From Methanomassiliicoccus sp. (GTDB taxonomy: Archaea > Thermoplasmatota > Thermoplasmata > Methanomassiliicoccales > Methanomassiliicoccaceae): a DNA stretch of 64,000 nucleotides. Within the stretch, counting starts at the first letter, position 1. Every line of letters begins with the position of its first letter. A model generated the notes under the pieces. That model saw nothing but the letters and a program-made list of their open reading frames with translations, had not been told where the DNA came from and did not search any database. A program made the position numbers and the translations under genes. Of this stretch, positions 1 to 64,000 are shown one piece after another. The DNA lies in the NCBI GenBank assembly GCA_033485155.1, contig JAWQJJ010000001.1:186001-250000 (forward strand). Direction: 5' to 3'.

Positions 1-2
1 GG

Positions 3-269
3 TGCACCAGCCCGATCAATGTCCTCAGCCACGCCTTCGGATATGTCTCCGAGCGGCTGAGGAAGGATGAGAGGGACCTGTTCCTCCAGAACTTGGACAT
101 GTATCGCGAGGCCAGGGTCCCCCTCAGCGTGTGTCTCAGCCTCATGCGATCCTACATCATTCGCTTTGACGTCGAGTATCTCGCTGCCCAGGCGTTCTTC
201 GAGCCCTTTCCCCCCGGAATACTCTCGGTAGGGGTCACCGACTCCTGCGAGTGGCGGGAGATGGCCTGA
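3..269 (+). CDS. DUF1722 (YbgA-like) protein, C-terminal part
   Basis: The reading frame is open from the window edge and ends at TGA 267-269, giving 88 residues of a C-terminus. The pattern of a YVSERL-like helix, a YREARVPLS segment and a closing FFEPFPPGIL motif matches the end of the DUF1722/YbgA family, which is often fused to DUF523. The function of the family is unknown. The N-terminus lies outside the window. The family call rests on motif recall, not on a search. Confidence 0.7.
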   Translation, partial: CTSPINVLSHAFGYVSERLRKDERDLFLQNLDMYREARVPLSVCLSLMRSYIIRFDVEYLAAQAFFEPFPPGILSVGVTDSCEWREMA

Positions 270-374
270 CCCCCCTACCCGAAAGCTGGATGGGGGAGGC
301 ACGATTATGCGGAAGAAAGGTTATGGCCGCGGACCTCCATGTCCTAAAGGCCGCCTGGCCGGCGGTGACCGACG

Positions 375-995
375 GTGCAAAGCATGTCGACCAACGCAGA
401 TCTGCAAAAGCTGTGCCAGCTGGCCGTATCTAAGGGGGCCAGCGCCGCCAAGCCCATGAGCGCACGCGGAGTGATTATTGACCCACGGGTGAGACTCAAG
501 TGCATGGTGCCGACCTGCAACAACTATGGTTGGAACCTGATGTGCCCGCCCAATGTCATGCCCATCGACCAGTTCATCGAAGTTCTCAGGCAATACGACC
601 ATGCCCTTCTCATCCAGTATCCCATCCCTCTGGACCGGGAGCTGATCAAGGCACAGGAAGGCAGAAGGCTGGAGCACATCATGGAGAAGGGAGACTACGC
701 GGAGAGGTTGAACAGGAGCGAGGTCGAGTTCACCGAACTCCTCGGCGAGGTGGAGAAGGAGGCCTTGGCCATGGGCCATAGGTTCGCCACCGCGCTCTCC
801 GGGGGGGCCTGCCATTTGTGCCATGAATGCGTGGGCCAGAGATCCGGGGAGAAGTGTCGCCATCCCTTCCGGTCCCGCCCCTCCATGGAGGCCATGAGCA
901 TTGACGTCCTGCTCACGGCCCAGAACGCCGGCCTGCCCTTCGAGATGCCTCCTCGTGACCGACCAGTGTGGAACGGCCTGGTGCTCGTAGACTGA
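375..995 (+). CDS. DUF2284 cysteine-rich putative metal-binding protein
   Basis: This 206-residue protein carries the cysteine pattern typical of DUF2284 proteins. An N-terminal cluster (CMVPTCNNYGWNLMCPP) is followed by a C-terminal cluster (CHLCHECVGQ, then C and HPFRSRPSMEAM). These suggest binding of an Fe-S cluster or another metal. There is no membrane segment, so it is probably cytosolic. Translation could start at GTG 375 or ATG 384; the GGTGA at 363-367 lies better for the GTG. The family is common in anaerobic archaea and bacteria but has no assigned reaction. Confidence 0.8.
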   Translation: MQSMSTNADLQKLCQLAVSKGASAAKPMSARGVIIDPRVRLKCMVPTCNNYGWNLMCPPNVMPIDQFIEVLRQYDHALLIQYPIPLDRELIKAQEGRRLEHIMEKGDYAERLNRSEVEFTELLGEVEKEALAMGHRFATALSGGACHLCHECVGQRSGEKCRHPFRSRPSMEAMSIDVLLTAQNAGLPFEMPPRDRPVWNGLVLVD

Positions 996-1065
996 GCGGC
1001 GCACCGGGTGAACAGCCGGTGTGGCGGAACGCCCTTGCGGTCAATGATGATAGAAGAAAAGTGAG

Positions 1066-1160
1066 CGCCGTCGAACGGGCTCGAACCGTTGACCTTGTGA
1101 TGACCGTTCCCCTGGTCGGGGATTAACAGTCACACGCTCTACCAGCTGAGCTACGACGGC
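1066..1160 (-). tRNA. tRNA-Asn (GTT) with an intron
   Basis: On the minus strand the acceptor stem GCCGTCG pairs with CGACGGC, followed by discriminator G. The D-arm is GCTC/GAGC, the anticodon stem TGTGA/TCACA, and the T-arm AACGG-TTCGAGC-CCGTT. The loop CTGTTAA gives anticodon GTT (Asn). A 22-nt intron interrupts the loop after position 37, leaving a 73-nt mature tRNA without encoded CCA. A TATA-like GATTAATACC at 1185-1194 lies about 25-30 nt before the 5' end, a normal archaeal promoter distance. Confidence 0.95.
1102..1123 (-). other. tRNA-Asn intron (anticodon loop, position 37/38)
   Basis: These 22 nt must be removed to restore a 7-nt anticodon loop and a 5-bp anticodon stem. The intron contains CCCC and GGGG runs that can pair, which fits a bulge-helix-bulge substrate for archaeal splicing endonuclease. 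Exact splice sites could shift by one base because A and T repeat at the junction. Confidence 0.85.
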
Positions 1161-1203
1161 TTGTAGGCATGTGAATTACCCACTGGTATTAATCAATTTC
1201 GCT

Positions 1204-1512
1204 TCATCCTAGCTGGGACTTCAACTCCTTGACCGTCTTTTCCATGTCGTCCAGGATGACCTTCAGCTGGTCCATGAAGACCTTGAGCTTGTCAGTGGTC
1301 ACGGCGCCCTCGGGGGAGGGCTTGATCAAGCCCTCCTGCTCCAGGATGCGCAGTGAGTACCGGACCTTGTGCTGTGGATAGACCAGGAGCTCAGAGAGGC
1401 GAATGATGCCAATGGGCTCGTTGTCCATGATGGCCTTGAGCATCTGGACATGTCTCTGGAGAAGTTCGATCTCGCTCTCGATCTTGTTGGTCAGAACACT
1501 GTTGCCCTTCAT
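1204..1512 (-). CDS. Small winged-helix transcriptional regulator
   Basis: This 102-residue protein begins with a helical segment, then a wHTH core. The segment IIRLSELLVYPQHKVRYSLRI is followed by LEQEGLIKPSP and a short wing, and the protein ends in a charged C-terminal helix that could dimerise. Start ATG 1512 has a GAGGGG ribosome site just upstream. It resembles small archaeal predicted DNA-binding regulators. No target can be deduced; it stands alone between tRNA-Asn and a divergent zinc-ribbon gene. Confidence 0.7.
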   Translation of the reverse strand: MKGNSVLTNKIESEIELLQRHVQMLKAIMDNEPIGIIRLSELLVYPQHKVRYSLRILEQEGLIKPSPEGAVTTDKLKVFMDQLKVILDDMEKTVKELKSQLG

Positions 1513-1639
1513 TCAGCCCCTCCGACGATTGTGCCGTGATAACAATGGTGCATATATGAGCATTGCCAGGTCGTTCGTCTGACCGGTTCGAGGCCATCCC
1601 TCGCAATGCTTGAAGCAACTATCCTCTCGTCTGAAATAT

Positions 1640-1665
1640 CACCTGCAAGAATCATCGTGCAGGTG
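1640..1665 (+). promoter_or_regulatory. Inverted repeat covering the ribosome site of the zinc-ribbon gene
   Basis: CACCTGCA (1640-1647) and TGCAGGTG (1658-1665) form a perfect 8-bp inverted repeat with a 10-nt loop. The 3' arm contains the AGGTG that would act as ribosome binding site for ATG 1671. In RNA the hairpin would hide that site; in DNA the dyad could be a protein-binding site. Seen in sequence; function inferred. Confidence 0.5.
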
Positions 1666-1670
1666 CGACC

Positions 1671-1889
1671 ATGGCGGATTTGGACATAGGCAAGTGTCAA
1701 GCCTGCGGAAGGAAGATAACCAAGGAGCGTTCGACGGACCCCGGGGCGCCCAATGTAGGGTACGAATGCTCTAAATGTCACCAGTGGGTGTGCGGCGACT
1801 GCACTGATTGGAACGTTTCGGAGAAGAACAACTGGGTGTGCTCCCGTTGCGCGGGCCGGACCGCGCCCCACAAGTGCGGGTGCGATTGA
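1671..1889 (+). CDS. Small zinc-ribbon protein, unknown function
   Basis: This 72-residue protein has CQACGR near the N-terminus, ECSKCHQWVCGDC in the middle, then CSRCAG and a final CGC. The four CxxC-type elements should bind two zinc ions, as in small archaeal zinc-finger proteins. ATG 1671 follows AGGTG by five bases. There is no membrane segment. A role in nucleic-acid or protein binding is plausible but not shown. Its ribosome site lies in a hairpin (1640-1665). Confidence 0.7.
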   Translation: MADLDIGKCQACGRKITKERSTDPGAPNVGYECSKCHQWVCGDCTDWNVSEKNNWVCSRCAGRTAPHKCGCD

Positions 1890-1950
1890 TATTCCGGTGA
1901 AATCCCTTCCTTATTTTTCCTCGGGTGGCTCAGGGTCCAGGCATCGAAGA

Positions 1951-2697
1951 TCATCCTTTCCCCGAGGCCCCTCCCCCTCCCGATCGCCCGCCCCCGAAGC
2001 CTCCCCTGCCCCCGCCGATCGCGGTCAGAAGCAGCAATAGAGGTCGCAGCGCTGCCCCCCTGGTCACAATCACCACGATCACAAAGACAACGGCGATGAT
2101 GGCCCACTCCCCCCAAGTCAGGGGGACCCCGCCGATCGGGAAGGCCGGTCCCGCGGACCGGTCTCCGTCGTACTCGGTGATGAGGATGCTACCGAGCGCA
2201 TAGGTGAGCTCGAACAGTCCGTCGCCGTAGGAGCCAGCGGTCATGTTGGGCACCAGATACTCCTCGGCCAGGTGGCTGACCCGGACGTCGGTCAGGATGC
2301 CTTCGAGGCCGTAGCCGACCTCCACCCGCCACGTACGGTCGTCGGTGGCCACCACCACTAGGACGCCGTTGTCCTGCCCGGACTTGCCGATCTCATTGTA
2401 TTGGAAGGTCCTCAGAGCGAAGTAGTCGATATCGTGCGGGTAGGTAGTATTGACGACGAGCACGACCATCTCGCAACTTGAGTTAAGGTCCACCTCGTAG
2501 CACAGCTCGCCGATGTAGTACAGGTCATCCTCGGAAACCACGCCGGTAAGGTCGGTAGCATAGTACTCGAGCCGGGGCATGGAGATGTCCGCCCCGCTCT
2601 CCGACGGCCTCGTCAGCAGGTATCCTCCCGCGACCACTCCTCCGACCACTATCGCCAGGACCACCAGTCCGGCTACCGTCCGAGCGGAGGAGCGCAA
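1951..2697 (-). CDS. TPM-domain (YgcG-type) membrane protein
   Basis: The 248-residue protein has an N-terminal membrane anchor (about residues 8-28). An extracytoplasmic TPM domain follows (about 45-165, including DLYYIGELCYEV and VEVGYGLEGILTD). A second membrane segment (about 183-210) precedes a glycine-rich tail of the GGGRGGFGGGRSGG kind. This layout matches YgcG/TPM proteins, which commonly pair with LemA. The only start after the preceding stop is TTG 2697. It lies two codons beyond, and in the same frame as, the LemA stop, so translation is probably coupled. Confidence 0.8.
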   Translation of the reverse strand: MRSSARTVAGLVVLAIVVGGVVAGGYLLTRPSESGADISMPRLEYYATDLTGVVSEDDLYYIGELCYEVDLNSSCEMVVLVVNTTYPHDIDYFALRTFQYNEIGKSGQDNGVLVVVATDDRTWRVEVGYGLEGILTDVRVSHLAEEYLVPNMTAGSYGDGLFELTYALGSILITEYDGDRSAGPAFPIGGVPLTWGEWAIIAVVFVIVVIVTRGAALRPLLLLLTAIGGGRGGFGGGRSGGGGASGKG

Positions 2698-2703
2698 GCG
2701 CCC

Positions 2704-3252
2704 TCACTGCCCCGACTCGAAGTAGGAGGCCTCCTGGAAACCGAAGCTCCCGGCGATGAGGTTGGAGGGGAAACTGAGGACCGCAGTGTTGTACTCGGCT
2801 ACGGCGTCATTATAGAAGATGCGCGCGGCAGCGATGCGGTTCTGGGTGCCCTCCAGCTCGGTGATGACGTCCTTGACGACATCGATCGACTGGATGTAGG
2901 GATTGGATTCCGCCACTGACAGGAACGACCCTACTTGGGTGGAGAACTGGCTGGTGAAGTTGACCTGGGCATCCACTGTGCCATTGGCCAGAGTGTTGAG
3001 CCACTGAGTACGGAGCGCGGTGAGGTTGGTAAGCAAGCCCTCCTCGAACTGCATGGATACGTTCTCCTGCGCCAGGACCTGGGGAATCAGGTCAACCTGC
3101 CGCTGGACCTGCACCTCGATGGCGCTCCACTTGTTCTTCACGTTCTGTTGCTTGGAAACGAGGGAGTTATAAGGCAGCACGACCGTCAGCAGCAGGGCGG
3201 CCACCACCACCAGCGCCGCGATGCCGACGATGAGCTTCTTGGATATGGCCAT
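2704..3252 (-). CDS. lemA: LemA family protein
   Basis: The protein is about 182 residues. It has one N-terminal membrane helix (KLIVGIAALVVVAALLLTVV) followed by PYNSLVSKQQNVKNKWSAIEVQ. This is the hallmark LemA start, where a helical bundle follows the anchor. The remainder is helical and ends in SFPSNLIAGSFGF, also typical of LemA. Start ATG 3252 was chosen, although an in-frame GTG 3264 is possible. A TATA-like ATTTATTC near 3292-3299 fits a short leader. LemA and TPM proteins are a recurring bacterial and archaeal pair of unknown envelope function. Confidence 0.85.
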   Translation of the reverse strand: MAISKKLIVGIAALVVVAALLLTVVLPYNSLVSKQQNVKNKWSAIEVQVQRQVDLIPQVLAQENVSMQFEEGLLTNLTALRTQWLNTLANGTVDAQVNFTSQFSTQVGSFLSVAESNPYIQSIDVVKDVITELEGTQNRIAAARIFYNDAVAEYNTAVLSFPSNLIAGSFGFQEASYFESGQ

Positions 3253-3321
3253 AGCTCGAGGCACGGAGCATCAGCTAATCAATCTTGACCCGTGAATAAA
3301 TGGAAACGGGAATGAGTTTGC

Positions 3322-3822
3322 CTAGCGGGTGAACCACGCTTTTGTGCTGGGCAGCAGCAAGTAGATCAGCACGATCACCGGGATGAGGATGGAGAGGCCC
3401 AGCGTAGCTATCCCGGACAGGGATAAGCTCGTTGCCGCCGAGAATATCGATCCCAGGATGCTGAGGATGGTGAAGATTATGCCCAGGATCCACGCCCAGC
3501 GCTTGCCTTTGAGGAAACCCCAGGCCAGCAGGAAGGCGATGATGGCCATTATAAGGATCACAACGCCGATTGCCCCGAAGATGACGGGGCCAGCATCGAT
3601 CAGCCACTGAGGGGCATTGGGACCGAGCATGTCTATGAACTCCTGGCTTCCGATCAGGTAGGCCGCCCCGAACAGGGCGAAGGAGGCGATCAGGAGAAGG
3701 ATGCCATACAGTATCTCCAGGATCGCGAGGAGGGTCACGCCGAACGGCCGGTGCCTCGGTACGGCAGGGTAGTACGGGGCCTGAGGCGTAGGTTGGTAAG
3801 GTGGCGGCTCGTAAGTGGTCAT
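3322..3822 (-). CDS. Four-helix membrane protein with proline-rich N-terminus
   Basis: The 166-residue protein starts with a cytosolic tail rich in Pro and Tyr (YEPPPYQPTPQAPYYP). Four hydrophobic segments follow, the second half containing AFLLAWGFLKGKRWAWILG. ATG 3822 was preferred to ATG 3897 because a TATA-like TTAATTAA near 3848-3856 would start the transcript close to it. It resembles small conserved archaeal membrane proteins without assigned function. It probably forms a membrane-protein group with the LemA/TPM pair downstream. Confidence 0.65.
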   Translation of the reverse strand: MTTYEPPPYQPTPQAPYYPAVPRHRPFGVTLLAILEILYGILLLIASFALFGAAYLIGSQEFIDMLGPNAPQWLIDAGPVIFGAIGVVILIMAIIAFLLAWGFLKGKRWAWILGIIFTILSILGSIFSAATSLSLSGIATLGLSILIPVIVLIYLLLPSTKAWFTR

Positions 3823-4009
3823 GAACGAAGATAATGCATAGCAGGATTTAATTAAGTATTGAAGAAGGAAAACAGGGCTCTCTCGCATGCCCCCCATCTC
3901 TCGACCGGTCCTACCGAGTTGAACGGCATTACAATCTCATCCCAGGCGCTGTGGCCACCCATGGAGCCGCGAAACGGGATCGGCCGTAGGCCGCATCGAG
4001 TTACATTTA

Positions 4010-4040
4010 GTTAGATAAATAAAATAATTTATTTACTAAC
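4010..4040 (+). promoter_or_regulatory. AT-rich dyad before the ABC exporter operon
   Basis: GTTAGATAAATAAA (4010-4023) and TTTATTTACTAAC (4028-4040) are reverse complements except for one missing base. The dyad is centred about 50 bp before ATG 4078 and overlaps plausible TATA sequence, so a bound repressor could block promoter use. The pairing is directly visible; the operator role is inferred. Confidence 0.45.
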
Positions 4041-4077
4041 CAGTTCAGTGATAATATGGCCCGAGCGATTAAATAAG

Positions 4078-4818
4078 ATGGCCGGGGATGGCGAGCCCGT
4101 GGCAGCCATCGAGGTCCGCAATCTGCGCAAGGAGTATTCCGCCGTTAATGCCCTGGACGGGGTGACGTTCTCGGTGCCGGAGGGGACCTTCTTTGGCTGC
4201 TTTGGTCCCAACGGTGCGGGAAAGAGCACCCTGCTGAAGGTGCTCACCGGCCAGATCTGTCCGACCTCCGGGGAGGCCCGCGTCCTGGATCTAGATGTCC
4301 GGGGGAACGGGATCAAGATACGCGAGGAGGTGGGTATCGTCCCGGAGGTGGAGTCTCCCCCCAGCTATCTGACCGCGTATGAGTTCCTGTACTTCGTGGC
4401 CGAGGTCAGGAAGATAGGTAACATCGAGGACCGCATCGATCGATGGCTGAGCTTCTTCGACCTCGAATCGACCAAAGGTACTCTGTGCAAGGACCTCTCC
4501 AAGGGTATGCGCCAGAAGGTGATGCTCTCGGCGGCGTTCATGCATGAGCCTCGACTACTGTTCTTGGACGAGCCCTTCGTGAATCTCGATCCTATCTACC
4601 AGCACAAGCTCAGAGAGTACCTCATCGAGCTCCGCGAGGAGGGCAGAACCATCTTCCTGTGCTCGCACATCCTGGACATCGCCCAGAAACTTTGCCAGGA
4701 GATGGTGATCATCAACCACGGCAAGGTGATCGCCGCCGGGAGCGTGGCCGAGCTGACCCAGAAGGAGGACCTAGAGTCCCTCTTCCTGCGCATGGTGACC
4801 GACGATGCACCTGCTTAA
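4078..4818 (+). CDS. ABC exporter ATP-binding protein
   Basis: This 246-residue ATPase has Walker A GPNGAGKST, a degenerate signature LSKGMRQKV, Walker B LLFLDEPFVNLDP and the switch histidine in CSHILD. The features are those of the CcmA/drug-exporter-like group. ATG 4078 is preferred over GTG 4048 because the conserved domain begins soon after (AIEVRNLRKEY). The 3' end overlaps the permease start by 14 nt, so the two are one operon. The substrate is unknown. Confidence 0.9.
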   Translation: MAGDGEPVAAIEVRNLRKEYSAVNALDGVTFSVPEGTFFGCFGPNGAGKSTLLKVLTGQICPTSGEARVLDLDVRGNGIKIREEVGIVPEVESPPSYLTAYEFLYFVAEVRKIGNIEDRIDRWLSFFDLESTKGTLCKDLSKGMRQKVMLSAAFMHEPRLLFLDEPFVNLDPIYQHKLREYLIELREEGRTIFLCSHILDIAQKLCQEMVIINHGKVIAAGSVAELTQKEDLESLFLRMVTDDAPA

Positions 4819-6268
4819 GCTGATGCTCCGGGAGGAGTACCGCCTCCATGTATCATATTCCTCGTCCAGGATGTTCCTGGCCATGCCCGTCTTCGTCTTC
4901 GTCATCGCCCTGGTGACCTCCCTGACCATGAGGAACTTAGCAGGTAACATCGACCTGCGGGACATGGTCACCAGCCTCAACGCTGGGGTGTGCCTCTACG
5001 GGATAAGCGTGGGCGCGCTGGGCTTCCTGGGCCGGACCTACGTCGAACGGAGGCAGGGTAAGTACAATTACATCGTGGCCATGCCAGCCCTGCTCCCCCT
5101 GTCCTACCGCTCGACGTTCCTCGGGATGTACATAAGGGACATCGCCTTCTACATCGCCCTAATGCTGGGCCCGGCGATATCCGGCCTGGTCGTGGCCGGA
5201 GCGGTGGTGGGTTATTCATGGGGGGCGGTTCTATCCATCTCCGCTACCCTGGTCCTCTCCTTCCTCCTGGGCATCTCCCTCAGCTTCGCCGTGTCGGTGA
5301 TCGGCTCGAGGAACCGGATCGCTCTCCTCGTCATGGTAGGAGCCATCATGGCCGTGCTCATCGGGTTCGGGGTGCTCCACCTCTACAGCATGGACGCCTT
5401 CCTGCCCTCCGTCGGATTCCAGATGGCTCTCCCTCCGTTCGGGGACGACATCTCCAGGGCGGCGTCCTGCCTTGCCCTCTCCGTCTCCGCCTTCGCAGGC
5501 CTCAGCGTTCTGGCCATATTGTGCGTTGCCGAGACCTACGACGGGGAGGTCAAGAAGAAGGGCCCCCGGGCGAACATCCTGCCGTCCTACCTGCGCCGGT
5601 TCGCCTTCGCCCGGTCCTACCGCCCCTACCTGGCCAAGGAGTCGGTGGACCTGCTGAGGAGTGGCACGATCGGCAAGATTTCGTTCACTTTCATAGCCCC
5701 CCTGACCTTCCTGAGCTTCGCCACCTGGTACATCAACACCGGTCTCAACGTCCCGGTCGGATTCAACCTGGTCTTCTACGCTTCGATGGTCGGTTTCTTC
5801 GGCGTCATGCTCTATTCCTGGCTCACCAATATGGACACCGTCGACTACTACGAGACGCTCCCGGTCAGCCCGACTCGGATCATCCGCTCGAAGCTGATGA
5901 TGTTCATCCTTCTTACCACGGCGATCTCAACTGCCTTCGTTCTGACGCTGTCGGTGATCAATAACGAGACCCGCCTGCTGTGGCTGGCGCTTCCGGTGCT
6001 CTACGTGACCATGGTGTACATGGTGGTGTCGATGTCGTATCTGACGGGGTTGCACCCTAACTCTTACCTGTTCAATCCCCAGGTGCTGCTCCGGTTCGCC
6101 CTGGTCTCTATGCTGCCGGAGACCGGTCTGACCATCCTGTCGTTCTCCGTGGACCGTTCACCGTTCATCGCCGGAGTGGCCATCGTCGCCGTCCTCGGCG
6201 TCCTGCTGGTAATGACCTTGGTTCTGTACCGGAGGCTGGACCGCCGGTGGTCGGGCACAGGTTTTTAA
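4805..6268 (+). CDS. ABC exporter permease
   Basis: The 487-residue polytopic protein has about a dozen hydrophobic segments arranged in two groups. They are separated by a hydrophilic stretch around residues 245-290. It overlaps the ATPase gene by 14 nt, which supports a two-gene exporter. It resembles ABC-2 type permeases with two fused membrane halves. No extracellular substrate-binding gene is nearby, so export is more likely than import. The substrate is not deducible. Confidence 0.8.
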   Translation: MHLLKLMLREEYRLHVSYSSSRMFLAMPVFVFVIALVTSLTMRNLAGNIDLRDMVTSLNAGVCLYGISVGALGFLGRTYVERRQGKYNYIVAMPALLPLSYRSTFLGMYIRDIAFYIALMLGPAISGLVVAGAVVGYSWGAVLSISATLVLSFLLGISLSFAVSVIGSRNRIALLVMVGAIMAVLIGFGVLHLYSMDAFLPSVGFQMALPPFGDDISRAASCLALSVSAFAGLSVLAILCVAETYDGEVKKKGPRANILPSYLRRFAFARSYRPYLAKESVDLLRSGTIGKISFTFIAPLTFLSFATWYINTGLNVPVGFNLVFYASMVGFFGVMLYSWLTNMDTVDYYETLPVSPTRIIRSKLMMFILLTTAISTAFVLTLSVINNETRLLWLALPVLYVTMVYMVVSMSYLTGLHPNSYLFNPQVLLRFALVSMLPETGLTILSFSVDRSPFIAGVAIVAVLGVLLVMTLVLYRRLDRRWSGTGF

Positions 6269-6296
6269 TCGCCCTCCTGGATGATGAGCAAGGAAC

Positions 6297-6851
6297 ATGG
6301 AGCCCACCGCCATCCTCCGGAGGATCGTCCACCTCAGCACCCCGGTGTTCTTAGTGTATTATATCCTCCCCTCCCCTCTTTGGCCAGGGGGGCCTCAGAA
6401 GGAGGCAGTATTGCTGCTGGCCCTGGCCGCTACGCTGATATTTGAAGCGGCCCGGCTGGCGCTGGGTATCAGGGTTCCGGGCATGCGACCATACGAGGCG
6501 GACCAGATCTCCGCAGCCGCCTGGGCGGGGATCGCCCTCACCTTCTCCTTCCTGTTCTTCCCCCTCGAGCTGACTGCCCCGGTCATCTTTGGCATGGCCT
6601 GGGTGGACCCGGTCATCGGCGTAGTGCGCCGGTCGAAGTGGTATCCCTGGTTGCCCTACGCTCTTCATCTGACGATCATGATGGCGGTGCTCGCCCTCCT
6701 CGTCCCATTGGACCTCCAGTGGGGGGTCGCCGCGGCGGTGACCTCAGCGGTAGCTATTGCCGCTGAGGGAATAAAAACGAGCTACGTGGACGACGATATC
6801 CTAATGATCGTCGTGCCACTCCTAGCCTTGTTCATCTTAACTGGCGTCTAG
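6297..6851 (+). CDS. Putative dolichol/diacylglycerol kinase-like membrane protein
   Basis: The protein has 184 residues and about six membrane helices. The start RRIVHLSTPVFLVYYIL resembles the RK-x-x-H opening of the dolichol kinase / phosphatidate cytidylyltransferase family. LIFEAARLA resembles its second conserved helix, and AWVDPVIGVVRR resembles the GD-type nucleotide motif, here with WVDP. If correct it would act on polyprenol or isoprenoid lipid. The similarity is weak and the catalytic glycine-aspartate is altered. It is convergent with the small gene at 6848 (stops overlap). Confidence 0.5.
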   Translation: MEPTAILRRIVHLSTPVFLVYYILPSPLWPGGPQKEAVLLLALAATLIFEAARLALGIRVPGMRPYEADQISAAAWAGIALTFSFLFFPLELTAPVIFGMAWVDPVIGVVRRSKWYPWLPYALHLTIMMAVLALLVPLDLQWGVAAAVTSAVAIAAEGIKTSYVDDDILMIVVPLLALFILTGV

Positions 6852-7024
6852 TCGCCCTTGCGCCAGGTAACGGTGCCGAAGAATCCCTTCTTTGGATACC
6901 GATCGTAATGTTTGATGAACGGCTGGACAGGTCCCTCGCATGCGTTGATGGCTTCCTCCTCGGTGTTGTAGACCTTGCCAGTGAAAACGCACTGCCAATA
7001 TACTTTCTGTGGCTGGTCGGCCAT
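6848..7024 (-). CDS. Small conserved-type protein, unknown function
   Basis: About 58 residues (ATG 7024; an in-frame GTG lies at 7030). It contains YWQCVFTGKVYNTEEEAINAC, then an aromatic and lysine-rich tail (YPKKGFFGTVTWRK). It is soluble with two cysteines and has no recognised domain. The gene is tail-to-tail with the preceding one, with stop codons overlapping by 3 nt. Its compact globular composition suggests a real protein, but no function can be assigned. Confidence 0.55.
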   Translation of the reverse strand: MADQPQKVYWQCVFTGKVYNTEEEAINACEGPVQPFIKHYDRYPKKGFFGTVTWRKGD

Positions 7025-7145
7025 GGGCACGAGTAATTGTCTCGTCGTTAATAACCTTTGAGGTCAGCGAGGTCAGCCTTCCCTACCTATACTAATAGAA
7101 AGGGGCGGTAGTCCTTTATATCCATACAAACCAATTAGGTGGGCT

Positions 7146-7643
7146 ATGAATAGAATCAAGGTTATCAACGAACCATCGGAACTTGTACCGATGTTGCGGG
7201 CCGTTGATACCAAGGTAAAAAGAGAGGTTTTAAAGGAGGTGACGCTTGAATGGCGAACCACCAAAGAGGTGGAGGCCAAGTTCGGGCCGGAGGGTGCCGA
7301 CGCCCTCAAGTTTTTCGAGAAGATGAAGCTCGTGGAGACCAGGTGGCAGTCGACCAGCGGGTCGTTCCCCGAGAAGGCATATCACACCTATTACACCTCT
7401 TTTCACATCAACGCTTCATGGCCGGTGTATGAGATATCCGACGTCCTCGCCGCGGCGATGATGCCGGAGGAAGAGTTCGAGGTCCTGGAGAAGCAGATAT
7501 TCAAGGAAGTCGGGCCGGAGGGCCGCTTCGCCGGGGACATCGCCGAGAAGCTCGGCATCACTTCTACCATGCTGCGCAGCCTGGTCAAGCGCTCGGTCCG
7601 TCTTGATTACCGGGGCCATCGCATAGAGCGCCTCAAGGAGTGA
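7146..7643 (+). CDS. Winged-helix (ArsR-like) transcriptional regulator
   Basis: The 165-residue protein has an N-terminal wHTH (VKREVLKEVTLEWRTTKEVE with recognition region EGADALKFFEKMKLVE). A C-terminal second helical domain carries LGITSTMLRSLVKRS. It resembles archaeal predicted regulators of the ArsR-like type. A TATA-like CTTTATATCC at about 7114-7123 is placed for a leaderless transcript at ATG 7146. It lies just before trm56, with its stop next to that start, and is probably co-transcribed with it. Confidence 0.7.
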   Translation: MNRIKVINEPSELVPMLRAVDTKVKREVLKEVTLEWRTTKEVEAKFGPEGADALKFFEKMKLVETRWQSTSGSFPEKAYHTYYTSFHINASWPVYEISDVLAAAMMPEEEFEVLEKQIFKEVGPEGRFAGDIAEKLGITSTMLRSLVKRSVRLDYRGHRIERLKE

Positions 7644-7651
7644 GGCCGGGA

Positions 7652-8176
7652 ATGACCGAGATATTCATCCTCAGGCTCGGCCATCGACCGGAAAGGGACA
7701 AGCGGGTGACGACCCACGTGGCCCTCACCGCCCGGGCCTTCGGGGCCAAGGGGATCTACGTGTCCACCTTGGACGAGGAGCTCGAGAGGAGCGTCAGGTC
7801 GGTCGTGAAGCGCTTCGGCGGCGATTTCACCATCACCACCGGCGTCAAGTGGAAGGAGTTATTACGCAACTTCGAAGGAACCAAGGTGCACCTGACCATG
7901 TATGGTGCGCACATCGATGATGCGCTGCCCAAGGTGCGGACTGCGATGACGGAGAAGATGCTCATCGTGGTCGGGGCGGAGAAGGTACCCCCCGAGGTGT
8001 ACCAGGCAGCGACGTTCAACATCGGGGTCGGCAACCAGCCGCACTCTGAGGTGGCGGCCCTGGCGGTCTTCCTGGACCGCCTCAAGGAGGGCGCCGGACT
8101 GCGCACCGATTTCCATGGTCGCATGACCGTGGTCCCGTGCGAGCGGGGGAAGAAGGTTGTCAACGGTCCCGAATGA
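7652..8176 (+). CDS. trm56: tRNA (cytidine(56)-2'-O)-methyltransferase aTrm56
   Basis: The 174-residue protein matches archaeal aTrm56, a SPOUT enzyme that uses SAM to methylate the 2'-OH of C56 in tRNA. The start EIFILRLGHRPERDKRVTTH, the central TMYGAHIDD and the knot region MLIVVGAEKVPPEVYQAATFNIGVG followed by NQPHSEVAALAVFLDR are all characteristic. ATG 7652 was chosen over GTG 7640 because it starts just before the first strand. It overlaps the HD gene downstream by 20 nt. Confidence 0.92.
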   Translation: MTEIFILRLGHRPERDKRVTTHVALTARAFGAKGIYVSTLDEELERSVRSVVKRFGGDFTITTGVKWKELLRNFEGTKVHLTMYGAHIDDALPKVRTAMTEKMLIVVGAEKVPPEVYQAATFNIGVGNQPHSEVAALAVFLDRLKEGAGLRTDFHGRMTVVPCERGKKVVNGPE

Positions 8177-8753
8177 ACAGGAATGCATCGAGATACTGCG
8201 GTCCCAGGGCACCCCGGACCGGGTAATCAAGCATGTCTGCACCGTCACCCGTCTGGCGGTGGCCATCGCCCGCCGGTGCGGGGCGGACATCGATCTAGTG
8301 CGGGCCGGGGGACTGCTGCATGATGTCGGAAGGTCGAGGACCCACGGAATTCGTCACGGGGTGGAGGGGGAAGCCATCGCCCGTTCCCTGGCCCTGCCCG
8401 AGCCGCTGGTGCTGATCATCAGGAAGCACATTGGTGCGGGAATAATTCCTGAGGAGGCCAGGGTCCTGGGCCTGCCCGAGCTGGACTACATCCCATCTAC
8501 ATTGGAAGAGAAGATCGTTTGCCACGCCGACAACCTGGTGGGGGATGCAGATTATATGACTTCGCGCGCTGCCTTCGAAGACTTCGTGAGGAAAGGGCTG
8601 CGTGAATCGGGTGAGCGCATGCTGGCCATGCATCGTGAGCTGTCGGCGGTGTGTGGAACGGACGTTGATACAATCGCCGCAAACCTCGAGCCATTGGATA
8701 AGAGTCCCTGCTCGAAGTACCTTGAGATGAGGATCAACAAGTGGACCGACTGA
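8157..8753 (+). CDS. HD-domain phosphohydrolase (TIGR00295-like)
   Basis: This 198-residue HD protein shows the metal-binding pattern H..HD..D across VIKHVCTVTRLAVA, GGLLHDVGRS and a later KIVCHADNLVGD. It also has HGIRHGVEGEAIAR and RKHIGAG. The arrangement fits the archaeal TIGR00295 HDIG family, a putative metal-dependent phosphohydrolase with no defined substrate. The start TTG 8157 overlaps trm56, and no ATG or GTG precedes the conserved part. The tight link to trm56 suggests RNA or nucleotide metabolism, but this is inference. Confidence 0.82.
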   Translation: MSTVPNEQECIEILRSQGTPDRVIKHVCTVTRLAVAIARRCGADIDLVRAGGLLHDVGRSRTHGIRHGVEGEAIARSLALPEPLVLIIRKHIGAGIIPEEARVLGLPELDYIPSTLEEKIVCHADNLVGDADYMTSRAAFEDFVRKGLRESGERMLAMHRELSAVCGTDVDTIAANLEPLDKSPCSKYLEMRINKWTD

Positions 8754-8860
8754 CCCCGCCGGCGGTTCTGGAACCGATCCTCCCTCCGTCGGGGACGTTT
8801 GACCAGCTAGAGCATGGGTGAGGTTTGGCGGCAGTGACGCCGCTGGAAAAACGGAGAAGT

Positions 8861-9124
8861 TTACAGCTTCGCCGCAGGCTTCTTGGTGGTGACCCTCTTG
8901 GGGAAGTACTTCAGGATGATGATGTCTCCCACCGACTGAATCCACCGGAACGGCACGTTCACAGCCTTCGACTCCTCTACCAGGAGGGGATTCGTCTCGC
9001 TGACGAACAGGCCATCCACGCGCTTGTTGTCAAGATCGATCACCAGGTTGTTGACGTTTCCCAGGAAGATACCGTTCGACGTGTAGACCTGCAATCCCAT
9101 TAGCTCAGACGCTTCCTCTAGCAT
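8861..9124 (-). CDS. PRC-barrel domain protein
   Basis: This 87-residue protein is a single PRC-barrel: GLQVYTSNGIFLGNVNNLVIDL, then VDGLFVSETNPLL and VPFRWIQSVGDIIIL. A basic tail (KRVTTKKPAAKL) follows. Archaeal PRC-barrel proteins include the CdpB proteins, which act with FtsZ in cell division in haloarchaea; whether this one does is unknown. A related PRC-barrel gene lies at 16943-17188. The two share the fold but differ in their termini. Confidence 0.85.
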   Translation of the reverse strand: MLEEASELMGLQVYTSNGIFLGNVNNLVIDLDNKRVDGLFVSETNPLLVEESKAVNVPFRWIQSVGDIIILKYFPKRVTTKKPAAKL

Positions 9125-9306
9125 GAGTCATCCCAGTCGCGGTATCCCGTTCCTTCTTTTAATAGGTTGTGCCCCTATTCATTTACTGGACCGCTCACCT
9201 CCCCTTCGGGAGAGGGGGGCCCCGAACATACCACCGGAAATTTATTTATCGATGAAAGCGCAATACGGTTTTGCATTAGAGATGCACAACCGATGGAGAC
9301 CATGAC

Positions 9307-9702
9307 ATGGACGAGATCGAACAGATCAGGGAGAAGAAGAGGCAGGAGATGCTGAAGGGCGGGCCCCAGGGGGCTGACTGGCCGGCCGAGCCTGCTGAGG
9401 TCAATGACGGTACGTTCAACGATTTCATCAAGAAGTACTCGGTAGTGGTGGTCGACTGCTGGGCGCCGTGGTGTGGACCATGCCGGATGATGTCTCCGGT
9501 GATCGATGCGCTGGCCAAGGAGATGCAGGGTAAGATCGCCTTCGGGAAGCTGAACACCGATATGAACCCCAAGGTCGCTATGCGCTTCCAGATCGAGGCC
9601 ATCCCCACCCTGCTGGTCCTTAAGGACGGGGAGCTGGTGGAGCGGCTGGTCGGCGCCAAGCCCAAGGAAGACCTCGCCAGGCGGCTGCGCGCTCACCTCT
9701 GA
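9307..9702 (+). CDS. trxA: Thioredoxin with N-terminal extension
   Basis: The protein has 131 residues. About 30 charged residues (DEIEQIREKKRQEM) precede a classical thioredoxin fold with WCGPC at 55-59 and the cis-proline in IEAIPTLLVLKDGE. The protein would reduce disulfides in the cytosol. A thioredoxin-reductase-like gene follows 85 bp later with its own TATA-like box, so the two are neighbours rather than a strict operon. The charged N-terminal extension is not part of the standard fold. Confidence 0.92.
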   Translation: MDEIEQIREKKRQEMLKGGPQGADWPAEPAEVNDGTFNDFIKKYSVVVVDCWAPWCGPCRMMSPVIDALAKEMQGKIAFGKLNTDMNPKVAMRFQIEAIPTLLVLKDGELVERLVGAKPKEDLARRLRAHL

Positions 9703-9787
9703 GCAAACGCCTTCACTTTCTACTTTTCGGTCTTACTAACCATAAAGGTATAAAAACCCGCCAGGCCCTAAAGGCAGAGGGAGCAAT

Positions 9788-10672
9788 ATGGAGACGGACA
9801 TCACCATCATAGGGCTCGGTCCAGCCGGACTGCAGGCTGCAATCCACGCGGCGAGGAAAAAGGTCAAGGTCGTCGCCGTGGGGAAGAGCGAAGTGTCATC
9901 TCTCAACAAGGCCGAGGTGGAGAACTACCTGGGCCTCGACAAGACGGACGGAACGGAGATCCTGAGCAAGGGAAGGGAACAGGCCAAGAGGTTCGGCGCG
10001 GAGCTGCTGGAGGAGGAGGTCGTCAAACTCATCAAAGAGGGAGACGCCTTCGTCGTGGTCACCGACCATGAGAGGGAGATACGCTCCCGGGCGGTGGTCC
10101 TCGCGGTTGGCATCTCCCGGGCCAAGCTTAATGTTCCAGGAGAGAAGGAGTTCCTGGGGAAGGGGGTGAGCTACTGCGCCTCCTGCGATGCTGGGTTCTT
10201 CAAAGGGCGTCCGGTCGTGATAATCGGCGAGGAGAGCGAGGCCGCAGAATCGGCCTCATTGATGACGGAGTACGCGTCAAAGGTGTACTGGGTCCATCGG
10301 CAGTTGAAGGCTTCAGAGCAGATGGTGGAGAAGGCCCGCAAGGCTAACGTCGAAATGGTCCAGGCCAAGCCGCTGCGCATTGTGGGCGAGCAGACCGTCA
10401 CCGGCCTGGAGCTGGAAGGTGGAAGGAAGCTGGACGTGAACGGTGTGTTCATCGCTCTGGGGGCCAAGGGGTCGATCGAGCTGGCCCTGGAGCTGGGCAT
10501 CATGCCCGACCCCAGCGGCCAGATCCCGGTGGACGGCAACTGCCGCACCGAGATGGAGATGGTGTACGCCTGCGGAGACGTGACCGGCCTGCCCTGGCAG
10601 CTGGCCCGCGCCGTCGGTCAGGGTTGCGTGGCCGGCGACAACGCCGCAAAAGCGGTCCGGGCAGGGAAGTGA
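9788..10672 (+). CDS. trxB: Thioredoxin-reductase-like flavoprotein
   Basis: The 294-residue protein has FAD motif GLGPAG (9-14), redox pair CASC (130-133) and the terminal FAD motif ACGDVTG. The second nucleotide site is degenerate. The usual GGGxSA is GEESEA (147-152), and the HRR pattern for NADPH phosphate is HRQ (170-172). This resembles the situation in the deazaflavin-dependent thioredoxin reductase of Methanocaldococcus, so F420H2 rather than NADPH may be the donor. A TATA-like TATAAAAA at about 9747-9755 lies upstream. Partner thioredoxin is at 9307. Confidence 0.85.
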   Translation: METDITIIGLGPAGLQAAIHAARKKVKVVAVGKSEVSSLNKAEVENYLGLDKTDGTEILSKGREQAKRFGAELLEEEVVKLIKEGDAFVVVTDHEREIRSRAVVLAVGISRAKLNVPGEKEFLGKGVSYCASCDAGFFKGRPVVIIGEESEAAESASLMTEYASKVYWVHRQLKASEQMVEKARKANVEMVQAKPLRIVGEQTVTGLELEGGRKLDVNGVFIALGAKGSIELALELGIMPDPSGQIPVDGNCRTEMEMVYACGDVTGLPWQLARAVGQGCVAGDNAAKAVRAGK

Positions 10673-10676
10673 GCCG

Positions 10677-11198
10677 ATGTCCCTGGAGAACGAATTGGTG
10701 GCAGGAATATTGCGGGAAGAGGGCGGGTTCCGAGATTCGCTGAGGAAGGTTCTAGAAGAGGATCTCAAGATGAGCATTCACGAATTCTGCTCCCAGACCG
10801 GGCTGTCGCCGTCGACGATCTACAAAATAATGCAGGACCAGAGGGAGCCCAACCTTCGCACGGTGAGAGACATCATCCGGGCCGTCCGCCGCATGGAGAC
10901 CAAGCCGCACGGTAACTTCATAGCCGTCATCGCCGCCCGCCCGGTGCTCAGCCGGATCGAGGAGCGGACGGTTAAGGTCGGAGAGCGTGACGTAAGGGTC
11001 AAGGAATACCCGGCCAACAGCATGGAGGACGCGATCGTCGCCGCGGTGATGGCGGAGAAGGACGGGGCGCTGGCGATTGTGTGTGCGCCCATCGTTGCGC
11101 CTACTATCCAGAAGATCTTGACCATCCCGGTCTCCATTGTCATTCCCCGGGATAGCATCGCGCGGGCCATCGAGGTAGCCGCCCAGAAGACCCTGTGA
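10677..11198 (+). CDS. XRE-type HTH transcriptional regulator with C-terminal sensor-like domain
   Basis: This 173-residue protein begins with a helical lead, then an XRE HTH (SIHEFCSQTGLSPSTIYKIM, followed by PNLRTVRDIIRAVRRME). The C-terminal alpha/beta domain has FIAVIAARPVLSRIEER and CAPIVAPTIQKILTIPVSIV. This combination resembles archaeal COG1709-type regulators. The start is 4 nt after the reductase stop, so the two genes are co-transcribed, which suggests a link to redox state. The ligand of the C-terminal domain is unknown. Confidence 0.75.
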   Translation: MSLENELVAGILREEGGFRDSLRKVLEEDLKMSIHEFCSQTGLSPSTIYKIMQDQREPNLRTVRDIIRAVRRMETKPHGNFIAVIAARPVLSRIEERTVKVGERDVRVKEYPANSMEDAIVAAVMAEKDGALAIVCAPIVAPTIQKILTIPVSIVIPRDSIARAIEVAAQKTL

Positions 11199-11309
11199 AC
11201 CGCTTACGCCCTTACAGGCGGAGGCCTCTGTATGCCGTCTTCTGGCGAACGAGCTACGGAGGCGTCGGCTAGCTCCCGGCCAGATGGCCGTTGTCAATAA
11301 ATTACCCAT

Positions 11310-11335
11310 CCAATTTTATAAAAAAGATGAATTGG
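11310..11335 (-). terminator. T-rich terminator-like element after the ABC importer operon
   Basis: Reading the minus strand past the ATPase stop, CCAATT pairs with AATTGG across a 14-nt spacer containing CTTTTTTATAAAA. The T-run and weak dyad lie between convergent genes, the expected place for a terminator. Archaea usually need only the T-run. Confidence 0.4.
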
Positions 11336-11407
11336 GAGGTGACTGAAAGTCCCCCATGGTGCTCAGAGGTTTGCATCATTGCCAGCAGATCTGCATGCAG
11401 AAAGACC

Positions 11408-12178
11408 TTAAACGCCCTGGCGCTGCTGCTCCAGCTCATCGAGGATGGTCTTCCTTAGGTTGATGAAATCTTGGTTGGCCCGGTCCCGTGGTCGGGGAAG
11501 CTCTATCTTGTGGATGACCCTCACTCTCCCCGGACGGGAGGTGAGGACGACGACTCTATCAGATAGGAATACCGCCTCATCCACCGAGTGGGTGATGAAT
11601 ATGATGGTCTTCTTCGTCTCCGACCAGATGCGGAGCAGTTCCTTCTGCATCTGGTTCCTGGTCTGAGCGTCCAAAGCTCCGAAAGGTTCGTCCATGAGCA
11701 GGATCGCAGGCTCGTTGGCCAATGCCCGGGCGATCCCCACACGCTGCTTCATGCCTCCGGAAAGCTGGTTGGGGTGGGAATCTTCGAAACCCTTCAGCCC
11801 GACCAGGTCGATATACTTCTGGGAGATCTCCTTTCTTTTCTCAGAGGATACGCCCTTCACTTCCAACCCGAACTCGACGTTGCGGCGGACTGTTCTCCAA
11901 GGGAAGAGAGCGAATTCCTGGAACACCATCCCGCGGTCCGAGCCCGGTCCGATGATGTTCTTGCCCTTGAGGGTCATGGTCCCCGATGTCTTGCTCTCAA
12001 GCCCGGCAATGATCCTCAGAAGTGTGGTCTTGCCGCACCCCGAGGGTCCCAGTATGCACACGAACTCGCCGTCCTTGACCTCTAGGTCGATGTCCTGGAG
12101 TGCGACGAGCTGGTCCTGACCCTTGGGGAAGACCTTGGTCATGTGCTGGATCGTTAGACTTACCGCATTCCCATCCAT
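11408..12178 (-). CDS. ABC importer ATP-binding protein (SsuB/TauB type)
   Basis: The 256-residue ATPase has Walker A GPSGCGKTT, Q-loop MVFQEFALFPW, signature LSGGMKQRV, Walker B ILLMDEPFGALDAQT and switch ITHSVDEAVFLSDR. These features and the closing PRPRDR motif are typical of nitrate/sulfonate/taurine importers. It overlaps the permease end by 19 nt and completes an SBP-permease-ATPase operon. The transported compound cannot be read from the sequence; an organosulfonate or other small anion is the usual guess. Confidence 0.9.
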   Translation of the reverse strand: MDGNAVSLTIQHMTKVFPKGQDQLVALQDIDLEVKDGEFVCILGPSGCGKTTLLRIIAGLESKTSGTMTLKGKNIIGPGSDRGMVFQEFALFPWRTVRRNVEFGLEVKGVSSEKRKEISQKYIDLVGLKGFEDSHPNQLSGGMKQRVGIARALANEPAILLMDEPFGALDAQTRNQMQKELLRIWSETKKTIIFITHSVDEAVFLSDRVVVLTSRPGRVRVIHKIELPRPRDRANQDFINLRKTILDELEQQRQGV

Positions 12179-12981
12179 ATTGAGACCCTCTTCTCGATGA
12201 GCTTGGAGGCGCCCGTGGTCGCAATACCTAGGATGGCGATCATGAGCATTCCAGCGAACATATATTCATAGAGGCCGATCGAACCGTTGATATTGATGAT
12301 CGCACCGATCCCGCCGCCCCTGGCGCCGATCATCTCGGCTGCCACTATGCACATCCAAGCGATGCCGAGACCTACAGTCACGCCGGTCATCAGATATGGG
12401 ATGGTGTACGGGAAGACAACCTTGGTGAAGATCGTCCTTCGGTTCGCTCCCAGTGTCTTGGCCGCGTCCATGAGAGTCGTCTCCACGCTCTTGACCCCGA
12501 AGATGACGTTGGACAGTATAGGGAAGAATGCTCCCAGGAATATGACCGCCACCGGTCCCCAGTACAGCCCCAGGGCGATGAAGAACAGGGGCACCCAGGC
12601 AATGGGGGGGATGGGCCTTAGCATCTCGGCTATCGGCTTGCCCAAGCCGTCGGCTATGCGAGAGTAACCCATGGCCAGCCCCAACGGCACCGCCACGAGC
12701 AGGGCTAGCAAGAACCCGACGACGAACCTACCCAGGCTTGCAAAAACCTGCTGCATCATCGGCAGGCCGGTGGCAGGGTCCTTGTTGAAGGACTTGATGA
12801 AAGCATCCAGCACCAGCGGTGGTGCGGGCAGATATGGTTTATTCAGAATTATCGAACCGATCCACCATATGGCTATGAATCCAATGATGGAAATGGCATA
12901 GAGTATGTAGTCAGATGCCTGATCACGCTTCAAGCCGATAAAAGACCGGAAAGAGCGGCCTGGCTCCTGAGTGTTTGTCAT
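12160..12981 (-). CDS. ABC importer permease (SsuC/TauC type)
   Basis: The 273-residue protein has six membrane segments. The EAA loop contains DAAKTLGANRRTIFTKVVFP, the coupling motif that docks to the ATPase. The preceding REMLRPIPPIAWVPL-like stretch (AEMLRPIPPIAWVPLFFIA) is diagnostic for the SsuC/TauC group. It lies between the binding-protein gene (47 nt away) and the ATPase gene (19-nt overlap). Confidence 0.9.
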   Translation of the reverse strand: MTNTQEPGRSFRSFIGLKRDQASDYILYAISIIGFIAIWWIGSIILNKPYLPAPPLVLDAFIKSFNKDPATGLPMMQQVFASLGRFVVGFLLALLVAVPLGLAMGYSRIADGLGKPIAEMLRPIPPIAWVPLFFIALGLYWGPVAVIFLGAFFPILSNVIFGVKSVETTLMDAAKTLGANRRTIFTKVVFPYTIPYLMTGVTVGLGIAWMCIVAAEMIGARGGGIGAIININGSIGLYEYMFAGMLMIAILGIATTGASKLIEKRVSIWMGMR

Positions 12982-13028
12982 TTCGGTCCCCTCATACCTG
13001 TTAAAAGAAGAAAAAGGTTTGGTGGCTA

Positions 13029-14111
13029 TTAAGCCGCCACGACATTATAGCCGTTCTTCTCCGCTATGGCCTGCAGAAGCAAGTGCTGGATGGAACCCAG
13101 CCCGGGGTCGCCGATGACCTTGCCGTTCAGGTCCGCGAAGGTCTTGATGTCATTGGACACCACCAGGGCGGAACCCTCGGTGTTGGCACCGGCGATAATC
13201 TTCACCTGGACGCCGTTGTTCAGGTGCTTCAGGATGGCGGGCGGGGCACCAAGATAGCCAATATCCACGCTGTTGGCGGCGAAAGCGTCCATCTCGGCCG
13301 GGCCGGCGGCAAATCCACCGGGACTGGCAGCGACGGCATTTATGCCATACTGATGGAACAGGGAGGTCCCGCCGCCCACGGTGGCGTTCATGGCCACCAG
13401 GCGAGCGAACTGGTGCAGGTCACCGGCAAGGTATCCTACCTTGACCTCGGTCATTGTCGTGGTAGGCTGGACATCACCGATCGAGTTCAGGTATGATGCG
13501 TCCACATACTTGCCGATGAAGTCATCGACCGAAGAGTAGCCGGCAGAGGTCAGCTTGGCCTCACTGGTCTGGTTCAGCTGGATGAAGTCGTTGGTGAAGT
13601 TCTTCAGTCCGTCGATGAACGAGGACGACAATTGGTCGGTGAACTTGGTGTGGTCCAGAGAGTCCGCGACCACGCTGTTGTTGGTGTTGCTGAACTCCGC
13701 ACCCATCTGCAGGAGCAGGGTGTAGTTGGCGCTGTCAGGGTGAGCGATGGCATCAGCGATCCAGGCATTCGCTAGGTCGTTAGCCTTCAGGAACGCCTTT
13801 ACCACATCGGGGTGGGCTTGGGCGAACGCATTGCTGGCGACCACAACACAGCACGGATGGTCGGGCCAGATCTCACTAGACCAGTAGAGCACGTGAGCGT
13901 TACCGGACATCACGGCCTGTGAGGAGTATGGTTCCCATGATATGCCTCCCGCGATGCTGCCCTGAGCTATAGCATCAGCCTGCAACTTGGGAGCAACGGT
14001 CGTGTACTTGATCGTCTTTTCCGAAGTAGACGGTATTGTCGCCCACGCCACCGCGGCGATGACGACTACCGCGACCACTAGTACAGCAGCAATAATGTAA
14101 CTTCTCTTCAT
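13029..14111 (-). CDS. ABC importer substrate-binding protein, apparently circularly permuted
   Basis: The 360-residue protein has a hydrophobic N-terminal anchor (about 6-26). In the NMT1/SsuA-like family the order is strand VKVGY, GxxEMDAFAA, GAPPAI, NTEGSALVV and GSIQHLLL, followed by the second lobe with ISWEPY and IWPDHPCC. Here the second lobe comes first: KYTTVAPKLQADAIAQ at about 34-50, ISWEPY at 57, IWPDHPCCVVV at 81. The first lobe begins only at EVKVGYLAGD (about 222) and runs to the stop, ending IQHLLLQAIAEKNG. The frame is uninterrupted, so this is a rearranged but intact gene. It is first in the importer operon. Confidence 0.8.
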   Translation of the reverse strand: MKRSYIIAAVLVVAVVVIAAVAWATIPSTSEKTIKYTTVAPKLQADAIAQGSIAGGISWEPYSSQAVMSGNAHVLYWSSEIWPDHPCCVVVASNAFAQAHPDVVKAFLKANDLANAWIADAIAHPDSANYTLLLQMGAEFSNTNNSVVADSLDHTKFTDQLSSSFIDGLKNFTNDFIQLNQTSEAKLTSAGYSSVDDFIGKYVDASYLNSIGDVQPTTTMTEVKVGYLAGDLHQFARLVAMNATVGGGTSLFHQYGINAVAASPGGFAAGPAEMDAFAANSVDIGYLGAPPAILKHLNNGVQVKIIAGANTEGSALVVSNDIKTFADLNGKVIGDPGLGSIQHLLLQAIAEKNGYNVVAA

Positions 14112-14243
14112 CAGAGCACCTAAGCGCGTTACCGCGATGAGAATATAAATGAATTATGTATTCTAAGGTAAATTATGGCACGATTGTATAAGGATTGAGC
14201 GCTGATTCTACAACTGGGTCGCTATCATGGACATTTATTGTCA

Positions 14244-14294
14244 TGAGTGCGAATATATTTCAACGATCAATCTCTACAATAATATTCGCCCTCA
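14244..14294. promoter_or_regulatory. Long dyad between the importer operon and the wHTH regulator
   Basis: TGAGTGCGAATAT (14244-14256) and ATATTCGCCCTCA (14282-14294) are reverse complements at 12 of 13 positions, separated by 25 bp. The dyad lies in the divergent intergenic region, about 50 bp before ATG 14347 and 130 bp before the binding-protein gene. A smaller dyad, GACA-TTTAT-TGTC, is at 14229-14241. A dimeric regulator, perhaps the adjacent wHTH protein, could bind here (inference). Confidence 0.5.
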
Positions 14295-14346
14295 TAACTA
14301 AACAATAAAAGCTAATAGCTTTCTCATATATGCGCGCGCGATACTA

Positions 14347-14808
14347 ATGTTCGAGCTCAATGTCGAGAGCAACACCCCCTTGACTCCGTTGAAGGACGTT
14401 GACGACATCGCCCTGCAATTCCTCACCCACATCGGGTACCTCCCCAAGGGATATAATCCCAAGACCAACGTAATCGATACGCAGGACAGCGTGCCGTACC
14501 GGCTGTTCATGGAATGCTTCATGCGGAACATGAAGCGGGCGTGGCTCGTGGACGAGCTGGCCGCCCACCTAAGCACGACCAAGCCAACCATCTACCGCCA
14601 CCTGAACAAGCTCAAGGCCATAGACATCCTCGAGGAGATCGAGACTGAGAGGGACGGTTCGGTCAAGAAAGGCTACCGCATCCGGTACGGTGACCTGAGG
14701 AAGGCGTGGAGCTTCACCGAGGCCAACGTGGAGATGGCCATGCAGAACTACCGCCTGACGGTGGAGCACTTCCAAAAGCTCGTAGAGGAGGAATCGAAAT
14801 GGCAATGA
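14347..14808 (+). CDS. Winged-helix transcriptional regulator
   Basis: The 153-residue protein has a central wHTH (AWLVDELAAHLSTTKPTIYR, recognition helix PTIYRHLNKLKAIDIL) and a wing region (ERDGSVKKGYRIRYG). A C-terminal helix follows that could dimerise (NVEMAMQNYRLTVEHFQKLV). It is divergent from the ABC importer and preceded by a strong dyad, so it may control that operon or itself. It overlaps the next gene by 10 nt. A GC-alternating run (GCGCGCGCG) lies just before the start. Confidence 0.75.
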   Translation: MFELNVESNTPLTPLKDVDDIALQFLTHIGYLPKGYNPKTNVIDTQDSVPYRLFMECFMRNMKRAWLVDELAAHLSTTKPTIYRHLNKLKAIDILEEIETERDGSVKKGYRIRYGDLRKAWSFTEANVEMAMQNYRLTVEHFQKLVEEESKWQ

Positions 14809-15083
14809 AGGAGATCGAAGAGCTGATCACCATCGGCTCCAAATACAAGATCGTGAGCACGTACAGCGAGGAGAGGCCGCTCATATCGGTCGGGGAGTTC
14901 CGCGGATATGCGGCGTTCTCCAACGAGACCGCCCTGGTGCTGAAGCTCGACAGCTCCGACGGCCAGGAGGAAGGGCAGATACGCTTCCTACCTTACCACG
15001 CCATCGTGGCCATCGACGTGCTGGAACTCGCCCCAAGAAAAGTGGAGGAGCAGAAGGACGACAACAGAGTCTACTATAGGTAG
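14799..15083 (+). CDS. Small conserved beta-rich protein upstream of elp3
   Basis: About 94 residues. ATG 14799 has a strong ribosome site (GAGGAGGAAT), so the open frame further upstream is not used. The sequence alternates beta strands (KYKIVSTYSEERPLISVGEF, AALVLKLD-like, IRFLPYHAIVAIDVLEL), as in Sm-like or other small barrels. It sits between the wHTH gene (10-nt overlap) and elp3 (15-nt gap), so it may function with tRNA modification. I do not recognise the family with certainty. Confidence 0.65.
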   Translation: MAMKEIEELITIGSKYKIVSTYSEERPLISVGEFRGYAAFSNETALVLKLDSSDGQEEGQIRFLPYHAIVAIDVLELAPRKVEEQKDDNRVYYR

Positions 15084-15098
15084 GGAAACGGTGCGTAC

Positions 15099-16640
15099 TT
15101 GGGATATCACGAGGACCTCATCCGCCTGATGCTGGAGGGCGAGGTCAAGGACAAGGAGGCCCTCCAGCGGGCCAAGATTGAGCTGTGCCGCCGTTACGGC
15201 CTTAATAGGGTACCGCCGAACTCGGAGACCCTCTCCCTGGTCGAGGCTCAGCACCTAGCCACGGTTAACGAGATCCTGCGCCGCAAGCCAGTGAGAACCC
15301 TGTCGGGTGTGGCGGTGGTGGCGGTGATGACCTCCCCGGCCCCCTGCCCTCACGGCAAGTGCATCTTCTGCCCCGGGGGAGTGGAGAGCGGATCGCCGCA
15401 GTCCTACACTGGCAAGGAGCCGGCGGCTCGCCGGGGCGCATCCTACGAGTTCGATCCCTACGCGCAGGTCAGAGGACGCATGGAGCAACTGGAGGAGATC
15501 GGCCACGGGACGGACAAGATCGACCTGATAGTCATGGGAGGCACTTTCACCTCCCGCCCGGTCGAGTACCAGGTGGAGTTCGTCAAGCGCTGCTTCGACG
15601 CCATGAACCTCTCACCATCCGCAGATCTGGAGGATGCCCAGGTGATGAACGAGAACGCACCCCACCGCTGCGTCGGCCTGACGGTGGAGACGCGGCCGGA
15701 TGCCCTGACCGAGGAGCAGGTGGCGGTGTCCATGCGTCTCGGGATGACCAGAGTGGAGATGGGGGTGCAGATTCTCGACGACGGGATCCTCAGGGCGGTC
15801 AACCGCGGCCACGGACTGCAGGCTGTGGTCGACGCCACCGCGGTGGCCAAGCGGGCCGGCCTCAAGGTGTGCTACCACTTGATGCCTGGGCTCCCCGGCT
15901 CGTCGCCGGCCAAGGACCTCGATTCCTTCCGCCGCGTGTTCGAGGATCCCGCCTTCCGGCCGGACATGCTGAAGCTGTATCCCACCCTGGTGGTGAAGGG
16001 GACAAAGCTTTTCGAGATGTGGCAGCAGGGCGAGTACGCGCCGTACACGACCGATGAGGCGGTGGAGCTGATGGCGGAGATGAAGCGTCTGGTGCCGCCA
16101 TGGGTTCGCATCCAGAGGATCCAGCGGGACATCCCGGTACCGCTGATCGAGGCCGGGGTGGACAAAGGCCACCTGAGAGAGCTGATCAAGGAGCGCATGC
16201 GCTCCAAGGGCCACGAATGCCGATGCATCCGCTGCCGCGAGGTCGGTCTCAAGGGAGTGAAGGACTACCGGCCGGAGGACGTGGTGATGACCGAGACGGC
16301 GTACCAGGCCTCGGGCGGAGATGAAACCTTCATCGCTTTCGAGTTGCCGGAACAGGATGCCCTGGTGGGGTACGCCCGCCTGAGGACGGGCGACGGACCG
16401 GTGGCCGGGCTGCGTGAGCTGAAGGTCTTCGGTCGCATGGTGCCGATAAAGAAGCAGGGCGGAGGGTGGCAGCACCGCGGGTACGGCAAGGAGCTGGTGG
16501 CCCGGGCGGAGGAGGTGGCCCGGGACAAGGGGTGCGAGGCCATCAGGGTAACCAGCGGCGTGGGGGTCCGCGAATATTACCGGTCTCTGAGATACTCACG
16601 CGACGGGATGTACATGAAAAAGACCCTCGGCCGGCCGTAG
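15099..16640 (+). CDS. elp3: Elp3-type radical SAM / acetyltransferase for tRNA U34
   Basis: The 513-residue protein has a radical SAM cluster CPHGKCIFC (Cys 83, 88, 91) followed by MGGTFTSRP and the long HAT-linked core. A second cysteine group lies near HECRCIRCREVG. The C-terminal GNAT domain has WQHRGYGKELVARAEEVA and GVREYYRSL. It builds cm5U34 in anticodons. The start TTG 15099 is the only one after the upstream stop codon. Length matches archaeal Elp3. Confidence 0.95.
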   Translation: MGYHEDLIRLMLEGEVKDKEALQRAKIELCRRYGLNRVPPNSETLSLVEAQHLATVNEILRRKPVRTLSGVAVVAVMTSPAPCPHGKCIFCPGGVESGSPQSYTGKEPAARRGASYEFDPYAQVRGRMEQLEEIGHGTDKIDLIVMGGTFTSRPVEYQVEFVKRCFDAMNLSPSADLEDAQVMNENAPHRCVGLTVETRPDALTEEQVAVSMRLGMTRVEMGVQILDDGILRAVNRGHGLQAVVDATAVAKRAGLKVCYHLMPGLPGSSPAKDLDSFRRVFEDPAFRPDMLKLYPTLVVKGTKLFEMWQQGEYAPYTTDEAVELMAEMKRLVPPWVRIQRIQRDIPVPLIEAGVDKGHLRELIKERMRSKGHECRCIRCREVGLKGVKDYRPEDVVMTETAYQASGGDETFIAFELPEQDALVGYARLRTGDGPVAGLRELKVFGRMVPIKKQGGGWQHRGYGKELVARAEEVARDKGCEAIRVTSGVGVREYYRSLRYSRDGMYMKKTLGRP

Positions 16641-16690
16641 GCTTGCATGCGGTATCCTTCATTCCCATGCAGTTGCTTACTCTCTTGCTC

Positions 16691-16870
16691 TCACCAGGGA
16701 TCATCAGCCGATCCATGCGCCGATCCCTGCCGGTGTATCTCGCATGCCCGATGCGCAGCTATCTTCTGGCCGCAGACGCAGCAGGTTGCAATGCAACTTC
16801 CTTTCCATGTCCCGACCCCGGCGCGATGAGATCCCGAGAAGCTGCCCGACGGTGCGGGGTGCCACAGCAT
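16691..16870 (-). CDS. Possible 59-residue cysteine-rich small protein
   Basis: An open frame from ATG 16870 to TGA 16691 lies in an otherwise empty 302-bp gap. It encodes a C-x3-CC-x-C cluster (CIATCCVCGQK) followed by HRACEIHRQ, which could form a small zinc site. A weak GAGAGAG lies before the start. The frame is short, Gly/Ser-rich at both ends, and lies beyond the T-run that follows the PRC-barrel gene. It may be chance; the rest of the gap shows no other gene. Confidence 0.2.
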   Translation of the reverse strand: MLWHPAPSGSFSGSHRAGVGTWKGSCIATCCVCGQKIAAHRACEIHRQGSAHGSADDPW

Positions 16871-16895
16871 GATGCTCTCTCTTGCCGCTGAAGGT

Positions 16896-16902
16896 AAAAA
16901 AA
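16896..16902 (-). terminator. T7 run after the PRC-barrel gene
   Basis: Seven consecutive T on the minus strand, about 40 nt after the stop of the minus-strand PRC-barrel gene. This is the usual form of an archaeal intrinsic terminator. Confidence 0.4.
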
Positions 16903-16942
16903 GGTGTTAGGAAATCGGTCGGGGCAAGGCCCCGGAAAATGT

Positions 16943-17188
16943 TCACGCGTTGGAGACCGACATCACGACAACGTCGCGGACAGCACGCATCTCGCTGAAC
17001 GGAAGCACCAGCCGCCCCTGGGCGTCGGTCTTGTACAGCCGGCTCTCTACCTCCTCGGCTGGTACGACCAGGACGTTCTGGATGTCGCCCGAGGAGGTGT
17101 TCACCAAGAAGTTCTCGATCATACCGAGGATCTGCCCGTCGTTGGTCATGACGGTCTTCCCCTTCAGCTCAGTAATGAATTTTCTCAT
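16943..17188 (-). CDS. PRC-barrel domain protein (second copy)
   Basis: This 81-residue single-domain protein reads KFITELKGKTVMTNDGQILG, then IENFLVNTSSGDIQNVLVV and LVLPFSEMRAVRDVVVMSV. It is the same fold as the gene at 8861-9124. It lacks that protein's basic tail. Archaeal CdpB division proteins belong to this fold, but function here is not shown. The ribosome site GAGGGAGC precedes ATG 17188. Confidence 0.85.
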   Translation of the reverse strand: MRKFITELKGKTVMTNDGQILGMIENFLVNTSSGDIQNVLVVPAEEVESRLYKTDAQGRLVLPFSEMRAVRDVVVMSVSNA

Positions 17189-17454
17189 CCCAGCTCCCTC
17201 TTATGAACATTGATACTGACTGGTGGATGCAATAGGTTGAGCATATTTCAAATTATCGTGGTCTATTATAATTCCCGCCTTCAGATCATGGGCTCTGTCC
17301 TCGGGCAGTCGTCCTACTCTGCGCATAATCCGGCCCCGGAAAAGGACGCTAGGGGGCCCCACAAGATGGGCCAGCACGTTACCGAAAGCACGAAGCAGAA
17401 AGCAAGTTTTTTAACTTCCTCTAGTCCTCCATCGGCTCAGCGGGTTGGTCAAGT

Positions 17455-18060
17455 TTGCTAGGCCGTGAGAAGTGGTCCGCACAAGAGAATGGGAGCGCGT
17501 TTGTAAACATCCTAGGTGACTACCGGTTCATGAGCGAGGGCCACTACGGAAGCGTGGAGGCCGAGAACGCCGGGGTCAAGGTCTATCCAACCATAAAGGA
17601 GTCATTGGACGCCTACATCGTACCGCTGTGCATGGAGCGTGCCGCAGAGGCTGGAATCTCCGTTCCTGAGTATTACATATCGAACGACTTCTTCGAGCCT
17701 CCTTGCATCGTATACCCCATCAATCCTTTCATGAAGCGGCATAGCGTGGTTTACAAGTCTGGCCATGTGAAGCGCATCGCCAAGTCGATGACGAGGAATT
17801 TCAAGTACGCCATCTGCGTCCAGAAAATTGCCGAGGATGTTGCGATCCGGGAGTACAAGTGTGTTATGGGCAACACCACCTGCGACGAGGTCCAGGACAT
17901 TGCCAGTAAGGCATGGGACCTCTTCCACCTGCCCATCTGCAACCTCCGGGTCATCGAGAACGGCAAGATCATGCTAAGCGCGATCGAGCCCTGCCCGCTC
18001 CAGGACCTGGGCTCTAGGGAGCTGAAGCTTCTGAGGAAGGCGAACGAATGGCAAATATAG
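17455..18060 (+). CDS. RLAN-like domain protein (RimK-like ATP-grasp partner)
   Basis: The 201-residue protein contains FVNILGDYRFMSEGHYGSV then VKVYPTIKESLDAY. This resembles the opening of the RLAN domain (RimK-like ATP-grasp N-terminal domain). In bacteria that domain is normally fused to an ATP-grasp ligase. Here the ligase is encoded by the next gene, which overlaps by 13 nt. TTG 17455 is the only start that includes the conserved NILGDYR segment. The gene carries several cysteines (CMERAAEAG, CDEVQD, CPLQD). The substrate is unknown. Confidence 0.65.
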   Translation: MLGREKWSAQENGSAFVNILGDYRFMSEGHYGSVEAENAGVKVYPTIKESLDAYIVPLCMERAAEAGISVPEYYISNDFFEPPCIVYPINPFMKRHSVVYKSGHVKRIAKSMTRNFKYAICVQKIAEDVAIREYKCVMGNTTCDEVQDIASKAWDLFHLPICNLRVIENGKIMLSAIEPCPLQDLGSRELKLLRKANEWQI

Positions 18061-18926
18061 CCTGTTTCGTGGAGCGCTACACCGTCTCCCGGGCCGAGGA
18101 ACTCACTGCGCTGGTGAATTTCAAATTGGCCGCTCACAATCTGGGCCACCAGCTGGAATACGTGTTCCGCAAGGACCTGGCCAAGATCCCGGATTACGAC
18201 GCGCTGTTCATACGCTCTCTGACCGACCCCCTCAACGCCGCGTACGTCGCCGCCCGGACGGCGGAACTGCACGGTATGAAGGTCATCGACGACCCCGACT
18301 CCATTATCATCTGCTGTGACAAGATCAACATGTACATGCACCTGATGCGTGCCAGGGTCCCTATTCCTGACACCAGGTTCATCGGGAAGAGCGAGCTGGA
18401 TAAGGTCACCATGGCTCAGCTGTTCGAGGATCTCGGCGCTCCCCTGGTGCTCAAGGCGCCTCACACCTCGTTCTCCATGCATGTCGACAAGGTGGACTCG
18501 GTACCCGCCTTCGAGGAGGTGGCCAGGAAGTACTTCCGCCGGGCGGATGAGATCGTAGTGCAACGGTTCGTACCCTCCCGGTTCGATTGGCGGGTGACGA
18601 CGCTCAACGGTGAGATCCTCTTCGTGTGCAGATATGTCATGCCCGGTAACTCCTGGAAGATCCAGCGCAACGATAACGGGCATATAATCTGGGCGAAGAT
18701 CGAGGCGGTGGACCCCGCCACCGTGGATCCCCGTCTGCTGGAGATCGGTTTGAGGGCAGCCAACGCCATCGGCAAGGGCCTCTACGGTGTTGACATCAAA
18801 GAGATCGACGGCGAGTACGTGGTCATCGAGGTGAACGACAACCCCAACATCGATGCCGGCGGTGAGGACGCCCAGAGTCCCGAAATCTACGACCGCATCG
18901 TCAGATACCTGGCCGGCGAGGCGTAG
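18048..18926 (+). CDS. RimK-like ATP-grasp ligase
   Basis: The 292-residue protein has an N-terminal pre-ATP-grasp fold, then DDPDSIIICCDKINMYMHLM. The ATP-grasp core follows: GAPLVLKAPHTSFSMHV, then IVVQRFVPSRFDWRV, and the metal-binding end GVDIKEIDGEYVVIEVNDNPN. Such enzymes join an amino acid or amine to a carboxylate with ATP. Archaeal relatives include CofF and MptN, but this one is not clearly either. It overlaps the RLAN-like gene by 13 nt, suggesting one two-subunit ligase. Confidence 0.8.
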   Translation: MANIACFVERYTVSRAEELTALVNFKLAAHNLGHQLEYVFRKDLAKIPDYDALFIRSLTDPLNAAYVAARTAELHGMKVIDDPDSIIICCDKINMYMHLMRARVPIPDTRFIGKSELDKVTMAQLFEDLGAPLVLKAPHTSFSMHVDKVDSVPAFEEVARKYFRRADEIVVQRFVPSRFDWRVTTLNGEILFVCRYVMPGNSWKIQRNDNGHIIWAKIEAVDPATVDPRLLEIGLRAANAIGKGLYGVDIKEIDGEYVVIEVNDNPNIDAGGEDAQSPEIYDRIVRYLAGEA

Positions 18927-18994
18927 GAGAGCGTCGGCCACCGGGAGCGGGCGATGGGATATTCTTCCCGGGACGTAATACGGTACGTCGTCCC

Positions 18995-19894
18995 ATGCCG
19001 ACCGTCCGGTCCGATCCCCCATCCCGGCCGGCCCTCCGGCGCCGACCGTTGGCGTTCGCCATCATCGCAGCCGTAGCGGTGGCATTCGTCCTGTTGCCAT
19101 GGCAACCGGCCCAGAGGAGTGAAGTCGTGACCGCGGTCCCCGGCACCTGGGAAATGGTGGAGACCTACGCTCCGGTGCTGAGCTTCTCCAGCGGGGAGAG
19201 GACCTTCCCTGCCCCGGTCGGGTACTTCCTGGAACGGGCCTCCTTGGTGGACCTGGCCGGCGCGATCGTGGCGGAGCGGCCGGAAGGATTGGAGGAGACG
19301 GGGTCTGGCCTGTACCTCGACTTCGGCCCCGCCGATGTCATCGACACCTACGAGCGCGACCGGCCGGGCATCGCGAATACCGTGTACGGGCGCGTGATGG
19401 AGGTCAACGACCATATTGTCCTGCAATACTGGCTCTTCTACGTCTTCAATGAGGGGAGGCTCAATGTGCATGAAGGGGACTGGGAAATGATCCAGGTAAC
19501 GCTGTCACCGGACGGAGCCAGGGCGGAGAGCATAGCTCTCAGCCAACATCATTCCGGCGACTTTATTCGATGGGACGAGCTGACCGCCGTGCGGGACGAG
19601 ACCCATCCAGTCATCATGATCTCCCTGGGCAGTCATGCCAATTATGTGCCGGGAGAGGACAGGCTCGATCTCGGCGACCATGCCGACGAAGGGGGCGAAG
19701 AGTGGTCTCCGGACAACTATTCACTGATGCCCATCGGCCTCGGGACGGGAGAGAACGAACCGTCCTGGCTTCGATACCAGGGTGCCTGGGGGGCCCCGGC
19801 GGGGTCCCTGGGAGGCTTGCTGGGCAAGGAGGGACCGGAAGGCCCCATGTACCGCGAGGGCGGGAGGATGTGGTCGGGGACCGGATGGTGGTGA
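18995..19894 (+). CDS. Membrane-anchored Vps62-like domain protein
   Basis: The 299-residue protein has an N-terminal membrane anchor (LAFAIIAAVAVAFVLLPW, about 19-36). A large exported domain follows with YAPVLSFSSGERTFPAPVGY, then QYWLFYVFN, HEGDWEMIQV and SLGSHANYV. These elements are characteristic of the Vps62 family, whose molecular activity is unknown. The glycine-rich C-terminus (GAWGAPAGSLGGLLG) is part of the family. It is convergent with cdc48 with 2 nt between ends. Confidence 0.75.
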   Translation: MPTVRSDPPSRPALRRRPLAFAIIAAVAVAFVLLPWQPAQRSEVVTAVPGTWEMVETYAPVLSFSSGERTFPAPVGYFLERASLVDLAGAIVAERPEGLEETGSGLYLDFGPADVIDTYERDRPGIANTVYGRVMEVNDHIVLQYWLFYVFNEGRLNVHEGDWEMIQVTLSPDGARAESIALSQHHSGDFIRWDELTAVRDETHPVIMISLGSHANYVPGEDRLDLGDHADEGGEEWSPDNYSLMPIGLGTGENEPSWLRYQGAWGAPAGSLGGLLGKEGPEGPMYREGGRMWSGTGWW

Positions 19895-19896
19895 CC

Positions 19897-22095
19897 CTAC
19901 CGGTACACGCCGGGGTCCTGCCACCGGGGGGCGATGTGGTCCCGGGAGCGGGAGAACTCCTCGTACCACTTCATCACGTCCTTGCCGCAGGATGGCTTGA
20001 TGACCTTGAGGGCAGCCTCGAAGTGTCGCATGTGTACCTTATCTGCGCTCCTAGACTCGCGCATGGCCATCATGCCCGCCTCCCGGCACAGGGCCTCCAG
20101 GTCGGCGCCTACGAAACCCTCGGTCCGGGAGACGATGGCCTCAACGTCCACTCCCTCCAGGGGCATGCTCTTGGTGTTGATGGCGATGATGCTCCTTCTG
20201 GCTGCCGGGTCGGGTGCCGGCACGAGGGCCATGCGGTCGAAGCGTCCCGGCCTCAGCAGGGCGGGGTCCACGATGTCCGGGCGGTTGGTGGCGGCCATGA
20301 CCGTCACGTTGCCCAGGGACTCAAAGCCGTCCATCGAAGTGAGCAGCTGGTTGACCACCCTCTCGGTGACGTTAGAGTCGTTGCCCATCCCCCGGCGGGG
20401 GGCGATGGCGTCGATCTCGTCCAGGAACACGATGGCCGGGGCCACCTGCTTGGCCTTCTTGAAGATCTGACGAATGGCCTTCTCCGACTCGCCAACCCAC
20501 TTGGACATGACCTCGGGGCCCTTGATGTTGATGAAGTTGACGTGGCATTCGTTGGCCACTGCCCGGGCCAGCAGCGTCTTGCCGGTGCCCGGCGGTCCAT
20601 AGAGCAGCACGCCCCGCCCCGGCCTGATGCCCAGGCGGGTGAAGCTGGAAGGATCTTGCAGGGGAAGCTCAATCATCTCCTTAAGCAGCCGCTTGATATC
20701 TTCCAGGCCACCGACATCGCCCCACGCCACGTTGGGTATTTCGATGGCCACCTCTCGCATGGCCGATGGCTCCACCTCTCTGAGGGCGTCCTTGAAGTCT
20801 TCCTGGGTCACCCTCATCCTCTCCAGCACCCCGGGGGGCACCGGCTTGTCCAGGTCGAAGTCCGGGACATAGCGGCGAAGGCACTTCATCGCCGCTTCCC
20901 TGGCCAAAGAGGCCAGGTCCGCGCCGACGTAACCGTGGGTCACGTTGGCCAGCATGTCCAGGTCGACATCCTCGGCCAGGGGCATGCCCCGAGTGTGGAT
21001 CTGCATGATCTCCTTGCGTCCGCTCAGGGTGGGGACCCCGATCTCAATCTCCCGGTCGAATCGCCCGGGACGGCGGAGCGCCGGGTCGATGGCATCCTCG
21101 CGGTTGGTGGCACCGATGACGATGACCTGTCCCCGCCCGCCCAGCCCGTCCATGAGGGTCAGCATCTGGGCCACGACCCTCCGTTCGGTCTCCCCGCTGA
21201 CCTCCTCCCGCTTGGGGGCGATGGAGTCGATCTCGTCGATGAACACGATGGACGGCGCGGTCTTCTCCGCCTCCTCGAACTTCTCGCGCAGCTTCTCTTC
21301 GCTCTGCCCGTAGTACTTGGACATGATCTCCGGGCCTTGTATGCTGTAGAAGTTAGCCCCCGACTCACTGGCCACCGCTTTGGCGATCAGCGTCTTGCCG
21401 GTGCCCGGCGGTCCGTAGAGCAGCACTCCCTTGGGAGCGTCGATGCCCAGCCGGTCGAAGAGTTCGGGATGCTTGAGGGGAAGCTCGATGATCTCCCGGA
21501 CCCGCTTTAGCTCGTCCTCCAGCCCCCCGACGTCATCATAGGTCACAGCGGTGGTGGTCGCCTCCGTGGCCTCCATGGGCTCGGTCTTCACTACCAGCTC
21601 GGTGTGGCCGCCGACAACGACCACTCCTCCCGGCTGGGTACTTATGACCATGAACGGCAGGAATCCGCCCATGAGGGCGATGTTGGGAATGATCATGGCG
21701 TCCCCCTTGACCAGCGGGCGGTTGGTTAGCCCCTTTTTGAACAGCTCCTCCACCCCCGGGCCGAAGCGCACCCTCTTGCCCGGCGGGATCTTGGGCGCCA
21801 CGACCACCTTGGCCGCGGGCTGAGTATCGGCCCGGACCACCGTGACCTTCTCCCCAATGCTGACCCCCGCGTTGGAGCGGATCATCCCGTCGATGGAGAT
21901 GATCCCCCGGCCCTCGTCCTCGTTGGATGCCCGGAACACCTTGGCCGCGGTCTTTCTCTTGCCTACGATCTCGATGAAGTCCCCCATATCGACGTTCAGG
22001 TCCTTCCTGGTCTGGGTGTCGATCCTCGCTCTGCCGAGGCCGACCTCGGACTGATGCTGAGCGCTCTCGACCTTGAGGATCACGGAATCCGCCAT
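19897..22095 (-). CDS. cdc48: Cdc48/VAT-type AAA+ ATPase
   Basis: The 732-residue protein has an N-terminal double-psi barrel plus four-stranded domain (1-180) and two AAA rings, each with GPPGTGKT (first at 228-235). Walker B is [10 protein letters not shown] in D1 and [10 protein letters not shown] in D2. It unfolds substrates for the archaeal proteasome and other pathways. ATG 22095, preceded by GAGGGGT, was chosen over TTG 22113. The C-terminal tail ends in an aromatic residue (PGVYR), similar to a proteasome-docking HbYX tail but with Arg last. Confidence 0.97.
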
Positions 22096-22200
22096 GCTAC
22101 CCCTCGCGGCCAACGCGTAAGGGCAATAAGAAGACTACTACCTGATTCACTGAAGGAAGCATCGAAAGGCATTTGCTATCTTCCGCTCTTTTGGTCGTTC

Positions 22201-23085
22201 ATGGATATGGCCCCGCGATGTGTCCCCTGCCTACTGGGGCGCGTCCTGTTCGAGGTGGAACTGTGCGATCCGAGTAAAAGCGCCCCCGCCATGCGAGATT
22301 CACTGAAGATACTCAAGGAAGGCTTTGTAGCGGGAGCAAACTCTGCCGAGGTCGCCACCAGGGTCCACGAGCGTGCCTACAGCGTCCTGGGATGCGAGGA
22401 CCCCTACCTCGACCTCAAGAAGAGGAGCCAGGAGGTTGCCGTCGACCTGCTTCCGAGGGCCCAATGCCTCATCGAATCCTCCCCTGACCGTCTTAAGGCG
22501 GCGGCCCTGGCAGCCATTGCCGGTAACGTCATGGACTTCGGGATCGCCGGCCTCACCGATCCTAACGAGCTCCCCCGGCAGTTCGATGCCATCGTGCGCC
22601 AGGGCCTCGACGTGGACGACCTGGAGCGGGTCCGGGAGATCATCGCCTCCTCCCGCAGGGTGATGTACTTCCTGGACAACTGCGGCGAGGACGTACTGGA
22701 TACTCTGTTGGTGCGGGAGATAAGAGCTCTCGGCCCCCAGGTGACCGGGGTGTTGAAGGGCAAGGCCATCCTGACCGACGTCACCCTAGAGGACGGACGG
22801 AGATCGGGCATCATCGACGAGTTCGACGACATCATGACCACTGGTATGTTCGCTGTGGGAGTGGACGTCCACCGCTTGGGCGACCGTCTTCGGCGGGAGA
22901 TGGAGGCGGCCGATCTCATAATCTGTAAGGGCATGGCCAACTTCGAATCGCTCTCCGACGCACCCTACCGGCCGATCGCCTTCCTGATGAAGGCCAAGTG
23001 CAAGCCGGTCGCCGATGCGGTGGGGGCCAAAGAGGGGGATAACGTTGTGCGCCTGTACGAGGGGCAGGCGCTCAAGCGAGGGTAG
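22201..23085 (+). CDS. DUF89 / ARMT1-like metal-dependent phosphatase
   Basis: This 294-residue protein opens with RCVPCLLGRVLFEVELC, the N-terminal CxxC typical of archaeal DUF89 proteins. The catalytic stretch VMYFLDNCGEDVLDTLLVRE and the closing CKGMANFESLSD and FLMKAKCKPVAD are also typical. DUF89 proteins are metal-dependent phosphatases acting on damaged sugar phosphates. The open frame continues upstream into cdc48, but ATG 22201 immediately precedes the conserved start. It is divergent from cdc48. Confidence 0.85.
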   Translation: MDMAPRCVPCLLGRVLFEVELCDPSKSAPAMRDSLKILKEGFVAGANSAEVATRVHERAYSVLGCEDPYLDLKKRSQEVAVDLLPRAQCLIESSPDRLKAAALAAIAGNVMDFGIAGLTDPNELPRQFDAIVRQGLDVDDLERVREIIASSRRVMYFLDNCGEDVLDTLLVREIRALGPQVTGVLKGKAILTDVTLEDGRRSGIIDEFDDIMTTGMFAVGVDVHRLGDRLRREMEAADLIICKGMANFESLSDAPYRPIAFLMKAKCKPVADAVGAKEGDNVVRLYEGQALKRG

Positions 23086-23152
23086 AACTCACTATTCGCC
23101 CCTGAGAGGTGGGACGACACTTTTTATTAGGACCCCCTCATGTGACACCAGT

Positions 23153-23227
23153 ATGATTGCGCCGGTGGCGAGTGAGAGCAGCAGCATGAGGATAGCACCC
23201 ATCGTTCGATCGGCGGTGAGAATGTGA
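23153..23227 (+). CDS. Candidate leaderless 24-residue ORF before the nucleotidyltransferase
   Basis: A TATA-like TTTTTATTAG (about 23120-23129) predicts transcription starting near 23150. ATG 23153 opens a 24-codon frame whose TGA overlaps the GTG start of the next gene in the string ATGTGAGC. The peptide is MIAPVASESSSM... and ends in VRM. This could be a coupled leader peptide. It could equally be chance, as the peptide has no recognisable domain. Confidence 0.35.
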   Translation: MIAPVASESSSMRIAPIVRSAVRM

Positions 23228-24300
23228 GCGAAGACATCACTGCAGTCATCCTCGCCGGCGGGGAGGGGACGAGGCTACGCCCTCTGACCAGCACCCGCCC
23301 CAAGCCCCTGCTCCCCATCCTAGGTAGGCCATGCGTGGAATACGTCATCCGTTCTCTGGTAGACGCCGAGGTCGGCCGGGCCTTCCTGACCTGCGGATAC
23401 CGCTCCCAGGACATGGTCGACCAGCTGGGCAACGGTCGACAGTTCGGCCTGGAGATGCGCTTCGCGTTCGAGGACCATCCCGCGGGCACGGCGGGCGCGG
23501 TCAAGCTTCTGGAGAAGGAGCTCAAGGGAACTATCGTCGTGGTCAGCGGGGACGTGCTGGCGGACGTGGACATCCGCTCTCTGGTGGCGATGCACCGGAG
23601 GACAGGCGCCCTGGCCACCATGGCCTTGACCACCGTGGACCGCCCAGAGGAGTTCGGTATCGTCGGCCTGGACGACGACGGCCGCATCGTCAGGTTCAAG
23701 GAGAAGCCTCGTACCGAGGAGGTGTTCTCCAACCTCATCAACGCCGGCATCTATGTATTGGAGGAGCGGGCCCTGCAGGACATCCCCGAGGGGGAGAAGT
23801 TCGATTTCTCCAAACAGCTGTTCCCCAAGCTCCTGGAGCGTTCGGAGCCGCTGTACGGCATGCCCATCTCCGGCCTGTGGAAGGACATCGGAAGGCCACA
23901 CGACCTACTGGACGCCAACATACGGATGGCCGAGCGGAAGGGAACCACCATCCAGGTGCCCGGGGCATCCTGCAGCGGCAGGATCGTGGCCACCCGCTTC
24001 GAAGCCCAGGGCTGCGAGATCAACGGCCCAGCATACATCGGTGAGGGGACGGTCATCGGACCTCGGGCCTCGCTGACCAGGTGCGCGGTGGGGGGCCAGG
24101 CGGCGGTGGGCGAGGGCACAGCGATCTCTGACTCCTTCCTCATGGGCGGCTGCACCCTGGGGCCGGATTGCACTGTCCAGGGAAGTCTGATGGGCCAAGG
24201 GTGCCGCATCGGGCAGGGGGTCTCCATCATCAACTCCGTGCTGGGTGACGGCATCGTACTGGACGGGCCGATCACGGTGGAGGGGCGGACCCTGGAATGA
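23224..24300 (+). CDS. NDP-sugar pyrophosphorylase with left-handed beta-helix
   Basis: The 358-residue protein has the nucleotidyltransferase signature VILAGGEGTRLRPLTSTRPK and the uridyl/guanylyl site region VVSGDVLADVD. The metal-binding end is GLWKDIGRPHDLLDANI. The C-terminal third is a hexapeptide beta-helix (repeats around GTVIGPRASLTRC and GCTLGPDCTV). It makes an activated sugar; UDP-, GDP- or dTDP-specificity cannot be decided. The beta-helix gives a GlmU or GMPP-like layout. GTG 23224 overlaps a small upstream ORF. Confidence 0.85.
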   Translation: MSEDITAVILAGGEGTRLRPLTSTRPKPLLPILGRPCVEYVIRSLVDAEVGRAFLTCGYRSQDMVDQLGNGRQFGLEMRFAFEDHPAGTAGAVKLLEKELKGTIVVVSGDVLADVDIRSLVAMHRRTGALATMALTTVDRPEEFGIVGLDDDGRIVRFKEKPRTEEVFSNLINAGIYVLEERALQDIPEGEKFDFSKQLFPKLLERSEPLYGMPISGLWKDIGRPHDLLDANIRMAERKGTTIQVPGASCSGRIVATRFEAQGCEINGPAYIGEGTVIGPRASLTRCAVGGQAAVGEGTAISDSFLMGGCTLGPDCTVQGSLMGQGCRIGQGVSIINSVLGDGIVLDGPITVEGRTLE

Positions 24301-24339
24301 CGCGGCCAAATTGAAATATATTGAGCCGGATTGCGGCCC

Positions 24340-25251
24340 ATGAAGGCACCCCTGGGCAAGTACGAACTGTTGCTCGTCTCATCCGGGGTGCTGTGGGGGA
24401 CTTCGTTCTCCACCGTCAAGATCGCTCTCAACGGCGACATGGACCCGGTCCTGCTCGCTCTCCTGAGGTTCGTGGTGGGCACCGCGGCCATCGTACCGGC
24501 GGTGTACTGGATGAAGCGGTTGGACCTCAAGATGTTTATCTCCCTGCCGATCCTCGTCAATTCCTTTCTCAACGCTCTGAGCTTCGCGCTGCAGAACGCC
24601 GGGATGGTATCTACATCGGCCACCAATTCCGTTCTTCTGGTCAACACCAACGTGGGCGTGGTGGCCATTCTGGCGGCGATCTTCCTGGCTGAGGCGATCA
24701 CTCCGCGAATCATTGTCGGGATATTCCTCGGGATGCTCGGCGTGCTTTTCATTTCCACCGGGGGCGACCTCTCGGCTATCTACAGCGGCACCTTCTGGGG
24801 CAACCTTCTGGTGCTGGCCGCAGGGTGGGTATGGGCCTTCTACATCGTGCTCCAGAAGAAGATCCTCGACCCCAAGGCGGATGTGCTGATGGTGACTGCT
24901 GCCATCATGGGTGACACCATGCTGTTCCTTATTCCCCTGACCCTACTATTCACCACCAGTTACTCCATCCCAGGTACTGGTTGGATCGCGGTAGTGTACA
25001 TCGGCCTGGTATGTACCTTCGCCGCCAACCTACTGTATAACGCCGGGCTCAAGGGGGTCAAAGCCAGCGTATCCTCGGTAATCCTTCTGATCGAGGTCGT
25101 ATCAGGCATGGTATTCGCCATATTATTACTGGGAGAGATGCCCACGACGGTGACCGCTATGGGCGGAGCTCTCATCCTGATGTCGATTCTTGTGATCTCC
25201 TTCGCCAACGGGAAGAGCGGCAACAGCCACAAGGCCACGCCTAAGGCTTGA
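24340..25251 (+). CDS. EamA/DMT-family transporter
   Basis: The 303-residue protein has ten predicted membrane helices in two EamA repeats (first opening YELLLVSSGVLWGTSFSTV, second GNLLVLAAGWVWAFYIVLQ). This matches drug/metabolite transporters of the 10-TM type. A TATA-like AAATATATTG at about 24314-24323 implies a leaderless transcript at ATG 24340. The substrate is unknown. The 3' end overlaps the convergent ACT gene by 11 nt. Confidence 0.88.
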   Translation: MKAPLGKYELLLVSSGVLWGTSFSTVKIALNGDMDPVLLALLRFVVGTAAIVPAVYWMKRLDLKMFISLPILVNSFLNALSFALQNAGMVSTSATNSVLLVNTNVGVVAILAAIFLAEAITPRIIVGIFLGMLGVLFISTGGDLSAIYSGTFWGNLLVLAAGWVWAFYIVLQKKILDPKADVLMVTAAIMGDTMLFLIPLTLLFTTSYSIPGTGWIAVVYIGLVCTFAANLLYNAGLKGVKASVSSVILLIEVVSGMVFAILLLGEMPTTVTAMGGALILMSILVISFANGKSGNSHKATPKA

Positions 25252-25636
25252 ACCTATCCAGGACCTCCTTGGCCCGCTGGGGTTCGTTGACGGTCAGGGC
25301 GATCTCCTCAATGCTCGATCCACGGTTTCCCAGGATATACAGCGATTCGATGTTTATGCCCGCCTTGGACAGATGCTTAGTCACCTTGGCCAGCTCTCCT
25401 GGCCGGTCGGACAAGGATACGACCTCGATCTCCCGCTCGGAGAATTCCAGTTTCGCCGCCTTGAGGGCGCTTCGAGCGCTGGCTTCGTCGTCGGTGACCA
25501 CCCGGACCATCGGCCTGGACGATCCAAGGTCGGTCGATATTCCGCGGATGTTGACCGAGTTCCGGGAAAAGACCTCGGCGATCCACGCGATATCTCCAGG
25601 CTTGTTCTGGACATAGACCTCGAATTCTTGCGTCAT
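25241..25636 (-). CDS. Tandem ACT-domain protein
   Basis: The 131-residue protein contains two ACT domains: FEVYVQNKPGDIAWIAEVF then VVSLSDRPGELAKVTKHLS with GINIESLYIL. Stand-alone ACT proteins bind amino acids and regulate metabolism. ATG 25636 fits a leaderless transcript from the TATA-like TTTATTAG near 25661-25668; ATG 25651 is an alternative. It is convergent with the transporter gene and not in an evident operon. Confidence 0.82.
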   Translation of the reverse strand: MTQEFEVYVQNKPGDIAWIAEVFSRNSVNIRGISTDLGSSRPMVRVVTDDEASARSALKAAKLEFSEREIEVVSLSDRPGELAKVTKHLSKAGINIESLYILGNRGSSIEEIALTVNEPQRAKEVLDRFKP

Positions 25637-25744
25637 CACCGCATTAATCATCGGCGCGCTCTAATAAACTATGTCATGGCCTAGCACGGACGGCTAAGCT
25701 TTCTAGCGATAACATACGAACTTCGTCGACCGAGACCGCAGGCG

Positions 25745-26746
25745 CTAGGTACCGCGAACGGAGATCCTCTGGACCAGGAACCCGCTGAAAGTATCGCTGT
25801 TGGAGAGCAGGGCGCAACAAACGTAATCGCTTCCCGATAGGGGCATGGTAAGAGTGCCCTCCAGCCCGCTCCGGAACAGAGTGGTCTGGTATTGCATGTT
25901 GCCCGACCACCACGGCACGTCCAGCAGGACTATCTTCATGAGGTCCCAGGCCAGGACCTCTTCGCCCGTAGCCAGCGGAGGAGGGTTCATGTCGCCCGCC
26001 ATTATCAATAGCGCCCCGTCTCCGATCGGCACGATGCCCGCCGTTGCCAGTACGTTATCTCCCCGCTTATACTCATAGCCCACCGATGCCCCTCCCGCTG
26101 CCTTCAGATCGCTGAGCAGGAATGCGGTCTCCGGTGCCACGTACCTCATATCCAGAGCTTTGGCCATTGGAGTAGCGAGGGCTCCTTCACCATCCTCATA
26201 CCCCATGCCCACGAAATCGATACGGAGGGTGGCGTTGGGGGAATCGGTGTTGTTCAGGGAGTACATGAACGGTGCGGAGTCCCCGCCGATGCCCACCCAC
26301 AGTCCGCCCTTCTCCACCCAGCGCTTTGCTGGATAGCTGTAATAATCGGGCAGGTCGGCTCCCGGACCGACGATGAGGGTGGCTTGTCGGTCAGAGAAGA
26401 CGGTGGGCAGATCATCGGTACCGATGACCGTTGCGGTAAGGTCGCTCCCCAGGAGAGAGAATTCGTTGTTGAAGTGATCGGCCAAACGTTGCAAGCTGAC
26501 CTTGACCTTGAATTCCAACCCCTCGTTTATGAGCACGTAGATGTGGCCCTGGTGGACTCGGCTCACCTCCAGGGCGACGGCCGTTACGTTCCTGTCGTAC
26601 AGCCCTCCGGAGACGCTGTAGTTCATGGTCAGTGTGTTGCCGTTCACTGTTGCCATCATGCTCATGTCGCTGCCGCTAGCGCGGGGGACGAAAACCACGC
26701 TGGATGCCGCCAGGAAGACCACTACCAGGGACAGGAGGATGATCAT
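25745..26746 (-). CDS. Exported protein of the glycan island, unknown function
   Basis: The 333-residue protein has an N-terminal signal or anchor (IILLSLVVVFLAASSVVFV). An extracytoplasmic domain follows with several N-x-S/T sequons. Segments such as LIVGPGADLPDYYSYPAKRW, VEKGGLWVGIGGD and LLIMAGDMNPPPL resemble a flavodoxin-like or class I glutamine amidotransferase-like fold used in carbohydrate-binding surface proteins, but this is weak. It starts 1 nt after the stop of the GT-C-like gene, so the two are one operon. Confidence 0.6.
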   Translation of the reverse strand: MIILLSLVVVFLAASSVVFVPRASGSDMSMMATVNGNTLTMNYSVSGGLYDRNVTAVALEVSRVHQGHIYVLINEGLEFKVKVSLQRLADHFNNEFSLLGSDLTATVIGTDDLPTVFSDRQATLIVGPGADLPDYYSYPAKRWVEKGGLWVGIGGDSAPFMYSLNNTDSPNATLRIDFVGMGYEDGEGALATPMAKALDMRYVAPETAFLLSDLKAAGGASVGYEYKRGDNVLATAGIVPIGDGALLIMAGDMNPPPLATGEEVLAWDLMKIVLLDVPWWSGNMQYQTTLFRSGLEGTLTMPLSGSDYVCCALLSNSDTFSGFLVQRISVRGT

Positions 26747-26747
26747 C

Positions 26748-28217
26748 TTATGCCTCGTTGTACCACCTCCGGAACCTTAGCTGTAGTCGGTACAGGGGGT
26801 CTATCTGTTCTGGAAGAAGAGCGGTGGCCATGGCGATGACTCCGATAGCCGTCGGGATTATCCTCGATCCCTCCGAGCTTACTCCGTGGACACTGAGGTA
26901 GTAATCGACAACGGTCTGGTTGACGGTGCCAACCGGGATGATGCCAGTGTAGGTAGCAAGAGGGTATAGGAAAGCGAGGTAGGACTGAAGGCTGAGCCAG
27001 AACACCACTCCGGCGATAGACATCAGCATGAGCTTCATCTCGAAACGATCCTGATACACCGAGCACAGGAGGACGAAGGGCAGGGCCCAGAGCAGGTAGT
27101 GGGCGTGGGTGACGGACTGGAAGAGCAAGAGGATGATGAACACGGTCATGGAGCCGAACAGCAGCTGCTTCTCGTTGGATTCCTTGGCCCCCTTGAGCAT
27201 GGCGAAGACATAGATCAGGATGATGAACAGGATGGCGATCAGCAGGTAATTGGATATGTGGGTCACGGCAGAGACGGTGGAGCCGGGGAGTCCTCCCCCG
27301 CTGATCAACGCATTGATGTTGCGCATTAGCCCCCATACATTGATGCCGCCCATGTCGTTGGTACCCATCCTGCCGGTCAGAAAGACCATGATGGACGGGT
27401 CAGTGAAGATCATAATCAGGATGCTAGATACTCCTAGGATTCCCCCTACGATGTAGCTCCCTAGATTCCTGAGATTAGGTACAATCACAGTAGAGTTACG
27501 CCACTCCGCGATGGCCAGCCCTAGGAGGTATGCGAAGAAGAACAGGGCAAGGTATATGGGGAACAGCTTGATCGCGACGGCCAGGCCGATGGCCAGACCA
27601 GCGCTGAGATACATCATACGATACATCAGGTACAATGACAGGACAGAGAAGAACACCGCCAGGATATCGAAGTTGCCGTAGATGCTGGATATGAATATGA
27701 CCAGCGGGTTGAGGAACCACAATATGAACGCACTACGGGCGGCCTCCCGGTCCTTGATCAAGTTGACGAAATGATAGAGAAGGACGGCGGTAAGGTAGTC
27801 GGCGATTATTAGGGGGAGCTTGAACATCAAGTTAAACGCCGGATGGGTCACCATCGGGTTGACCATCCCGGTGATCTGGCCAATCTCCACCAGGGAGGGC
27901 TGGAAGCTCACCCACTGTGATGGGTCTAGGAACAGTGACAATACCCAAGCGAAGGGTACGGTCACAAAGGCGAAACCGGGGGGGTAGGAATACGCCATGT
28001 GGCCGTACGGTCCGATGCCCGCCAGAGTATCTACTATGCCCTGGTAGAACGGATAGGTGTCATACGTCCAGCTGGTCCATGGGGCCACTGCCAGGCGGAC
28101 CCCGAAACCGATGAGGACAACCCACAGAAGGCGACGGTCGGGGAACAGTGCTTTTCCGACCCCTGCAAACCGATAGCCCAACTTCGAGTCCGACAGCGTT
28201 AAGACCGTCCTTACCAC
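26748..28217 (-). CDS. Multi-pass GT-C-type glycosyltransferase
   Basis: The 489-residue protein has about 10-12 membrane helices. An acidic first loop WTYDTYPFYQGIVDTLAGIG is followed by GHMAYSYPPGFAFV. GT-C enzymes using polyprenyl-phosphate sugars (GPI-mannosyltransferase or DUF2029-like) have this layout. A TATA-like CATATATTTATCC near 28232-28244 supports the GTG start at 28217. It is co-transcribed with the exported protein at 25745. The sugar is unknown. Confidence 0.75.
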   Translation of the reverse strand: MVRTVLTLSDSKLGYRFAGVGKALFPDRRLLWVVLIGFGVRLAVAPWTSWTYDTYPFYQGIVDTLAGIGPYGHMAYSYPPGFAFVTVPFAWVLSLFLDPSQWVSFQPSLVEIGQITGMVNPMVTHPAFNLMFKLPLIIADYLTAVLLYHFVNLIKDREAARSAFILWFLNPLVIFISSIYGNFDILAVFFSVLSLYLMYRMMYLSAGLAIGLAVAIKLFPIYLALFFFAYLLGLAIAEWRNSTVIVPNLRNLGSYIVGGILGVSSILIMIFTDPSIMVFLTGRMGTNDMGGINVWGLMRNINALISGGGLPGSTVSAVTHISNYLLIAILFIILIYVFAMLKGAKESNEKQLLFGSMTVFIILLLFQSVTHAHYLLWALPFVLLCSVYQDRFEMKLMLMSIAGVVFWLSLQSYLAFLYPLATYTGIIPVGTVNQTVVDYYLSVHGVSSEGSRIIPTAIGVIAMATALLPEQIDPLYRLQLRFRRWYNEA

Positions 28218-28263
28218 CCCAAGCGTTCGGTGGATAAATATATGAAACGGTCCCTGGCAACGG

Positions 28264-29094
28264 TCACGAGAGGATGATCATGATGACGCCCATGAGCGCC
28301 ACAAGGGTCAGAAGCACAACTTGGCCAGACCGTTTCAGGAACACACGGTCCGCGACGTATGCCACGCACTTCCCCGGCAAACCACATTGCCGCAAGATCG
28401 AGGTGATGATTGTCGAGGAGAGCTTGGACTCCCCGTCCGCGCGGTCCCCAAACTGGTAATGAACCTCCGCCACGGTAATGTCCCTGGGTACAAACTTTAA
28501 TAGGTCGAATAGGACCTTGAAACCCTTCTTTTCGAAAAGAATGCCATTCTCGGTTACGATTTTCTGAGACATATCGGTACGCGCCCCGAACAGGCCGCTC
28601 ATGATATCATCTGGATGAGGCTGACGGTGCATCCTTAGATATGTATGAGCCAAGAACTGTGCCGCGTCCGAAGAGGTCCTTCGTTTCCAGTTCAAAGCTT
28701 CCTTGTGTTCTCTCTTGCCAATGACCATGTCCGCGCCGCCCTCCAGCGCGGCCATTATCTCTGCCAAGGTTTCGGGAGGGTGCTGAAAATCGGCATCCAT
28801 GACGATGTAGTATGGCGTTGTCGTTCTTGCGATGCCATCCATTACCGCTGCGGTGAGTCCGCGATCACCAGGGTCTCGGATCACTAGCGACACATCTTTT
28901 TTGCTAGCCTCAAGGGCCGTTACTGCTTCTATGGTCCCATCCTTGGAGTTATCGTCCAGCACGAGGACTTTTACTCCTGGATAAAGCTCTAGAAGGCGGA
29001 TAATCATCCTGTCGATATTACGAACCTCGTCATAGGTAGGGATAATTATTGAGAAAAGGGAGTTTTTGGCTGGTCGTACTACCAACAGGACCAC
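28264..29094 (-). CDS. Dolichol-phosphate mannosyltransferase-like GT2
   Basis: The 276-residue protein has the GT2 fold SIIIPTYDEVRNIDRMI, metal motif VMDADFQHPPETL, and GDRGLTAAVMDGIA. A later FGDRADGESKLS precedes one C-terminal membrane helix. These are Dpm1 hallmarks, so it would load mannose or a related sugar onto dolichyl phosphate at the cytosolic face. GTG 29094 is the likely start. It is the first of several surface-glycan transferases here. Confidence 0.88.
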   Translation of the reverse strand: MVLLVVRPAKNSLFSIIIPTYDEVRNIDRMIIRLLELYPGVKVLVLDDNSKDGTIEAVTALEASKKDVSLVIRDPGDRGLTAAVMDGIARTTTPYYIVMDADFQHPPETLAEIMAALEGGADMVIGKREHKEALNWKRRTSSDAAQFLAHTYLRMHRQPHPDDIMSGLFGARTDMSQKIVTENGILFEKKGFKVLFDLLKFVPRDITVAEVHYQFGDRADGESKLSSTIITSILRQCGLPGKCVAYVADRVFLKRSGQVVLLTLVALMGVIMIILS

Positions 29095-29319
29095 CTTCCA
29101 GACCTTTACTGATTGTCGTTATATATCCTTTTGCATAATTTCTGGGTGCCTACTATGGTTTGATCTCTCAGATCGGCAGATTCATTTTGCTGCATTGTCG
29201 CCTGGAGAACATAATACTATCTCGAACGATAATCATTTGAGGTTATATTGGAATCAGATGCGGCACCCAGGGAAGGATTATGTATCTCCCATCCTTTTGT
29301 GGCCAATCAGGTGTTATGC

Positions 29320-30378
29320 ATGAGGGTCGTGGTGTTATGCAGGAAGCTTAACGGGCGGCCTACTGATGGTTTTGAGCGGTACTCCAACGACCTCGTGACC
29401 GGCCTCAGGGGCCGGGTGGAGGTCGTGCTACCGAACCAGGATGCTCCGGGCAATATACCGCCCTCCGGCTCGTTCATCAGCCCGCTGTTCTATGATATCG
29501 CCCATCCGATATGGGAGATTTTGCGCGGACGGATGAAGGCTGATGTGTTCCATGCGGTGACAGACGCTCAGGCTATAATCTTCCCCTGGCTCCGAGGAAA
29601 AAAGGTCCTGACCATGCACCACGTGGATAAGACCGCTCCCGATTCTATCCCCGAGACTATCTTTCGGACCTTCTTCGGCATCGGCACCAGAATCGGGCTC
29701 CGCCAAGCCGATACGATAATCTGCGTTTCCTCGCAGACCAAGAAGGAGGTCATGGAGCGCTACGGAGTCCCCGCCTCGCGCCTAGTCGTCGTCCCTCACG
29801 CTATTGCCGATAAGTTCCGCCCCCTACCTGAGGTGAGGAAGAAGAACGCCATCGGTTACATCGGCGCATTCAAGCGGAGGAAGAATCTGGAGCATCTCGT
29901 CCGGGCGTTCGATCTGCACGTTCGTAGCTGCCCCCAGTCTGAACTGGAGCTGGTGCTATGCGGGGATGGTACTGACAGGGACCGACTGGAAGCGCTGGTC
30001 GGGGAGCTGGGGTTGGCGGGTCGGGTCGAGCTGCGGGGGCCAGTGCCCGAGGACAAGCTCGTGGAGACCTATAACTCGTTTTCCATGCTGGCGATGACCA
30101 GTTATCAGGAAGGTTTCGGCCTCCCCATAATCGAAGCCCAAGCCTGCGGGGTCCCAGTGCTTACGGTGGAGGGCGCAATGATCCCCGAGGAAGTGATCAG
30201 GGCGACGGTGAAATGCAAGGGCCTCGAGGATATGGCCATGTGGATGGACCGGCTGCAGAACGACCGCGAAGCGCGCGGAAAGGTCATCGCCGCCGGGTTG
30301 GCCCATGCCGCGACGTTCTCGGTGGACCGGATGACAGAAGCGACAGCATCGGTTTACGCGCAGACGTTAAAAGAATAA
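29320..30378 (+). CDS. GT4 glycosyltransferase
   Basis: The 352-residue GT-B protein starts RVVVLCRKLNGRPTDGFERY. The acceptor lobe leads to DTIICVSSQTKKEVMERYGV. The donor lobe has IGYIGAFKRRKNLEHLVRAF and the C-terminal signature MTSYQEGFGLPIIEAQACGV, with the EGFGLPIIE motif. ATG 29320 is preferred over upstream in-frame codons because it starts at the first strand. The preceding 225 bp contains no gene that I can support and is AT-rich. Confidence 0.9.
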   Translation: MRVVVLCRKLNGRPTDGFERYSNDLVTGLRGRVEVVLPNQDAPGNIPPSGSFISPLFYDIAHPIWEILRGRMKADVFHAVTDAQAIIFPWLRGKKVLTMHHVDKTAPDSIPETIFRTFFGIGTRIGLRQADTIICVSSQTKKEVMERYGVPASRLVVVPHAIADKFRPLPEVRKKNAIGYIGAFKRRKNLEHLVRAFDLHVRSCPQSELELVLCGDGTDRDRLEALVGELGLAGRVELRGPVPEDKLVETYNSFSMLAMTSYQEGFGLPIIEAQACGVPVLTVEGAMIPEEVIRATVKCKGLEDMAMWMDRLQNDREARGKVIAAGLAHAATFSVDRMTEATASVYAQTLKE

Positions 30379-30382
30379 GCTT

Positions 30383-31255
30383 TCAATCCTGGGGCCCGCT
30401 GGTCGCGGCCACGTTCGTGTTATCGGTGGATTTAGCCATCCTGGCACGATAGAAGACCCCCATGGTCTCCTTGAAAATGCTCTTTACTGTCTTGAATCCG
30501 ATTCTTCCGCCGCAACTGCGGCTGAAGTTGAGTTCGATGGGCGCCTCAACGATTTTATATCCATCGGCCTGGACGTTCACCAGCAGGTCAAGGTCGAAAG
30601 CATAGCGCTGGGCCTCCACCTTGTTAATCTCTTTGTCAAGAACGTCCTTGCGGAACAGCTTGAACCCCGGCTGGGTGTCTGTGACATCAAGGTTGAACAT
30701 GGCCTTGATAAGCAGGTGGTAGCCCCAGCTCAGGAACTTGCGCTTGGTGGGGTAGTCGACCTTGGAATCGGGATGGCGCTTAGAACCAATCACCACGTCC
30801 GCCTCGGTGGCTTTCAGCATGTACATGAACTTCATGGCGTGCTTGGGGTGTATCTCCAGGTCAGCGTCCATGAACACCACTAGGTTGCCCGATGCCCGCC
30901 GAGCGCCGACCTTCAAGGCGTTCCCCTTGCCGACGTTCTTGGAATAGCTTACAGGAACGATTTCAGGGCTGTGAGCGGCCGCTCTGATAATCTCATGGAT
31001 TGTGTTATCCGAGCTACCGTCATTGACTACAACAAGCTCAAAGGGCACACCGTAGCGACGTACAACACGAAGGCATTCAAGGAGGTTTTTATAGATCTTC
31101 CCCCCCTCATTATAAGCTGGAATTACAAAAGAGATAAAGTCGGAATTGCTTTCGGCGATCCTGCGCCGCTCGATCAACAAAGCGTCCGTATCCGACAAAG
31201 GACCTGGAAGGTCATTTTCGTATTGAATCGCCGTTCCTTCCGAAGATATAGCCAT
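30383..31255 (-). CDS. GT2 dolichyl-phosphate glycosyltransferase-like protein
   Basis: The 290-residue protein has a 40-residue variable start, then FVIPAYNEGGKIYKNLLECL, VVNDGSSDNTIHEII and metal motif VFMDADLEIHPKHAM. These are followed by DTQPGFKLFRKDVL and a long C-terminal helix region ending near RMAKS. The TQPGFKLF motif is typical of the Alg5/DPG synthase-like GT2 group that makes dolichyl-phosphate sugars. It ends 5 nt from the convergent GT4 gene. Confidence 0.88.
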   Translation of the reverse strand: MAISSEGTAIQYENDLPGPLSDTDALLIERRRIAESNSDFISFVIPAYNEGGKIYKNLLECLRVVRRYGVPFELVVVNDGSSDNTIHEIIRAAAHSPEIVPVSYSKNVGKGNALKVGARRASGNLVVFMDADLEIHPKHAMKFMYMLKATEADVVIGSKRHPDSKVDYPTKRKFLSWGYHLLIKAMFNLDVTDTQPGFKLFRKDVLDKEINKVEAQRYAFDLDLLVNVQADGYKIVEAPIELNFSRSCGGRIGFKTVKSIFKETMGVFYRARMAKSTDNTNVAATSGPQD

Positions 31256-31396
31256 TCCCTTCCCCTTTTCTTACTGCCCTTGTATATATTTACCTATCTT
31301 TCCCCTTGAGGCACTTAATAGCACCTTGATGGAGCTAAACATTTAAAGCTTATCCCTCACGATAGTAATTTGTGTTAATTCTGATAATGACGATTC

Positions 31397-31545
31397 TTAC
31401 CAGTTGGCCTCTCGACTCACAAAGCGAGGGTTGGCCAGCATATTTCGGATGCCTCCCCCCGCGTAATTGAAGCGGTATTTCCCCTCAAGACGGGCCAGGA
31501 ATGCAGCAACATTGGCCGTTATCGGTGCCTTCTTACGACCACTAG
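31397..31545 (-). pseudogene. Possible coding remnant in the intergenic region
   Basis: A 48-codon stretch on the minus strand ends at TAA 31397-31399. It encodes a protein-like sequence (FLARLEGKYRFNYAGGG, then MLANPRFVSREANW). There is no start codon near its beginning and a TAA closes the frame just upstream, inside the end of the GT4 gene. It may be the 3' end of a lost gene. The rest of 31256-31541 is AT-rich and carries nothing else that I can identify. Confidence 0.25.
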
Positions 31546-32531
31546 CTTTTTAGCAACTTCTCGAACGCATCAGCGCTGACATCCCAGCTGAATCTACCTG
31601 CCCACTCCAGCCCATTATTGCCCATCTCCATCCGCAGCCTCTCATCGCCCAGCAGGCGCGCGATCCCGTTGGACAGGTCAACAGGCGTTGGTGGGGTAAG
31701 CAACCCGTTGTATCCATCTTTGATGGAATCTCTCAGGCCCGGTATATTGTAGCCCACCGCCGGGGTTCCAAGAGCATTAGCATCGGTAACGACCTGGCCC
31801 CAGCCCTCCCTGACCCCTGGTACAGCTATAACCCACGATTCCCTGACACGACTGTCCCTGGTCTCGCGGTCAACATAACCGAGGAACTCAATGTCGGGAT
31901 TAGCCTTCTGTAGCTCGGACCTAAGATATCCGTCACCAGCGGCCACTAACGTAAGATCGGGAAATCGTTGCTTTAGGATGCGGTAGGCTTCGACGACATG
32001 GTGAGGGCATTTTGCTTTTTTCATCCTGCCAACAAAAATCATTGAGGGGTGCGACGTCTTGGGCGGCACCTTGTCCAGCTTCGTCACGTTAAGACCGTTG
32101 GGCACTATAATTACATTCTTGAAGCCCATCTCCAATAGCTCATTACGAGTCGAATCAGAAACGGTCACGGTCTGAATGTCCCTATACCTGCTTAGCCATT
32201 TCCGTTCAAAATAATTGTAACCCATCCACGCGACGGGATAAGGCATTTCATAGTACCAGAACTCCCTTGCAAGCTGGTGGATCAGAGCGACTATGCGCTC
32301 CCCCCTGGTGACGAATCGTGGGGTCATGAACGGAACGGTGTTGATCTCGTCGATGACCACATCATAGCGGACCTTTGATGAATTATAAAACTGACCTGCT
32401 CTGCGGTAAACCGAATACCGACTCCCGGAACGAACCACGGTTATGCCATCTATACGCTCTTCCTTGAGGCCACCTTCGAACATGCTCGAGAAAATGGTGA
32501 CCTCGTGACCCCTCTCGACCAGACGTTTCAT
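31542..32531 (-). CDS. GT4 glycosyltransferase, annotated part lacking first strand
   Basis: The 329-residue open frame from ATG 32531 begins KRLVERGHEVTIFSSMFEGG and contains VTVSDSTRNELLEMGF. The donor lobe has MIFVGRMKKAKCPHHVVEAY and the signature PGVREGWGQVVTDANALGTP. The first Rossmann strand and the loop KILLFNWRDIKNPQAGGAEV lie upstream in the same frame but without a usable start downstream of an in-frame TAG (see 32532-32648). The ORF as it stands is N-terminally truncated. It may be translated with TAG readthrough or be inactive. Confidence 0.85.
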   Translation of the reverse strand: MKRLVERGHEVTIFSSMFEGGLKEERIDGITVVRSGSRYSVYRRAGQFYNSSKVRYDVVIDEINTVPFMTPRFVTRGERIVALIHQLAREFWYYEMPYPVAWMGYNYFERKWLSRYRDIQTVTVSDSTRNELLEMGFKNVIIVPNGLNVTKLDKVPPKTSHPSMIFVGRMKKAKCPHHVVEAYRILKQRFPDLTLVAAGDGYLRSELQKANPDIEFLGYVDRETRDSRVRESWVIAVPGVREGWGQVVTDANALGTPAVGYNIPGLRDSIKDGYNGLLTPPTPVDLSNGIARLLGDERLRMEMGNNGLEWAGRFSWDVSADAFEKLLKS

Positions 32532-32648
32532 GATCTGGTGAGTGTAGACTTCCGCGCCTCCGGCCTGGGGGTTCTTGATATCACGCCAGTTAAATAATAG
32601 GATTTTTAATTTGCCACCCTAGTCCAGATGACTGGCAGAATATATCAT
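32532..32648 (-). other. N-terminal extension of the GT4 gene with in-frame TAG
   Basis: ATG 32648 follows TGAGGAAAA, a good ribosome site, and opens nine codons in frame with the GT4 gene up to a TAG at 32619-32621. After it the frame continues with GGKLKILLFNWRD and IKNPQAGGAEVYTHQIM into the called ORF. This is exactly the expected GT4 N-terminus. No ATG, GTG or TTG lies between the TAG and ATG 32531. An alternative is GTG 32617 with one missing T in AAATTAAAAA. Confidence 0.7.
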
Positions 32649-32822
32649 TTTTCCTCAGAACGATCCTTTGCTTTGGTCCACCATCGTCTTATCTAGAGGC
32701 TCACCACCCTCGCCAATGGGTCGAGGACTGGACTCGTGGAGCACTTAATCGGCAGTAAGCGTTAATTTATGGATGAACCGCATGCGGGTTCATTAATACG
32801 GCTTGGTAAGGGTGAGCGAAGG

Positions 32823-33866
32823 ATGGAAGGCCCCGGTGAGATAAGCATTTCCATAGTAATACCGACCCATAACCGGAAGGAGAAGCTGCTGCGTCTCATC
32901 AGATCCCTCCTCGAAAGCACATTCCCGGTGAATGAGTCAAGCATAATCGTCGTGAACGACCGCTCCTCTGATGGGACCGCCGAGGCCGTCCGGGACGCCT
33001 TCCCCAACATCATGCTAATTACCAACAGCGAAGAGGGCTTCATTTCCAAGTCCAGGAATATAGGTATCCATACGTCCACCGGGCAGTATGTGTTCCTGGT
33101 CGACGACGATAACGTGGTCGACCGCAACTGCATAAGTGAGTTGGTGGGCACTTTCGTAGGCGATCCCACGGGGTCCATTGGTGTGGTCGGTCCGATTATG
33201 TGTTACCTCGAAAAGCCCGAGCTTATCTGGTGTGCGGGCGTCCGACGCAATATGGTCACTAGTCTAACAAGGTTTATTGGAAGGGGGGAGATTAATGAGG
33301 GCCAGTATCATGATCTGATGGAAAGTGAGGACTTCCCCAACTCCTTCATGATCTCTCGGGAAGTCATCGAGAAGGTCGGTGTGTTCGATGAGGTTCTGTT
33401 CCCCATCCATTATGAGGAAGCCGATCTCGGTGAGCGGGCAAGGCGGAAGGGCTTCAGAGTCATGTGCAATCCTCGGGCAAAGACATGGCACGACATCCCC
33501 GTCCCGAAAAAGGGGGACGATAAGACCCGGACACATCACCTCCAGAACGATATCCGGGCCTATTACTCTGGCAGGAACCGGGTTCTGTTCTTGAAGAAGT
33601 ACGCGAGCCCCGTCAGATATCTTCTCTTCATCTCTCTTTTTAACTGGCCGCTGACCTGCTACTATTTTAGGATAATGCTCACGGCCAGGACGAAGAATCG
33701 CAGGGAGAGGGTACAGCTCGCCAGGAGCTACATGAGCGGCATAATCGATGGCATGAGGTTTGTAACGACATCCGCTTCTATCGAGCTATCCAACCAATCC
33801 AATAAAACGGAGGCGCAACAGCCAGGAGTGACGATTGATGCATCGAACCGGGATGAGCGGCGGTGA
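32823..33866 (+). CDS. GT2 glycosyltransferase
   Basis: The 347-residue protein begins ISISIVIPTHNRKEKLLRLI and has VVNDRSSDGTAEAV, metal motif FLVDDDNVVDRNC and EEADLGERARRKGFRV. A C-terminal amphipathic and membrane-near region (YLLFISLFNWPLTCYYF) follows. ATG 32823, with GGTGAG upstream, is preferred; ATG 32769 in frame is possible. It heads a plus-strand glycan operon that runs to 43237. Confidence 0.88.
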   Translation: MEGPGEISISIVIPTHNRKEKLLRLIRSLLESTFPVNESSIIVVNDRSSDGTAEAVRDAFPNIMLITNSEEGFISKSRNIGIHTSTGQYVFLVDDDNVVDRNCISELVGTFVGDPTGSIGVVGPIMCYLEKPELIWCAGVRRNMVTSLTRFIGRGEINEGQYHDLMESEDFPNSFMISREVIEKVGVFDEVLFPIHYEEADLGERARRKGFRVMCNPRAKTWHDIPVPKKGDDKTRTHHLQNDIRAYYSGRNRVLFLKKYASPVRYLLFISLFNWPLTCYYFRIMLTARTKNRRERVQLARSYMSGIIDGMRFVTTSASIELSNQSNKTEAQQPGVTIDASNRDERR

Positions 33867-33871
33867 GGTGA

Positions 33872-35026
33872 ATGCATCTTCAGATAGTGACGAGGTTTTT
33901 CCTCCCTATTAAGGCCGGTGTGGAGACCCATTGTTATGAGGTGGCTAAAAGGGTAGGTAAAATGGGTCATGAAGCCACGGTCCTCACTAGGGATGACGGC
34001 TTTAATAAAGGAGATCGCCTACCGCCCGAAGAAATTATAGACGGATTCAAGGTGCACCGCTCCTCCTCCAATCGCGCTCTTACCAAGCTCCTGGATTTTA
34101 ACGAGCCAATATACCTGAACAACTTCGATATGTCCCTCACGTTCTCACTATACACCAGAGCTTTACTCTCATGGTTCCATGGAAAAAGACCCAAGATTTG
34201 GCTTGTACCCCATGGCGGTTTCACGCCATACTGGGGTATGTTCTCCCTACCACGGCGTTCGGTCAAGGGAATATACCATCTTACTCTTGGAAGGTACTTC
34301 ATCAATAACTTGACCTGTGGTGTTTCTGCACTTAATGTGTGGGAGAAGGACCAGCTGATTAAGGCAGGAGTGGATGAGAAACTCATAACCATAAAGACGA
34401 ATGGAGTGGAAGACATCGCCTTTGACTTACCCCCACAACGGCTAGAGGATAATGGCCTAGCCTGGTTATCAGGCAGGAAGTATATCCTGATGCTATGTCG
34501 GGTATCAAGAGAGAAGAATATCGACCGGATGATAGAGGCAATCTCAAATCAACAGGACGTTCATCTGATCATCGGTGGGTCCATACAGGACCAGTCTTAT
34601 TATGATGAGCTTAATGCTCTTACATCTCGAACTGGCATGGCCGATAGGGTCCATTTCGTTGGCTACGTAAGCGAGGGAAAGAAGTATGCGCTCATAGATG
34701 GCGCTCTCGCCCTCGCACTTATATCCCTCTATGAATGTGACCCCATTACGGTTAAGGAATCTCTAGCTCGTGGGATACCGATCATCACCTCGAATATAGG
34801 CCCCCTTCCATCCATTGTTTTAGACGGAATGAACGGCTTCCTAGCTGATCAGGAAAATGTCACGTCCATCTCCTCAGCTATCGCCAAGGCCATGACCCTC
34901 TCACCAAAGGATCGATCGAAGATGGAAGTGGAAAATAAGAGCAAGGCAATCGACTATCGCTGGGAGTCAGTGACTGCCAGTCTGATTAGAGATATCGAAC
35001 TGTGCGAAGGGATGAAGAATGGCTGA
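33872..35026 (+). CDS. GT4 glycosyltransferase
   Basis: The 384-residue GT-B protein has the opening LQIVTRFFLPIKAGVETHCY, an HGGFTPYWGMF acceptor loop and VKTNGVEDIA-like IKTNGVEDIA. The donor lobe carries ILMLCRVSREKNIDRMIEAI. The signature region is ISLYECDPITVKESLARGIP, in which the usual EGFGL is replaced by ECDPITVKE. It starts 5 nt after the preceding stop and overlaps the next gene by 8 nt, so it is in the same operon. Confidence 0.88.
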   Translation: MHLQIVTRFFLPIKAGVETHCYEVAKRVGKMGHEATVLTRDDGFNKGDRLPPEEIIDGFKVHRSSSNRALTKLLDFNEPIYLNNFDMSLTFSLYTRALLSWFHGKRPKIWLVPHGGFTPYWGMFSLPRRSVKGIYHLTLGRYFINNLTCGVSALNVWEKDQLIKAGVDEKLITIKTNGVEDIAFDLPPQRLEDNGLAWLSGRKYILMLCRVSREKNIDRMIEAISNQQDVHLIIGGSIQDQSYYDELNALTSRTGMADRVHFVGYVSEGKKYALIDGALALALISLYECDPITVKESLARGIPIITSNIGPLPSIVLDGMNGFLADQENVTSISSAIAKAMTLSPKDRSKMEVENKSKAIDYRWESVTASLIRDIELCEGMKNG

Positions 35027-38000
35027 AGTGCTCCAGTTCATGAAACGGCACATCGAACTAATCCTTTTCGCAGCTTTATCCCTTGTAGTATTGTTGTGGT
35101 TCGGTGGTTGGTCCTTCATCCATCAGATCGATTCCCTCTTCTACCTTAACCCGGAGAGGCGGCTGGAGGATGTTCTATACTTCTGGAAGGCCGGAGAGTC
35201 GCTCGGAATATCGATGGCGGAATTCAATCTCATCCCATTTTATCTTCTTCAGACCGCTCTGGTTACAGCAATATCTCCATTGCTGGGGCAATGGGAGGCT
35301 CTGGTGGCCTCCCAGGCCATCATGTACTACCTGACCGTGTTCCTGGCATTCACGTTCTCAAATTGTTTTTTCAAACAGTTCTGTCGGCAGATTCTTGGGT
35401 ATAGTAATATCAATGCCAGGGACAGAGTCCTTATACTCATTGTCACCCTTTTCTATGTCATTAACCCGTATACAATCTCCACCGTTTACTGGAGGTATAT
35501 GACTTGGGCCCTCTTTTGGGCAGCTTTTCCCATACTCTGTTACCTCTTTCTGAAATTTCTGGAGACGAGTAAACTCCGTTATGTGGTTGCCTCAGGTGTC
35601 GTGTTCATCACCCCCTTGGCGGCAGGCTTCCCTCAAGTGGGGTTCGTGAACCTCTTCTTGGCATATGCATTGCTGTTTGTCCTATGGTATTTTAAAGGGC
35701 AGGGCAATGGATTGCGGCAGGTAAGGCAGGTCGCATTTTTTGGTGTCCTTTTTATTGCCTTGATAGCCTGGATTCTGATTCCCCAGTTCCTCTCTCTAAC
35801 ATCAACATCCACCTACACATCGGCACCAAATTTCTATAGCGATCAGGACTACCTCGACTATTCCTCTCAATATACCACCCTAAGCAACATCCTGACCATG
35901 GTCGGTAATTATTTACTTTACAACAATGTCGATTCGTTTCCATACTCCTGGTCGGATGCCTACCTTGCTAACGGTATCATCAGGGCGGCATTGTACGTGT
36001 TCCCAATCCTAGCCGGCCTCGCGATGTGGTTCATCGGCAGTGAAAAGGATAAGGGCCGGAAGAAGATCATGATAACCATCGCTGCTTCCTATCTGGTACT
36101 GCCATTGGCGATGAAGGGGGTCTCTGCACCGTTCAATGACCTTGGCAACCTACTCTTCGAGCTACACAGCACATTTTTCCGCCACCCCTATGATCGTTTC
36201 GTTAGTCTCTTCATAATTTTGAACGCATTCCTTATGCTATATGCGCTTCGCAACTTGGCCATTCACATACCTGATAGAAAGCGCTTTGCCGTCTTCAGTC
36301 TGGTGATGATCCTTCTGATCTCGGCGATCGGCTATCCGTTCTTTACTGGGGAGATAATAAACCCTCTGGATAAGGTCAACCTATCTGAAACGAATTACTT
36401 GAATCTGGAGGACGCAATAGGTTCCGAACTCGGGGAAAATGGCAGAGTAATTGTCTTCCCGTTCTCGATTTCCGGGGAATACTCATACAACATATCGGGT
36501 GAGCTCAATCGACCGAACTCGAAATCGCTAGCATATGATTTCTTACCCCAGGCATCCGTGCTCCAGTTTACTCTATCGCCCTATGACCGATTTGCGCTAG
36601 GATATATTTATGAAGTCATCAAAAATAACGATTCGAATGCCTTTTTCTCCTTCATGTACCATCTGAATGTTAGGGCCATTTTAATTCAGAAGGATTATTC
36701 GACTGAGTACAATATAAATCCATATACTGCGGTCCCGGCTGAGGACGCAATTAATTTCGTTGATGAGCTAATCAAGGACAAGAACCTTGATAAGTTGTAC
36801 GAGGACGATAATGTGGCCCTATACAGGCTCCCAGAGGTTACGTCCTCTAACATGGTTAGCGGATTGCCCGCTCTGCTCCTTGGTTCTTACTCGGAGGTGT
36901 CTACGATCTCGGTAGAGAAGCCTATCGTCCCTCTTACCGGGATATGGGGCTACGATCCCGAGATGTTCAAGGAATACTCAGATCTACTGGTGAGCGACAG
37001 CCCGGACACCATGGAGTACCTTATCAATCTTATGAGTGAAAAGCTGAGCATCAGTCCCTATGAGCTCGGTAGATTGTCATCCGATGGGTGGGAGAAATAC
37101 GCGACCATGGATGCGTTGTACTCCAACAGCTCTCAGATTGTAGATAGTGGGAAAACCTACTCGGACGGAAACCTATCGGCAAGCTGGTCCTTCGATAAGC
37201 AGTCCGATCTGCAAGAATGGACGGCAGGCCCCGGATCCCTCGCCACCGCCGTCCTCTCCAGCTCGGTCAGGCCTGGCACCAGCGGCCTGATGATGACGAT
37301 GACCAATGATACCACCGGTACGAGCTATATGGAGGGCCCGGAGGTCAACGTCACATCTAACGACATATTATGGAGTGTAAATTGGATGAAAACTCAGAAC
37401 GCCGCAGGCTCCAATATCACGGTGATGGGCTACGATTCTGCTCTGGGTGAGTGGAGGGCGCTGAATTACACACTCAAAGGAATGTCGGGGACTCATGACT
37501 GGGAGGAGTATTCGTTCAAGGTACTGATACCAGAGCACATCGAGAAGGTGAAGCTTCGGATATATGCCAGCTCCCCGCTCCATCCAGATGAAGGAGACGC
37601 GATCACCTGGTTCGACCAGTTATCGCTTTACAGTATGATGAACTATACGACCTCGCCGTACATGCAGATTCCGATAGATGTGCCGGAGACCGGGCGATAC
37701 TATCTGCTATACGAGGTCCTGGTGTCCCCAAGCGGGGGCGAGGTCGGTATCGACCTAGCGGGAATCAACTCCACCATAGCCACTCAGTACTCGCAGCAAA
37801 AATGGATCTGGCTTGGACAGGCGCTGTACCTTAACGAGGGGACCTACACCGCGCTGGTCAAGAGCGTGGAAGGGACGAACTCTGTTAGAACGATATCCCT
37901 TATCAACGAGACCAATTACATTGAAGCAGCCCAGAAGGTTGGGGGAGCCCTAGCGGGAAAAAACATGTTCATCAGTAACTCCGCATCCAGTTTCTTGGGC

Positions 38001-38711
38001 ACTAATGCGACCATCATAACCAACGAGTCTGGAGGCAATAACCTTGTCTTCGGTAAGAACGGAAGCGCGTGGACCACCTTGTCGATCGCCTCGGAAGGGG
38101 ATTACAAACTATCCCTTTATGGATCTGGTAGTTTCGTGCTGACGGTCGACGGCGTCCCGCTGCAGTTGATCACGGACGGGGGAAGTGCAAGCGTCTCCAC
38201 CACGGTCCACCTGGATCCAGGTACATACAACCTTACCATCAATGGAACGACTGGCTCCATCCTCACATCGCTCTGGACTTATCGGATCACTGACGGCAGC
38301 TCCCTAGATAAGTTCCTGGACGCACAGGGAGCCAACGATGTATCGATAAAAAAGCTCAGCCCGACCCACTACCGGATCGAGATCAGCAGCGACAGTCCGT
38401 TCATGTATTGCCTAGCAGAGTCGTATGATTCCCAGTGGAAGGCGACCATTTACAAGGACGGGGTGGCAGTGCGGACAATAAGCCCCGTGGCCCTGTACGG
38501 GTGCCTTAATGGTTTCTGGATCGATGAGGTCGGAAGCAACATCACGCTGGAGATAACCTATGGGCCACAGTCTCTGCTCGATGAAGGCCTGGCGATCTCC
38601 TCGCTGGCGCTGCTGGCGATTGGGGCGGTCGCCGTTATCGAGCTCTGGTACGGCTCCGGGGCTGTGGGGAGGGGAGTCCGCTCAATGTGGAAATCGATCA
38701 GGAGGAAATGA
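35019..38711 (+). CDS. Giant multi-pass surface-glycan protein (GT-C-like)
   Basis: The 1230-residue protein has a first part with about 12 membrane helices (to about residue 450), starting ELILFAALSLVVLLWF. A large extracytoplasmic region follows (about 460-1195) rich in N-x-S/T and beta-sandwich-like segments. A final membrane helix (ISSLALLAIGAVAVIEL) and a basic tail close it. This layout resembles YfhO or DUF3367/AftD-like GT-C enzymes with exported carbohydrate-binding domains. It overlaps its neighbours on both sides. The exact reaction is unknown. Confidence 0.7.
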   Translation: MAEVLQFMKRHIELILFAALSLVVLLWFGGWSFIHQIDSLFYLNPERRLEDVLYFWKAGESLGISMAEFNLIPFYLLQTALVTAISPLLGQWEALVASQAIMYYLTVFLAFTFSNCFFKQFCRQILGYSNINARDRVLILIVTLFYVINPYTISTVYWRYMTWALFWAAFPILCYLFLKFLETSKLRYVVASGVVFITPLAAGFPQVGFVNLFLAYALLFVLWYFKGQGNGLRQVRQVAFFGVLFIALIAWILIPQFLSLTSTSTYTSAPNFYSDQDYLDYSSQYTTLSNILTMVGNYLLYNNVDSFPYSWSDAYLANGIIRAALYVFPILAGLAMWFIGSEKDKGRKKIMITIAASYLVLPLAMKGVSAPFNDLGNLLFELHSTFFRHPYDRFVSLFIILNAFLMLYALRNLAIHIPDRKRFAVFSLVMILLISAIGYPFFTGEIINPLDKVNLSETNYLNLEDAIGSELGENGRVIVFPFSISGEYSYNISGELNRPNSKSLAYDFLPQASVLQFTLSPYDRFALGYIYEVIKNNDSNAFFSFMYHLNVRAILIQKDYSTEYNINPYTAVPAEDAINFVDELIKDKNLDKLYEDDNVALYRLPEVTSSNMVSGLPALLLGSYSEVSTISVEKPIVPLTGIWGYDPEMFKEYSDLLVSDSPDTMEYLINLMSEKLSISPYELGRLSSDGWEKYATMDALYSNSSQIVDSGKTYSDGNLSASWSFDKQSDLQEWTAGPGSLATAVLSSSVRPGTSGLMMTMTNDTTGTSYMEGPEVNVTSNDILWSVNWMKTQNAAGSNITVMGYDSALGEWRALNYTLKGMSGTHDWEEYSFKVLIPEHIEKVKLRIYASSPLHPDEGDAITWFDQLSLYSMMNYTTSPYMQIPIDVPETGRYYLLYEVLVSPSGGEVGIDLAGINSTIATQYSQQKWIWLGQALYLNEGTYTALVKSVEGTNSVRTISLINETNYIEAAQKVGGALAGKNMFISNSASSFLGTNATIITNESGGNNLVFGKNGSAWTTLSIASEGDYKLSLYGSGSFVLTVDGVPLQLITDGGSASVSTTVHLDPGTYNLTINGTTGSILTSLWTYRITDGSSLDKFLDAQGANDVSIKKLSPTHYRIEISSDSPFMYCLAESYDSQWKATIYKDGVAVRTISPVALYGCLNGFWIDEVGSNITLEITYGPQSLLDEGLAISSLALLAIGAVAVIELWYGSGAVGRGVRSMWKSIRRK

Positions 38712-38809
38712 AATTGTTTGGTGTATCAGACAAATCTAGTATGGGAGGGATTGCCCCCGCTCAGGATATGCAGCGTGAGCATGTTCTGGATGGAGATCTG
38801 ATACAATGA
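38708..38809 (+). CDS. 33-residue small protein linked by ATGA overlaps
   Basis: ATG 38708 overlaps the TGA of the giant gene (ATGA), directly after the ribosome site GGAGGAA. The frame stays open for 33 codons to a TGA at 38807-38809, which overlaps ATG 38806 of the next gene (again ATGA). The peptide starts MKLFGVSDKSSMGG and ends VLDGDLIQ. It is soluble, with no membrane segment. Perfect overlaps at both ends and a strong ribosome site argue for a translated gene. No function is recognised. Confidence 0.6.
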   Translation: MKLFGVSDKSSMGGIAPAQDMQREHVLDGDLIQ

Positions 38810-39126
38810 CGATAGCATACTATGACATCATAGCAATCATCCTCATCGCGGCATTCCTGGTTTTGCGCTTCAAGTTCAAATTCGCGTCCAGGTCCATCAT
38901 CGTTCTAGCCGTGTCCATAATGGTGCTGGCAGCTATTACCAGCGGACTCGGCGCCGAGTCGACCGCCAATGACATGACGATGGTGGCATTCTACTCACTC
39001 GGGGCGGGGGTGTTGCTCCTTTCCTTTGACTATCTACGTGCCACCATGCGACCTACGAGAAAGGATGGGGCTTTCCATCGCTCAATCGCACGGATGAGGG
39101 ATCTGTTCGATCGCCTTCGGAGCTGA
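38806..39126 (+). CDS. Small three-helix membrane protein of the glycan operon
   Basis: The 106-residue protein has three membrane helices (IIAIILIAAFLVLRFKFKF, SIIVLAVSIMVLAAITS, VAFYSLGAGVLLLSFDYL) and a basic C-terminal tail. The size and layout resemble DUF2304-type proteins that accompany dolichyl-phosphate GT2 enzymes, but identity is uncertain. ATG 38806 overlaps the stop of the 33-residue gene. Confidence 0.6.
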   Translation: MTIAYYDIIAIILIAAFLVLRFKFKFASRSIIVLAVSIMVLAAITSGLGAESTANDMTMVAFYSLGAGVLLLSFDYLRATMRPTRKDGAFHRSIARMRDLFDRLRS

Positions 39127-39225
39127 ACCGAATTGAAGGCAGGGTTCGAACAGTGTATCTATTTCCGGCGAAGGTGAGGACAGGGGACGTTACGACCGGA
39201 CAGTGACAAGATGGTGATCTAAGAA

Positions 39226-42200
39226 TTGACAAGAAAGGCAACGAATGGAGAAGGAGCCGTGTCGGGTCGACCAATTGCCCATAGACTAAGGTCCCTGGCA
39301 TTTCAGTTCAGGTGGGAGCTGACATTCTCTCTCCTCTTTCTGGCCGTCACCCTATTCATCTTCCGGGATTTCTTCCAGCACGCTAATCCATTGGGCACGG
39401 ACTCAATGGGCTTGCCATTTATCCTAACATACAGCGAGTTGAGCCATGATTTCTTTGCCACATGGATATCCTACTCTGGGCTGGGCTTTCCGGATTACCC
39501 TCTTCCAGCCTACCAGATACTATATCAGTTGGACACCGCGCTAGGTCTTTCGCCGTTGGACATTGCCAAGGCGCTGATGATTTCGGCGTTCTGGTTAACG
39601 GGAGTGTCTATGTTCGTCTGTTCAAAACGGATGACCGGTAACCTCCCGGCGGCGGTGGTCGCAGCTTTGGTTTTCAGTTTCAATCAGGTGATACTATCTC
39701 AGGTCATAGACGGTCATTACTATTTTGTCCTTGGTTATGCTCTCTTCCCATTCATCTTCATCATCGTTCATGGCATACTCAAGGAGAGGAGGACAAAATT
39801 CGACATTCTTATCCCTTTGATCCTAGTTGCTTACGGGACCCTGGCCCCACCCAATATTGTCCTCATTGCCGCGCTGTTCCTGGGGCTGTATGCATTAATT
39901 CTGTACCTCATGGAGCCATTTCCGTTGGTCCGTCTGTCCAAGGTGACGGTTTCCATTGTATTGATTGTGGCTTTCCTTGGCCTCAGTGTCCTGCTGGCTA
40001 ACAATATTCCCACCTACAATACGAGCTATCCGATACAGGAGGCAATGCACTGGAGCAGCTCGTCGCTCACGGATGCGCTGACCCTAAAAGCCAGTGAAAA
40101 CTCATTCTTCTATGGTAACGAGACCAGTGCCTGGGTCCAATCACCAGCCCTCATCCCAGTGGCGAACATGGCGGCATACTTGGTCCCTGTCCTCGCCTTC
40201 AGTGCACTGCTCTGGAAGGACCGCCGTCGTGAGGTTCTGCCATTAGCAATAATTGCCGTGATATTCATCTTCACGGCCAAGGGGCCTTACGAGCCCCTAT
40301 CTGGTGTGTTCGAGTGGGCCTACGTCAATCTACCTCTCCTCGATACGATCCGGGTGTTCTCTAGGTTCTCCCTCTTCACCGGCTTCGCCTACGGTTTGCT
40401 AGTGGCTTACTTCATGGCCGGCCTTGAATCCAGAGCTGACCTGGCTTCCCCCTCGCAGCGTTTACTGTTGTTGATAAAAAGGCACAAGAAAGAGGTCATC
40501 GCGTCGATGGTGATCATCATCGGCGGGTGTCTGATAGTACAGTCAGGGGCTATAGCCGCAGGAGCAGTGGGCACATTCGATCTGTCTGCAGAGTATAAGG
40601 CCCCATTTGACTGGGTGGGCAAGGAGGAAGGCGACTTCAGAGTGCTCAACCTTCCTTACATGGCTGACTACCACAACGGGCCGTCCAGCTATGGGTACCC
40701 GAATACAACAACCATCGACCCTGGCATCTACAGCCTAATGTATACTGGCAAGGATACGGTCTATGGATCGTCGACCTACGACTACTGGGCGTTCTTCGAC
40801 CAAGCCATCGATGGCAAGATCTTCGGTTACAAGGAGATCCCCAGCATTCTTGGGGCGTCCAGCAGTATGCGCTACATAGTAGTCCAGACTCACACTTCCT
40901 CGGAGGAGAGGGATGCCTTCCTCAGTATGCATAACTTGACCGTCGTCGCCGAGTTTGAGGGCGGAGGCATGGTACTAGAGAATGACAATTGGTCGCCAAG
41001 GGCTACGGCGTTTAGCAACATATCCTTAGCTACTGGGGGTAGGAGCATGCTTACTGATCTGGCGGGGATGGGCCTTTTCGAGCCGGCCTCGGAGGGCCTA
41101 GTGTTTCTAGATCAACTCACCCCCTTTGAGGCGGAACAGTTGCTCAATATCACCGACCATATCTACATCGAAAACGGAGACCTTACCGAGCTTTACATGG
41201 ACCTTGCCGGATGGTCCACTGACCAGTCAGTAATGCTGTATGATCTTGGCACCTCCCAAACAACCGACGAGACGAGTCATTGGATCCAGGGAAAATGGCC
41301 GCTCAAGGCCGGCCTCACGCTGAGCCCGACCCTTTACACGATGGGTAAGTGCGATGTGTCCTTCGATGTAGAGTCGGAGGGGGCGGGGTCATACATGTAT
41401 CTCAAACTTATGAGGGGTCCAGATGCCGGGACAATCACCATAAGCATCCCCGGCATTCCAGACCAGACCTATGATGCCAACTATCCGACCCACCAGATGG
41501 CATGGGTTAAGTTCCAGATGCCTGCCGTAACGGGGCCCGTCAAGGTCACCATAGCCAACCAGGGGGATGGCTTGAGCAACTTGGAGAGGCTCGTAGTGGC
41601 CACGGACGAAGAGATGGGCGCCCAGGTCGAGAGAGTAAATACCATGCTGGCTGACCACCTCGACAAGCTGGTCTATATCTATCCCGCCGACAGCTATTTC
41701 GGGGACGGTGTGCAGGTGCGGGGTGAAGATGGGGTCGGAGTATCGAACTCGGGGGAGGGCCTGAACATCACCGTTGGGAATCTTCTTGCCGGTCAGGAGA
41801 GGGCCCTAGTGGTCGATACGAATGCAAGCGACCCTGCTTCGGTTACCATCCAAGGCGATTCGGCACTCCGTTTGGCCTCGGGCCTTGACGGCTCGGTCTT
41901 CGACCTCGGCCATCTTCGCGGCGGGGAGAGCATTGGGATTTCCACCAACGGCACTTACGGCGTAGCCATATTCTCAGGGGACTGGGAGAAAAGTGCCGCC
42001 TCTACTGCGAACGTCAGCTACGAACGCTTGAACAGCGAAACGTATTCGGTGAAGGTAAACGGGACCGGCTCTCTCCTGCTCCAGATATCGGAGAACTACA
42101 ATTCATGGTGGAAGGGTCAGGCAGATGGAGGTTCGATCTTGCATGTGCCTGTCAATTCCATCGTCAACGGTTATCTGCTGAAGAACGGCAACACTACTGT

Positions 42201-42333
42201 GACGGTCGAGTATCAGGGTAAGGCTACATATCTGGCCATCGTAGGTCTCCTGGCGGTAGTGCTCGTGGCGACGACAGCATTAATTGTGTTGAAGAGGTAC
42301 AAGTCCAGAAAAGAGGGCGACGATGGAATGTAG
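39226..42333 (+). CDS. Second giant multi-pass surface-glycan protein (GT-C-like)
   Basis: The 1035-residue protein has about 12 membrane helices in the first 430 residues, with LGTDSMGLPFILTYSELSHD and GLGFPDYPLPAYQILY in the first outer loops. An extracytoplasmic part of about 560 residues with N-x-S/T sequons follows. A closing helix (YLAIVGLLAVVLVATTALIV) and basic tail end it. It has the same plan as the gene at 35019 but low direct similarity. TTG 39226 is the start by elimination. The closing NYNSWWKGQADG resembles YfhO C-termini. It overlaps the following GT2 gene by 11 nt. Confidence 0.7.
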   Translation: MTRKATNGEGAVSGRPIAHRLRSLAFQFRWELTFSLLFLAVTLFIFRDFFQHANPLGTDSMGLPFILTYSELSHDFFATWISYSGLGFPDYPLPAYQILYQLDTALGLSPLDIAKALMISAFWLTGVSMFVCSKRMTGNLPAAVVAALVFSFNQVILSQVIDGHYYFVLGYALFPFIFIIVHGILKERRTKFDILIPLILVAYGTLAPPNIVLIAALFLGLYALILYLMEPFPLVRLSKVTVSIVLIVAFLGLSVLLANNIPTYNTSYPIQEAMHWSSSSLTDALTLKASENSFFYGNETSAWVQSPALIPVANMAAYLVPVLAFSALLWKDRRREVLPLAIIAVIFIFTAKGPYEPLSGVFEWAYVNLPLLDTIRVFSRFSLFTGFAYGLLVAYFMAGLESRADLASPSQRLLLLIKRHKKEVIASMVIIIGGCLIVQSGAIAAGAVGTFDLSAEYKAPFDWVGKEEGDFRVLNLPYMADYHNGPSSYGYPNTTTIDPGIYSLMYTGKDTVYGSSTYDYWAFFDQAIDGKIFGYKEIPSILGASSSMRYIVVQTHTSSEERDAFLSMHNLTVVAEFEGGGMVLENDNWSPRATAFSNISLATGGRSMLTDLAGMGLFEPASEGLVFLDQLTPFEAEQLLNITDHIYIENGDLTELYMDLAGWSTDQSVMLYDLGTSQTTDETSHWIQGKWPLKAGLTLSPTLYTMGKCDVSFDVESEGAGSYMYLKLMRGPDAGTITISIPGIPDQTYDANYPTHQMAWVKFQMPAVTGPVKVTIANQGDGLSNLERLVVATDEEMGAQVERVNTMLADHLDKLVYIYPADSYFGDGVQVRGEDGVGVSNSGEGLNITVGNLLAGQERALVVDTNASDPASVTIQGDSALRLASGLDGSVFDLGHLRGGESIGISTNGTYGVAIFSGDWEKSAASTANVSYERLNSETYSVKVNGTGSLLLQISENYNSWWKGQADGGSILHVPVNSIVNGYLLKNGNTTVTVEYQGKATYLAIVGLLAVVLVATTALIVLKRYKSRKEGDDGM

Positions 42334-43237
42334 GGATGGGAAGGGAGGCACCAAACCGACAGTATCGGTCGGGGTTTGCGCCTACAACGAGGAGAGGAAC
42401 ATCAGGCGGTCACTGGAATCCATCACCTCACAGGCGCTGCAGGGGTTTGAGCTGGCGGAGGTCATCGTCGTGTCCAGCGGCAGCACCGACGGAACGGACG
42501 AGGCGGTGAGGACCTTCGGTGCAAACAACCGCCTGGTCCGCCTAATCCCCCAACCCCTAAGAGAGGGTAAGAACTCCGCGGTCAACCTCTTCATGTCCTG
42601 GGCTCGGGGCGACATCCTGGTGCTGGTCAATGCCGACAACGTGCTAGTTGAGGGAGCGCTGCAGAACCTCCTGGTGAAGTTCAATGACCCTCAGGTGGGC
42701 ATCGCCGGGGGCCATCCTGTACCCGTGAACCCCAAGGACACAGTGACGGGCTTCGCCGTTCACATGCTGTGGGGAATGCATCACCGCGTATCACTGCATT
42801 ATCCCAAGATCGGGGAGCTGATCGCCTTCCGCAACATCCATGTGCAGCTGCCTACCGACCTCCAGTCGGACGAGGACATCATTCGCATGGAGGTGGAGAA
42901 GCGCGGTTACCGCTCGGTGTACGCCCCGGAAGCCATCGTCCGCAACAAGGGTCCGGCGACGGTAAGGGACTTCATCAAGCAGCGAACACGGGTCAACATA
43001 GGAGAGGGGTACATGAAGCGGAAGTTCAGCTACGATATCCCCACCCAGGACCCCCGGTTGCTGTTCTCCTCGTTCCTGGACTTCATCCGCGACAGCCGTT
43101 CCTCGCCCTTCCTGATGGGAGCAGCAATGCTCATGGAAGCGTACTGCCGAGCCTACGCCCGACTGTACGTCGCCCTGGACAAGGGGGATAAGATGGTTTG
43201 GAGCCCGGTGGATTCGACTAAGAACCTGTCCACCTGA
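42323..43237 (+). CDS. GT2 glycosyltransferase
   Basis: The 304-residue protein has SVGVCAYNEERNIRRSLESI, VSSGSTDGTDEAVRTFG, metal site LVLVNADNVLVEGAL and a C-terminal region with KQRTRVNIGEGYMKRKFSYD. The QRxR-type KQRTRVN fits processive or membrane-linked GT2 enzymes. ATG 42323 overlaps the giant gene by 11 nt. It is the last gene of the plus-strand glycan operon and is convergent with the heptose genes. Confidence 0.88.
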   Translation: MECRDGKGGTKPTVSVGVCAYNEERNIRRSLESITSQALQGFELAEVIVVSSGSTDGTDEAVRTFGANNRLVRLIPQPLREGKNSAVNLFMSWARGDILVLVNADNVLVEGALQNLLVKFNDPQVGIAGGHPVPVNPKDTVTGFAVHMLWGMHHRVSLHYPKIGELIAFRNIHVQLPTDLQSDEDIIRMEVEKRGYRSVYAPEAIVRNKGPATVRDFIKQRTRVNIGEGYMKRKFSYDIPTQDPRLLFSSFLDFIRDSRSSPFLMGAAMLMEAYCRAYARLYVALDKGDKMVWSPVDSTKNLST

Positions 43238-43243
43238 GCCGTC

Positions 43244-44278
43244 TCACTTCGAACCCAGGATAGTGCGCACCGCCTGGTTGAAATCCATGTCCTTGGACAC
43301 CCGGATGCACCTGCACCCCACCTTCTGCCCCATCGCCACGTCGTTCTCGGTGTCCCCGATGACACATGATGACCGCAGATCTATCCCCAGGTCTCTGACT
43401 GCTCTTTCCAGCATCCCGGTGGCCGGCTTGCGGCAGCCGCAGCCCTCGTCCGGGCGGTGGGGGCAGTAGTAGATCGCGTCCAGCCTGGCTCCATCGGCCG
43501 CCAGATCCTTCCGGAGCTTCACATGAATGCGCTCGAGCATTTCTTCGTCAAAGTACCCCCTTCCTATCCCGGATTGATTGGTCACCAGCACGGTCAGGTA
43601 TCCGGCCTCATTGAGCAGGCGCATCGATTCCCCGACCCCTGGGAACAGCCTGAGGTCCTCCGGACGGGAGCAGTAAGGTACATCCTGGACGATGGTGTCG
43701 TCCCGGTCGATGAACACCGCCCGACGACCGAACATGCCTCTTTCCACGAGCCCGCAGATGATGTGCCCGGCGCACAGGTACGCCTCCTGGATCCGAGGCG
43801 TCCTCGTCGACGGGATGATTAGAGGGTGGTCCACCAGCTCTTTGATCGTGCCTCCTGAACCCGTGAAGGACGCGGTGACGAGGCCTAGCTCCTTCGCCCT
43901 CGTCAGCGCGAGGACGACATTCTTGGAGGTCCCGCTGGTGCTCAGGCCGACGGCCACGTCCCCGGCCCGGGCGCACGCTTCCAACTGCCTCACGAACACC
44001 CTCTCGTAGCCGTAATCGTTACCGATGCCGGTGATCGACGACAGCGACGACAGCGCTATGCCATCCATGGCCGGGCGCTCCATGAGGTAACGGCCGGAGA
44101 GCTCGGCCGCCAGGTGCATGGCATCAGCGGCGCTCCCTCCGTTGCCGAAGAAGATGATTCTGCCACCCTGGCGCAGCGAGGTGATCATGGCCTCGGCGAT
44201 GGCCTCTATCTGGTGGCAATCGAGGGACGCGATCACCGCTGACGACTCCCTCAGCTCTTCGTCAACGAGAAGGGCCAT
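43244..44278 (-). CDS. gmhAB: Fused sedoheptulose-7-P isomerase and heptose bisphosphate phosphatase
   Basis: The 344-residue fusion has an N-terminal SIS domain (about 1-185) with IIFFGNGGSAADAMHLAAEL, the GmhA signature. The C-terminal HAD domain (about 187-340) has VFIDRDDTIVQD, VTNQSGIGRGYF, CPHRPDEGCGCRKPATGML and VIGDTENDVAMG, all typical of GmhB. Together they isomerise sedoheptulose-7-P and dephosphorylate heptose-1,7-bisphosphate. ATG 44278 has GGAGGT upstream and overlaps the kinase gene by 17 nt. The separate gmhA and gmhB of bacteria are joined here. Confidence 0.88.
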   Translation of the reverse strand: MALLVDEELRESSAVIASLDCHQIEAIAEAMITSLRQGGRIIFFGNGGSAADAMHLAAELSGRYLMERPAMDGIALSSLSSITGIGNDYGYERVFVRQLEACARAGDVAVGLSTSGTSKNVVLALTRAKELGLVTASFTGSGGTIKELVDHPLIIPSTRTPRIQEAYLCAGHIICGLVERGMFGRRAVFIDRDDTIVQDVPYCSRPEDLRLFPGVGESMRLLNEAGYLTVLVTNQSGIGRGYFDEEMLERIHVKLRKDLAADGARLDAIYYCPHRPDEGCGCRKPATGMLERAVRDLGIDLRSSCVIGDTENDVAMGQKVGCRCIRVSKDMDFNQAVRTILGSK

Positions 44279-45305
44279 CAGAGTACCTCCAGGTCTGCAG
44301 TCCATACTTGTCGAAGTTATAGGTGACGATGTCCACGCCCAACTTGGTCAGCTCGTTGGCCACCTTGTGCTTGCGATCGTACTCGCATACGAAGAACATG
44401 AAGCCCCCACCCCCTGCGCCGGAAATCTTGCCGCCTACGGCACCGTTGGCCAATGCCGTCTCATAGATGAGGTCGATGCGATCATTGGAGATCTGGGAGG
44501 TAAACTTCTTCTTCGCCTCCCAGGATTCGTTGAGGAGCTCCCCGATCCTGCGGATCTCGCCGCACAGGAGGGCATCCTTCATCTCCCGCGCCAGCTGCTT
44601 GGTGCGGTCCAGGGCCTCCACGACCTGCTCGTCCTTCTTCAGGTATCCGGCGGTCTGGCTATGGATGATGTTCGCCGAGTCTCTCGTTTTGCCGGTATTG
44701 CCCAGCAGCAGCTGGTAGTGGAGCTCGTTGAGGATGTCGGTCTTCACCCGCAGCGGCGTCACGATGGTATCGTGGCCTTTGAACTCCATGAAGTTGAAGC
44801 CACCAAACACCGACGCGAACTGGTCCTGCTTGCCGCCCTCCAGGCCGAGCTCCTTCCTCTCCAGGAAATACGCCAGGTGGGCGATGTCGTACTGAGACAG
44901 CGGCTCGTTGAGCCACTCCACCATCGCCCCGATGATCGAGACGATGACCGTGGACGACGACCCCAGGCCGGAGCCGGGCGGGGCCTCGCAATGGAGGAAC
45001 ATATCGAAGCCACGGTCCACCTCGAAATGGTTGAGCACCGCCTTGATGAGGTCGAGGTTGCCATCATAGACGAACATATCTCCGCTGGCCCTCCACTTCT
45101 CCACGATGCCGTAGTCGAGAGAACGAATGGTGATCTCCTTATCCTTACGGGGAGAAATGGTGCAGTAGGCGAACCGGTCGATCGTCGAGTTGAGGACCGC
45201 GCCCCCCTGTTCCTCGCAGTACGGGGGCACGTCCGTACCCCCGCCAGCGAAGCTGATGCGCAAGGGCGCCTTGCTCCTGATCAGCTGCTTCCTCTCTCCC
45301 ATCAT
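44262..45305 (-). CDS. hddA: D-glycero-alpha-D-manno-heptose-7-phosphate kinase (HddA-like)
   Basis: The 347-residue GHMP kinase has KAPLRISFAGGGTDVPPYCE, the ATP motif PPGSGLGSSSTVIVSIIGAM and the C-terminal ISGAGGGGFMFFVC. The opening GGGTDVPPY is that of HddA, which makes the 1,7-bisphosphate for GDP-heptose. ATG 45305 or 45302 follow GAGGGG. Its gene overlaps the GmhAB fusion, so kinase, isomerase and phosphatase are one operon. A nucleotidyltransferase such as HddC is not next door; the gene at 23224 is a remote candidate. Confidence 0.87.
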   Translation of the reverse strand: MMGERKQLIRSKAPLRISFAGGGTDVPPYCEEQGGAVLNSTIDRFAYCTISPRKDKEITIRSLDYGIVEKWRASGDMFVYDGNLDLIKAVLNHFEVDRGFDMFLHCEAPPGSGLGSSSTVIVSIIGAMVEWLNEPLSQYDIAHLAYFLERKELGLEGGKQDQFASVFGGFNFMEFKGHDTIVTPLRVKTDILNELHYQLLLGNTGKTRDSANIIHSQTAGYLKKDEQVVEALDRTKQLAREMKDALLCGEIRRIGELLNESWEAKKKFTSQISNDRIDLIYETALANGAVGGKISGAGGGGFMFFVCEYDRKHKVANELTKLGVDIVTYNFDKYGLQTWRYSDGPSR

Positions 45306-45457
45306 CGACCCCTCATTATGGAGCGAGGATTTAATACCAAGCTGAATCTGAAACGAATCTTAAAACACCGTAGGGAAAAAAAGTTATGAGATGGCATCGA
45401 CCCTGTCCAGAGCCCGCCGTCCTTTAATTTCAAAAATTTTTGCGGTTTAATCATATC

Positions 45458-45542
45458 GTATTTCGTAAAAAAAGCCAGATTTTTATTCGGCTCGTATGAC
45501 TTCATTTTATTATTCGAAAGAAAATTGAAACGTACGAAATAC
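45458..45542. repeat. Separated 10-bp inverted repeat in the 45306-45620 intergenic region
   Basis: GTATTTCGTA (45458-45467) and TACGAAATAC (45533-45542) are perfect reverse complements, 65 bp apart. They lie in a very AT-rich region between divergent hddA and the amino-acid transporter. They could be paired half-sites for a looping regulator. The remaining part of this 315-bp region holds T-runs and likely TATA elements, but no gene. Confidence 0.45.
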
Positions 45543-45620
45543 ACACAGGGCCTGTTTTGTCCGAAATCAGACCCAGATGTCAATACATGTTTATTTAGTG
45601 GTAAGCTATTCGCAGAAATC

Positions 45621-46514
45621 ATGTCGGATTCTGTGGGAGGAACGACCCCATCGCCCTTGAAGAAAAAGGGTAAAAAAACATGGGTAATAGCCGCAATCGT
45701 CGTGGTCGTCGTGGTGGTCATGATCGCCGCGGTGGTCCTCGGTGGCCTGACCAAAGGCAGCACTGAAAAGTACGGGCTCGAAAAGATCAAGGAACAAGGC
45801 AAGATCGTTATGTGGACGGAAGCATCATTCCCGCCCTTCGAATCATTCGATCCTACCAATAGCTCGATCTATGGATTCGACATCGATCTGGCCAACAAGA
45901 TCGCTGAAAACGTATCAAAAGAGCTCAACATGACCATAACCCTCCAGGTGGAGGATCGGGTTTTTGCAAACATTCCCACGGCTCTCAATAACAACCAGAT
46001 AGACATGAGCCTATCCGGAATGACTATAACCGATGAAAGGAACAAATCTGTCCTTTTCAGCGAACCTTACTATAAGGCTGAAGCAGGTTATGGTCTCCTG
46101 ACCCAGTCTACTGCCTCTGGCATGTCCAACATCGATGAGATATTGGCCAATGGCAAGAAGATAGTGGTCAACACGGGTACGACCTCGGAGTCATGGGTCA
46201 CCGAGAATCTGGTCGACACCGGTAAGGTTTCCAGTGACAAGGTCAAGAGCCTGCCCAAGATCTCCGATTGCGTACAGGACGTCAAGAGCGGATATTCGGA
46301 TGTCTTTATCATCGACAATCCGACCGTGAACGATGTCGTCTCCAAGTCCAATGGAGAGCTGAAGAACTCGGGCCTCATACCTCTGCCTGACGAGCCTTAT
46401 GGAGTAGCTATGAACCATAAGTCCACCGACCTCAAGGCATTAGTCGATAGGGTTATCGACGAGATGATGGCGAACGGGGAGATGGCAGCGCTAAGAGCCA
46501 AGTGGGGCCTGTGA
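45621..46514 (+). CDS. Polar amino-acid ABC transporter substrate-binding protein
   Basis: The 297-residue protein has a short basic lead and one membrane anchor (WVIAAIVVVVVVVMIAAVVL). The family-3 binding domain follows: IVMWTEASFPPFESFD, YGFDIDLANKIAENV, IDMSLSGMTITDERNKSVLF and DEPYGVAMNH. It binds a polar amino acid such as Gln, Glu or His outside the cell. ATG 45621 is chosen because the upstream open frame has no homologous content. T-rich sequence with TATA-like boxes follows the gene. Confidence 0.9.
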   Translation: MSDSVGGTTPSPLKKKGKKTWVIAAIVVVVVVVMIAAVVLGGLTKGSTEKYGLEKIKEQGKIVMWTEASFPPFESFDPTNSSIYGFDIDLANKIAENVSKELNMTITLQVEDRVFANIPTALNNNQIDMSLSGMTITDERNKSVLFSEPYYKAEAGYGLLTQSTASGMSNIDEILANGKKIVVNTGTTSESWVTENLVDTGKVSSDKVKSLPKISDCVQDVKSGYSDVFIIDNPTVNDVVSKSNGELKNSGLIPLPDEPYGVAMNHKSTDLKALVDRVIDEMMANGEMAALRAKWGL

Positions 46515-46565
46515 GGCCCCTAAAAACCTCTTTTATTTATATTTAATATAATAGCAGGTCATATT
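46515..46565 (+). promoter_or_regulatory. T-rich terminator or internal promoter between SBP and permease
   Basis: The 51-bp gap contains CTCTTTTATTTATATTTAATATAATAG. It could attenuate transcription after the binding-protein gene or serve as a TATA box for the permease. Either would allow binding protein to exceed permease, as is usual in importers. Confidence 0.35.
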
Positions 46566-47318
46566 ATGACGTTCAGAGACACGCTTAACCAGCGAAAAGA
46601 GATCGTAAACAAGATTGGTGTTGCAATTGTCATCATTCTTCTATTCGCCATAATGCTTCAATCGCAGACCAATGCGAAGTTTGCGAATCAATATCTGAAT
46701 GCAACAATTGTGACCGTTGAGATAAGCCTGGTCTCGATCGCCATGGGTCTCGGCATCGGCATAGTCATGGGGCTGGGGCGCATCTCGAAAAATTTTATTG
46801 CTAGAGGGATAGCAACAATCTACATCGAAATTCTCAGAGGGACGCCGCTACTCATTCAGATATTCATTCTCTACTACGGTGTCGCTTCGTTCCATATTCT
46901 CTTCAATCCCTTTGTGGCCGGTGCCTTAGCTCTGGGGCTTAATAGTGGGGCCTATCAGGCTGAGATCATCCGAGGAGGAATTCAATCAATACCCACTGGC
47001 CAGATGGAAGCTGCTAGATCTTCCGGGTTGTCGTATCTCCAGGCCATGCGCTACGTAATTTTACCACAGGGGTTCCGGTTGATTATTCCCCCCATGACCA
47101 ATGAATACGTCACTGTGATCAAGGATTCATCGCTGGCCTACACGATCGGAGTAATGGAAATCACTTACTGGTCGTCAAGGATCATCCCGCAAACCTTCGA
47201 TACTTTCACTATCCTGTTGTTCGCGGCTCTGATCTACTTCACCCTGACCTTTTCGACCTCGACCATCATGAGGCTGGTGGAGAGAAAATTCCGTATACCT
47301 GGGTACATGGGGGCCTAA
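46566..47318 (+). CDS. Polar amino-acid ABC transporter permease
   Basis: The 250-residue protein has five to six membrane helices. The His/Glu/Gln/Arg-opine permease motifs are present: IYIEILRGTPLLIQIFILYY, GLNSGAYQAEIIRGGIQSIP and the EAA loop EAARSSGLSYLQAMRYVILP. It probably acts as a homodimer with the ATPase encoded 3 nt downstream. Confidence 0.92.
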   Translation: MTFRDTLNQRKEIVNKIGVAIVIILLFAIMLQSQTNAKFANQYLNATIVTVEISLVSIAMGLGIGIVMGLGRISKNFIARGIATIYIEILRGTPLLIQIFILYYGVASFHILFNPFVAGALALGLNSGAYQAEIIRGGIQSIPTGQMEAARSSGLSYLQAMRYVILPQGFRLIIPPMTNEYVTVIKDSSLAYTIGVMEITYWSSRIIPQTFDTFTILLFAALIYFTLTFSTSTIMRLVERKFRIPGYMGA

Positions 47319-47321
47319 TCA

Positions 47322-48086
47322 ATGGTCACTCCTTTGATTGAAATGAAGAACATCCAGAAGAGCTTCGGAACGAACCACGTCCTCAAGGGCATATCGTTCA
47401 AGGTGATGCCCGGCGAGGTCGTGGCGATCATCGGCCCCTCTGGCAGTGGAAAAAGCACCCTGCTGAGGTGCATCAACCGACTGAATGAGCCCGACTCCGG
47501 TGACATCCTTTTCGATGGCTATACCATCATGGAGAAGGACATAGACATCGACCTTGTCCGCTCCCAGATGACCATGGTATTTCAGGGGTTCAACCTGTTC
47601 ATGCACCTCACGGCAAGGAAGAATATCGCACTCCCCTTGAGAGAGGTCAAGAAGATGAAGAAAGAGGAGGCGGACCGACTGGCTCTCGAGGCCTTAGATA
47701 AGGTCGGCCTGCGGGAGAAGGCGGACGCCTATCCAGGTGAGCTGTCCGGTGGGCAGCAGCAGCGTGTCGCCATCGCCCGAGCCTTTGCCATGCATCCCAA
47801 GGTCCTGCTGTTCGACGAGCCGACGTCGGCCCTCGACCCGGAACTCATCGGGGAGGTGCTGGAGGTCATGAAGAAGCTCGCTTACATGGGCATGACCATG
47901 GTCGTGGTGACGCACGAGATGGCCTTCGCCCGTGATGTCGCCGACCGTGTCATCTTCATGGATCAGGGCGTTGTAGCGGAAGAGGGCGACCCTGCGGTAA
48001 TCTTCACCAAACCGAGCAATGACCGAACCAGGCAATTCCTTAAGCGTGTGCTCCAGGAGGAGCAGAACCCGCCTCCTCCTCAATAG
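47322..48086 (+). CDS. glnQ: Polar amino-acid ABC transporter ATP-binding protein
   Basis: The 254-residue ATPase has Walker [11 protein letters not shown]-loop [14 protein letters not shown], signature [14 protein letters not shown], Walker [21 protein letters not shown] and switch [16 protein letters not shown]. It is typical of GlnQ/HisP proteins. It completes the SBP-permease-ATPase operon, with 3 nt between permease and ATPase. Confidence 0.92.
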
Positions 48087-48145
48087 CCACGTCCTCTTCT
48101 TTTTATAAAACGGAGTGCTAAGCGAAGTCGTATTTGGGTGTAGGG

Positions 48146-49093
48146 ATGAAGAAGTCAGAAAGGGAAAACAAGGTTTGGTTAGACGGTAGACTGACGGGGA
48201 TCCAGGATGTCCGGGTGTCCCCCCTCTCGTACGGCCTGCACTACGGATGGGGCGTCTACGAGGGCCTGAGAGCTTACGACACGACGAAGGGAAGGGCGGT
48301 GTTCCGTCTGAGGGACCACATGGCCCGATTCCTCGATTCGGCCAGGTTCTTGCAGCTGGACGTCCCATATTCCCTGGATGAGCTATGCGAGGCGGTGAAG
48401 GAGGTCTGCCGGGCCAACGGACCTCAAGCGGACTACATCCGCCCGCTCGCCTTCTATGGCGAGAACGGTGAGCTGGCGCTCAGCGCGGTGAACGTGCCCA
48501 CTCACGTCGCCATCATGACCGTGCACATGGGCGCCTACATCAGGGGAGGAGCGCCGGGCGCGTCGCTCATCACCTCCTCGTGGGAGCGGCCGTCCAATCT
48601 AGCCACCTCGCTGATGGCCAAGGTCTGTGGCAACTATGTCAACTCCATCGTCGCCAAGAAGGAGGCCATGCGCCAGGGGGCCGATGAAGCGCTGATGCTC
48701 AACCACAACGGCTCGGTGGCGGAGGCCTCGGCGGAGAACGTGTTCATGGTCCGCCACGGCAAGCTCGTCACCCCCGGGCTGTCGGAGGGCATACTGGAAG
48801 GCATCACCCGGGACACCGTTATCGAACTGGCCAGGGAGCTCGGCTACGAGGTCGTGGAGAGGAGCATCACCCGCGGGGAGATTCTCATCGCTGACGAGGT
48901 GTTCATGACCGGGACCGCCGCCGAACTGCACCCGGTGCGCTCGATCGACGGGATCCCCATCGGCAAGGAGGTCCCCGGACCCGTCACGGCCGAGCTGAGG
49001 GACCTCTACAGTAAAGTGGTCCGAGGAGAGATCGAGGCCCGCACCGGCTGGCTGGATGTCATCGATCCCACCATCCGTGGCCGTAAGAAGTGA
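48146..49093 (+). CDS. ilvE: Branched-chain amino-acid aminotransferase
   Basis: The 315-residue class IV PLP enzyme begins KVWLDGRLTGIQDVRVSPLS. It has the YGLHYGWGVYEGLRAY substrate region, KVCGNYVNSIVAKKEAMRQG with the PLP lysine region, and EASAENVFMVRHGKLVTPG. It interconverts Val, Leu and Ile with their 2-oxoacids. ATG 48146, with GTAGGG upstream, is preferred over TTG 48134. The 2-oxoacid oxidoreductase genes lie 0.6 kb downstream, with rubrerythrin in between. Confidence 0.93.
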   Translation: MKKSERENKVWLDGRLTGIQDVRVSPLSYGLHYGWGVYEGLRAYDTTKGRAVFRLRDHMARFLDSARFLQLDVPYSLDELCEAVKEVCRANGPQADYIRPLAFYGENGELALSAVNVPTHVAIMTVHMGAYIRGGAPGASLITSSWERPSNLATSLMAKVCGNYVNSIVAKKEAMRQGADEALMLNHNGSVAEASAENVFMVRHGKLVTPGLSEGILEGITRDTVIELARELGYEVVERSITRGEILIADEVFMTGTAAELHPVRSIDGIPIGKEVPGPVTAELRDLYSKVVRGEIEARTGWLDVIDPTIRGRKK

Positions 49094-49153
49094 ACCTTTG
49101 CGGCTCAAACGTCTTATACTTTTTTTGACCATGCTTAGGCCAGGTAATTCGAC

Positions 49154-49657
49154 ATGTCAGACACGGTGAAAAACTTGAAGGAGGCGTTCGCCGGGGAGTC
49201 CCAGGCCAACCGCAAGTACCTCGCCTTCGCCCAGAAGGCTCACCAGGATGGCTACGAGCAGGTGGCCAGGCTCTTCCGGGCTGCCGCCGAGGCGGAGACC
49301 ATCCACGCCCACGCGCACCTCAGGGTGCTGAAGGGCGTGAAGACCACGGAGGAGAACCTTCAGGAAGCGATCAACGGGGAAAACTACGAGCACACTACCA
49401 TGTACCCGGGGTTCATCGAGCAGGCCAAGAAGGAGGGGAACAAGGATGCAGTGCGCTCCTTCACCTTCGCCAACGAGGTGGAGAAGGTCCATGAGGCCCT
49501 TTACAAGGCCGCCTACTCCTCGGTGCAGAGCAAGAAGGATCTACCGACCAAGAAGCTGTACATCTGCCCAGTGTGCGGCAACATCGAGGAGGGCGAACCA
49601 CCAGAGGAATGCTCGGTGTGCGGCGCCCCAGGATCCTCGTTCCGCGAGGTCCTTTAA
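49154..49657 (+). CDS. rbr: Rubrerythrin
   Basis: The 167-residue protein has an N-terminal ferritin-like diiron domain with FAGESQANRKYLAFAQKA, EAETIHAHAHLRVL and FANEVEKVHEALYK. The C-terminal rubredoxin domain has CPVCGNIEEG and CSVCGAPGS. It reduces peroxide in anaerobes and so would protect oxygen-sensitive enzymes such as nitrogenase and the adjacent oxidoreductase. A TATA-like TTATACTT near 49111-49118 gives it its own promoter. Confidence 0.95.
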   Translation: MSDTVKNLKEAFAGESQANRKYLAFAQKAHQDGYEQVARLFRAAAEAETIHAHAHLRVLKGVKTTEENLQEAINGENYEHTTMYPGFIEQAKKEGNKDAVRSFTFANEVEKVHEALYKAAYSSVQSKKDLPTKKLYICPVCGNIEEGEPPEECSVCGAPGSSFREVL

Positions 49658-49716
49658 TCCTTTTCGGCCCATCCGGGCCACTTTCTTATCCTTTCACAGC
49701 GCTTCAGCCCCTATAG

Positions 49717-50631
49717 ATGTACGAGATCAGGTTCCATGGGCGAGGCGGGCAGGGCGCGGTTATGGCCGCTCAGACCCTGGCCGACGCGGCGGTACGCATA
49801 GGCTTCCAGGCGCAAGCGTTCCCCTACTTCGGTGCGGAGCGCAGGGGGGCTCCGGTGGAAGCGTACGCCCGGATCGACACCGCCAAGATCAGGACCAAGA
49901 GCCAGGTGTACCGGCCCCACCTGGTCGTGATAATGGACGCCTCTCTGTTGGAGCTGGAGGGCCCTGCGTCCGGCCTAAGGCCGGATGGCAAGGTGGTCAT
50001 GAACGTTGCTCAGCGGCCGGAGGAGCTGGACCTGGGGGCGGGGGTGGACGCCGAGTGTGGCACCGTTGACGCCTCGTCCATCGCCCTGGAGACGCTCAAG
50101 ATGCCGGTGGTCAACACCGCCATGCTGGGCGCCGTGGCCAAGGTGTGGAACGTTGTACCTCTGGACGCCATCCTGGAGGCGATAGAGGATCGGTTCGGGG
50201 GCAAGCTGGGGCGGAGGGCGGGAATGCTCAATGCCGAGGCCGCCCGGAGGGCTTACGAGGCCACCGTGGTCGGTCGCACCCAGGGTAAGCGGGAATACGT
50301 ACAGCCGAAGCGCTGGCTACCAGTGTGGGACGAGATACCCATCGGCGTTTCTCTCAGAAAGACGGCCCACGTCGAGGAGGAGGTCGGCCCGGCGACCACC
50401 TACCAGCACCACACCGGACGGTGGAAGTGGTCGACGCCCCTGTACAAGAAGGACAAGTGCATCAGATGCCTGCGGTGCTGGTGGTCCTGTCCAGATGCCG
50501 CGATTGTCCGGCAGGACGACGATTACATGCGTTGGGACCTGGAGTATTGCAAAGGCTGCGGCATCTGCGCGGACATCTGTCCGGTAGAGGCGATCGACAT
50601 GCTGCAGGGGGCGCGCGGCACATGGCAGTGA
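49717..50631 (+). CDS. 2-oxoacid:ferredoxin oxidoreductase, fused gamma and delta subunits
   Basis: The 304-residue fusion has an N-terminal gamma domain (1-190: YEIRFHGRGGQGAVMAAQTL and FPYFGAERRGAPVEAYARI). The C-terminal ferredoxin-like delta domain (225-300) carries CIRCLRCWWSCPD and CKGCGICADICP, two 4Fe-4S clusters. In pyruvate synthases gamma and delta are usually separate. The alpha gene overlaps by 10 nt. Substrate is pyruvate or a branched 2-oxoacid. Confidence 0.9.
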   Translation: MYEIRFHGRGGQGAVMAAQTLADAAVRIGFQAQAFPYFGAERRGAPVEAYARIDTAKIRTKSQVYRPHLVVIMDASLLELEGPASGLRPDGKVVMNVAQRPEELDLGAGVDAECGTVDASSIALETLKMPVVNTAMLGAVAKVWNVVPLDAILEAIEDRFGGKLGRRAGMLNAEAARRAYEATVVGRTQGKREYVQPKRWLPVWDEIPIGVSLRKTAHVEEEVGPATTYQHHTGRWKWSTPLYKKDKCIRCLRCWWSCPDAAIVRQDDDYMRWDLEYCKGCGICADICPVEAIDMLQGARGTWQ

Positions 50632-51797
50632 AGACGATCACCGGCGACCAGGCGGTTGCGTACGGGGCGATGCTGGCCCGCGCCGAGGTCGTGCCTGGGT
50701 TCCCCATCACCCCCCAGACGGTCATAATCGAGCAAATTTCCGAGTTCATCAACGACGGCCTGATGGACGCCGACTTCATCCCCGCGGAGAGCGAGCACTC
50801 GGTCATGTCGGTGGCGGTCGGGGCGTCCGCCGGGGGGGTGCGGACCTTCACCGCCACATCGTCCCAGGGCCTGGCCCTCATGTACGAGATGTTGTTCGCC
50901 GCCGCACCGACGCGCCTGCCGGTGGTCATGGCCGTGGCCAACCGCAGCCTGGGGGCCGCGTCGGGCATCTGGACGGAGCACAACGACTCGGTGCCGGTGC
51001 GGGAGAGCGGTTGGCTGCAGGTGTACGTGGAGGACAACCAGGAGGCGCTGGACATGATCATCCAGGCCTTCCGCATTGCCGAGGACCGTCGGGTGATGCT
51101 GCCGATCATGGTATGCTTGGACGGTTTTATTCTCTCCCACGTGGTGGAGGGCGTGGACATCCCGGAGCAGGCAGTGGTGGACCGCTTCCTTCCCCGGTTC
51201 GCCCCGGTGAACGTTCTGGATCCCAGGGACCCAATCATGATGAACCCGGTGACTCCGCCCGAGTTCGCCACCGAGCTTAGGTACCAGCAGGACCGGGCAG
51301 TGGAGGCCGCCAGGACAGTGATCGGGGAGGCAGACGAAGAGTTCGCCGCCCTCACCGGCCGGCGGTACGGCGGGCTGTTCGAAGCGTACCGCCTGGAGGA
51401 TGCCGAGTTCGCCCTTATCGGCCTAGGCACCTGGGCCGGCATCGCCCGGGAGGTCGTCGACCAGCTGAGGGCGGAGGGCAAGAAGGCCGGACTGATCAAG
51501 CTCCGGTACATGCGCCCCTTCCCCGGGCAGGAGCTGCGGCAAGCGACGCTAAACCTCAAGGCGCTGGGCACCTTCGACCGCTCAGCGGCGTTCAACGGCT
51601 ACGGCCCGGTGTTCACCGAGGTCCGCAACGCGCTGTATGGCAGCGGGATAACCGTGACCGACCACCTGGCTGGGATAGGTGGGCGGGACATCACCGCGGA
51701 GATGGTAAGGGACATGTATGGCCTGGTGGAGCGGAGCGCCCGGGGGGAGAAGGTCAGGGACTGCACCTGGCATGCGCTGAGAGGTGAGATGGAATGA
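50622..51797 (+). CDS. porA: 2-oxoacid:ferredoxin oxidoreductase alpha subunit
   Basis: The 391-residue protein has TGDQAVAYGAMLARAEVVPG, FPITPQTVIIEQISEFI, FTATSSQGLALMYEMLF and WTEHNDSVPVRESGW. These match PorA-type subunits that bind the pyrimidine of TPP. ATG 50622 overlaps the gamma-delta gene by 10 nt; the open frame upstream is not used. The 3' end overlaps the beta gene by ATGA. Confidence 0.92.
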   Translation: MAVKTITGDQAVAYGAMLARAEVVPGFPITPQTVIIEQISEFINDGLMDADFIPAESEHSVMSVAVGASAGGVRTFTATSSQGLALMYEMLFAAAPTRLPVVMAVANRSLGAASGIWTEHNDSVPVRESGWLQVYVEDNQEALDMIIQAFRIAEDRRVMLPIMVCLDGFILSHVVEGVDIPEQAVVDRFLPRFAPVNVLDPRDPIMMNPVTPPEFATELRYQQDRAVEAARTVIGEADEEFAALTGRRYGGLFEAYRLEDAEFALIGLGTWAGIAREVVDQLRAEGKKAGLIKLRYMRPFPGQELRQATLNLKALGTFDRSAAFNGYGPVFTEVRNALYGSGITVTDHLAGIGGRDITAEMVRDMYGLVERSARGEKVRDCTWHALRGEME

Positions 51798-52759
51798 CGA
51801 GGATGACGAGCATGAAGGACGTGCCTCGGGAGGACATGTTGACCCACGGCCATGGAGCCTGCCCGGGATGCGGCTACGCGGCAACGGCGAAGAACATTGC
51901 CAAGATGCTCGGTCCGAACACCGTGGTGTACGTGCCCGCCTCCTGTCTGGTCGTGTTCGGTGCACTCTACCCCTACTCATCGTGGAAGACTCCGTACATG
52001 TTCACCGCCTTCGAGAACACTGGGGCAGTGACCACGGGAATTAAGGCAGCGCTGCGGCGCAGGCACCTCGACGCCACGGTGGTGGGGATGGCCGGCGACG
52101 GGGGTACCTTTGATATCGGCCTGCAGGCGCTGTCAGGAGCGGCGGAGCGGAACGAGGACGTCATATACGTCTGCTTGGACAACGAGGCGTTCATGAACAC
52201 CGGCATACAGAGGAGCAGCGCCACCCCCTTCGGGGCGTGGACGACCACCACCCCGGTGGGTCTCGAGGTCAAGGGCAACCGCCGATTCAAGAAGGACATC
52301 GCCCGCATCGTGGCCGACCACGACGTACCGTACGTTGCGACACTGTCGGTCGCACACTTCACCGACTTCGTGCGTAAGGTGCAGAAGGCCAAAGAAGTCC
52401 GAGGCTTCAGATTCCTTCACTGCCTGACGCCGTGCATCCCGGGTTGGAGGATCGAGCCTTCCAAGGGGGTGAGCATCAACCGCCTCGCGGTGGATACGGG
52501 CATGTGGACGCTGTACGAGGTCGAGAATGGGGTGCCCAAGGTGACCTACAAGCCGAAGGCCATGACCCCGGTCACTGAGTACCTGAAGCTACAGGGGCGG
52601 TTCAAGCACATGAGCGAGGCCGATGTGCGGCAGCTGCAGGCATGGCTCTGTGCGAAGTGGAGGGCCCACTACGGAGAGGAAGCTCCCAGTCCCCCCTGCG
52701 TGATGCCGGGGCACGAGGAAGTGTTGGCCCACGACGGCGATCCCCTCTACGGGATCTAG
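51794..52759 (+). CDS. porB: 2-oxoacid:ferredoxin oxidoreductase beta subunit
   Basis: The 321-residue TPP-binding subunit has CPGCGYAATAKNIAKML, with the Fe-S cysteines, and TPP motif GMAGDGGTFDIGLQALSGAA. It also has DNEAFMNTGIQRSSATPFGA with TTTTPVG, typical of pyruvate synthase PorB. It may equally serve a branched-chain oxoacid, given ilvE nearby. ATG 51794 overlaps the alpha stop. The whole complex couples oxoacid oxidation with ferredoxin reduction. Confidence 0.92.
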   Translation: MTRMTSMKDVPREDMLTHGHGACPGCGYAATAKNIAKMLGPNTVVYVPASCLVVFGALYPYSSWKTPYMFTAFENTGAVTTGIKAALRRRHLDATVVGMAGDGGTFDIGLQALSGAAERNEDVIYVCLDNEAFMNTGIQRSSATPFGAWTTTTPVGLEVKGNRRFKKDIARIVADHDVPYVATLSVAHFTDFVRKVQKAKEVRGFRFLHCLTPCIPGWRIEPSKGVSINRLAVDTGMWTLYEVENGVPKVTYKPKAMTPVTEYLKLQGRFKHMSEADVRQLQAWLCAKWRAHYGEEAPSPPCVMPGHEEVLAHDGDPLYGI

Positions 52760-52873
52760 CCGCCTCAAAATTTTATCTTATCATTCTGATAGTAACTTGG
52801 CCCGACAGGCCCTTTGACCCTTTCAAGCCGACGTGCCAGCAGGAAAGCCAGTGCTTAATGCAGAAATTTTTTA

Positions 52874-52891
52874 ATGTACATTTATGTACAT
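52874..52891. promoter_or_regulatory. Tandem palindromes upstream of the nif promoter
   Basis: Two copies of the 8-bp palindrome ATGTACAT (52874-52881 and 52884-52891) are separated by TT. They lie about 40 bp before the TATA box of nifH, a natural position for an activator or repressor site. They do not match the GGAA-N6-TTCC consensus of methanogen NrpR. The rest of the 52760-53118 gap is AT-rich up to the TATA box, then GC-rich leader. Confidence 0.5.
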
Positions 52892-52931
52892 GTAGATAGA
52901 TTCATACTATACATATGTTTGATATTTACAG

Positions 52932-52938
52932 TATATAA
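52932..52938 (+). promoter_or_regulatory. TATA box of the nif operon
   Basis: TATATAA in the AT-rich stretch would place transcription start near 52960-52966, leaving a leader of roughly 150 nt before nifH, unusually long for this window. Confidence 0.5.
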
Positions 52939-53943
<1,005 letters not shown>

Positions 53944-53972
53944 GAGCTACTATAGCTAGTGGAGGTAACATC

Positions 53973-54299
53973 ATGTTATTGATACGAGCCATAGTGCGCC
54001 CGGAGAAGAAGGACGAAGTGCTGGCAGCCCTGTGGGCTGAAGGATTCCCGGCCGCCACGCTCGTGGATGTGGTGGGGCGTGGAAAGCAGAAGGGCATCAA
54101 GGTCGGGAACGTCGTCTACGATGAGATCCCCAAGACCATGATCATGGTAGTCATTCACGATGAACAGAAGAAAGCCATCATTGACACCATCTTGCACTCC
54201 GCCAAGACCGGGGAGAACGGCACCTTCGGGGACGGCAAGGTGTTCGTAAGCATGATCGACGAGGCCTATACAATATCCCGGGGCGGAAAGGGACTGTGA
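53973..54299 (+). CDS. nifI1: PII-like nitrogenase regulator NifI1
   Basis: The 108-residue PII-family protein has LLIRAIVRPEKKDEVLAALW, then VVGRGKQKGIKVGNVVYDEI with a T-loop variant and GDGKVFVSMIDEAYTIS. In methanogens NifI1 and NifI2 form a complex that inhibits NifDK when nitrogen is plentiful, relieved by 2-oxoglutarate. Strong GGAGGT ribosome site. The place between nifH and nifD is diagnostic. Confidence 0.95.
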   Translation: MLLIRAIVRPEKKDEVLAALWAEGFPAATLVDVVGRGKQKGIKVGNVVYDEIPKTMIMVVIHDEQKKAIIDTILHSAKTGENGTFGDGKVFVSMIDEAYTISRGGKGL

Positions 54300-54311
54300 C
54301 GGGGGGGCTAG

Positions 54312-54731
54312 ATGAAAGAGATCATGGCAATCGTGCGGATGAATAAAACCAGCGTCACCAAGAAAGCCCTCATCGAGGCCGGGGTGGCCGGTTTTACCGC
54401 GGTTAAGGTCATGGGTCGAGGTAGACTCGTGACCGACCCTGCGATCCTGGAGGAGAAAAAGGTCGAACTGATGAAAATGGCCCACGACGACATCAACGAC
54501 CCCAAGGACGTCGAACATCAGGTGGTCACCTTCCTAAACGGGTCAAGGCCGTTCCCCAGAAGGCTCTTCACCGTTCTGGTGCACGATGAGGACGTCCCAA
54601 GGGTGATAGAGGCGATATCCACAGTCAACAGGACCGAGGGTGGGATCGGCGACGGTCTGGTGCTTGTGCTCCCCGTTGTGGACGCTATCCGGGTAAGGAC
54701 CGGCGAATCGGGCGAGGCCGCCATCTGGTAA
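54312..54731 (+). CDS. nifI2: PII-like nitrogenase regulator NifI2
   Basis: The 139-residue PII-family protein has KEIMAIVRMNKTSVTKKALI and VMGRGRLVTDPAILEEKK. A long T-loop region follows (about 55-85), and GGIGDGLVLVLPVVDAIRVR closes it. It is longer than NifI1, as expected of NifI2. It follows nifI1 by 12 nt and precedes nifD by 16 nt. Confidence 0.94.
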   Translation: MKEIMAIVRMNKTSVTKKALIEAGVAGFTAVKVMGRGRLVTDPAILEEKKVELMKMAHDDINDPKDVEHQVVTFLNGSRPFPRRLFTVLVHDEDVPRVIEAISTVNRTEGGIGDGLVLVLPVVDAIRVRTGESGEAAIW

Positions 54732-54747
54732 TGGAGTGGAACAATCA

Positions 54748-56370
54748 ATGACGATCAGCGACATCGAGCTCGAACAGATGTACTCGAGGTATCCGGACAA
54801 GGTCAAGAAGAACCGGAAGAAACACATCGTTGTAAAGGAGGGGCCCGAGGCGGTCCAGAAGATCGAAGCTAACACTCGTACCATCCCAGGCATCCTAACC
54901 CAACGTGGTTGTTGCTACGCCGGGTGCAAGGGTGTGGTGCTCGGTCCGATCAAGGACATGGCCCACATCGTTCACGGACCGGTCGGTTGCAGTTACTATG
55001 CCTGGGGGACCAGGAGGAACAAGGCAAAGGCCGATGAGAACACCCCGCCCGAGAAGATGTTCAGTACCATGGCGTTCACCACGGACATGCAGGAGAGCGA
55101 TATCGTCTTCGGTGGGGAGAAGAAGCTGATGACGATGATCGATGAGGTGGTAAAGATATTCCACCCCCGGGCCATTACCATCTGCGCCACCTGCCCCATT
55201 GGCCTCATCGGTGACGATATCGGAGCCGTGGCCAAGGCAGCCGAGGCCAAGCACGGCATCCAGGTTTTATCGTTCAACTGCGAAGGCTACAAGGGCGTCA
55301 GCCAATCGGGCGGGCACCATATCGCGAATAACAATCTAATGGAGCACGTTATCGGGCGAGGCACCAGGGACAAGGTGGGAAAGCACGTCGTTAACATCCT
55401 CGGTGAGTACAACATCGGCGGTGACGGCTGGGAACTAGAAAGGATTCTGAAGGACATCGGCTACACCGTAAACTGTGTACTAACCGGAGACTCGAGCTAC
55501 CTTGACATCCAGAACCTGCACGCAGCCCAGCTCAACCTGGTTCAGTGCCACCGTTCCATCAACTACATCGCCGAGATGATGGAGACGAAGTACGGAACGC
55601 CATGGCTTAAGGTAAACTTCATCGGGATAGAGGCAACCATCGAGTCGCTTCGACAGGTCGCCCAGTGCTTCGATGATGAGGAGCTGGTGCAGAGGACTGA
55701 AGAGATCATCGCCAGGGAGGTGGCCCGCATCACTCCCTCCCTGGAGCAGTACCGCAAGATATGCACCGGCAAAACCGCCTTTACGCTGGTCGGTGGTTCC
55801 CGCAGTCACCATTATCAGTACCTCCTGAGGGACCTGGGGATGGAGGTGGTGGTGGCCGGGTACGAGTTCGCTCACCGGGACGACTACGAGGGCAGGGAGG
55901 TGATCCCGACGATCGTTGCCGACGCCGATCAGAAGAACATACCAGAACTTCACCTCGAGCCGGACAAGGAGCTGTTCGAAGAAGGTCACATACATCTCAG
56001 CATGTCCCAGGAAAAGTTCGAGGAGCTGAAGAAGCGGGTCCCGCTCTCCTATTACGGGGGCATGTACAAATGCATGAAGGAAGGCCAAATCATGCTGGAT
56101 GATTTCAATCACCACGAGATAGAATCCCTCATAGAGATGCTCAAACCCGACATCTTCTTCTCGGGTGTGCGTGACAAATACGTCACCCATAAAATGGGGG
56201 TCCCGGCCAAGCAGCTGCACTCTTATGACTACAGCGGCCCCTATGCTGGGTTCAGCGGCGCACTAGTCTTCGCCCGCGACGTCACCAATGCCATGACCAC
56301 TCCCGCCTGGAAGATGCTCGATGCGCCGTGGGACGCTCCGGCCGCTTCGGGGGGTGCCCCCGATGCTTGA
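54748..56370 (+). CDS. nifD: Nitrogenase MoFe protein alpha chain
   Basis: The 540-residue protein holds P-cluster cysteines in RGCCYAGC, GPVGC (Cys81) and CATCP (Cys149). The FeMo-cofactor ligands are Cys267 (NLVQCHRS) and His491 (LHSYDYSGPY). Gln186 and His190 (SQSGGHH) match Gln191 and His195 of Azotobacter. An insert at about 397-446 is like that in Clostridium and methanogen NifD. ATG 54748 is preferred over GTG 54736. This is a Mo-type NifD, not AnfD or VnfD, by context and operon. Confidence 0.95.
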   Translation: MTISDIELEQMYSRYPDKVKKNRKKHIVVKEGPEAVQKIEANTRTIPGILTQRGCCYAGCKGVVLGPIKDMAHIVHGPVGCSYYAWGTRRNKAKADENTPPEKMFSTMAFTTDMQESDIVFGGEKKLMTMIDEVVKIFHPRAITICATCPIGLIGDDIGAVAKAAEAKHGIQVLSFNCEGYKGVSQSGGHHIANNNLMEHVIGRGTRDKVGKHVVNILGEYNIGGDGWELERILKDIGYTVNCVLTGDSSYLDIQNLHAAQLNLVQCHRSINYIAEMMETKYGTPWLKVNFIGIEATIESLRQVAQCFDDEELVQRTEEIIAREVARITPSLEQYRKICTGKTAFTLVGGSRSHHYQYLLRDLGMEVVVAGYEFAHRDDYEGREVIPTIVADADQKNIPELHLEPDKELFEEGHIHLSMSQEKFEELKKRVPLSYYGGMYKCMKEGQIMLDDFNHHEIESLIEMLKPDIFFSGVRDKYVTHKMGVPAKQLHSYDYSGPYAGFSGALVFARDVTNAMTTPAWKMLDAPWDAPAASGGAPDA

Positions 56371-57730
56371 ATGCATGCCCAAACAACAAGTGGAGCATAC
56401 CGTCGGCAAGATCAACCCGGCCAAGACATGCCAGCCGATCGGGGCAATGTACGCGTCGCTTGGCATCCATGGATGCCTTCCTCACAGCCATGGTTCGCAG
56501 GGGTGCTGCGCCTACCACCGCATGCACCTATCCCGGCACTTCCGGGACGCGGTCCTGGCGACCTCCAGTTCGTTCACCGAGGGGGCTTCGGTCTTTGGAG
56601 GGGCTGCCAACCTCAAGACCTCCATCAAGAACGTGTTCGAGATTTACCAGCCAGAGGTCATGGCCGTCCACACCACCTGCTTGTCGGAGACCATCGGCGA
56701 TGATGTCCCGACCATGATAAGGCAGTCCGAGGTGCCAGAGGGCAAGTACGTTATCCACGCCAACACTCCAAGCTATAAGGGCTCCCACGTGACCGGGTTC
56801 AGCAATATGTGCAAGGCCATGGTGACGTACCTCGCCCAGTACGATGGGGGGATGCGCAAGGAACGAGTGAATATCCTGCCGGGGTTCGTCAACCCCGGTG
56901 ACATGAGGGAGATGAAGCGCATCGCCCAGGAGATGGGGGTGGACTTCATCATGTACCCGGATACCACCGATGTGCTGGACTCCCCTCTGACCAGCAAGTA
57001 TGAGATGTACCCGAAGGGGGGCGCCACAGTGGCCCAAATCAAGGACTCTGGCAACTCCAAAGCCACTCTCTCCCTCGGCGCGTGGTCGTCCGATGCAGCT
57101 GGAGTGGCTCTTCAGGAGAAGTGTGGTGTGGCCTGTATCCCCCTGCATATACCTATCGGGCTGAAGGCCACCGACGAGTATATCATGGCCCTACGGAACA
57201 CCGCAGGGGTCAAGGTGCCGAGCACTCTGACCGTAGAGAGGGGGCAGGTCATCGACACCCTCATCGACACCCACTTCCACTATCAGGGTAAGAAGGTGGC
57301 GGTGTTCGGCGACCCCGACACGGTGGTCCCGCTCACCGAGTTCCTGATAACCATGGGGATGAAACCAGTGTACGTTATGACTGGTACTCCGGGTGCAGCG
57401 TTCGAGGACCAGACATGCAAGATGCTGGACGAAGCCAACATCACCGAGCGGAAGATCAAGGCCGAGGGCGATCTGTTCGATCTGCAAATGTGGATAAAGG
57501 AAGCGAAGGTGGATCTGCTGGTCGGGACCTCCTATGGCAAGTACATCGCCCGGGCGGAGGATATTCCCTTGGTCCGAGTGGGCTTTCCCATTCTGGACCG
57601 TGCCGTGCATCCCCTCATGCCCATCGTCGGTTATCGCGGATGTCTCCGGTTGATCGAGCAGATCAGCAATGCCCTTCTAGATAGGCGGGACCGGGACAGT
57701 CTGGACGAGGACTACGAACTAGTGATGTGA
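56363..57730 (+). CDS. nifK: Nitrogenase MoFe protein beta chain
   Basis: The 455-residue protein carries P-cluster cysteines in KTCQPIGA, GSQGCCAYHR and TTCLSETIGDD. It also has NTPSYKGSHVTGF and FGDPDTVVPLTEFL. It lacks the roughly 50-residue N-terminal extension of Azotobacter NifK, as is usual in archaeal and clostridial forms. ATG 56363 follows GGGGGTG and overlaps nifD by 8 nt. Confidence 0.95.
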   Translation: MLECMPKQQVEHTVGKINPAKTCQPIGAMYASLGIHGCLPHSHGSQGCCAYHRMHLSRHFRDAVLATSSSFTEGASVFGGAANLKTSIKNVFEIYQPEVMAVHTTCLSETIGDDVPTMIRQSEVPEGKYVIHANTPSYKGSHVTGFSNMCKAMVTYLAQYDGGMRKERVNILPGFVNPGDMREMKRIAQEMGVDFIMYPDTTDVLDSPLTSKYEMYPKGGATVAQIKDSGNSKATLSLGAWSSDAAGVALQEKCGVACIPLHIPIGLKATDEYIMALRNTAGVKVPSTLTVERGQVIDTLIDTHFHYQGKKVAVFGDPDTVVPLTEFLITMGMKPVYVMTGTPGAAFEDQTCKMLDEANITERKIKAEGDLFDLQMWIKEAKVDLLVGTSYGKYIARAEDIPLVRVGFPILDRAVHPLMPIVGYRGCLRLIEQISNALLDRRDRDSLDEDYELVM

Positions 57731-57755
57731 TCGTCACGAACAAGGCGAGCTGAAT

Positions 57756-59144
57756 ATGTATACCAACTATGAGCCAGGGGACCGAACGGCCCCCATCGAG
57801 GAACGCCAAGGCTCGATCGTCGTGAAGGGCAAGGGCAGAACAAAGGTGAGCTGTGGCAACGACAGTCTGGCTGGCGCTGTATCGCAGCGGGCCTGCGTGT
57901 ACTGCGGGGCCCGGGTAGTGCTCAACCCGGTTACCGATGCGGTACACCTGGTCCATGGCCCCATCGGCTGTGCCACCTACACCTGGGATATCCGGGGCAG
58001 CCTATCCAGCGGGTCGGATATGTATCGTAACAGCTTCTCTACCGATATGAGGGAGAAGGATGTAATCTTCGGCGGCGAGACCAAACTGGCCGAATGCATC
58101 GATGAGGTCGTGACTAGACATCGGCCCTCAGCGGTCTTCGTCTACTCGACCTGCGTGGTCGGAGTCATAGGTGATGATATCGTCGCCGTGTGCCGGGAAG
58201 CCTCCAGTAGGCACGGTATCGACATCATTCCTGTGGAATCCACTGGCTTCATATCCGGCAACAAGATCGTCGGCTACCGGGCCGCCGCCGAGGCCCTTCT
58301 TCGGCTCATCCGTCCGAAGGAGGGAGAGGAGGTAGAGAGGACTAACAAGGTCAACTTCCTGGGCGAGTACAACCTGGGCGGGGAAAAATGGATCGTAGAG
58401 AAGTATCTCCGAGAGATTGGGGTGGAGATCAACGTTGCCTTCACCGGCGATTCATCGGTGGAGGCCCTGAAGCGGGCTCCGGGAGCCAAGCTCAACCTCG
58501 TCCAGTGCACTGGTTCAATGCACTGGCTAGCCGCCCAGATGGAGAAGGAATTCGGCACACCGCTCCTAGACGTGAACTTCTTCGGCAGCGAGAACATCGC
58601 CGATTCCTTGCGCAGGATCGCCGCCTTCTACGGCGATCCGGAGATAGCTCGGAAGGCCGAGGCTCTCATCGAGAGGGAGACAGCCCGCCTCATGCCCCAT
58701 ATTGAACGGTACCGGGAGAAGCTCCAGGGAAAGCGGGCAGCGATATACGTCGGGGGGGCTTTCAAGGCTATGGCCATAGTCCGCCAGTTGAAGGAGTTGG
58801 GAGTGGAGGTCGTCGTTGCCGGCACCCAGACCGGACGGCCGGAGGAATATGAGGCTCTCAGCGGCCTGCTCGACGAAGGCACGGTCATCGTGGATGACAC
58901 CAACCCAGCTGAGATCGAACGCTTCCTCCTGGAGAAGAAGATCGATGTCATGGCCGGGGGAGTGAAAGAACGGGTGCTGGCCTATAAGCTGGGGATAGGT
59001 TTCATTGATCACAATCATGACCGGAAGGATGCATTGGCCGGTTACGAGGGGGCTCTACGGTTCGCTCGTGAGGTCTATGTCACGACATGTTCCCCAGTAT
59101 GGATGTACCTCCGGGAGGCCAAGCCGTCGAGGGAATTGGTATGA
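57756..59144 (+). CDS. nifE: FeMo-cofactor scaffold NifE
   Basis: The 462-residue protein has SQRACVYCGARVVLNPVTDA, VHGPIGCATYTWDIRG and STCVVGVIGDDI, the NifE signatures. With NifN it forms the scaffold on which NifB-co is converted to FeMo-cofactor. The start ATG 57756 lies 25 nt after nifK. The end overlaps nifN by ATGA. Confidence 0.95.
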   Translation: MYTNYEPGDRTAPIEERQGSIVVKGKGRTKVSCGNDSLAGAVSQRACVYCGARVVLNPVTDAVHLVHGPIGCATYTWDIRGSLSSGSDMYRNSFSTDMREKDVIFGGETKLAECIDEVVTRHRPSAVFVYSTCVVGVIGDDIVAVCREASSRHGIDIIPVESTGFISGNKIVGYRAAAEALLRLIRPKEGEEVERTNKVNFLGEYNLGGEKWIVEKYLREIGVEINVAFTGDSSVEALKRAPGAKLNLVQCTGSMHWLAAQMEKEFGTPLLDVNFFGSENIADSLRRIAAFYGDPEIARKAEALIERETARLMPHIERYREKLQGKRAAIYVGGAFKAMAIVRQLKELGVEVVVAGTQTGRPEEYEALSGLLDEGTVIVDDTNPAEIERFLLEKKIDVMAGGVKERVLAYKLGIGFIDHNHDRKDALAGYEGALRFAREVYVTTCSPVWMYLREAKPSRELV

Positions 59145-60517
59145 TCGATTGCGAGCCATCGAGGGCGAAGCAGGTCAACGAGAACCAATGTCATATGTGC
59201 ATGCCGCTGGGAGCCGTGATCGCGCTCAAGGGCATCGAGGGAATGATGGTGCTGGTGCATGGTTCCCAGGGTTGCAGCACCTACATGCGCTTGGCCAATG
59301 TCGAGCACTTCAATGAGCCGGTGGACATCGCGTCCTCGTCGCTCAACGAGAAGCAGACGGTCTACGGCGGGGAGGCCAACCTTCATAAAGCTATGGATAA
59401 CGTCATACGTGTCTATCGGCCCGATGTGCTGGGAGTGGTCACCACCTGCTTGGCCGAAACCATCGGCGATGATGTCCGAGGGATGGTAAAGAAGTATCTG
59501 GTCAACCGTCCGGGCCTGAAGGTAGACGTGGTTGCGGTGTCTACACCGTCCTACGCTGGGGGCCATGCCGAAGGATACTGGGCGGCCTGCCGGGCCTTGC
59601 TGCAGTACTATGCCGTCCCCGCCGATAAGCACGATGGGATCAATATCATCGTACCTAACATCAGCCCCGCCGACCTGCGGGAGATAAAGCGCATCCTGGC
59701 CCTTATGGGCGTCAGGTATGTTCTTCTACCCGATTTCTCCCTAACCCTGGACCGCCCCTACGGAGGCCGTTATCAAAAAATCCCGCCGGGAGGGACATCG
59801 ACAACCAACCTCGCCCTCATGGGCGGGGCCAGGGCCACCATACAGTTCGGCCTTACCTGTCCCGAAGAGCTGTCTCCAGGTCACTTTCTGGAGAAGGAGC
59901 ATGGTGTGCCTCTGATCAATCTACCGCTTCCGATCGGCCTGGTTAACACCGACCGCTTCATTCAGGCGATACAGGAGCTGATCGGAGGACATATTCCAGA
60001 GCAACTGGAGCTGGAAAGAGGCTGGCTGCTCGACGCCATGGCCGACTCACATAAGTTCAACGCCGAAGGTCGTCCGGCGGTGTATGGAGAGCCGGAACTG
60101 GTCCTGGCATTAACTTCGATGTGTGCGGAGAACGGGTCACCGCCGCTGGTGATCGCCACCGGCTCACAGGTGGACGTTCTGAGGGGACTAGTGGGGCCCC
60201 TGTTGAAAAGCGCCGAACAGACGCCGGTACTGATAGGTGATGCAGATTTCGCGGCCATAGACAACGCCTGCGCCAGAACCAAGGTCAACGTGGCCCTGGG
60301 GCATTCGGGCGGGAAGTTCCTGACTGAGAAACGGGGAATCCCAGTCATTCGGGTCGGGTACCCCATCAACGACCGGATGGGCGGCCAGCGGGTCATGTCC
60401 GTCGGGTATACCGGCTCTCTCGCCCTCTTGGACCGCTATACCAACACCCTACTCGAATCAAAATACAACACTTATCGCCAGAAGAAGAAAGAGGAGCTCT
60501 ACAGCATGGAAGGATGA
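59141..60517 (+). CDS. nifN: FeMo-cofactor scaffold NifN
   Basis: The 458-residue protein has NQCHMCMPLGAVIALKGIEG, LVHGSQGCSTYMRLANVEHF and TTCLAETIGDDV. The end is ERGIPVIRVGYPINDRMGGQ. It is a NifK paralogue without the P-cluster set. ATG 59141 overlaps the NifE stop (ATGA); the longer open frame upstream lies inside nifE. It ends just before the [2Fe-2S] ferredoxin gene. Confidence 0.93.
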   Translation: MIDCEPSRAKQVNENQCHMCMPLGAVIALKGIEGMMVLVHGSQGCSTYMRLANVEHFNEPVDIASSSLNEKQTVYGGEANLHKAMDNVIRVYRPDVLGVVTTCLAETIGDDVRGMVKKYLVNRPGLKVDVVAVSTPSYAGGHAEGYWAACRALLQYYAVPADKHDGINIIVPNISPADLREIKRILALMGVRYVLLPDFSLTLDRPYGGRYQKIPPGGTSTTNLALMGGARATIQFGLTCPEELSPGHFLEKEHGVPLINLPLPIGLVNTDRFIQAIQELIGGHIPEQLELERGWLLDAMADSHKFNAEGRPAVYGEPELVLALTSMCAENGSPPLVIATGSQVDVLRGLVGPLLKSAEQTPVLIGDADFAAIDNACARTKVNVALGHSGGKFLTEKRGIPVIRVGYPINDRMGGQRVMSVGYTGSLALLDRYTNTLLESKYNTYRQKKKEELYSMEG

Positions 60518-60520
60518 TTG

Positions 60521-60832
60521 ATGCAGAAACCCAAGCGACACATATTCGTATGCACAAGCTCGCGACCGAACGGAATGCAGAAAGGCTTCTGTCACACCAA
60601 GGCCGGGGTCGAAATCCTGGCTAAATTCACCGAGGAGATCGCAGACCGGGAGATCGGAGGTGAGGTCTTTGTTTCCAACACTGGCTGTTACGGCATCTGC
60701 GAGAAGGGCCCCATCGTAGTGGTGTATCCTGACAACATATGGTATGGTTCGGTGACCGCCGATGATGTGGAGGAAATCATGGTAAAGCATATCGAGGGCG
60801 GCGAGGTCGTGGAACGCCTCATCCTGAAGTGA
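60521..60832 (+). CDS. Thioredoxin-like [2Fe-2S] ferredoxin
   Basis: The 103-residue protein has KRHIFVCTSSRP, GFCHTKAGVEIL and SNTGCYGICEKGPIVVVYPD. This is the Cys pattern of the Clostridium/Aquifex Shethna-type [2Fe-2S] ferredoxin. Such ferredoxins are often encoded in nif regions and may donate electrons or protect nitrogenase. ATG 60521 follows AGGATGA. It directly follows nifN. Confidence 0.9.
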   Translation: MQKPKRHIFVCTSSRPNGMQKGFCHTKAGVEILAKFTEEIADREIGGEVFVSNTGCYGICEKGPIVVVYPDNIWYGSVTADDVEEIMVKHIEGGEVVERLILK

Positions 60833-60844
60833 GCGGGTGGCACC

Positions 60845-61468
60845 TTGTGCGAGAGAGCAATACCAGAGGTCGCCTCCCTAACAGGGAGTGACGGTTCCAC
60901 TGTTCAGTTGAACTGGCCCGGCATAGTCGTGGTGCATCGCAGGGTTCGGGGGAAATGGACGAAGGACCGAGAGATGCCATTCCTGATCGACTCAGGGAAG
61001 GGGCTGGTGGAGATGAGGACTAAGTGCACGGAGCTGATCAAATTCCTCGGATCATGCAAGATCTTCGTGGCCCGGAATGCCAGCGGGGTGCTCTTCTTCG
61101 AGCTGGAGAAGGCTCACGTGAACGTTTACGAAATTAAAGGGACCCCCAGCGATTTCCTTGAGCAAGTATGGTCAGAAGATGAGAAGGATTGCGATGAGAC
61201 TATTTCTCCCGCCACTATGCCCGTGCCCCTGGAACGGTCCCCTGGTAATTACTATATATCGATAAAAGAGGCCCAGAGCAAGCAACCAGAATTCAGCAGC
61301 AAGCAGATACTGCAGGCCTTCGTCAGGAGGGGTAAATTCGCCACGCTGGAGGTGGTATGTGATCATGTCCCCCCGTGGATCGAGCTGGAGTCCCGTACGG
61401 TCGGTTTCCGTTTGGATCCGAAGAAGACCGGACCGGGCGAGGTCCACCTGATGCTGACCAAGACCTAA
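60845..61468 (+). CDS. AnfO-family nitrogenase accessory protein
   Basis: The 207-residue protein has IPEVASLTGSDGSTVQLNWP, then IVVVHRRVRGKW, ELIKFLGSCKIFVARNASGV and FFELEKAHVNVYEIKG. These resemble the AnfO family described with Fe-only nitrogenase. Its function is unknown. Here it follows Mo-type nif genes, before modABC. TTG 60845 is the start by elimination; a weak GGGTGG lies upstream. The C-terminal part (KQILQAFVRRGKFATLEVVC) is conserved-looking but not assigned. Confidence 0.72.
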   Translation: MCERAIPEVASLTGSDGSTVQLNWPGIVVVHRRVRGKWTKDREMPFLIDSGKGLVEMRTKCTELIKFLGSCKIFVARNASGVLFFELEKAHVNVYEIKGTPSDFLEQVWSEDEKDCDETISPATMPVPLERSPGNYYISIKEAQSKQPEFSSKQILQAFVRRGKFATLEVVCDHVPPWIELESRTVGFRLDPKKTGPGEVHLMLTKT

Positions 61469-61537
61469 AACTAATTCCCACGAAGAAAGGGACCAACGCA
61501 TCGGCCGAGTTAGGCCGGGCCGAATAAAAGACGGAGA

Positions 61538-62365
61538 ATGAAGAAAATGAAGAATACGAAGATGATAGTGGCCATCGCGGCCGTGCTGGTCGTCGCCATG
61601 GTGGCGGTGGCGGCCGTGTCGATGAATGGCGGTAAATCGTCGGCGGCGAGCACTGAAGTAACTGTGTTCGCCGCAGCATCGCTCAGCAAGGCATTCACCG
61701 AAATCGGTGAGCAGTACGAAGCGGAACACAGTGGTGTAAAGATCAACTTTAACTTCGACGGATCCGCGAACCTGAAGACGCAGCTCGTCAACGGAGCCAC
61801 CGCCGACGTTTTCGCCTCAGCAGATAACAAGAACATGAACTTGACCCAGATAGCCGGATTGATGGACAATTCCACGGTCAAGACGTTCGTTAAGAACAAG
61901 GTGACAGTCATCATTCCATCGGGCAATCCTGCTGGCATAACCAGCCTAACCGACCTAACCAAATCAGGGTTAAAGATCGTCATTGGCGATACAACCGTGC
62001 CGATCGGAAACTATACCCGGACCATCCTGAAGAACCTTGACAACAGCTCCTCGGAGTTCACCGATTACGAGGCCAAGGTGATGGCCAACGTGGTGTCGCA
62101 GGAATCTAATGTGAACAACGTCGTGACCAAGGTGGCCTTAGGGGAGGCTGATGCTGGATTTGTTTACACCACTGACGCTGCTGGAGCCGGATCGAACGTG
62201 TCCCTGATCAGCATACCAGACGAGTACAACGTGATTGCGGTGTACCCCATCGGAGCGCTGCTGTCTACCACCCACTCTGCCGAGGCGATAAGCTTCATCG
62301 AGTACGTGCTGTCGACTGAGGGTCAAGCAATACTGTCCAAGTATGGCTTCATAACAGTGATCTGA
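61538..62365 (+). CDS. modA: Molybdate ABC transporter substrate-binding protein
   Basis: The 275-residue protein has an N-terminal membrane anchor (MIVAIAAVLVVAMVAVAAVS). The ModA domain follows, with VFAAASLSKAFTEIGEQYE, FNFDGSANLKTQLVNGATAD and VFASADNKNM. IGDTTVPIGNYTR and GEADAGFVYTTDA follow. It binds molybdate or tungstate outside the cell. It follows the AnfO-like gene by 69 nt without a clear terminator, so it may belong to the nif operon. Confidence 0.93.
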   Translation: MKKMKNTKMIVAIAAVLVVAMVAVAAVSMNGGKSSAASTEVTVFAAASLSKAFTEIGEQYEAEHSGVKINFNFDGSANLKTQLVNGATADVFASADNKNMNLTQIAGLMDNSTVKTFVKNKVTVIIPSGNPAGITSLTDLTKSGLKIVIGDTTVPIGNYTRTILKNLDNSSSEFTDYEAKVMANVVSQESNVNNVVTKVALGEADAGFVYTTDAAGAGSNVSLISIPDEYNVIAVYPIGALLSTTHSAEAISFIEYVLSTEGQAILSKYGFITVI

Positions 62366-62387
62366 TCCCGTCGGAGGAAACGGGAGA

Positions 62388-63230
62388 ATGTTCGATCAGC
62401 GCGTGGGAACGATCAAGGCCAAGGGGTGGAGATACGATCTGGAGCGCTATGCGCTGCGCTTCGCCCTAGGAGGCATGGTCATCGTGGCCATTGCCTTCAT
62501 CTCCATTCCTATAGCCTCTTTATTTTTGAGGATCGACCTCCAGGACTTCCTAGCCTCACTCAGTGATCCGGCGGTCATCGACGCCCTTTGGCTGAGCCTT
62601 CTGACCGCCACGGCCAGCACGGCCATAGTCCTGGCTTTCGGTACGCCGATTGCATATCTTAACGCCCATAACAACTACTGGGGGCGGGCTATCGTGGACA
62701 CCATCACCGACATACCAGCGGTCCTCCCTCCGGCAGTGGCGGGTCTAGCTTTGCTGATGGCATTCGGCCGGCGAGGGGTGCTAGGACAATACTTCCACTT
62801 GTTCGGGATCGACATCGCATTCACCACCACCGCTGTGGTGCTAGCTCAGGTGTTCGTGGCCTCACCCTTTTACATTCGGCAGGCGCGCATAAGCTTCCAG
62901 TCGGTCGACTCCCAGTTCGAGGATGCCGCCCGCACCATGGGCTCGTCCAGGTTGCGGACCTTTTCCCGCATCTCCCTACCATTGGCATCTGCCGGCCTGT
63001 TGTCCGGGGCCATAATGGCCTGGGCGAGGGCACTGGGAGAGTTCGGGGCCACCATAATGTTCGCCGGCAATATGCCCGGGAAGACCCAGACCATGCCTCT
63101 AGCGATCTACACCTCCCTCGAGGGGGACTTAACTCCCGCCCTGTCGATATCCATAATCCTGGTGGCAATTTCTTTCGGGGTCATCCTAGCGGTCAAATTT
63201 CTGGGAAGGAGGATGCCTAATGCCAGTTGA
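62388..63230 (+). CDS. modB: Molybdate ABC transporter permease
   Basis: The 280-residue protein has about six membrane helices, with IVDTITDIPAVLPPAVAGLA, VVLAQVFVASPFYIRQAR and the EAA loop FEDAARTMGSSRLRTFSRIS. AWARALGEFGATIMFAGNMP is typical of ModB. Ribosome site GGAGGAAACGGGAG precedes ATG 62388. It overlaps modC by 11 nt. Confidence 0.93.
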   Translation: MFDQRVGTIKAKGWRYDLERYALRFALGGMVIVAIAFISIPIASLFLRIDLQDFLASLSDPAVIDALWLSLLTATASTAIVLAFGTPIAYLNAHNNYWGRAIVDTITDIPAVLPPAVAGLALLMAFGRRGVLGQYFHLFGIDIAFTTTAVVLAQVFVASPFYIRQARISFQSVDSQFEDAARTMGSSRLRTFSRISLPLASAGLLSGAIMAWARALGEFGATIMFAGNMPGKTQTMPLAIYTSLEGDLTPALSISIILVAISFGVILAVKFLGRRMPNAS

Positions 63231-63981
63231 GGTTCGCATAACCAGGAGGCTCCGAGACTATGTCCTGAATGTCGACATGAGCGTAGGGGATGATGGAATC
63301 CATGTGCTCGTGGGAAGGAACGGCTCAGGTAAGACCACCATCCTCAGGATGATCGCTGGCCTTATGACTCCCGACAGCGGGCGGATCGTGGTCAACGGCG
63401 AGGTCTTCTTCGACTCCGAGGCCGGTATCGACCTTCCGGTCGAGGAACGAAGGACCGGGTTCGTGTTCCAGAACTATGCCGTGTTCCCGCACATGACCGT
63501 CCTCGAGAACCTAATCTTCGGTCTGAACGTGACCAGGAAGGAAAGGAGAGGAGCGACGGAGACCATCCGCCCGATGATGGAAGAATACTCTCTGTGGGAC
63601 CTGAGGGATGTCCGTGCGGCCAACTTGTCCGGGGGGCAGAGGCAGAGAGTAGCGTTGTTGCGGACCCTGATCCTGCGCCCGAGGATCTACCTGCTCGACG
63701 AGCCCTTGAGCGCTCTTGACGCTGCGACCCAGAATGTGGTGCGCAAGGACATCAGGAACCTGATAAGGGGCACGGGCACGCCTTGCATGATCGTCACCCA
63801 TGATGTGGTGGATGCCGTGGAGATGGGGGACACCGCCTGCCTGTTGGACAGGGGCAAGATCGTGAGCTCGGGAAGACCGAGGGAGGTCGTTCCGACCGGT
63901 GGGATGGAGGAGAGTAACCCCTTCCAGTCCTGGAACCCCGCCTCGGTCATGTCGACCACTGGACGGACAGTGTTGCTATGA
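63220..63981 (+). CDS. modC: Molybdate ABC transporter ATP-binding protein
   Basis: The 253-residue ATPase has Walker A GRNGSGKTT, Q-loop FVFQNYAVFPHMTVLENL, signature LSGGQRQRVALLRTL, Walker B IYLLDEPLSALDA and switch IVTHDVVDAVEMGD. It lacks the roughly 120-residue MOP domain found at the C-terminus of many ModC. The length is therefore that of archaeal WtpC/ModC lacking regulation by bound oxyanion. Its stop overlaps the next start. Confidence 0.9.
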   Translation: MPVEVRITRRLRDYVLNVDMSVGDDGIHVLVGRNGSGKTTILRMIAGLMTPDSGRIVVNGEVFFDSEAGIDLPVEERRTGFVFQNYAVFPHMTVLENLIFGLNVTRKERRGATETIRPMMEEYSLWDLRDVRAANLSGGQRQRVALLRTLILRPRIYLLDEPLSALDAATQNVVRKDIRNLIRGTGTPCMIVTHDVVDAVEMGDTACLLDRGKIVSSGRPREVVPTGGMEESNPFQSWNPASVMSTTGRTVLL

Positions 63982-64000
63982 ATGGACGGGCGGACATGAG
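63978..64000 (+). CDS. Start of the next gene (partial)
   Basis: ATG 63978 overlaps the modC stop in ATGA and opens a frame reading MNGRADM to the window edge. Overlapping starts are common in this operon, so a further gene probably follows. Too little is visible to name it. Confidence 0.4.

Follow-up and report, generated by a model that had tools for sequence, protein, structure and literature searches.

The window analysed here is a 64,000-nucleotide stretch of a Methanomassiliicoccus sp. genome (contig JAWQJJ010000001.1), a genome that also encodes McrA and so belongs to a Thermoplasmatota methanogen, which is consistent with Methanomassiliicoccales. Its minus strand carries a three-gene operon for a substrate-binding protein (SBP), an ABC permease and an ABC ATPase, in which the SBP gene is a single open frame of 360 residues. 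The original prediction, made from the sequence alone, had proposed an intact frame for a circularly permuted binding protein at positions 13029–14111; the coordinates and the frame both held, and the strand, which had been left unstated, is minus. The SBP and its parts, the partner genes and the flanks are as follows.

13029..14111, minus strand: circularly permuted SsuA/NMT1-type SBP, 360 aa, in the chain order termed CP1
14040..14105, minus strand: N-terminal transmembrane anchor or signal helix, residues 3–24, without a lipobox Cys (AlphaFold2 helix; hydrophobic 19-mers)
13470..14018, minus strand: Block C, residues 32–214, the canonical SsuA/NMT1 C-terminal portion, placed first
13446..13469, minus strand: linker, residues 215–222, bridging the former canonical C and N termini
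13215..13445, minus strand: Block N1, residues 223–299, the canonical N-terminal portion, with D-x-H-Q at 231–234
13041..13214, minus strand: Block N2, residues 300–357, the hinge strand and first half of lobe 2
12160..12981, minus strand: ABC permease (PF00528), directly downstream of the SBP gene
11408..12178, minus strand: ABC ATPase (PF00005), third gene of the operon
14347..14808, plus strand: divergent HTH protein (HTH_20/ArsR-like), a flank kept at CP1 and reverted canonical loci
15099..16640, plus strand: Elp3-like gene, an upstream flank kept at CP1 and canonical loci (named by sequence reading, no profile)
10677..11198, plus strand: HTH_3 regulator-like gene, conserved downstream flank
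9788..10672, plus strand: thioredoxin-reductase-like oxidoreductase (PF07992), conserved downstream flank
9307..9702, plus strand: thioredoxin (PF00085), conserved downstream flank

The window SBP runs C–N1–N2 rather than in the canonical N1–N2–C order. Block C, which contains WEP (59–61) and HPCC (85–88), follows the N-terminal anchor (hydrophobic 19-mers, maximum KD 3.07), and the chain ends with Block N2, at the CP1 break. Profile searches aligned residues 31–128 to positions 151–248 of PF13379 (NMT1_2) and residues 30–133 to positions 128–228 of TIGR01728 (SsuA), and the N-terminal parts of the family profiles were matched by residues 223–358; the PDB chains of TauA and SsuA were matched in the same two inverted pieces. 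As encoded, the protein scored 79.2 bits against PF13379 (gathering threshold 24.7) in two stretches covering both halves. Rotation in silico (residues 217–360, then 30–216) raised this score to 89.6 bits and the TIGR01728 score from 105.1 to 121.5 bits, each as one continuous match, and improved the match to TauA from E = 3.3e-6 to 1e-8. Because the two-piece matches become one better-scoring match on rotation, the circular permutation resides in the sequence itself. Neither score reaches the curated SsuA cut-off (TIGR01728, 163.5 bits; 105.1 encoded, 121.5 rotated), and the protein is SsuA/NMT1-type by profile without being filed as SsuA proper.

The predicted natural permutation is thus upheld by profiles, PDB chain matches and rotation, and the alignment with SsuA/NMT1-like proteins proposed as a check both confirmed the swapped order and gave a continuous match once rotated. 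All the motif sites named in the original prediction held (ISWEPY at 57–62, IWPDHPCC at 81–88, VKVGYLAGD at 223–231, SALVV at 314–318 and GSIQHLLL at 339–346). Its statement that the two lobes occur in reverse order held only in part: the halves are swapped, but the break, between helix 341–352 and strand 33–38, falls inside lobe 2 and not between the lobes, as alignment to SsuA and TauA (type II SBPs) shows. The same genome encodes a second NMT1-type SBP, in canonical order, with an ATPase gene directly upstream (L002; G000:C9:98112-101387).

The permutation would be a striking case, it had been argued, if shared by relatives, and it is: about 70 homologues from independent assemblies have the same order. 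Of 61 relatives, close or at the level of the taxonomic order, 60 have a homologue, in most cases full length and collinear with the window protein; across the whole taxonomic order, 107 of the 116 genomes have one. The worry that the locus might be an assembly error is removed by these relatives, which supply full-length collinear homologues in dozens of independent assemblies. Compared with its nearest relative (75% identical; Candidatus Thermoplasmatota archaeon UR.bin18, L034/L005), the window gene has a dN/dS of about 0.14 and is under purifying selection. The circular permutation is therefore real, neither chance nor assembly error. In one genome (G008:C46, L049/L093) a frameshift divides the CP1 gene between two overlapping frames, which points to a pseudogene or to an error in sequencing.

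The window order belongs to a series of permutations that includes a reversal, a refinement of the original prediction. We read break points for 142 domain units by segment searches and then with an end-to-end doubled profile HMM (332 model columns, numbered from the canonical start), which lets a permuted protein align without interruption. Among archaea, this operon gene occurs in at least five chain orders:

Canonical: break at model column 0, 9 units
CP2: break near model column 79, 54 units
CP4: break near model column 100, 1 unit
CP1 (window protein): break near model column 138, 71 units
CP3: break near model column 178, 7 units

CP1 is spread over families f1, f3, f4, f5 and f6 of the window protein's taxonomic order and other orders of its class, and also occurs in Halobacteriota and Ca. 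Mnemosynella; family f2 is occupied by CP2 and CP3. The canonical order is found in bacteria (L036, L037 and other Thermodesulfobacteriota), in many Halobacteriota and, within the window protein's own taxonomic order, in three genomes (G010, G027 and G044; L051–L053). Among 118 Thermodesulfobacteriota genomes, 17 had homologues; these were canonical wherever both halves were matched, and permuted copies were not seen among them. Eight single-contig genomes carry CP2, CP3 or tandem forms (G023, G029, G035, G041, G045, G051, G053 and G055). The sole CP4 example (L174/L193, G442:C93) has a TAT-like signal (SRRSILK) and a lipobox-like AGC, and it lacks the C-C pair (HPCD). Two further proteins, L044 (G060:C70:1-2700, minus strand) and L048 (G048:C31, L048:2672-5437, minus strand), combine a CP1 binding domain with long fibronectin-III-like or repeat extensions and have no transporter genes adjacent; L048 has a hydrophobic segment at its C terminus. 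We regard both as surface proteins based on a permuted SBP.

Despite the differing orders, the same residues recur. With canonical proteins pooled with CP4, W59-E60-P61, H85, C87-C88, D231-x-H233-Q234, G270, G288, P291, G313, P336 and Q342 reach a conservation of at least 70% within each of the canonical, CP1, CP2 and CP3 groups. AlphaFold2 returned a confident CP1 model (53-sequence CP1 alignment; pLDDT 94.8, pTM 0.88) and a model of the CP2 relative (pLDDT 92.0, pTM 0.86). The CP2 model matches SsuA, TauA, NrtA, CmpA and Thi5 structures over about 240–300 columns. Sequential Foldseek of the CP1 model against the PDB gave only weak matches (best OpuAC, E = 4e-4, TM 0.32), as expected because the longest collinear piece barely exceeds half the chain; OpuAC was not accepted as its family (TM 0.32, rmsd 15 Å). 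The window SBP is predicted to have a two-lobe SsuA-type fold, a full superposition on SsuA not having been shown. By homology to SsuA and TauA, both new ends and the anchor of CP1 would lie on lobe 2.

The adjacent permease and ATPase genes (PF00528 and PF00005) meet the operon criterion for the window SBP, and the gene order SBP–permease–ATPase is retained at nearly all loci of every topology. The wider arrangement Elp3–HTH–[SBP–permease–ATPase]–HTH–TrxR–Trx is common to CP1 genomes, to a genome with a tandem fusion (G121) and to the three genomes with a canonical gene inside the taxonomic order; given these identical flanking genes, the CP1, tandem and reverted canonical genes are orthologous loci re-ordered in place. 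In family f2 the operon neighbours differ. Two PRC-barrel proteins, about 8 kb apart (8861–9124 and 16943–17188, both minus strand), flank the region in the window.

To trace the history of these orders, we built an SBP tree from 67 rows of rotated sequences and added permease–ATPase trees (94 rows, 66 rows, and 60 rows with extra Halobacteriota), because the downstream genes are unpermuted and hence free of rotation bias. In the SBP tree CP2 is nested in CP1, CP3 arises twice inside CP2, and the canonical L051–L053 fall among CP1 proteins; the permease–ATPase tree agrees on all three points. AU tests, on groups defined only after inspection of the trees, reject CP3 as a single clade (p = 4e-34, SBP; 8e-113, operon), the canonical proteins on one side of a branch (p = 3.7e-5, SBP; 9.4e-5, operon) and likewise CP1 (p = 1.6e-6, SBP; 2.9e-76, operon). 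CP4 lies within a canonical clade of the 60-row permease–ATPase tree and has a separate origin, from a canonical neighbour. A Halobacteriota CP1 clade (L177/L178 and L181–L192) falls beside canonical genes with weak support (86/58); its position is unsure, and CP1 therefore had one or two origins. A second CP2 origin, suggested when L050 and L120 stood apart in a first quick tree, was dropped, as careful SBP and operon trees unite them with the other CP2 proteins.

The proteins also carry marks of earlier orders at their former break points, which we measured as a surplus or deficit of residues relative to the model. At the CP1 seam, canonical and CP4 proteins from outside the taxonomic order show −7 to −3 residues (n = 15), the reverted canonical L051–L053 show +4 (n = 3), CP2 proteins a median of +6 (range 0 to +19, n = 46) and CP3 proteins +6 (n = 7). 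At the CP2 seam, CP3 proteins show +6 to +11; canonical and nearly all CP1 proteins show −1 to 0. The linkers at this seam differ between the two CP3 clades (NNMDITSSVEK versus NFGYIDSDSVKDTSKAY), in keeping with two separate CP3 origins. In absolute length, the seam spans 29–34 residues in CP3 and 22–23 in unpermuted proteins, and 35–36 in living CP2×CP2 fusions. We read the surplus as linker remnants, or scars, of earlier orders, with ordinary loop insertions as a possible alternative; on seam lengths, the linker-remnant criterion of permutation by duplication is met.

In-frame tandem fusions were found in five genes and two topologies, CP1×CP1 and CP2×CP2. The CP1×CP1 fusion (G121) is 731 aa long with units 51% identical; one CP2×CP2 fusion, from a single-contig genome (G055), has 790 aa and units 86% identical, and three others (G091, G093 and G098) have units 60–74% identical. 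In each, the only hydrophobic anchor is at the N terminus, with no second one where the two units join. Such a fusion holds every other circular order contiguously, and trimming of both ends therefore gives a new order. The fusions are thus the intermediates expected under permutation by duplication, and its living-fusion criterion is met. None of the living tandem genes is a direct parent of the sampled CP3, canonical or other permuted clades; they show that the duplication step recurs.

We propose that the window gene product is the membrane-anchored SBP of an SsuABC/TauABC-like ABC importer. The permuted chain would fold as a two-lobe trap with its old termini joined by a short linker, and would work as an ordinary Venus-flytrap receptor, tethered to the membrane and handing its ligand to the permease; this is inferred, without expression or transport data. 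Each re-ordering would have begun with a tandem duplication, in place, of the mature domain and continued with differential trimming, a mechanism that is likewise inferred. The putative steps are canonical to CP1, CP1 to CP2, CP2 to CP3 twice independently, a reversal from CP1 to canonical at the same chromosomal locus, and a separate change from canonical to CP4. The data show the alternative orders and how these nest in two gene sets that are independent of each other, as well as the seam scars, the tandem fusions and the conserved locus and motifs. That archaea possess a functional, membrane-anchored permuted SBP that has undergone serial permutation in place is very likely, with ligand binding and delivery, like the mechanism, inferred and the ligand unknown. 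The bolder reading, that one orthologous operon gene has changed order at least six times through recurrent internal tandem duplication and trimming, we hold to be probable.

The most serious rival derives every order separately from a canonical ancestor, with neither a serial history nor a reversal. CP4 did derive from a canonical neighbour, and one Halobacteriota CP1 clade is possibly independent of the main CP1 group (86/58). Against this, two independent gene trees nest CP2 in CP1 and CP3 in CP2, CP3 bears scars at both the CP1 and the CP2 seam, canonical L051–L053 have an insertion at the CP1 seam, and the AU tests reject single-clade groupings of CP1, CP3 and the canonical proteins; we consider independent origins unlikely. 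Gene fission and re-fusion, in which halves that were once separate genes rejoined in new orders, might draw support from the split frame in G008 (L049), which shows that broken copies exist. However, none of the sampled loci showed the halves as stable, separately encoded genes, whereas five in-frame tandem fusions, of two topologies, turned up; every copy also retains one N-terminal anchor and an unchanged place in the operon, which leaves this route little credibility.

The remaining rivals question the window protein itself. An assembly artefact or chimeric contig could be suspected because the window genome is in 15 contigs and the order is unusual, but the same order recurs in about 70 units from separate assemblies in two archaeal phyla, CP2, CP3 and tandem forms are present in single-contig genomes, and the open frame is under purifying selection; an artefact is as good as excluded. 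Instead of being the importer's SBP, the permuted protein might be a paralogue that is in decay or has taken on another role, such as that of a surface sensor: L044 and L048 are fused to repeat or surface-type extensions without transporter neighbours, and another canonical SBP (L002) is present in the same genome. The dN/dS of 0.14, the SBP–permease–ATPase adjacency at nearly all loci of every topology and the conservation of cleft motifs across orders make this highly improbable. Our preferred reading remains a functional importer SBP re-ordered serially in place.

Its ligand is hinted at only indirectly. H-[PT]-C-C (window 13848–13859, minus strand, residues 85–88) is near invariant and occurs with D-x-H-Q in canonical, CP1, CP2 and CP3 proteins; together with sub-threshold similarity to SaoX, these motifs hint at a thiol- or metal-related ligand, a possibility for which there are no binding data. 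The conserved thioredoxin and thioredoxin-reductase neighbours point the same way. SaoX (SAO, Sec-assisted organometallic; NF040735; PMC13188914) resembles the window SBP in profile (E = 1.5e-15 when rotated) and, as a lead, in its thiol-bearing SBP chemistry; the window SBP differs in its permuted order. Membership of the SAO system was rejected (NF040735, 46.9 bits encoded and 57.1 rotated, against a cut-off of 300). Coenzyme M was also set aside as an essential imported ligand: CoM biosynthesis genes are reported in Methanomassiliicoccales (Borrel et al. 2014, PMC4153887), and import is unneeded, though not excluded.

The window SBP resembles SsuA, TauA and NMT1 (PF13379, PF09084 and TIGR01728), the SBPs of importers for aliphatic sulfonates, taurine, nitrate and bicarbonate, in sequence family once rotated, in its permease–ATPase operon and in its predicted two-lobe fold; it differs in its permuted CP1 order, its conserved H-P-C-C and D-x-H-Q and its score below the SsuA cut-off. 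Natural permutation of an SBP has a precedent. Treponema pallidum Tp0684/MglB-2 is a naturally permuted type I glucose receptor, designated 'Type Ic / Cluster Bc', with a solved structure and a suggested tethering advantage (PMC4990184). Like it, the archaeal protein is a naturally permuted, membrane-tethered ABC-importer SBP conserved among relatives, and the permutation criterion of type Ic is met. The type I (cluster B) sugar-binding fold is not, the relatives by sequence and structure being SsuA, TauA and NrtA; whereas Tp0684 has a glucose-binding fold and one permutation, the archaeal gene is SsuA-type with serial orders, a reversal and tandem fusions. OpuAC/ProX 'domain dislocation' is reported to be another precedent, on which we do not rely. 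DNA methyltransferases and saposin/swaposin provide known cases of permutation by duplication, with intermediates (reviewed in PMC3320104). These cases share the predicted tandem-duplicate intermediates and cyclic orders; the archaeal SBP differs in showing intermediates, scars, successive orders and a return to the initial order, all for one operon gene of a single archaeal taxonomic order. In the open-access literature searched, we met neither permuted SsuA/NMT1 proteins nor a gene that passed through several orders in succession, with a reversal, and this absence is not proof. What is new here is serial permutation with reversal.

Circular permutation is mostly inferred from two end states. 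Here, its path and mechanism can be reconstructed from orders, duplicated intermediates, scars and a reversal in one operon gene. An ABC importer evidently tolerates an SBP whose membrane anchor is re-attached at differing positions of the fold, and the natural break sites are on offer for biosensor engineering. Family annotation that assumes a linear order scores permuted SBPs piecemeal, and L072, the CP3 protein tested, had no NCBIfam match. If the bolder reading is true, circular permutation would be a routine and reversible change in this family, legible from the scars at its seams.
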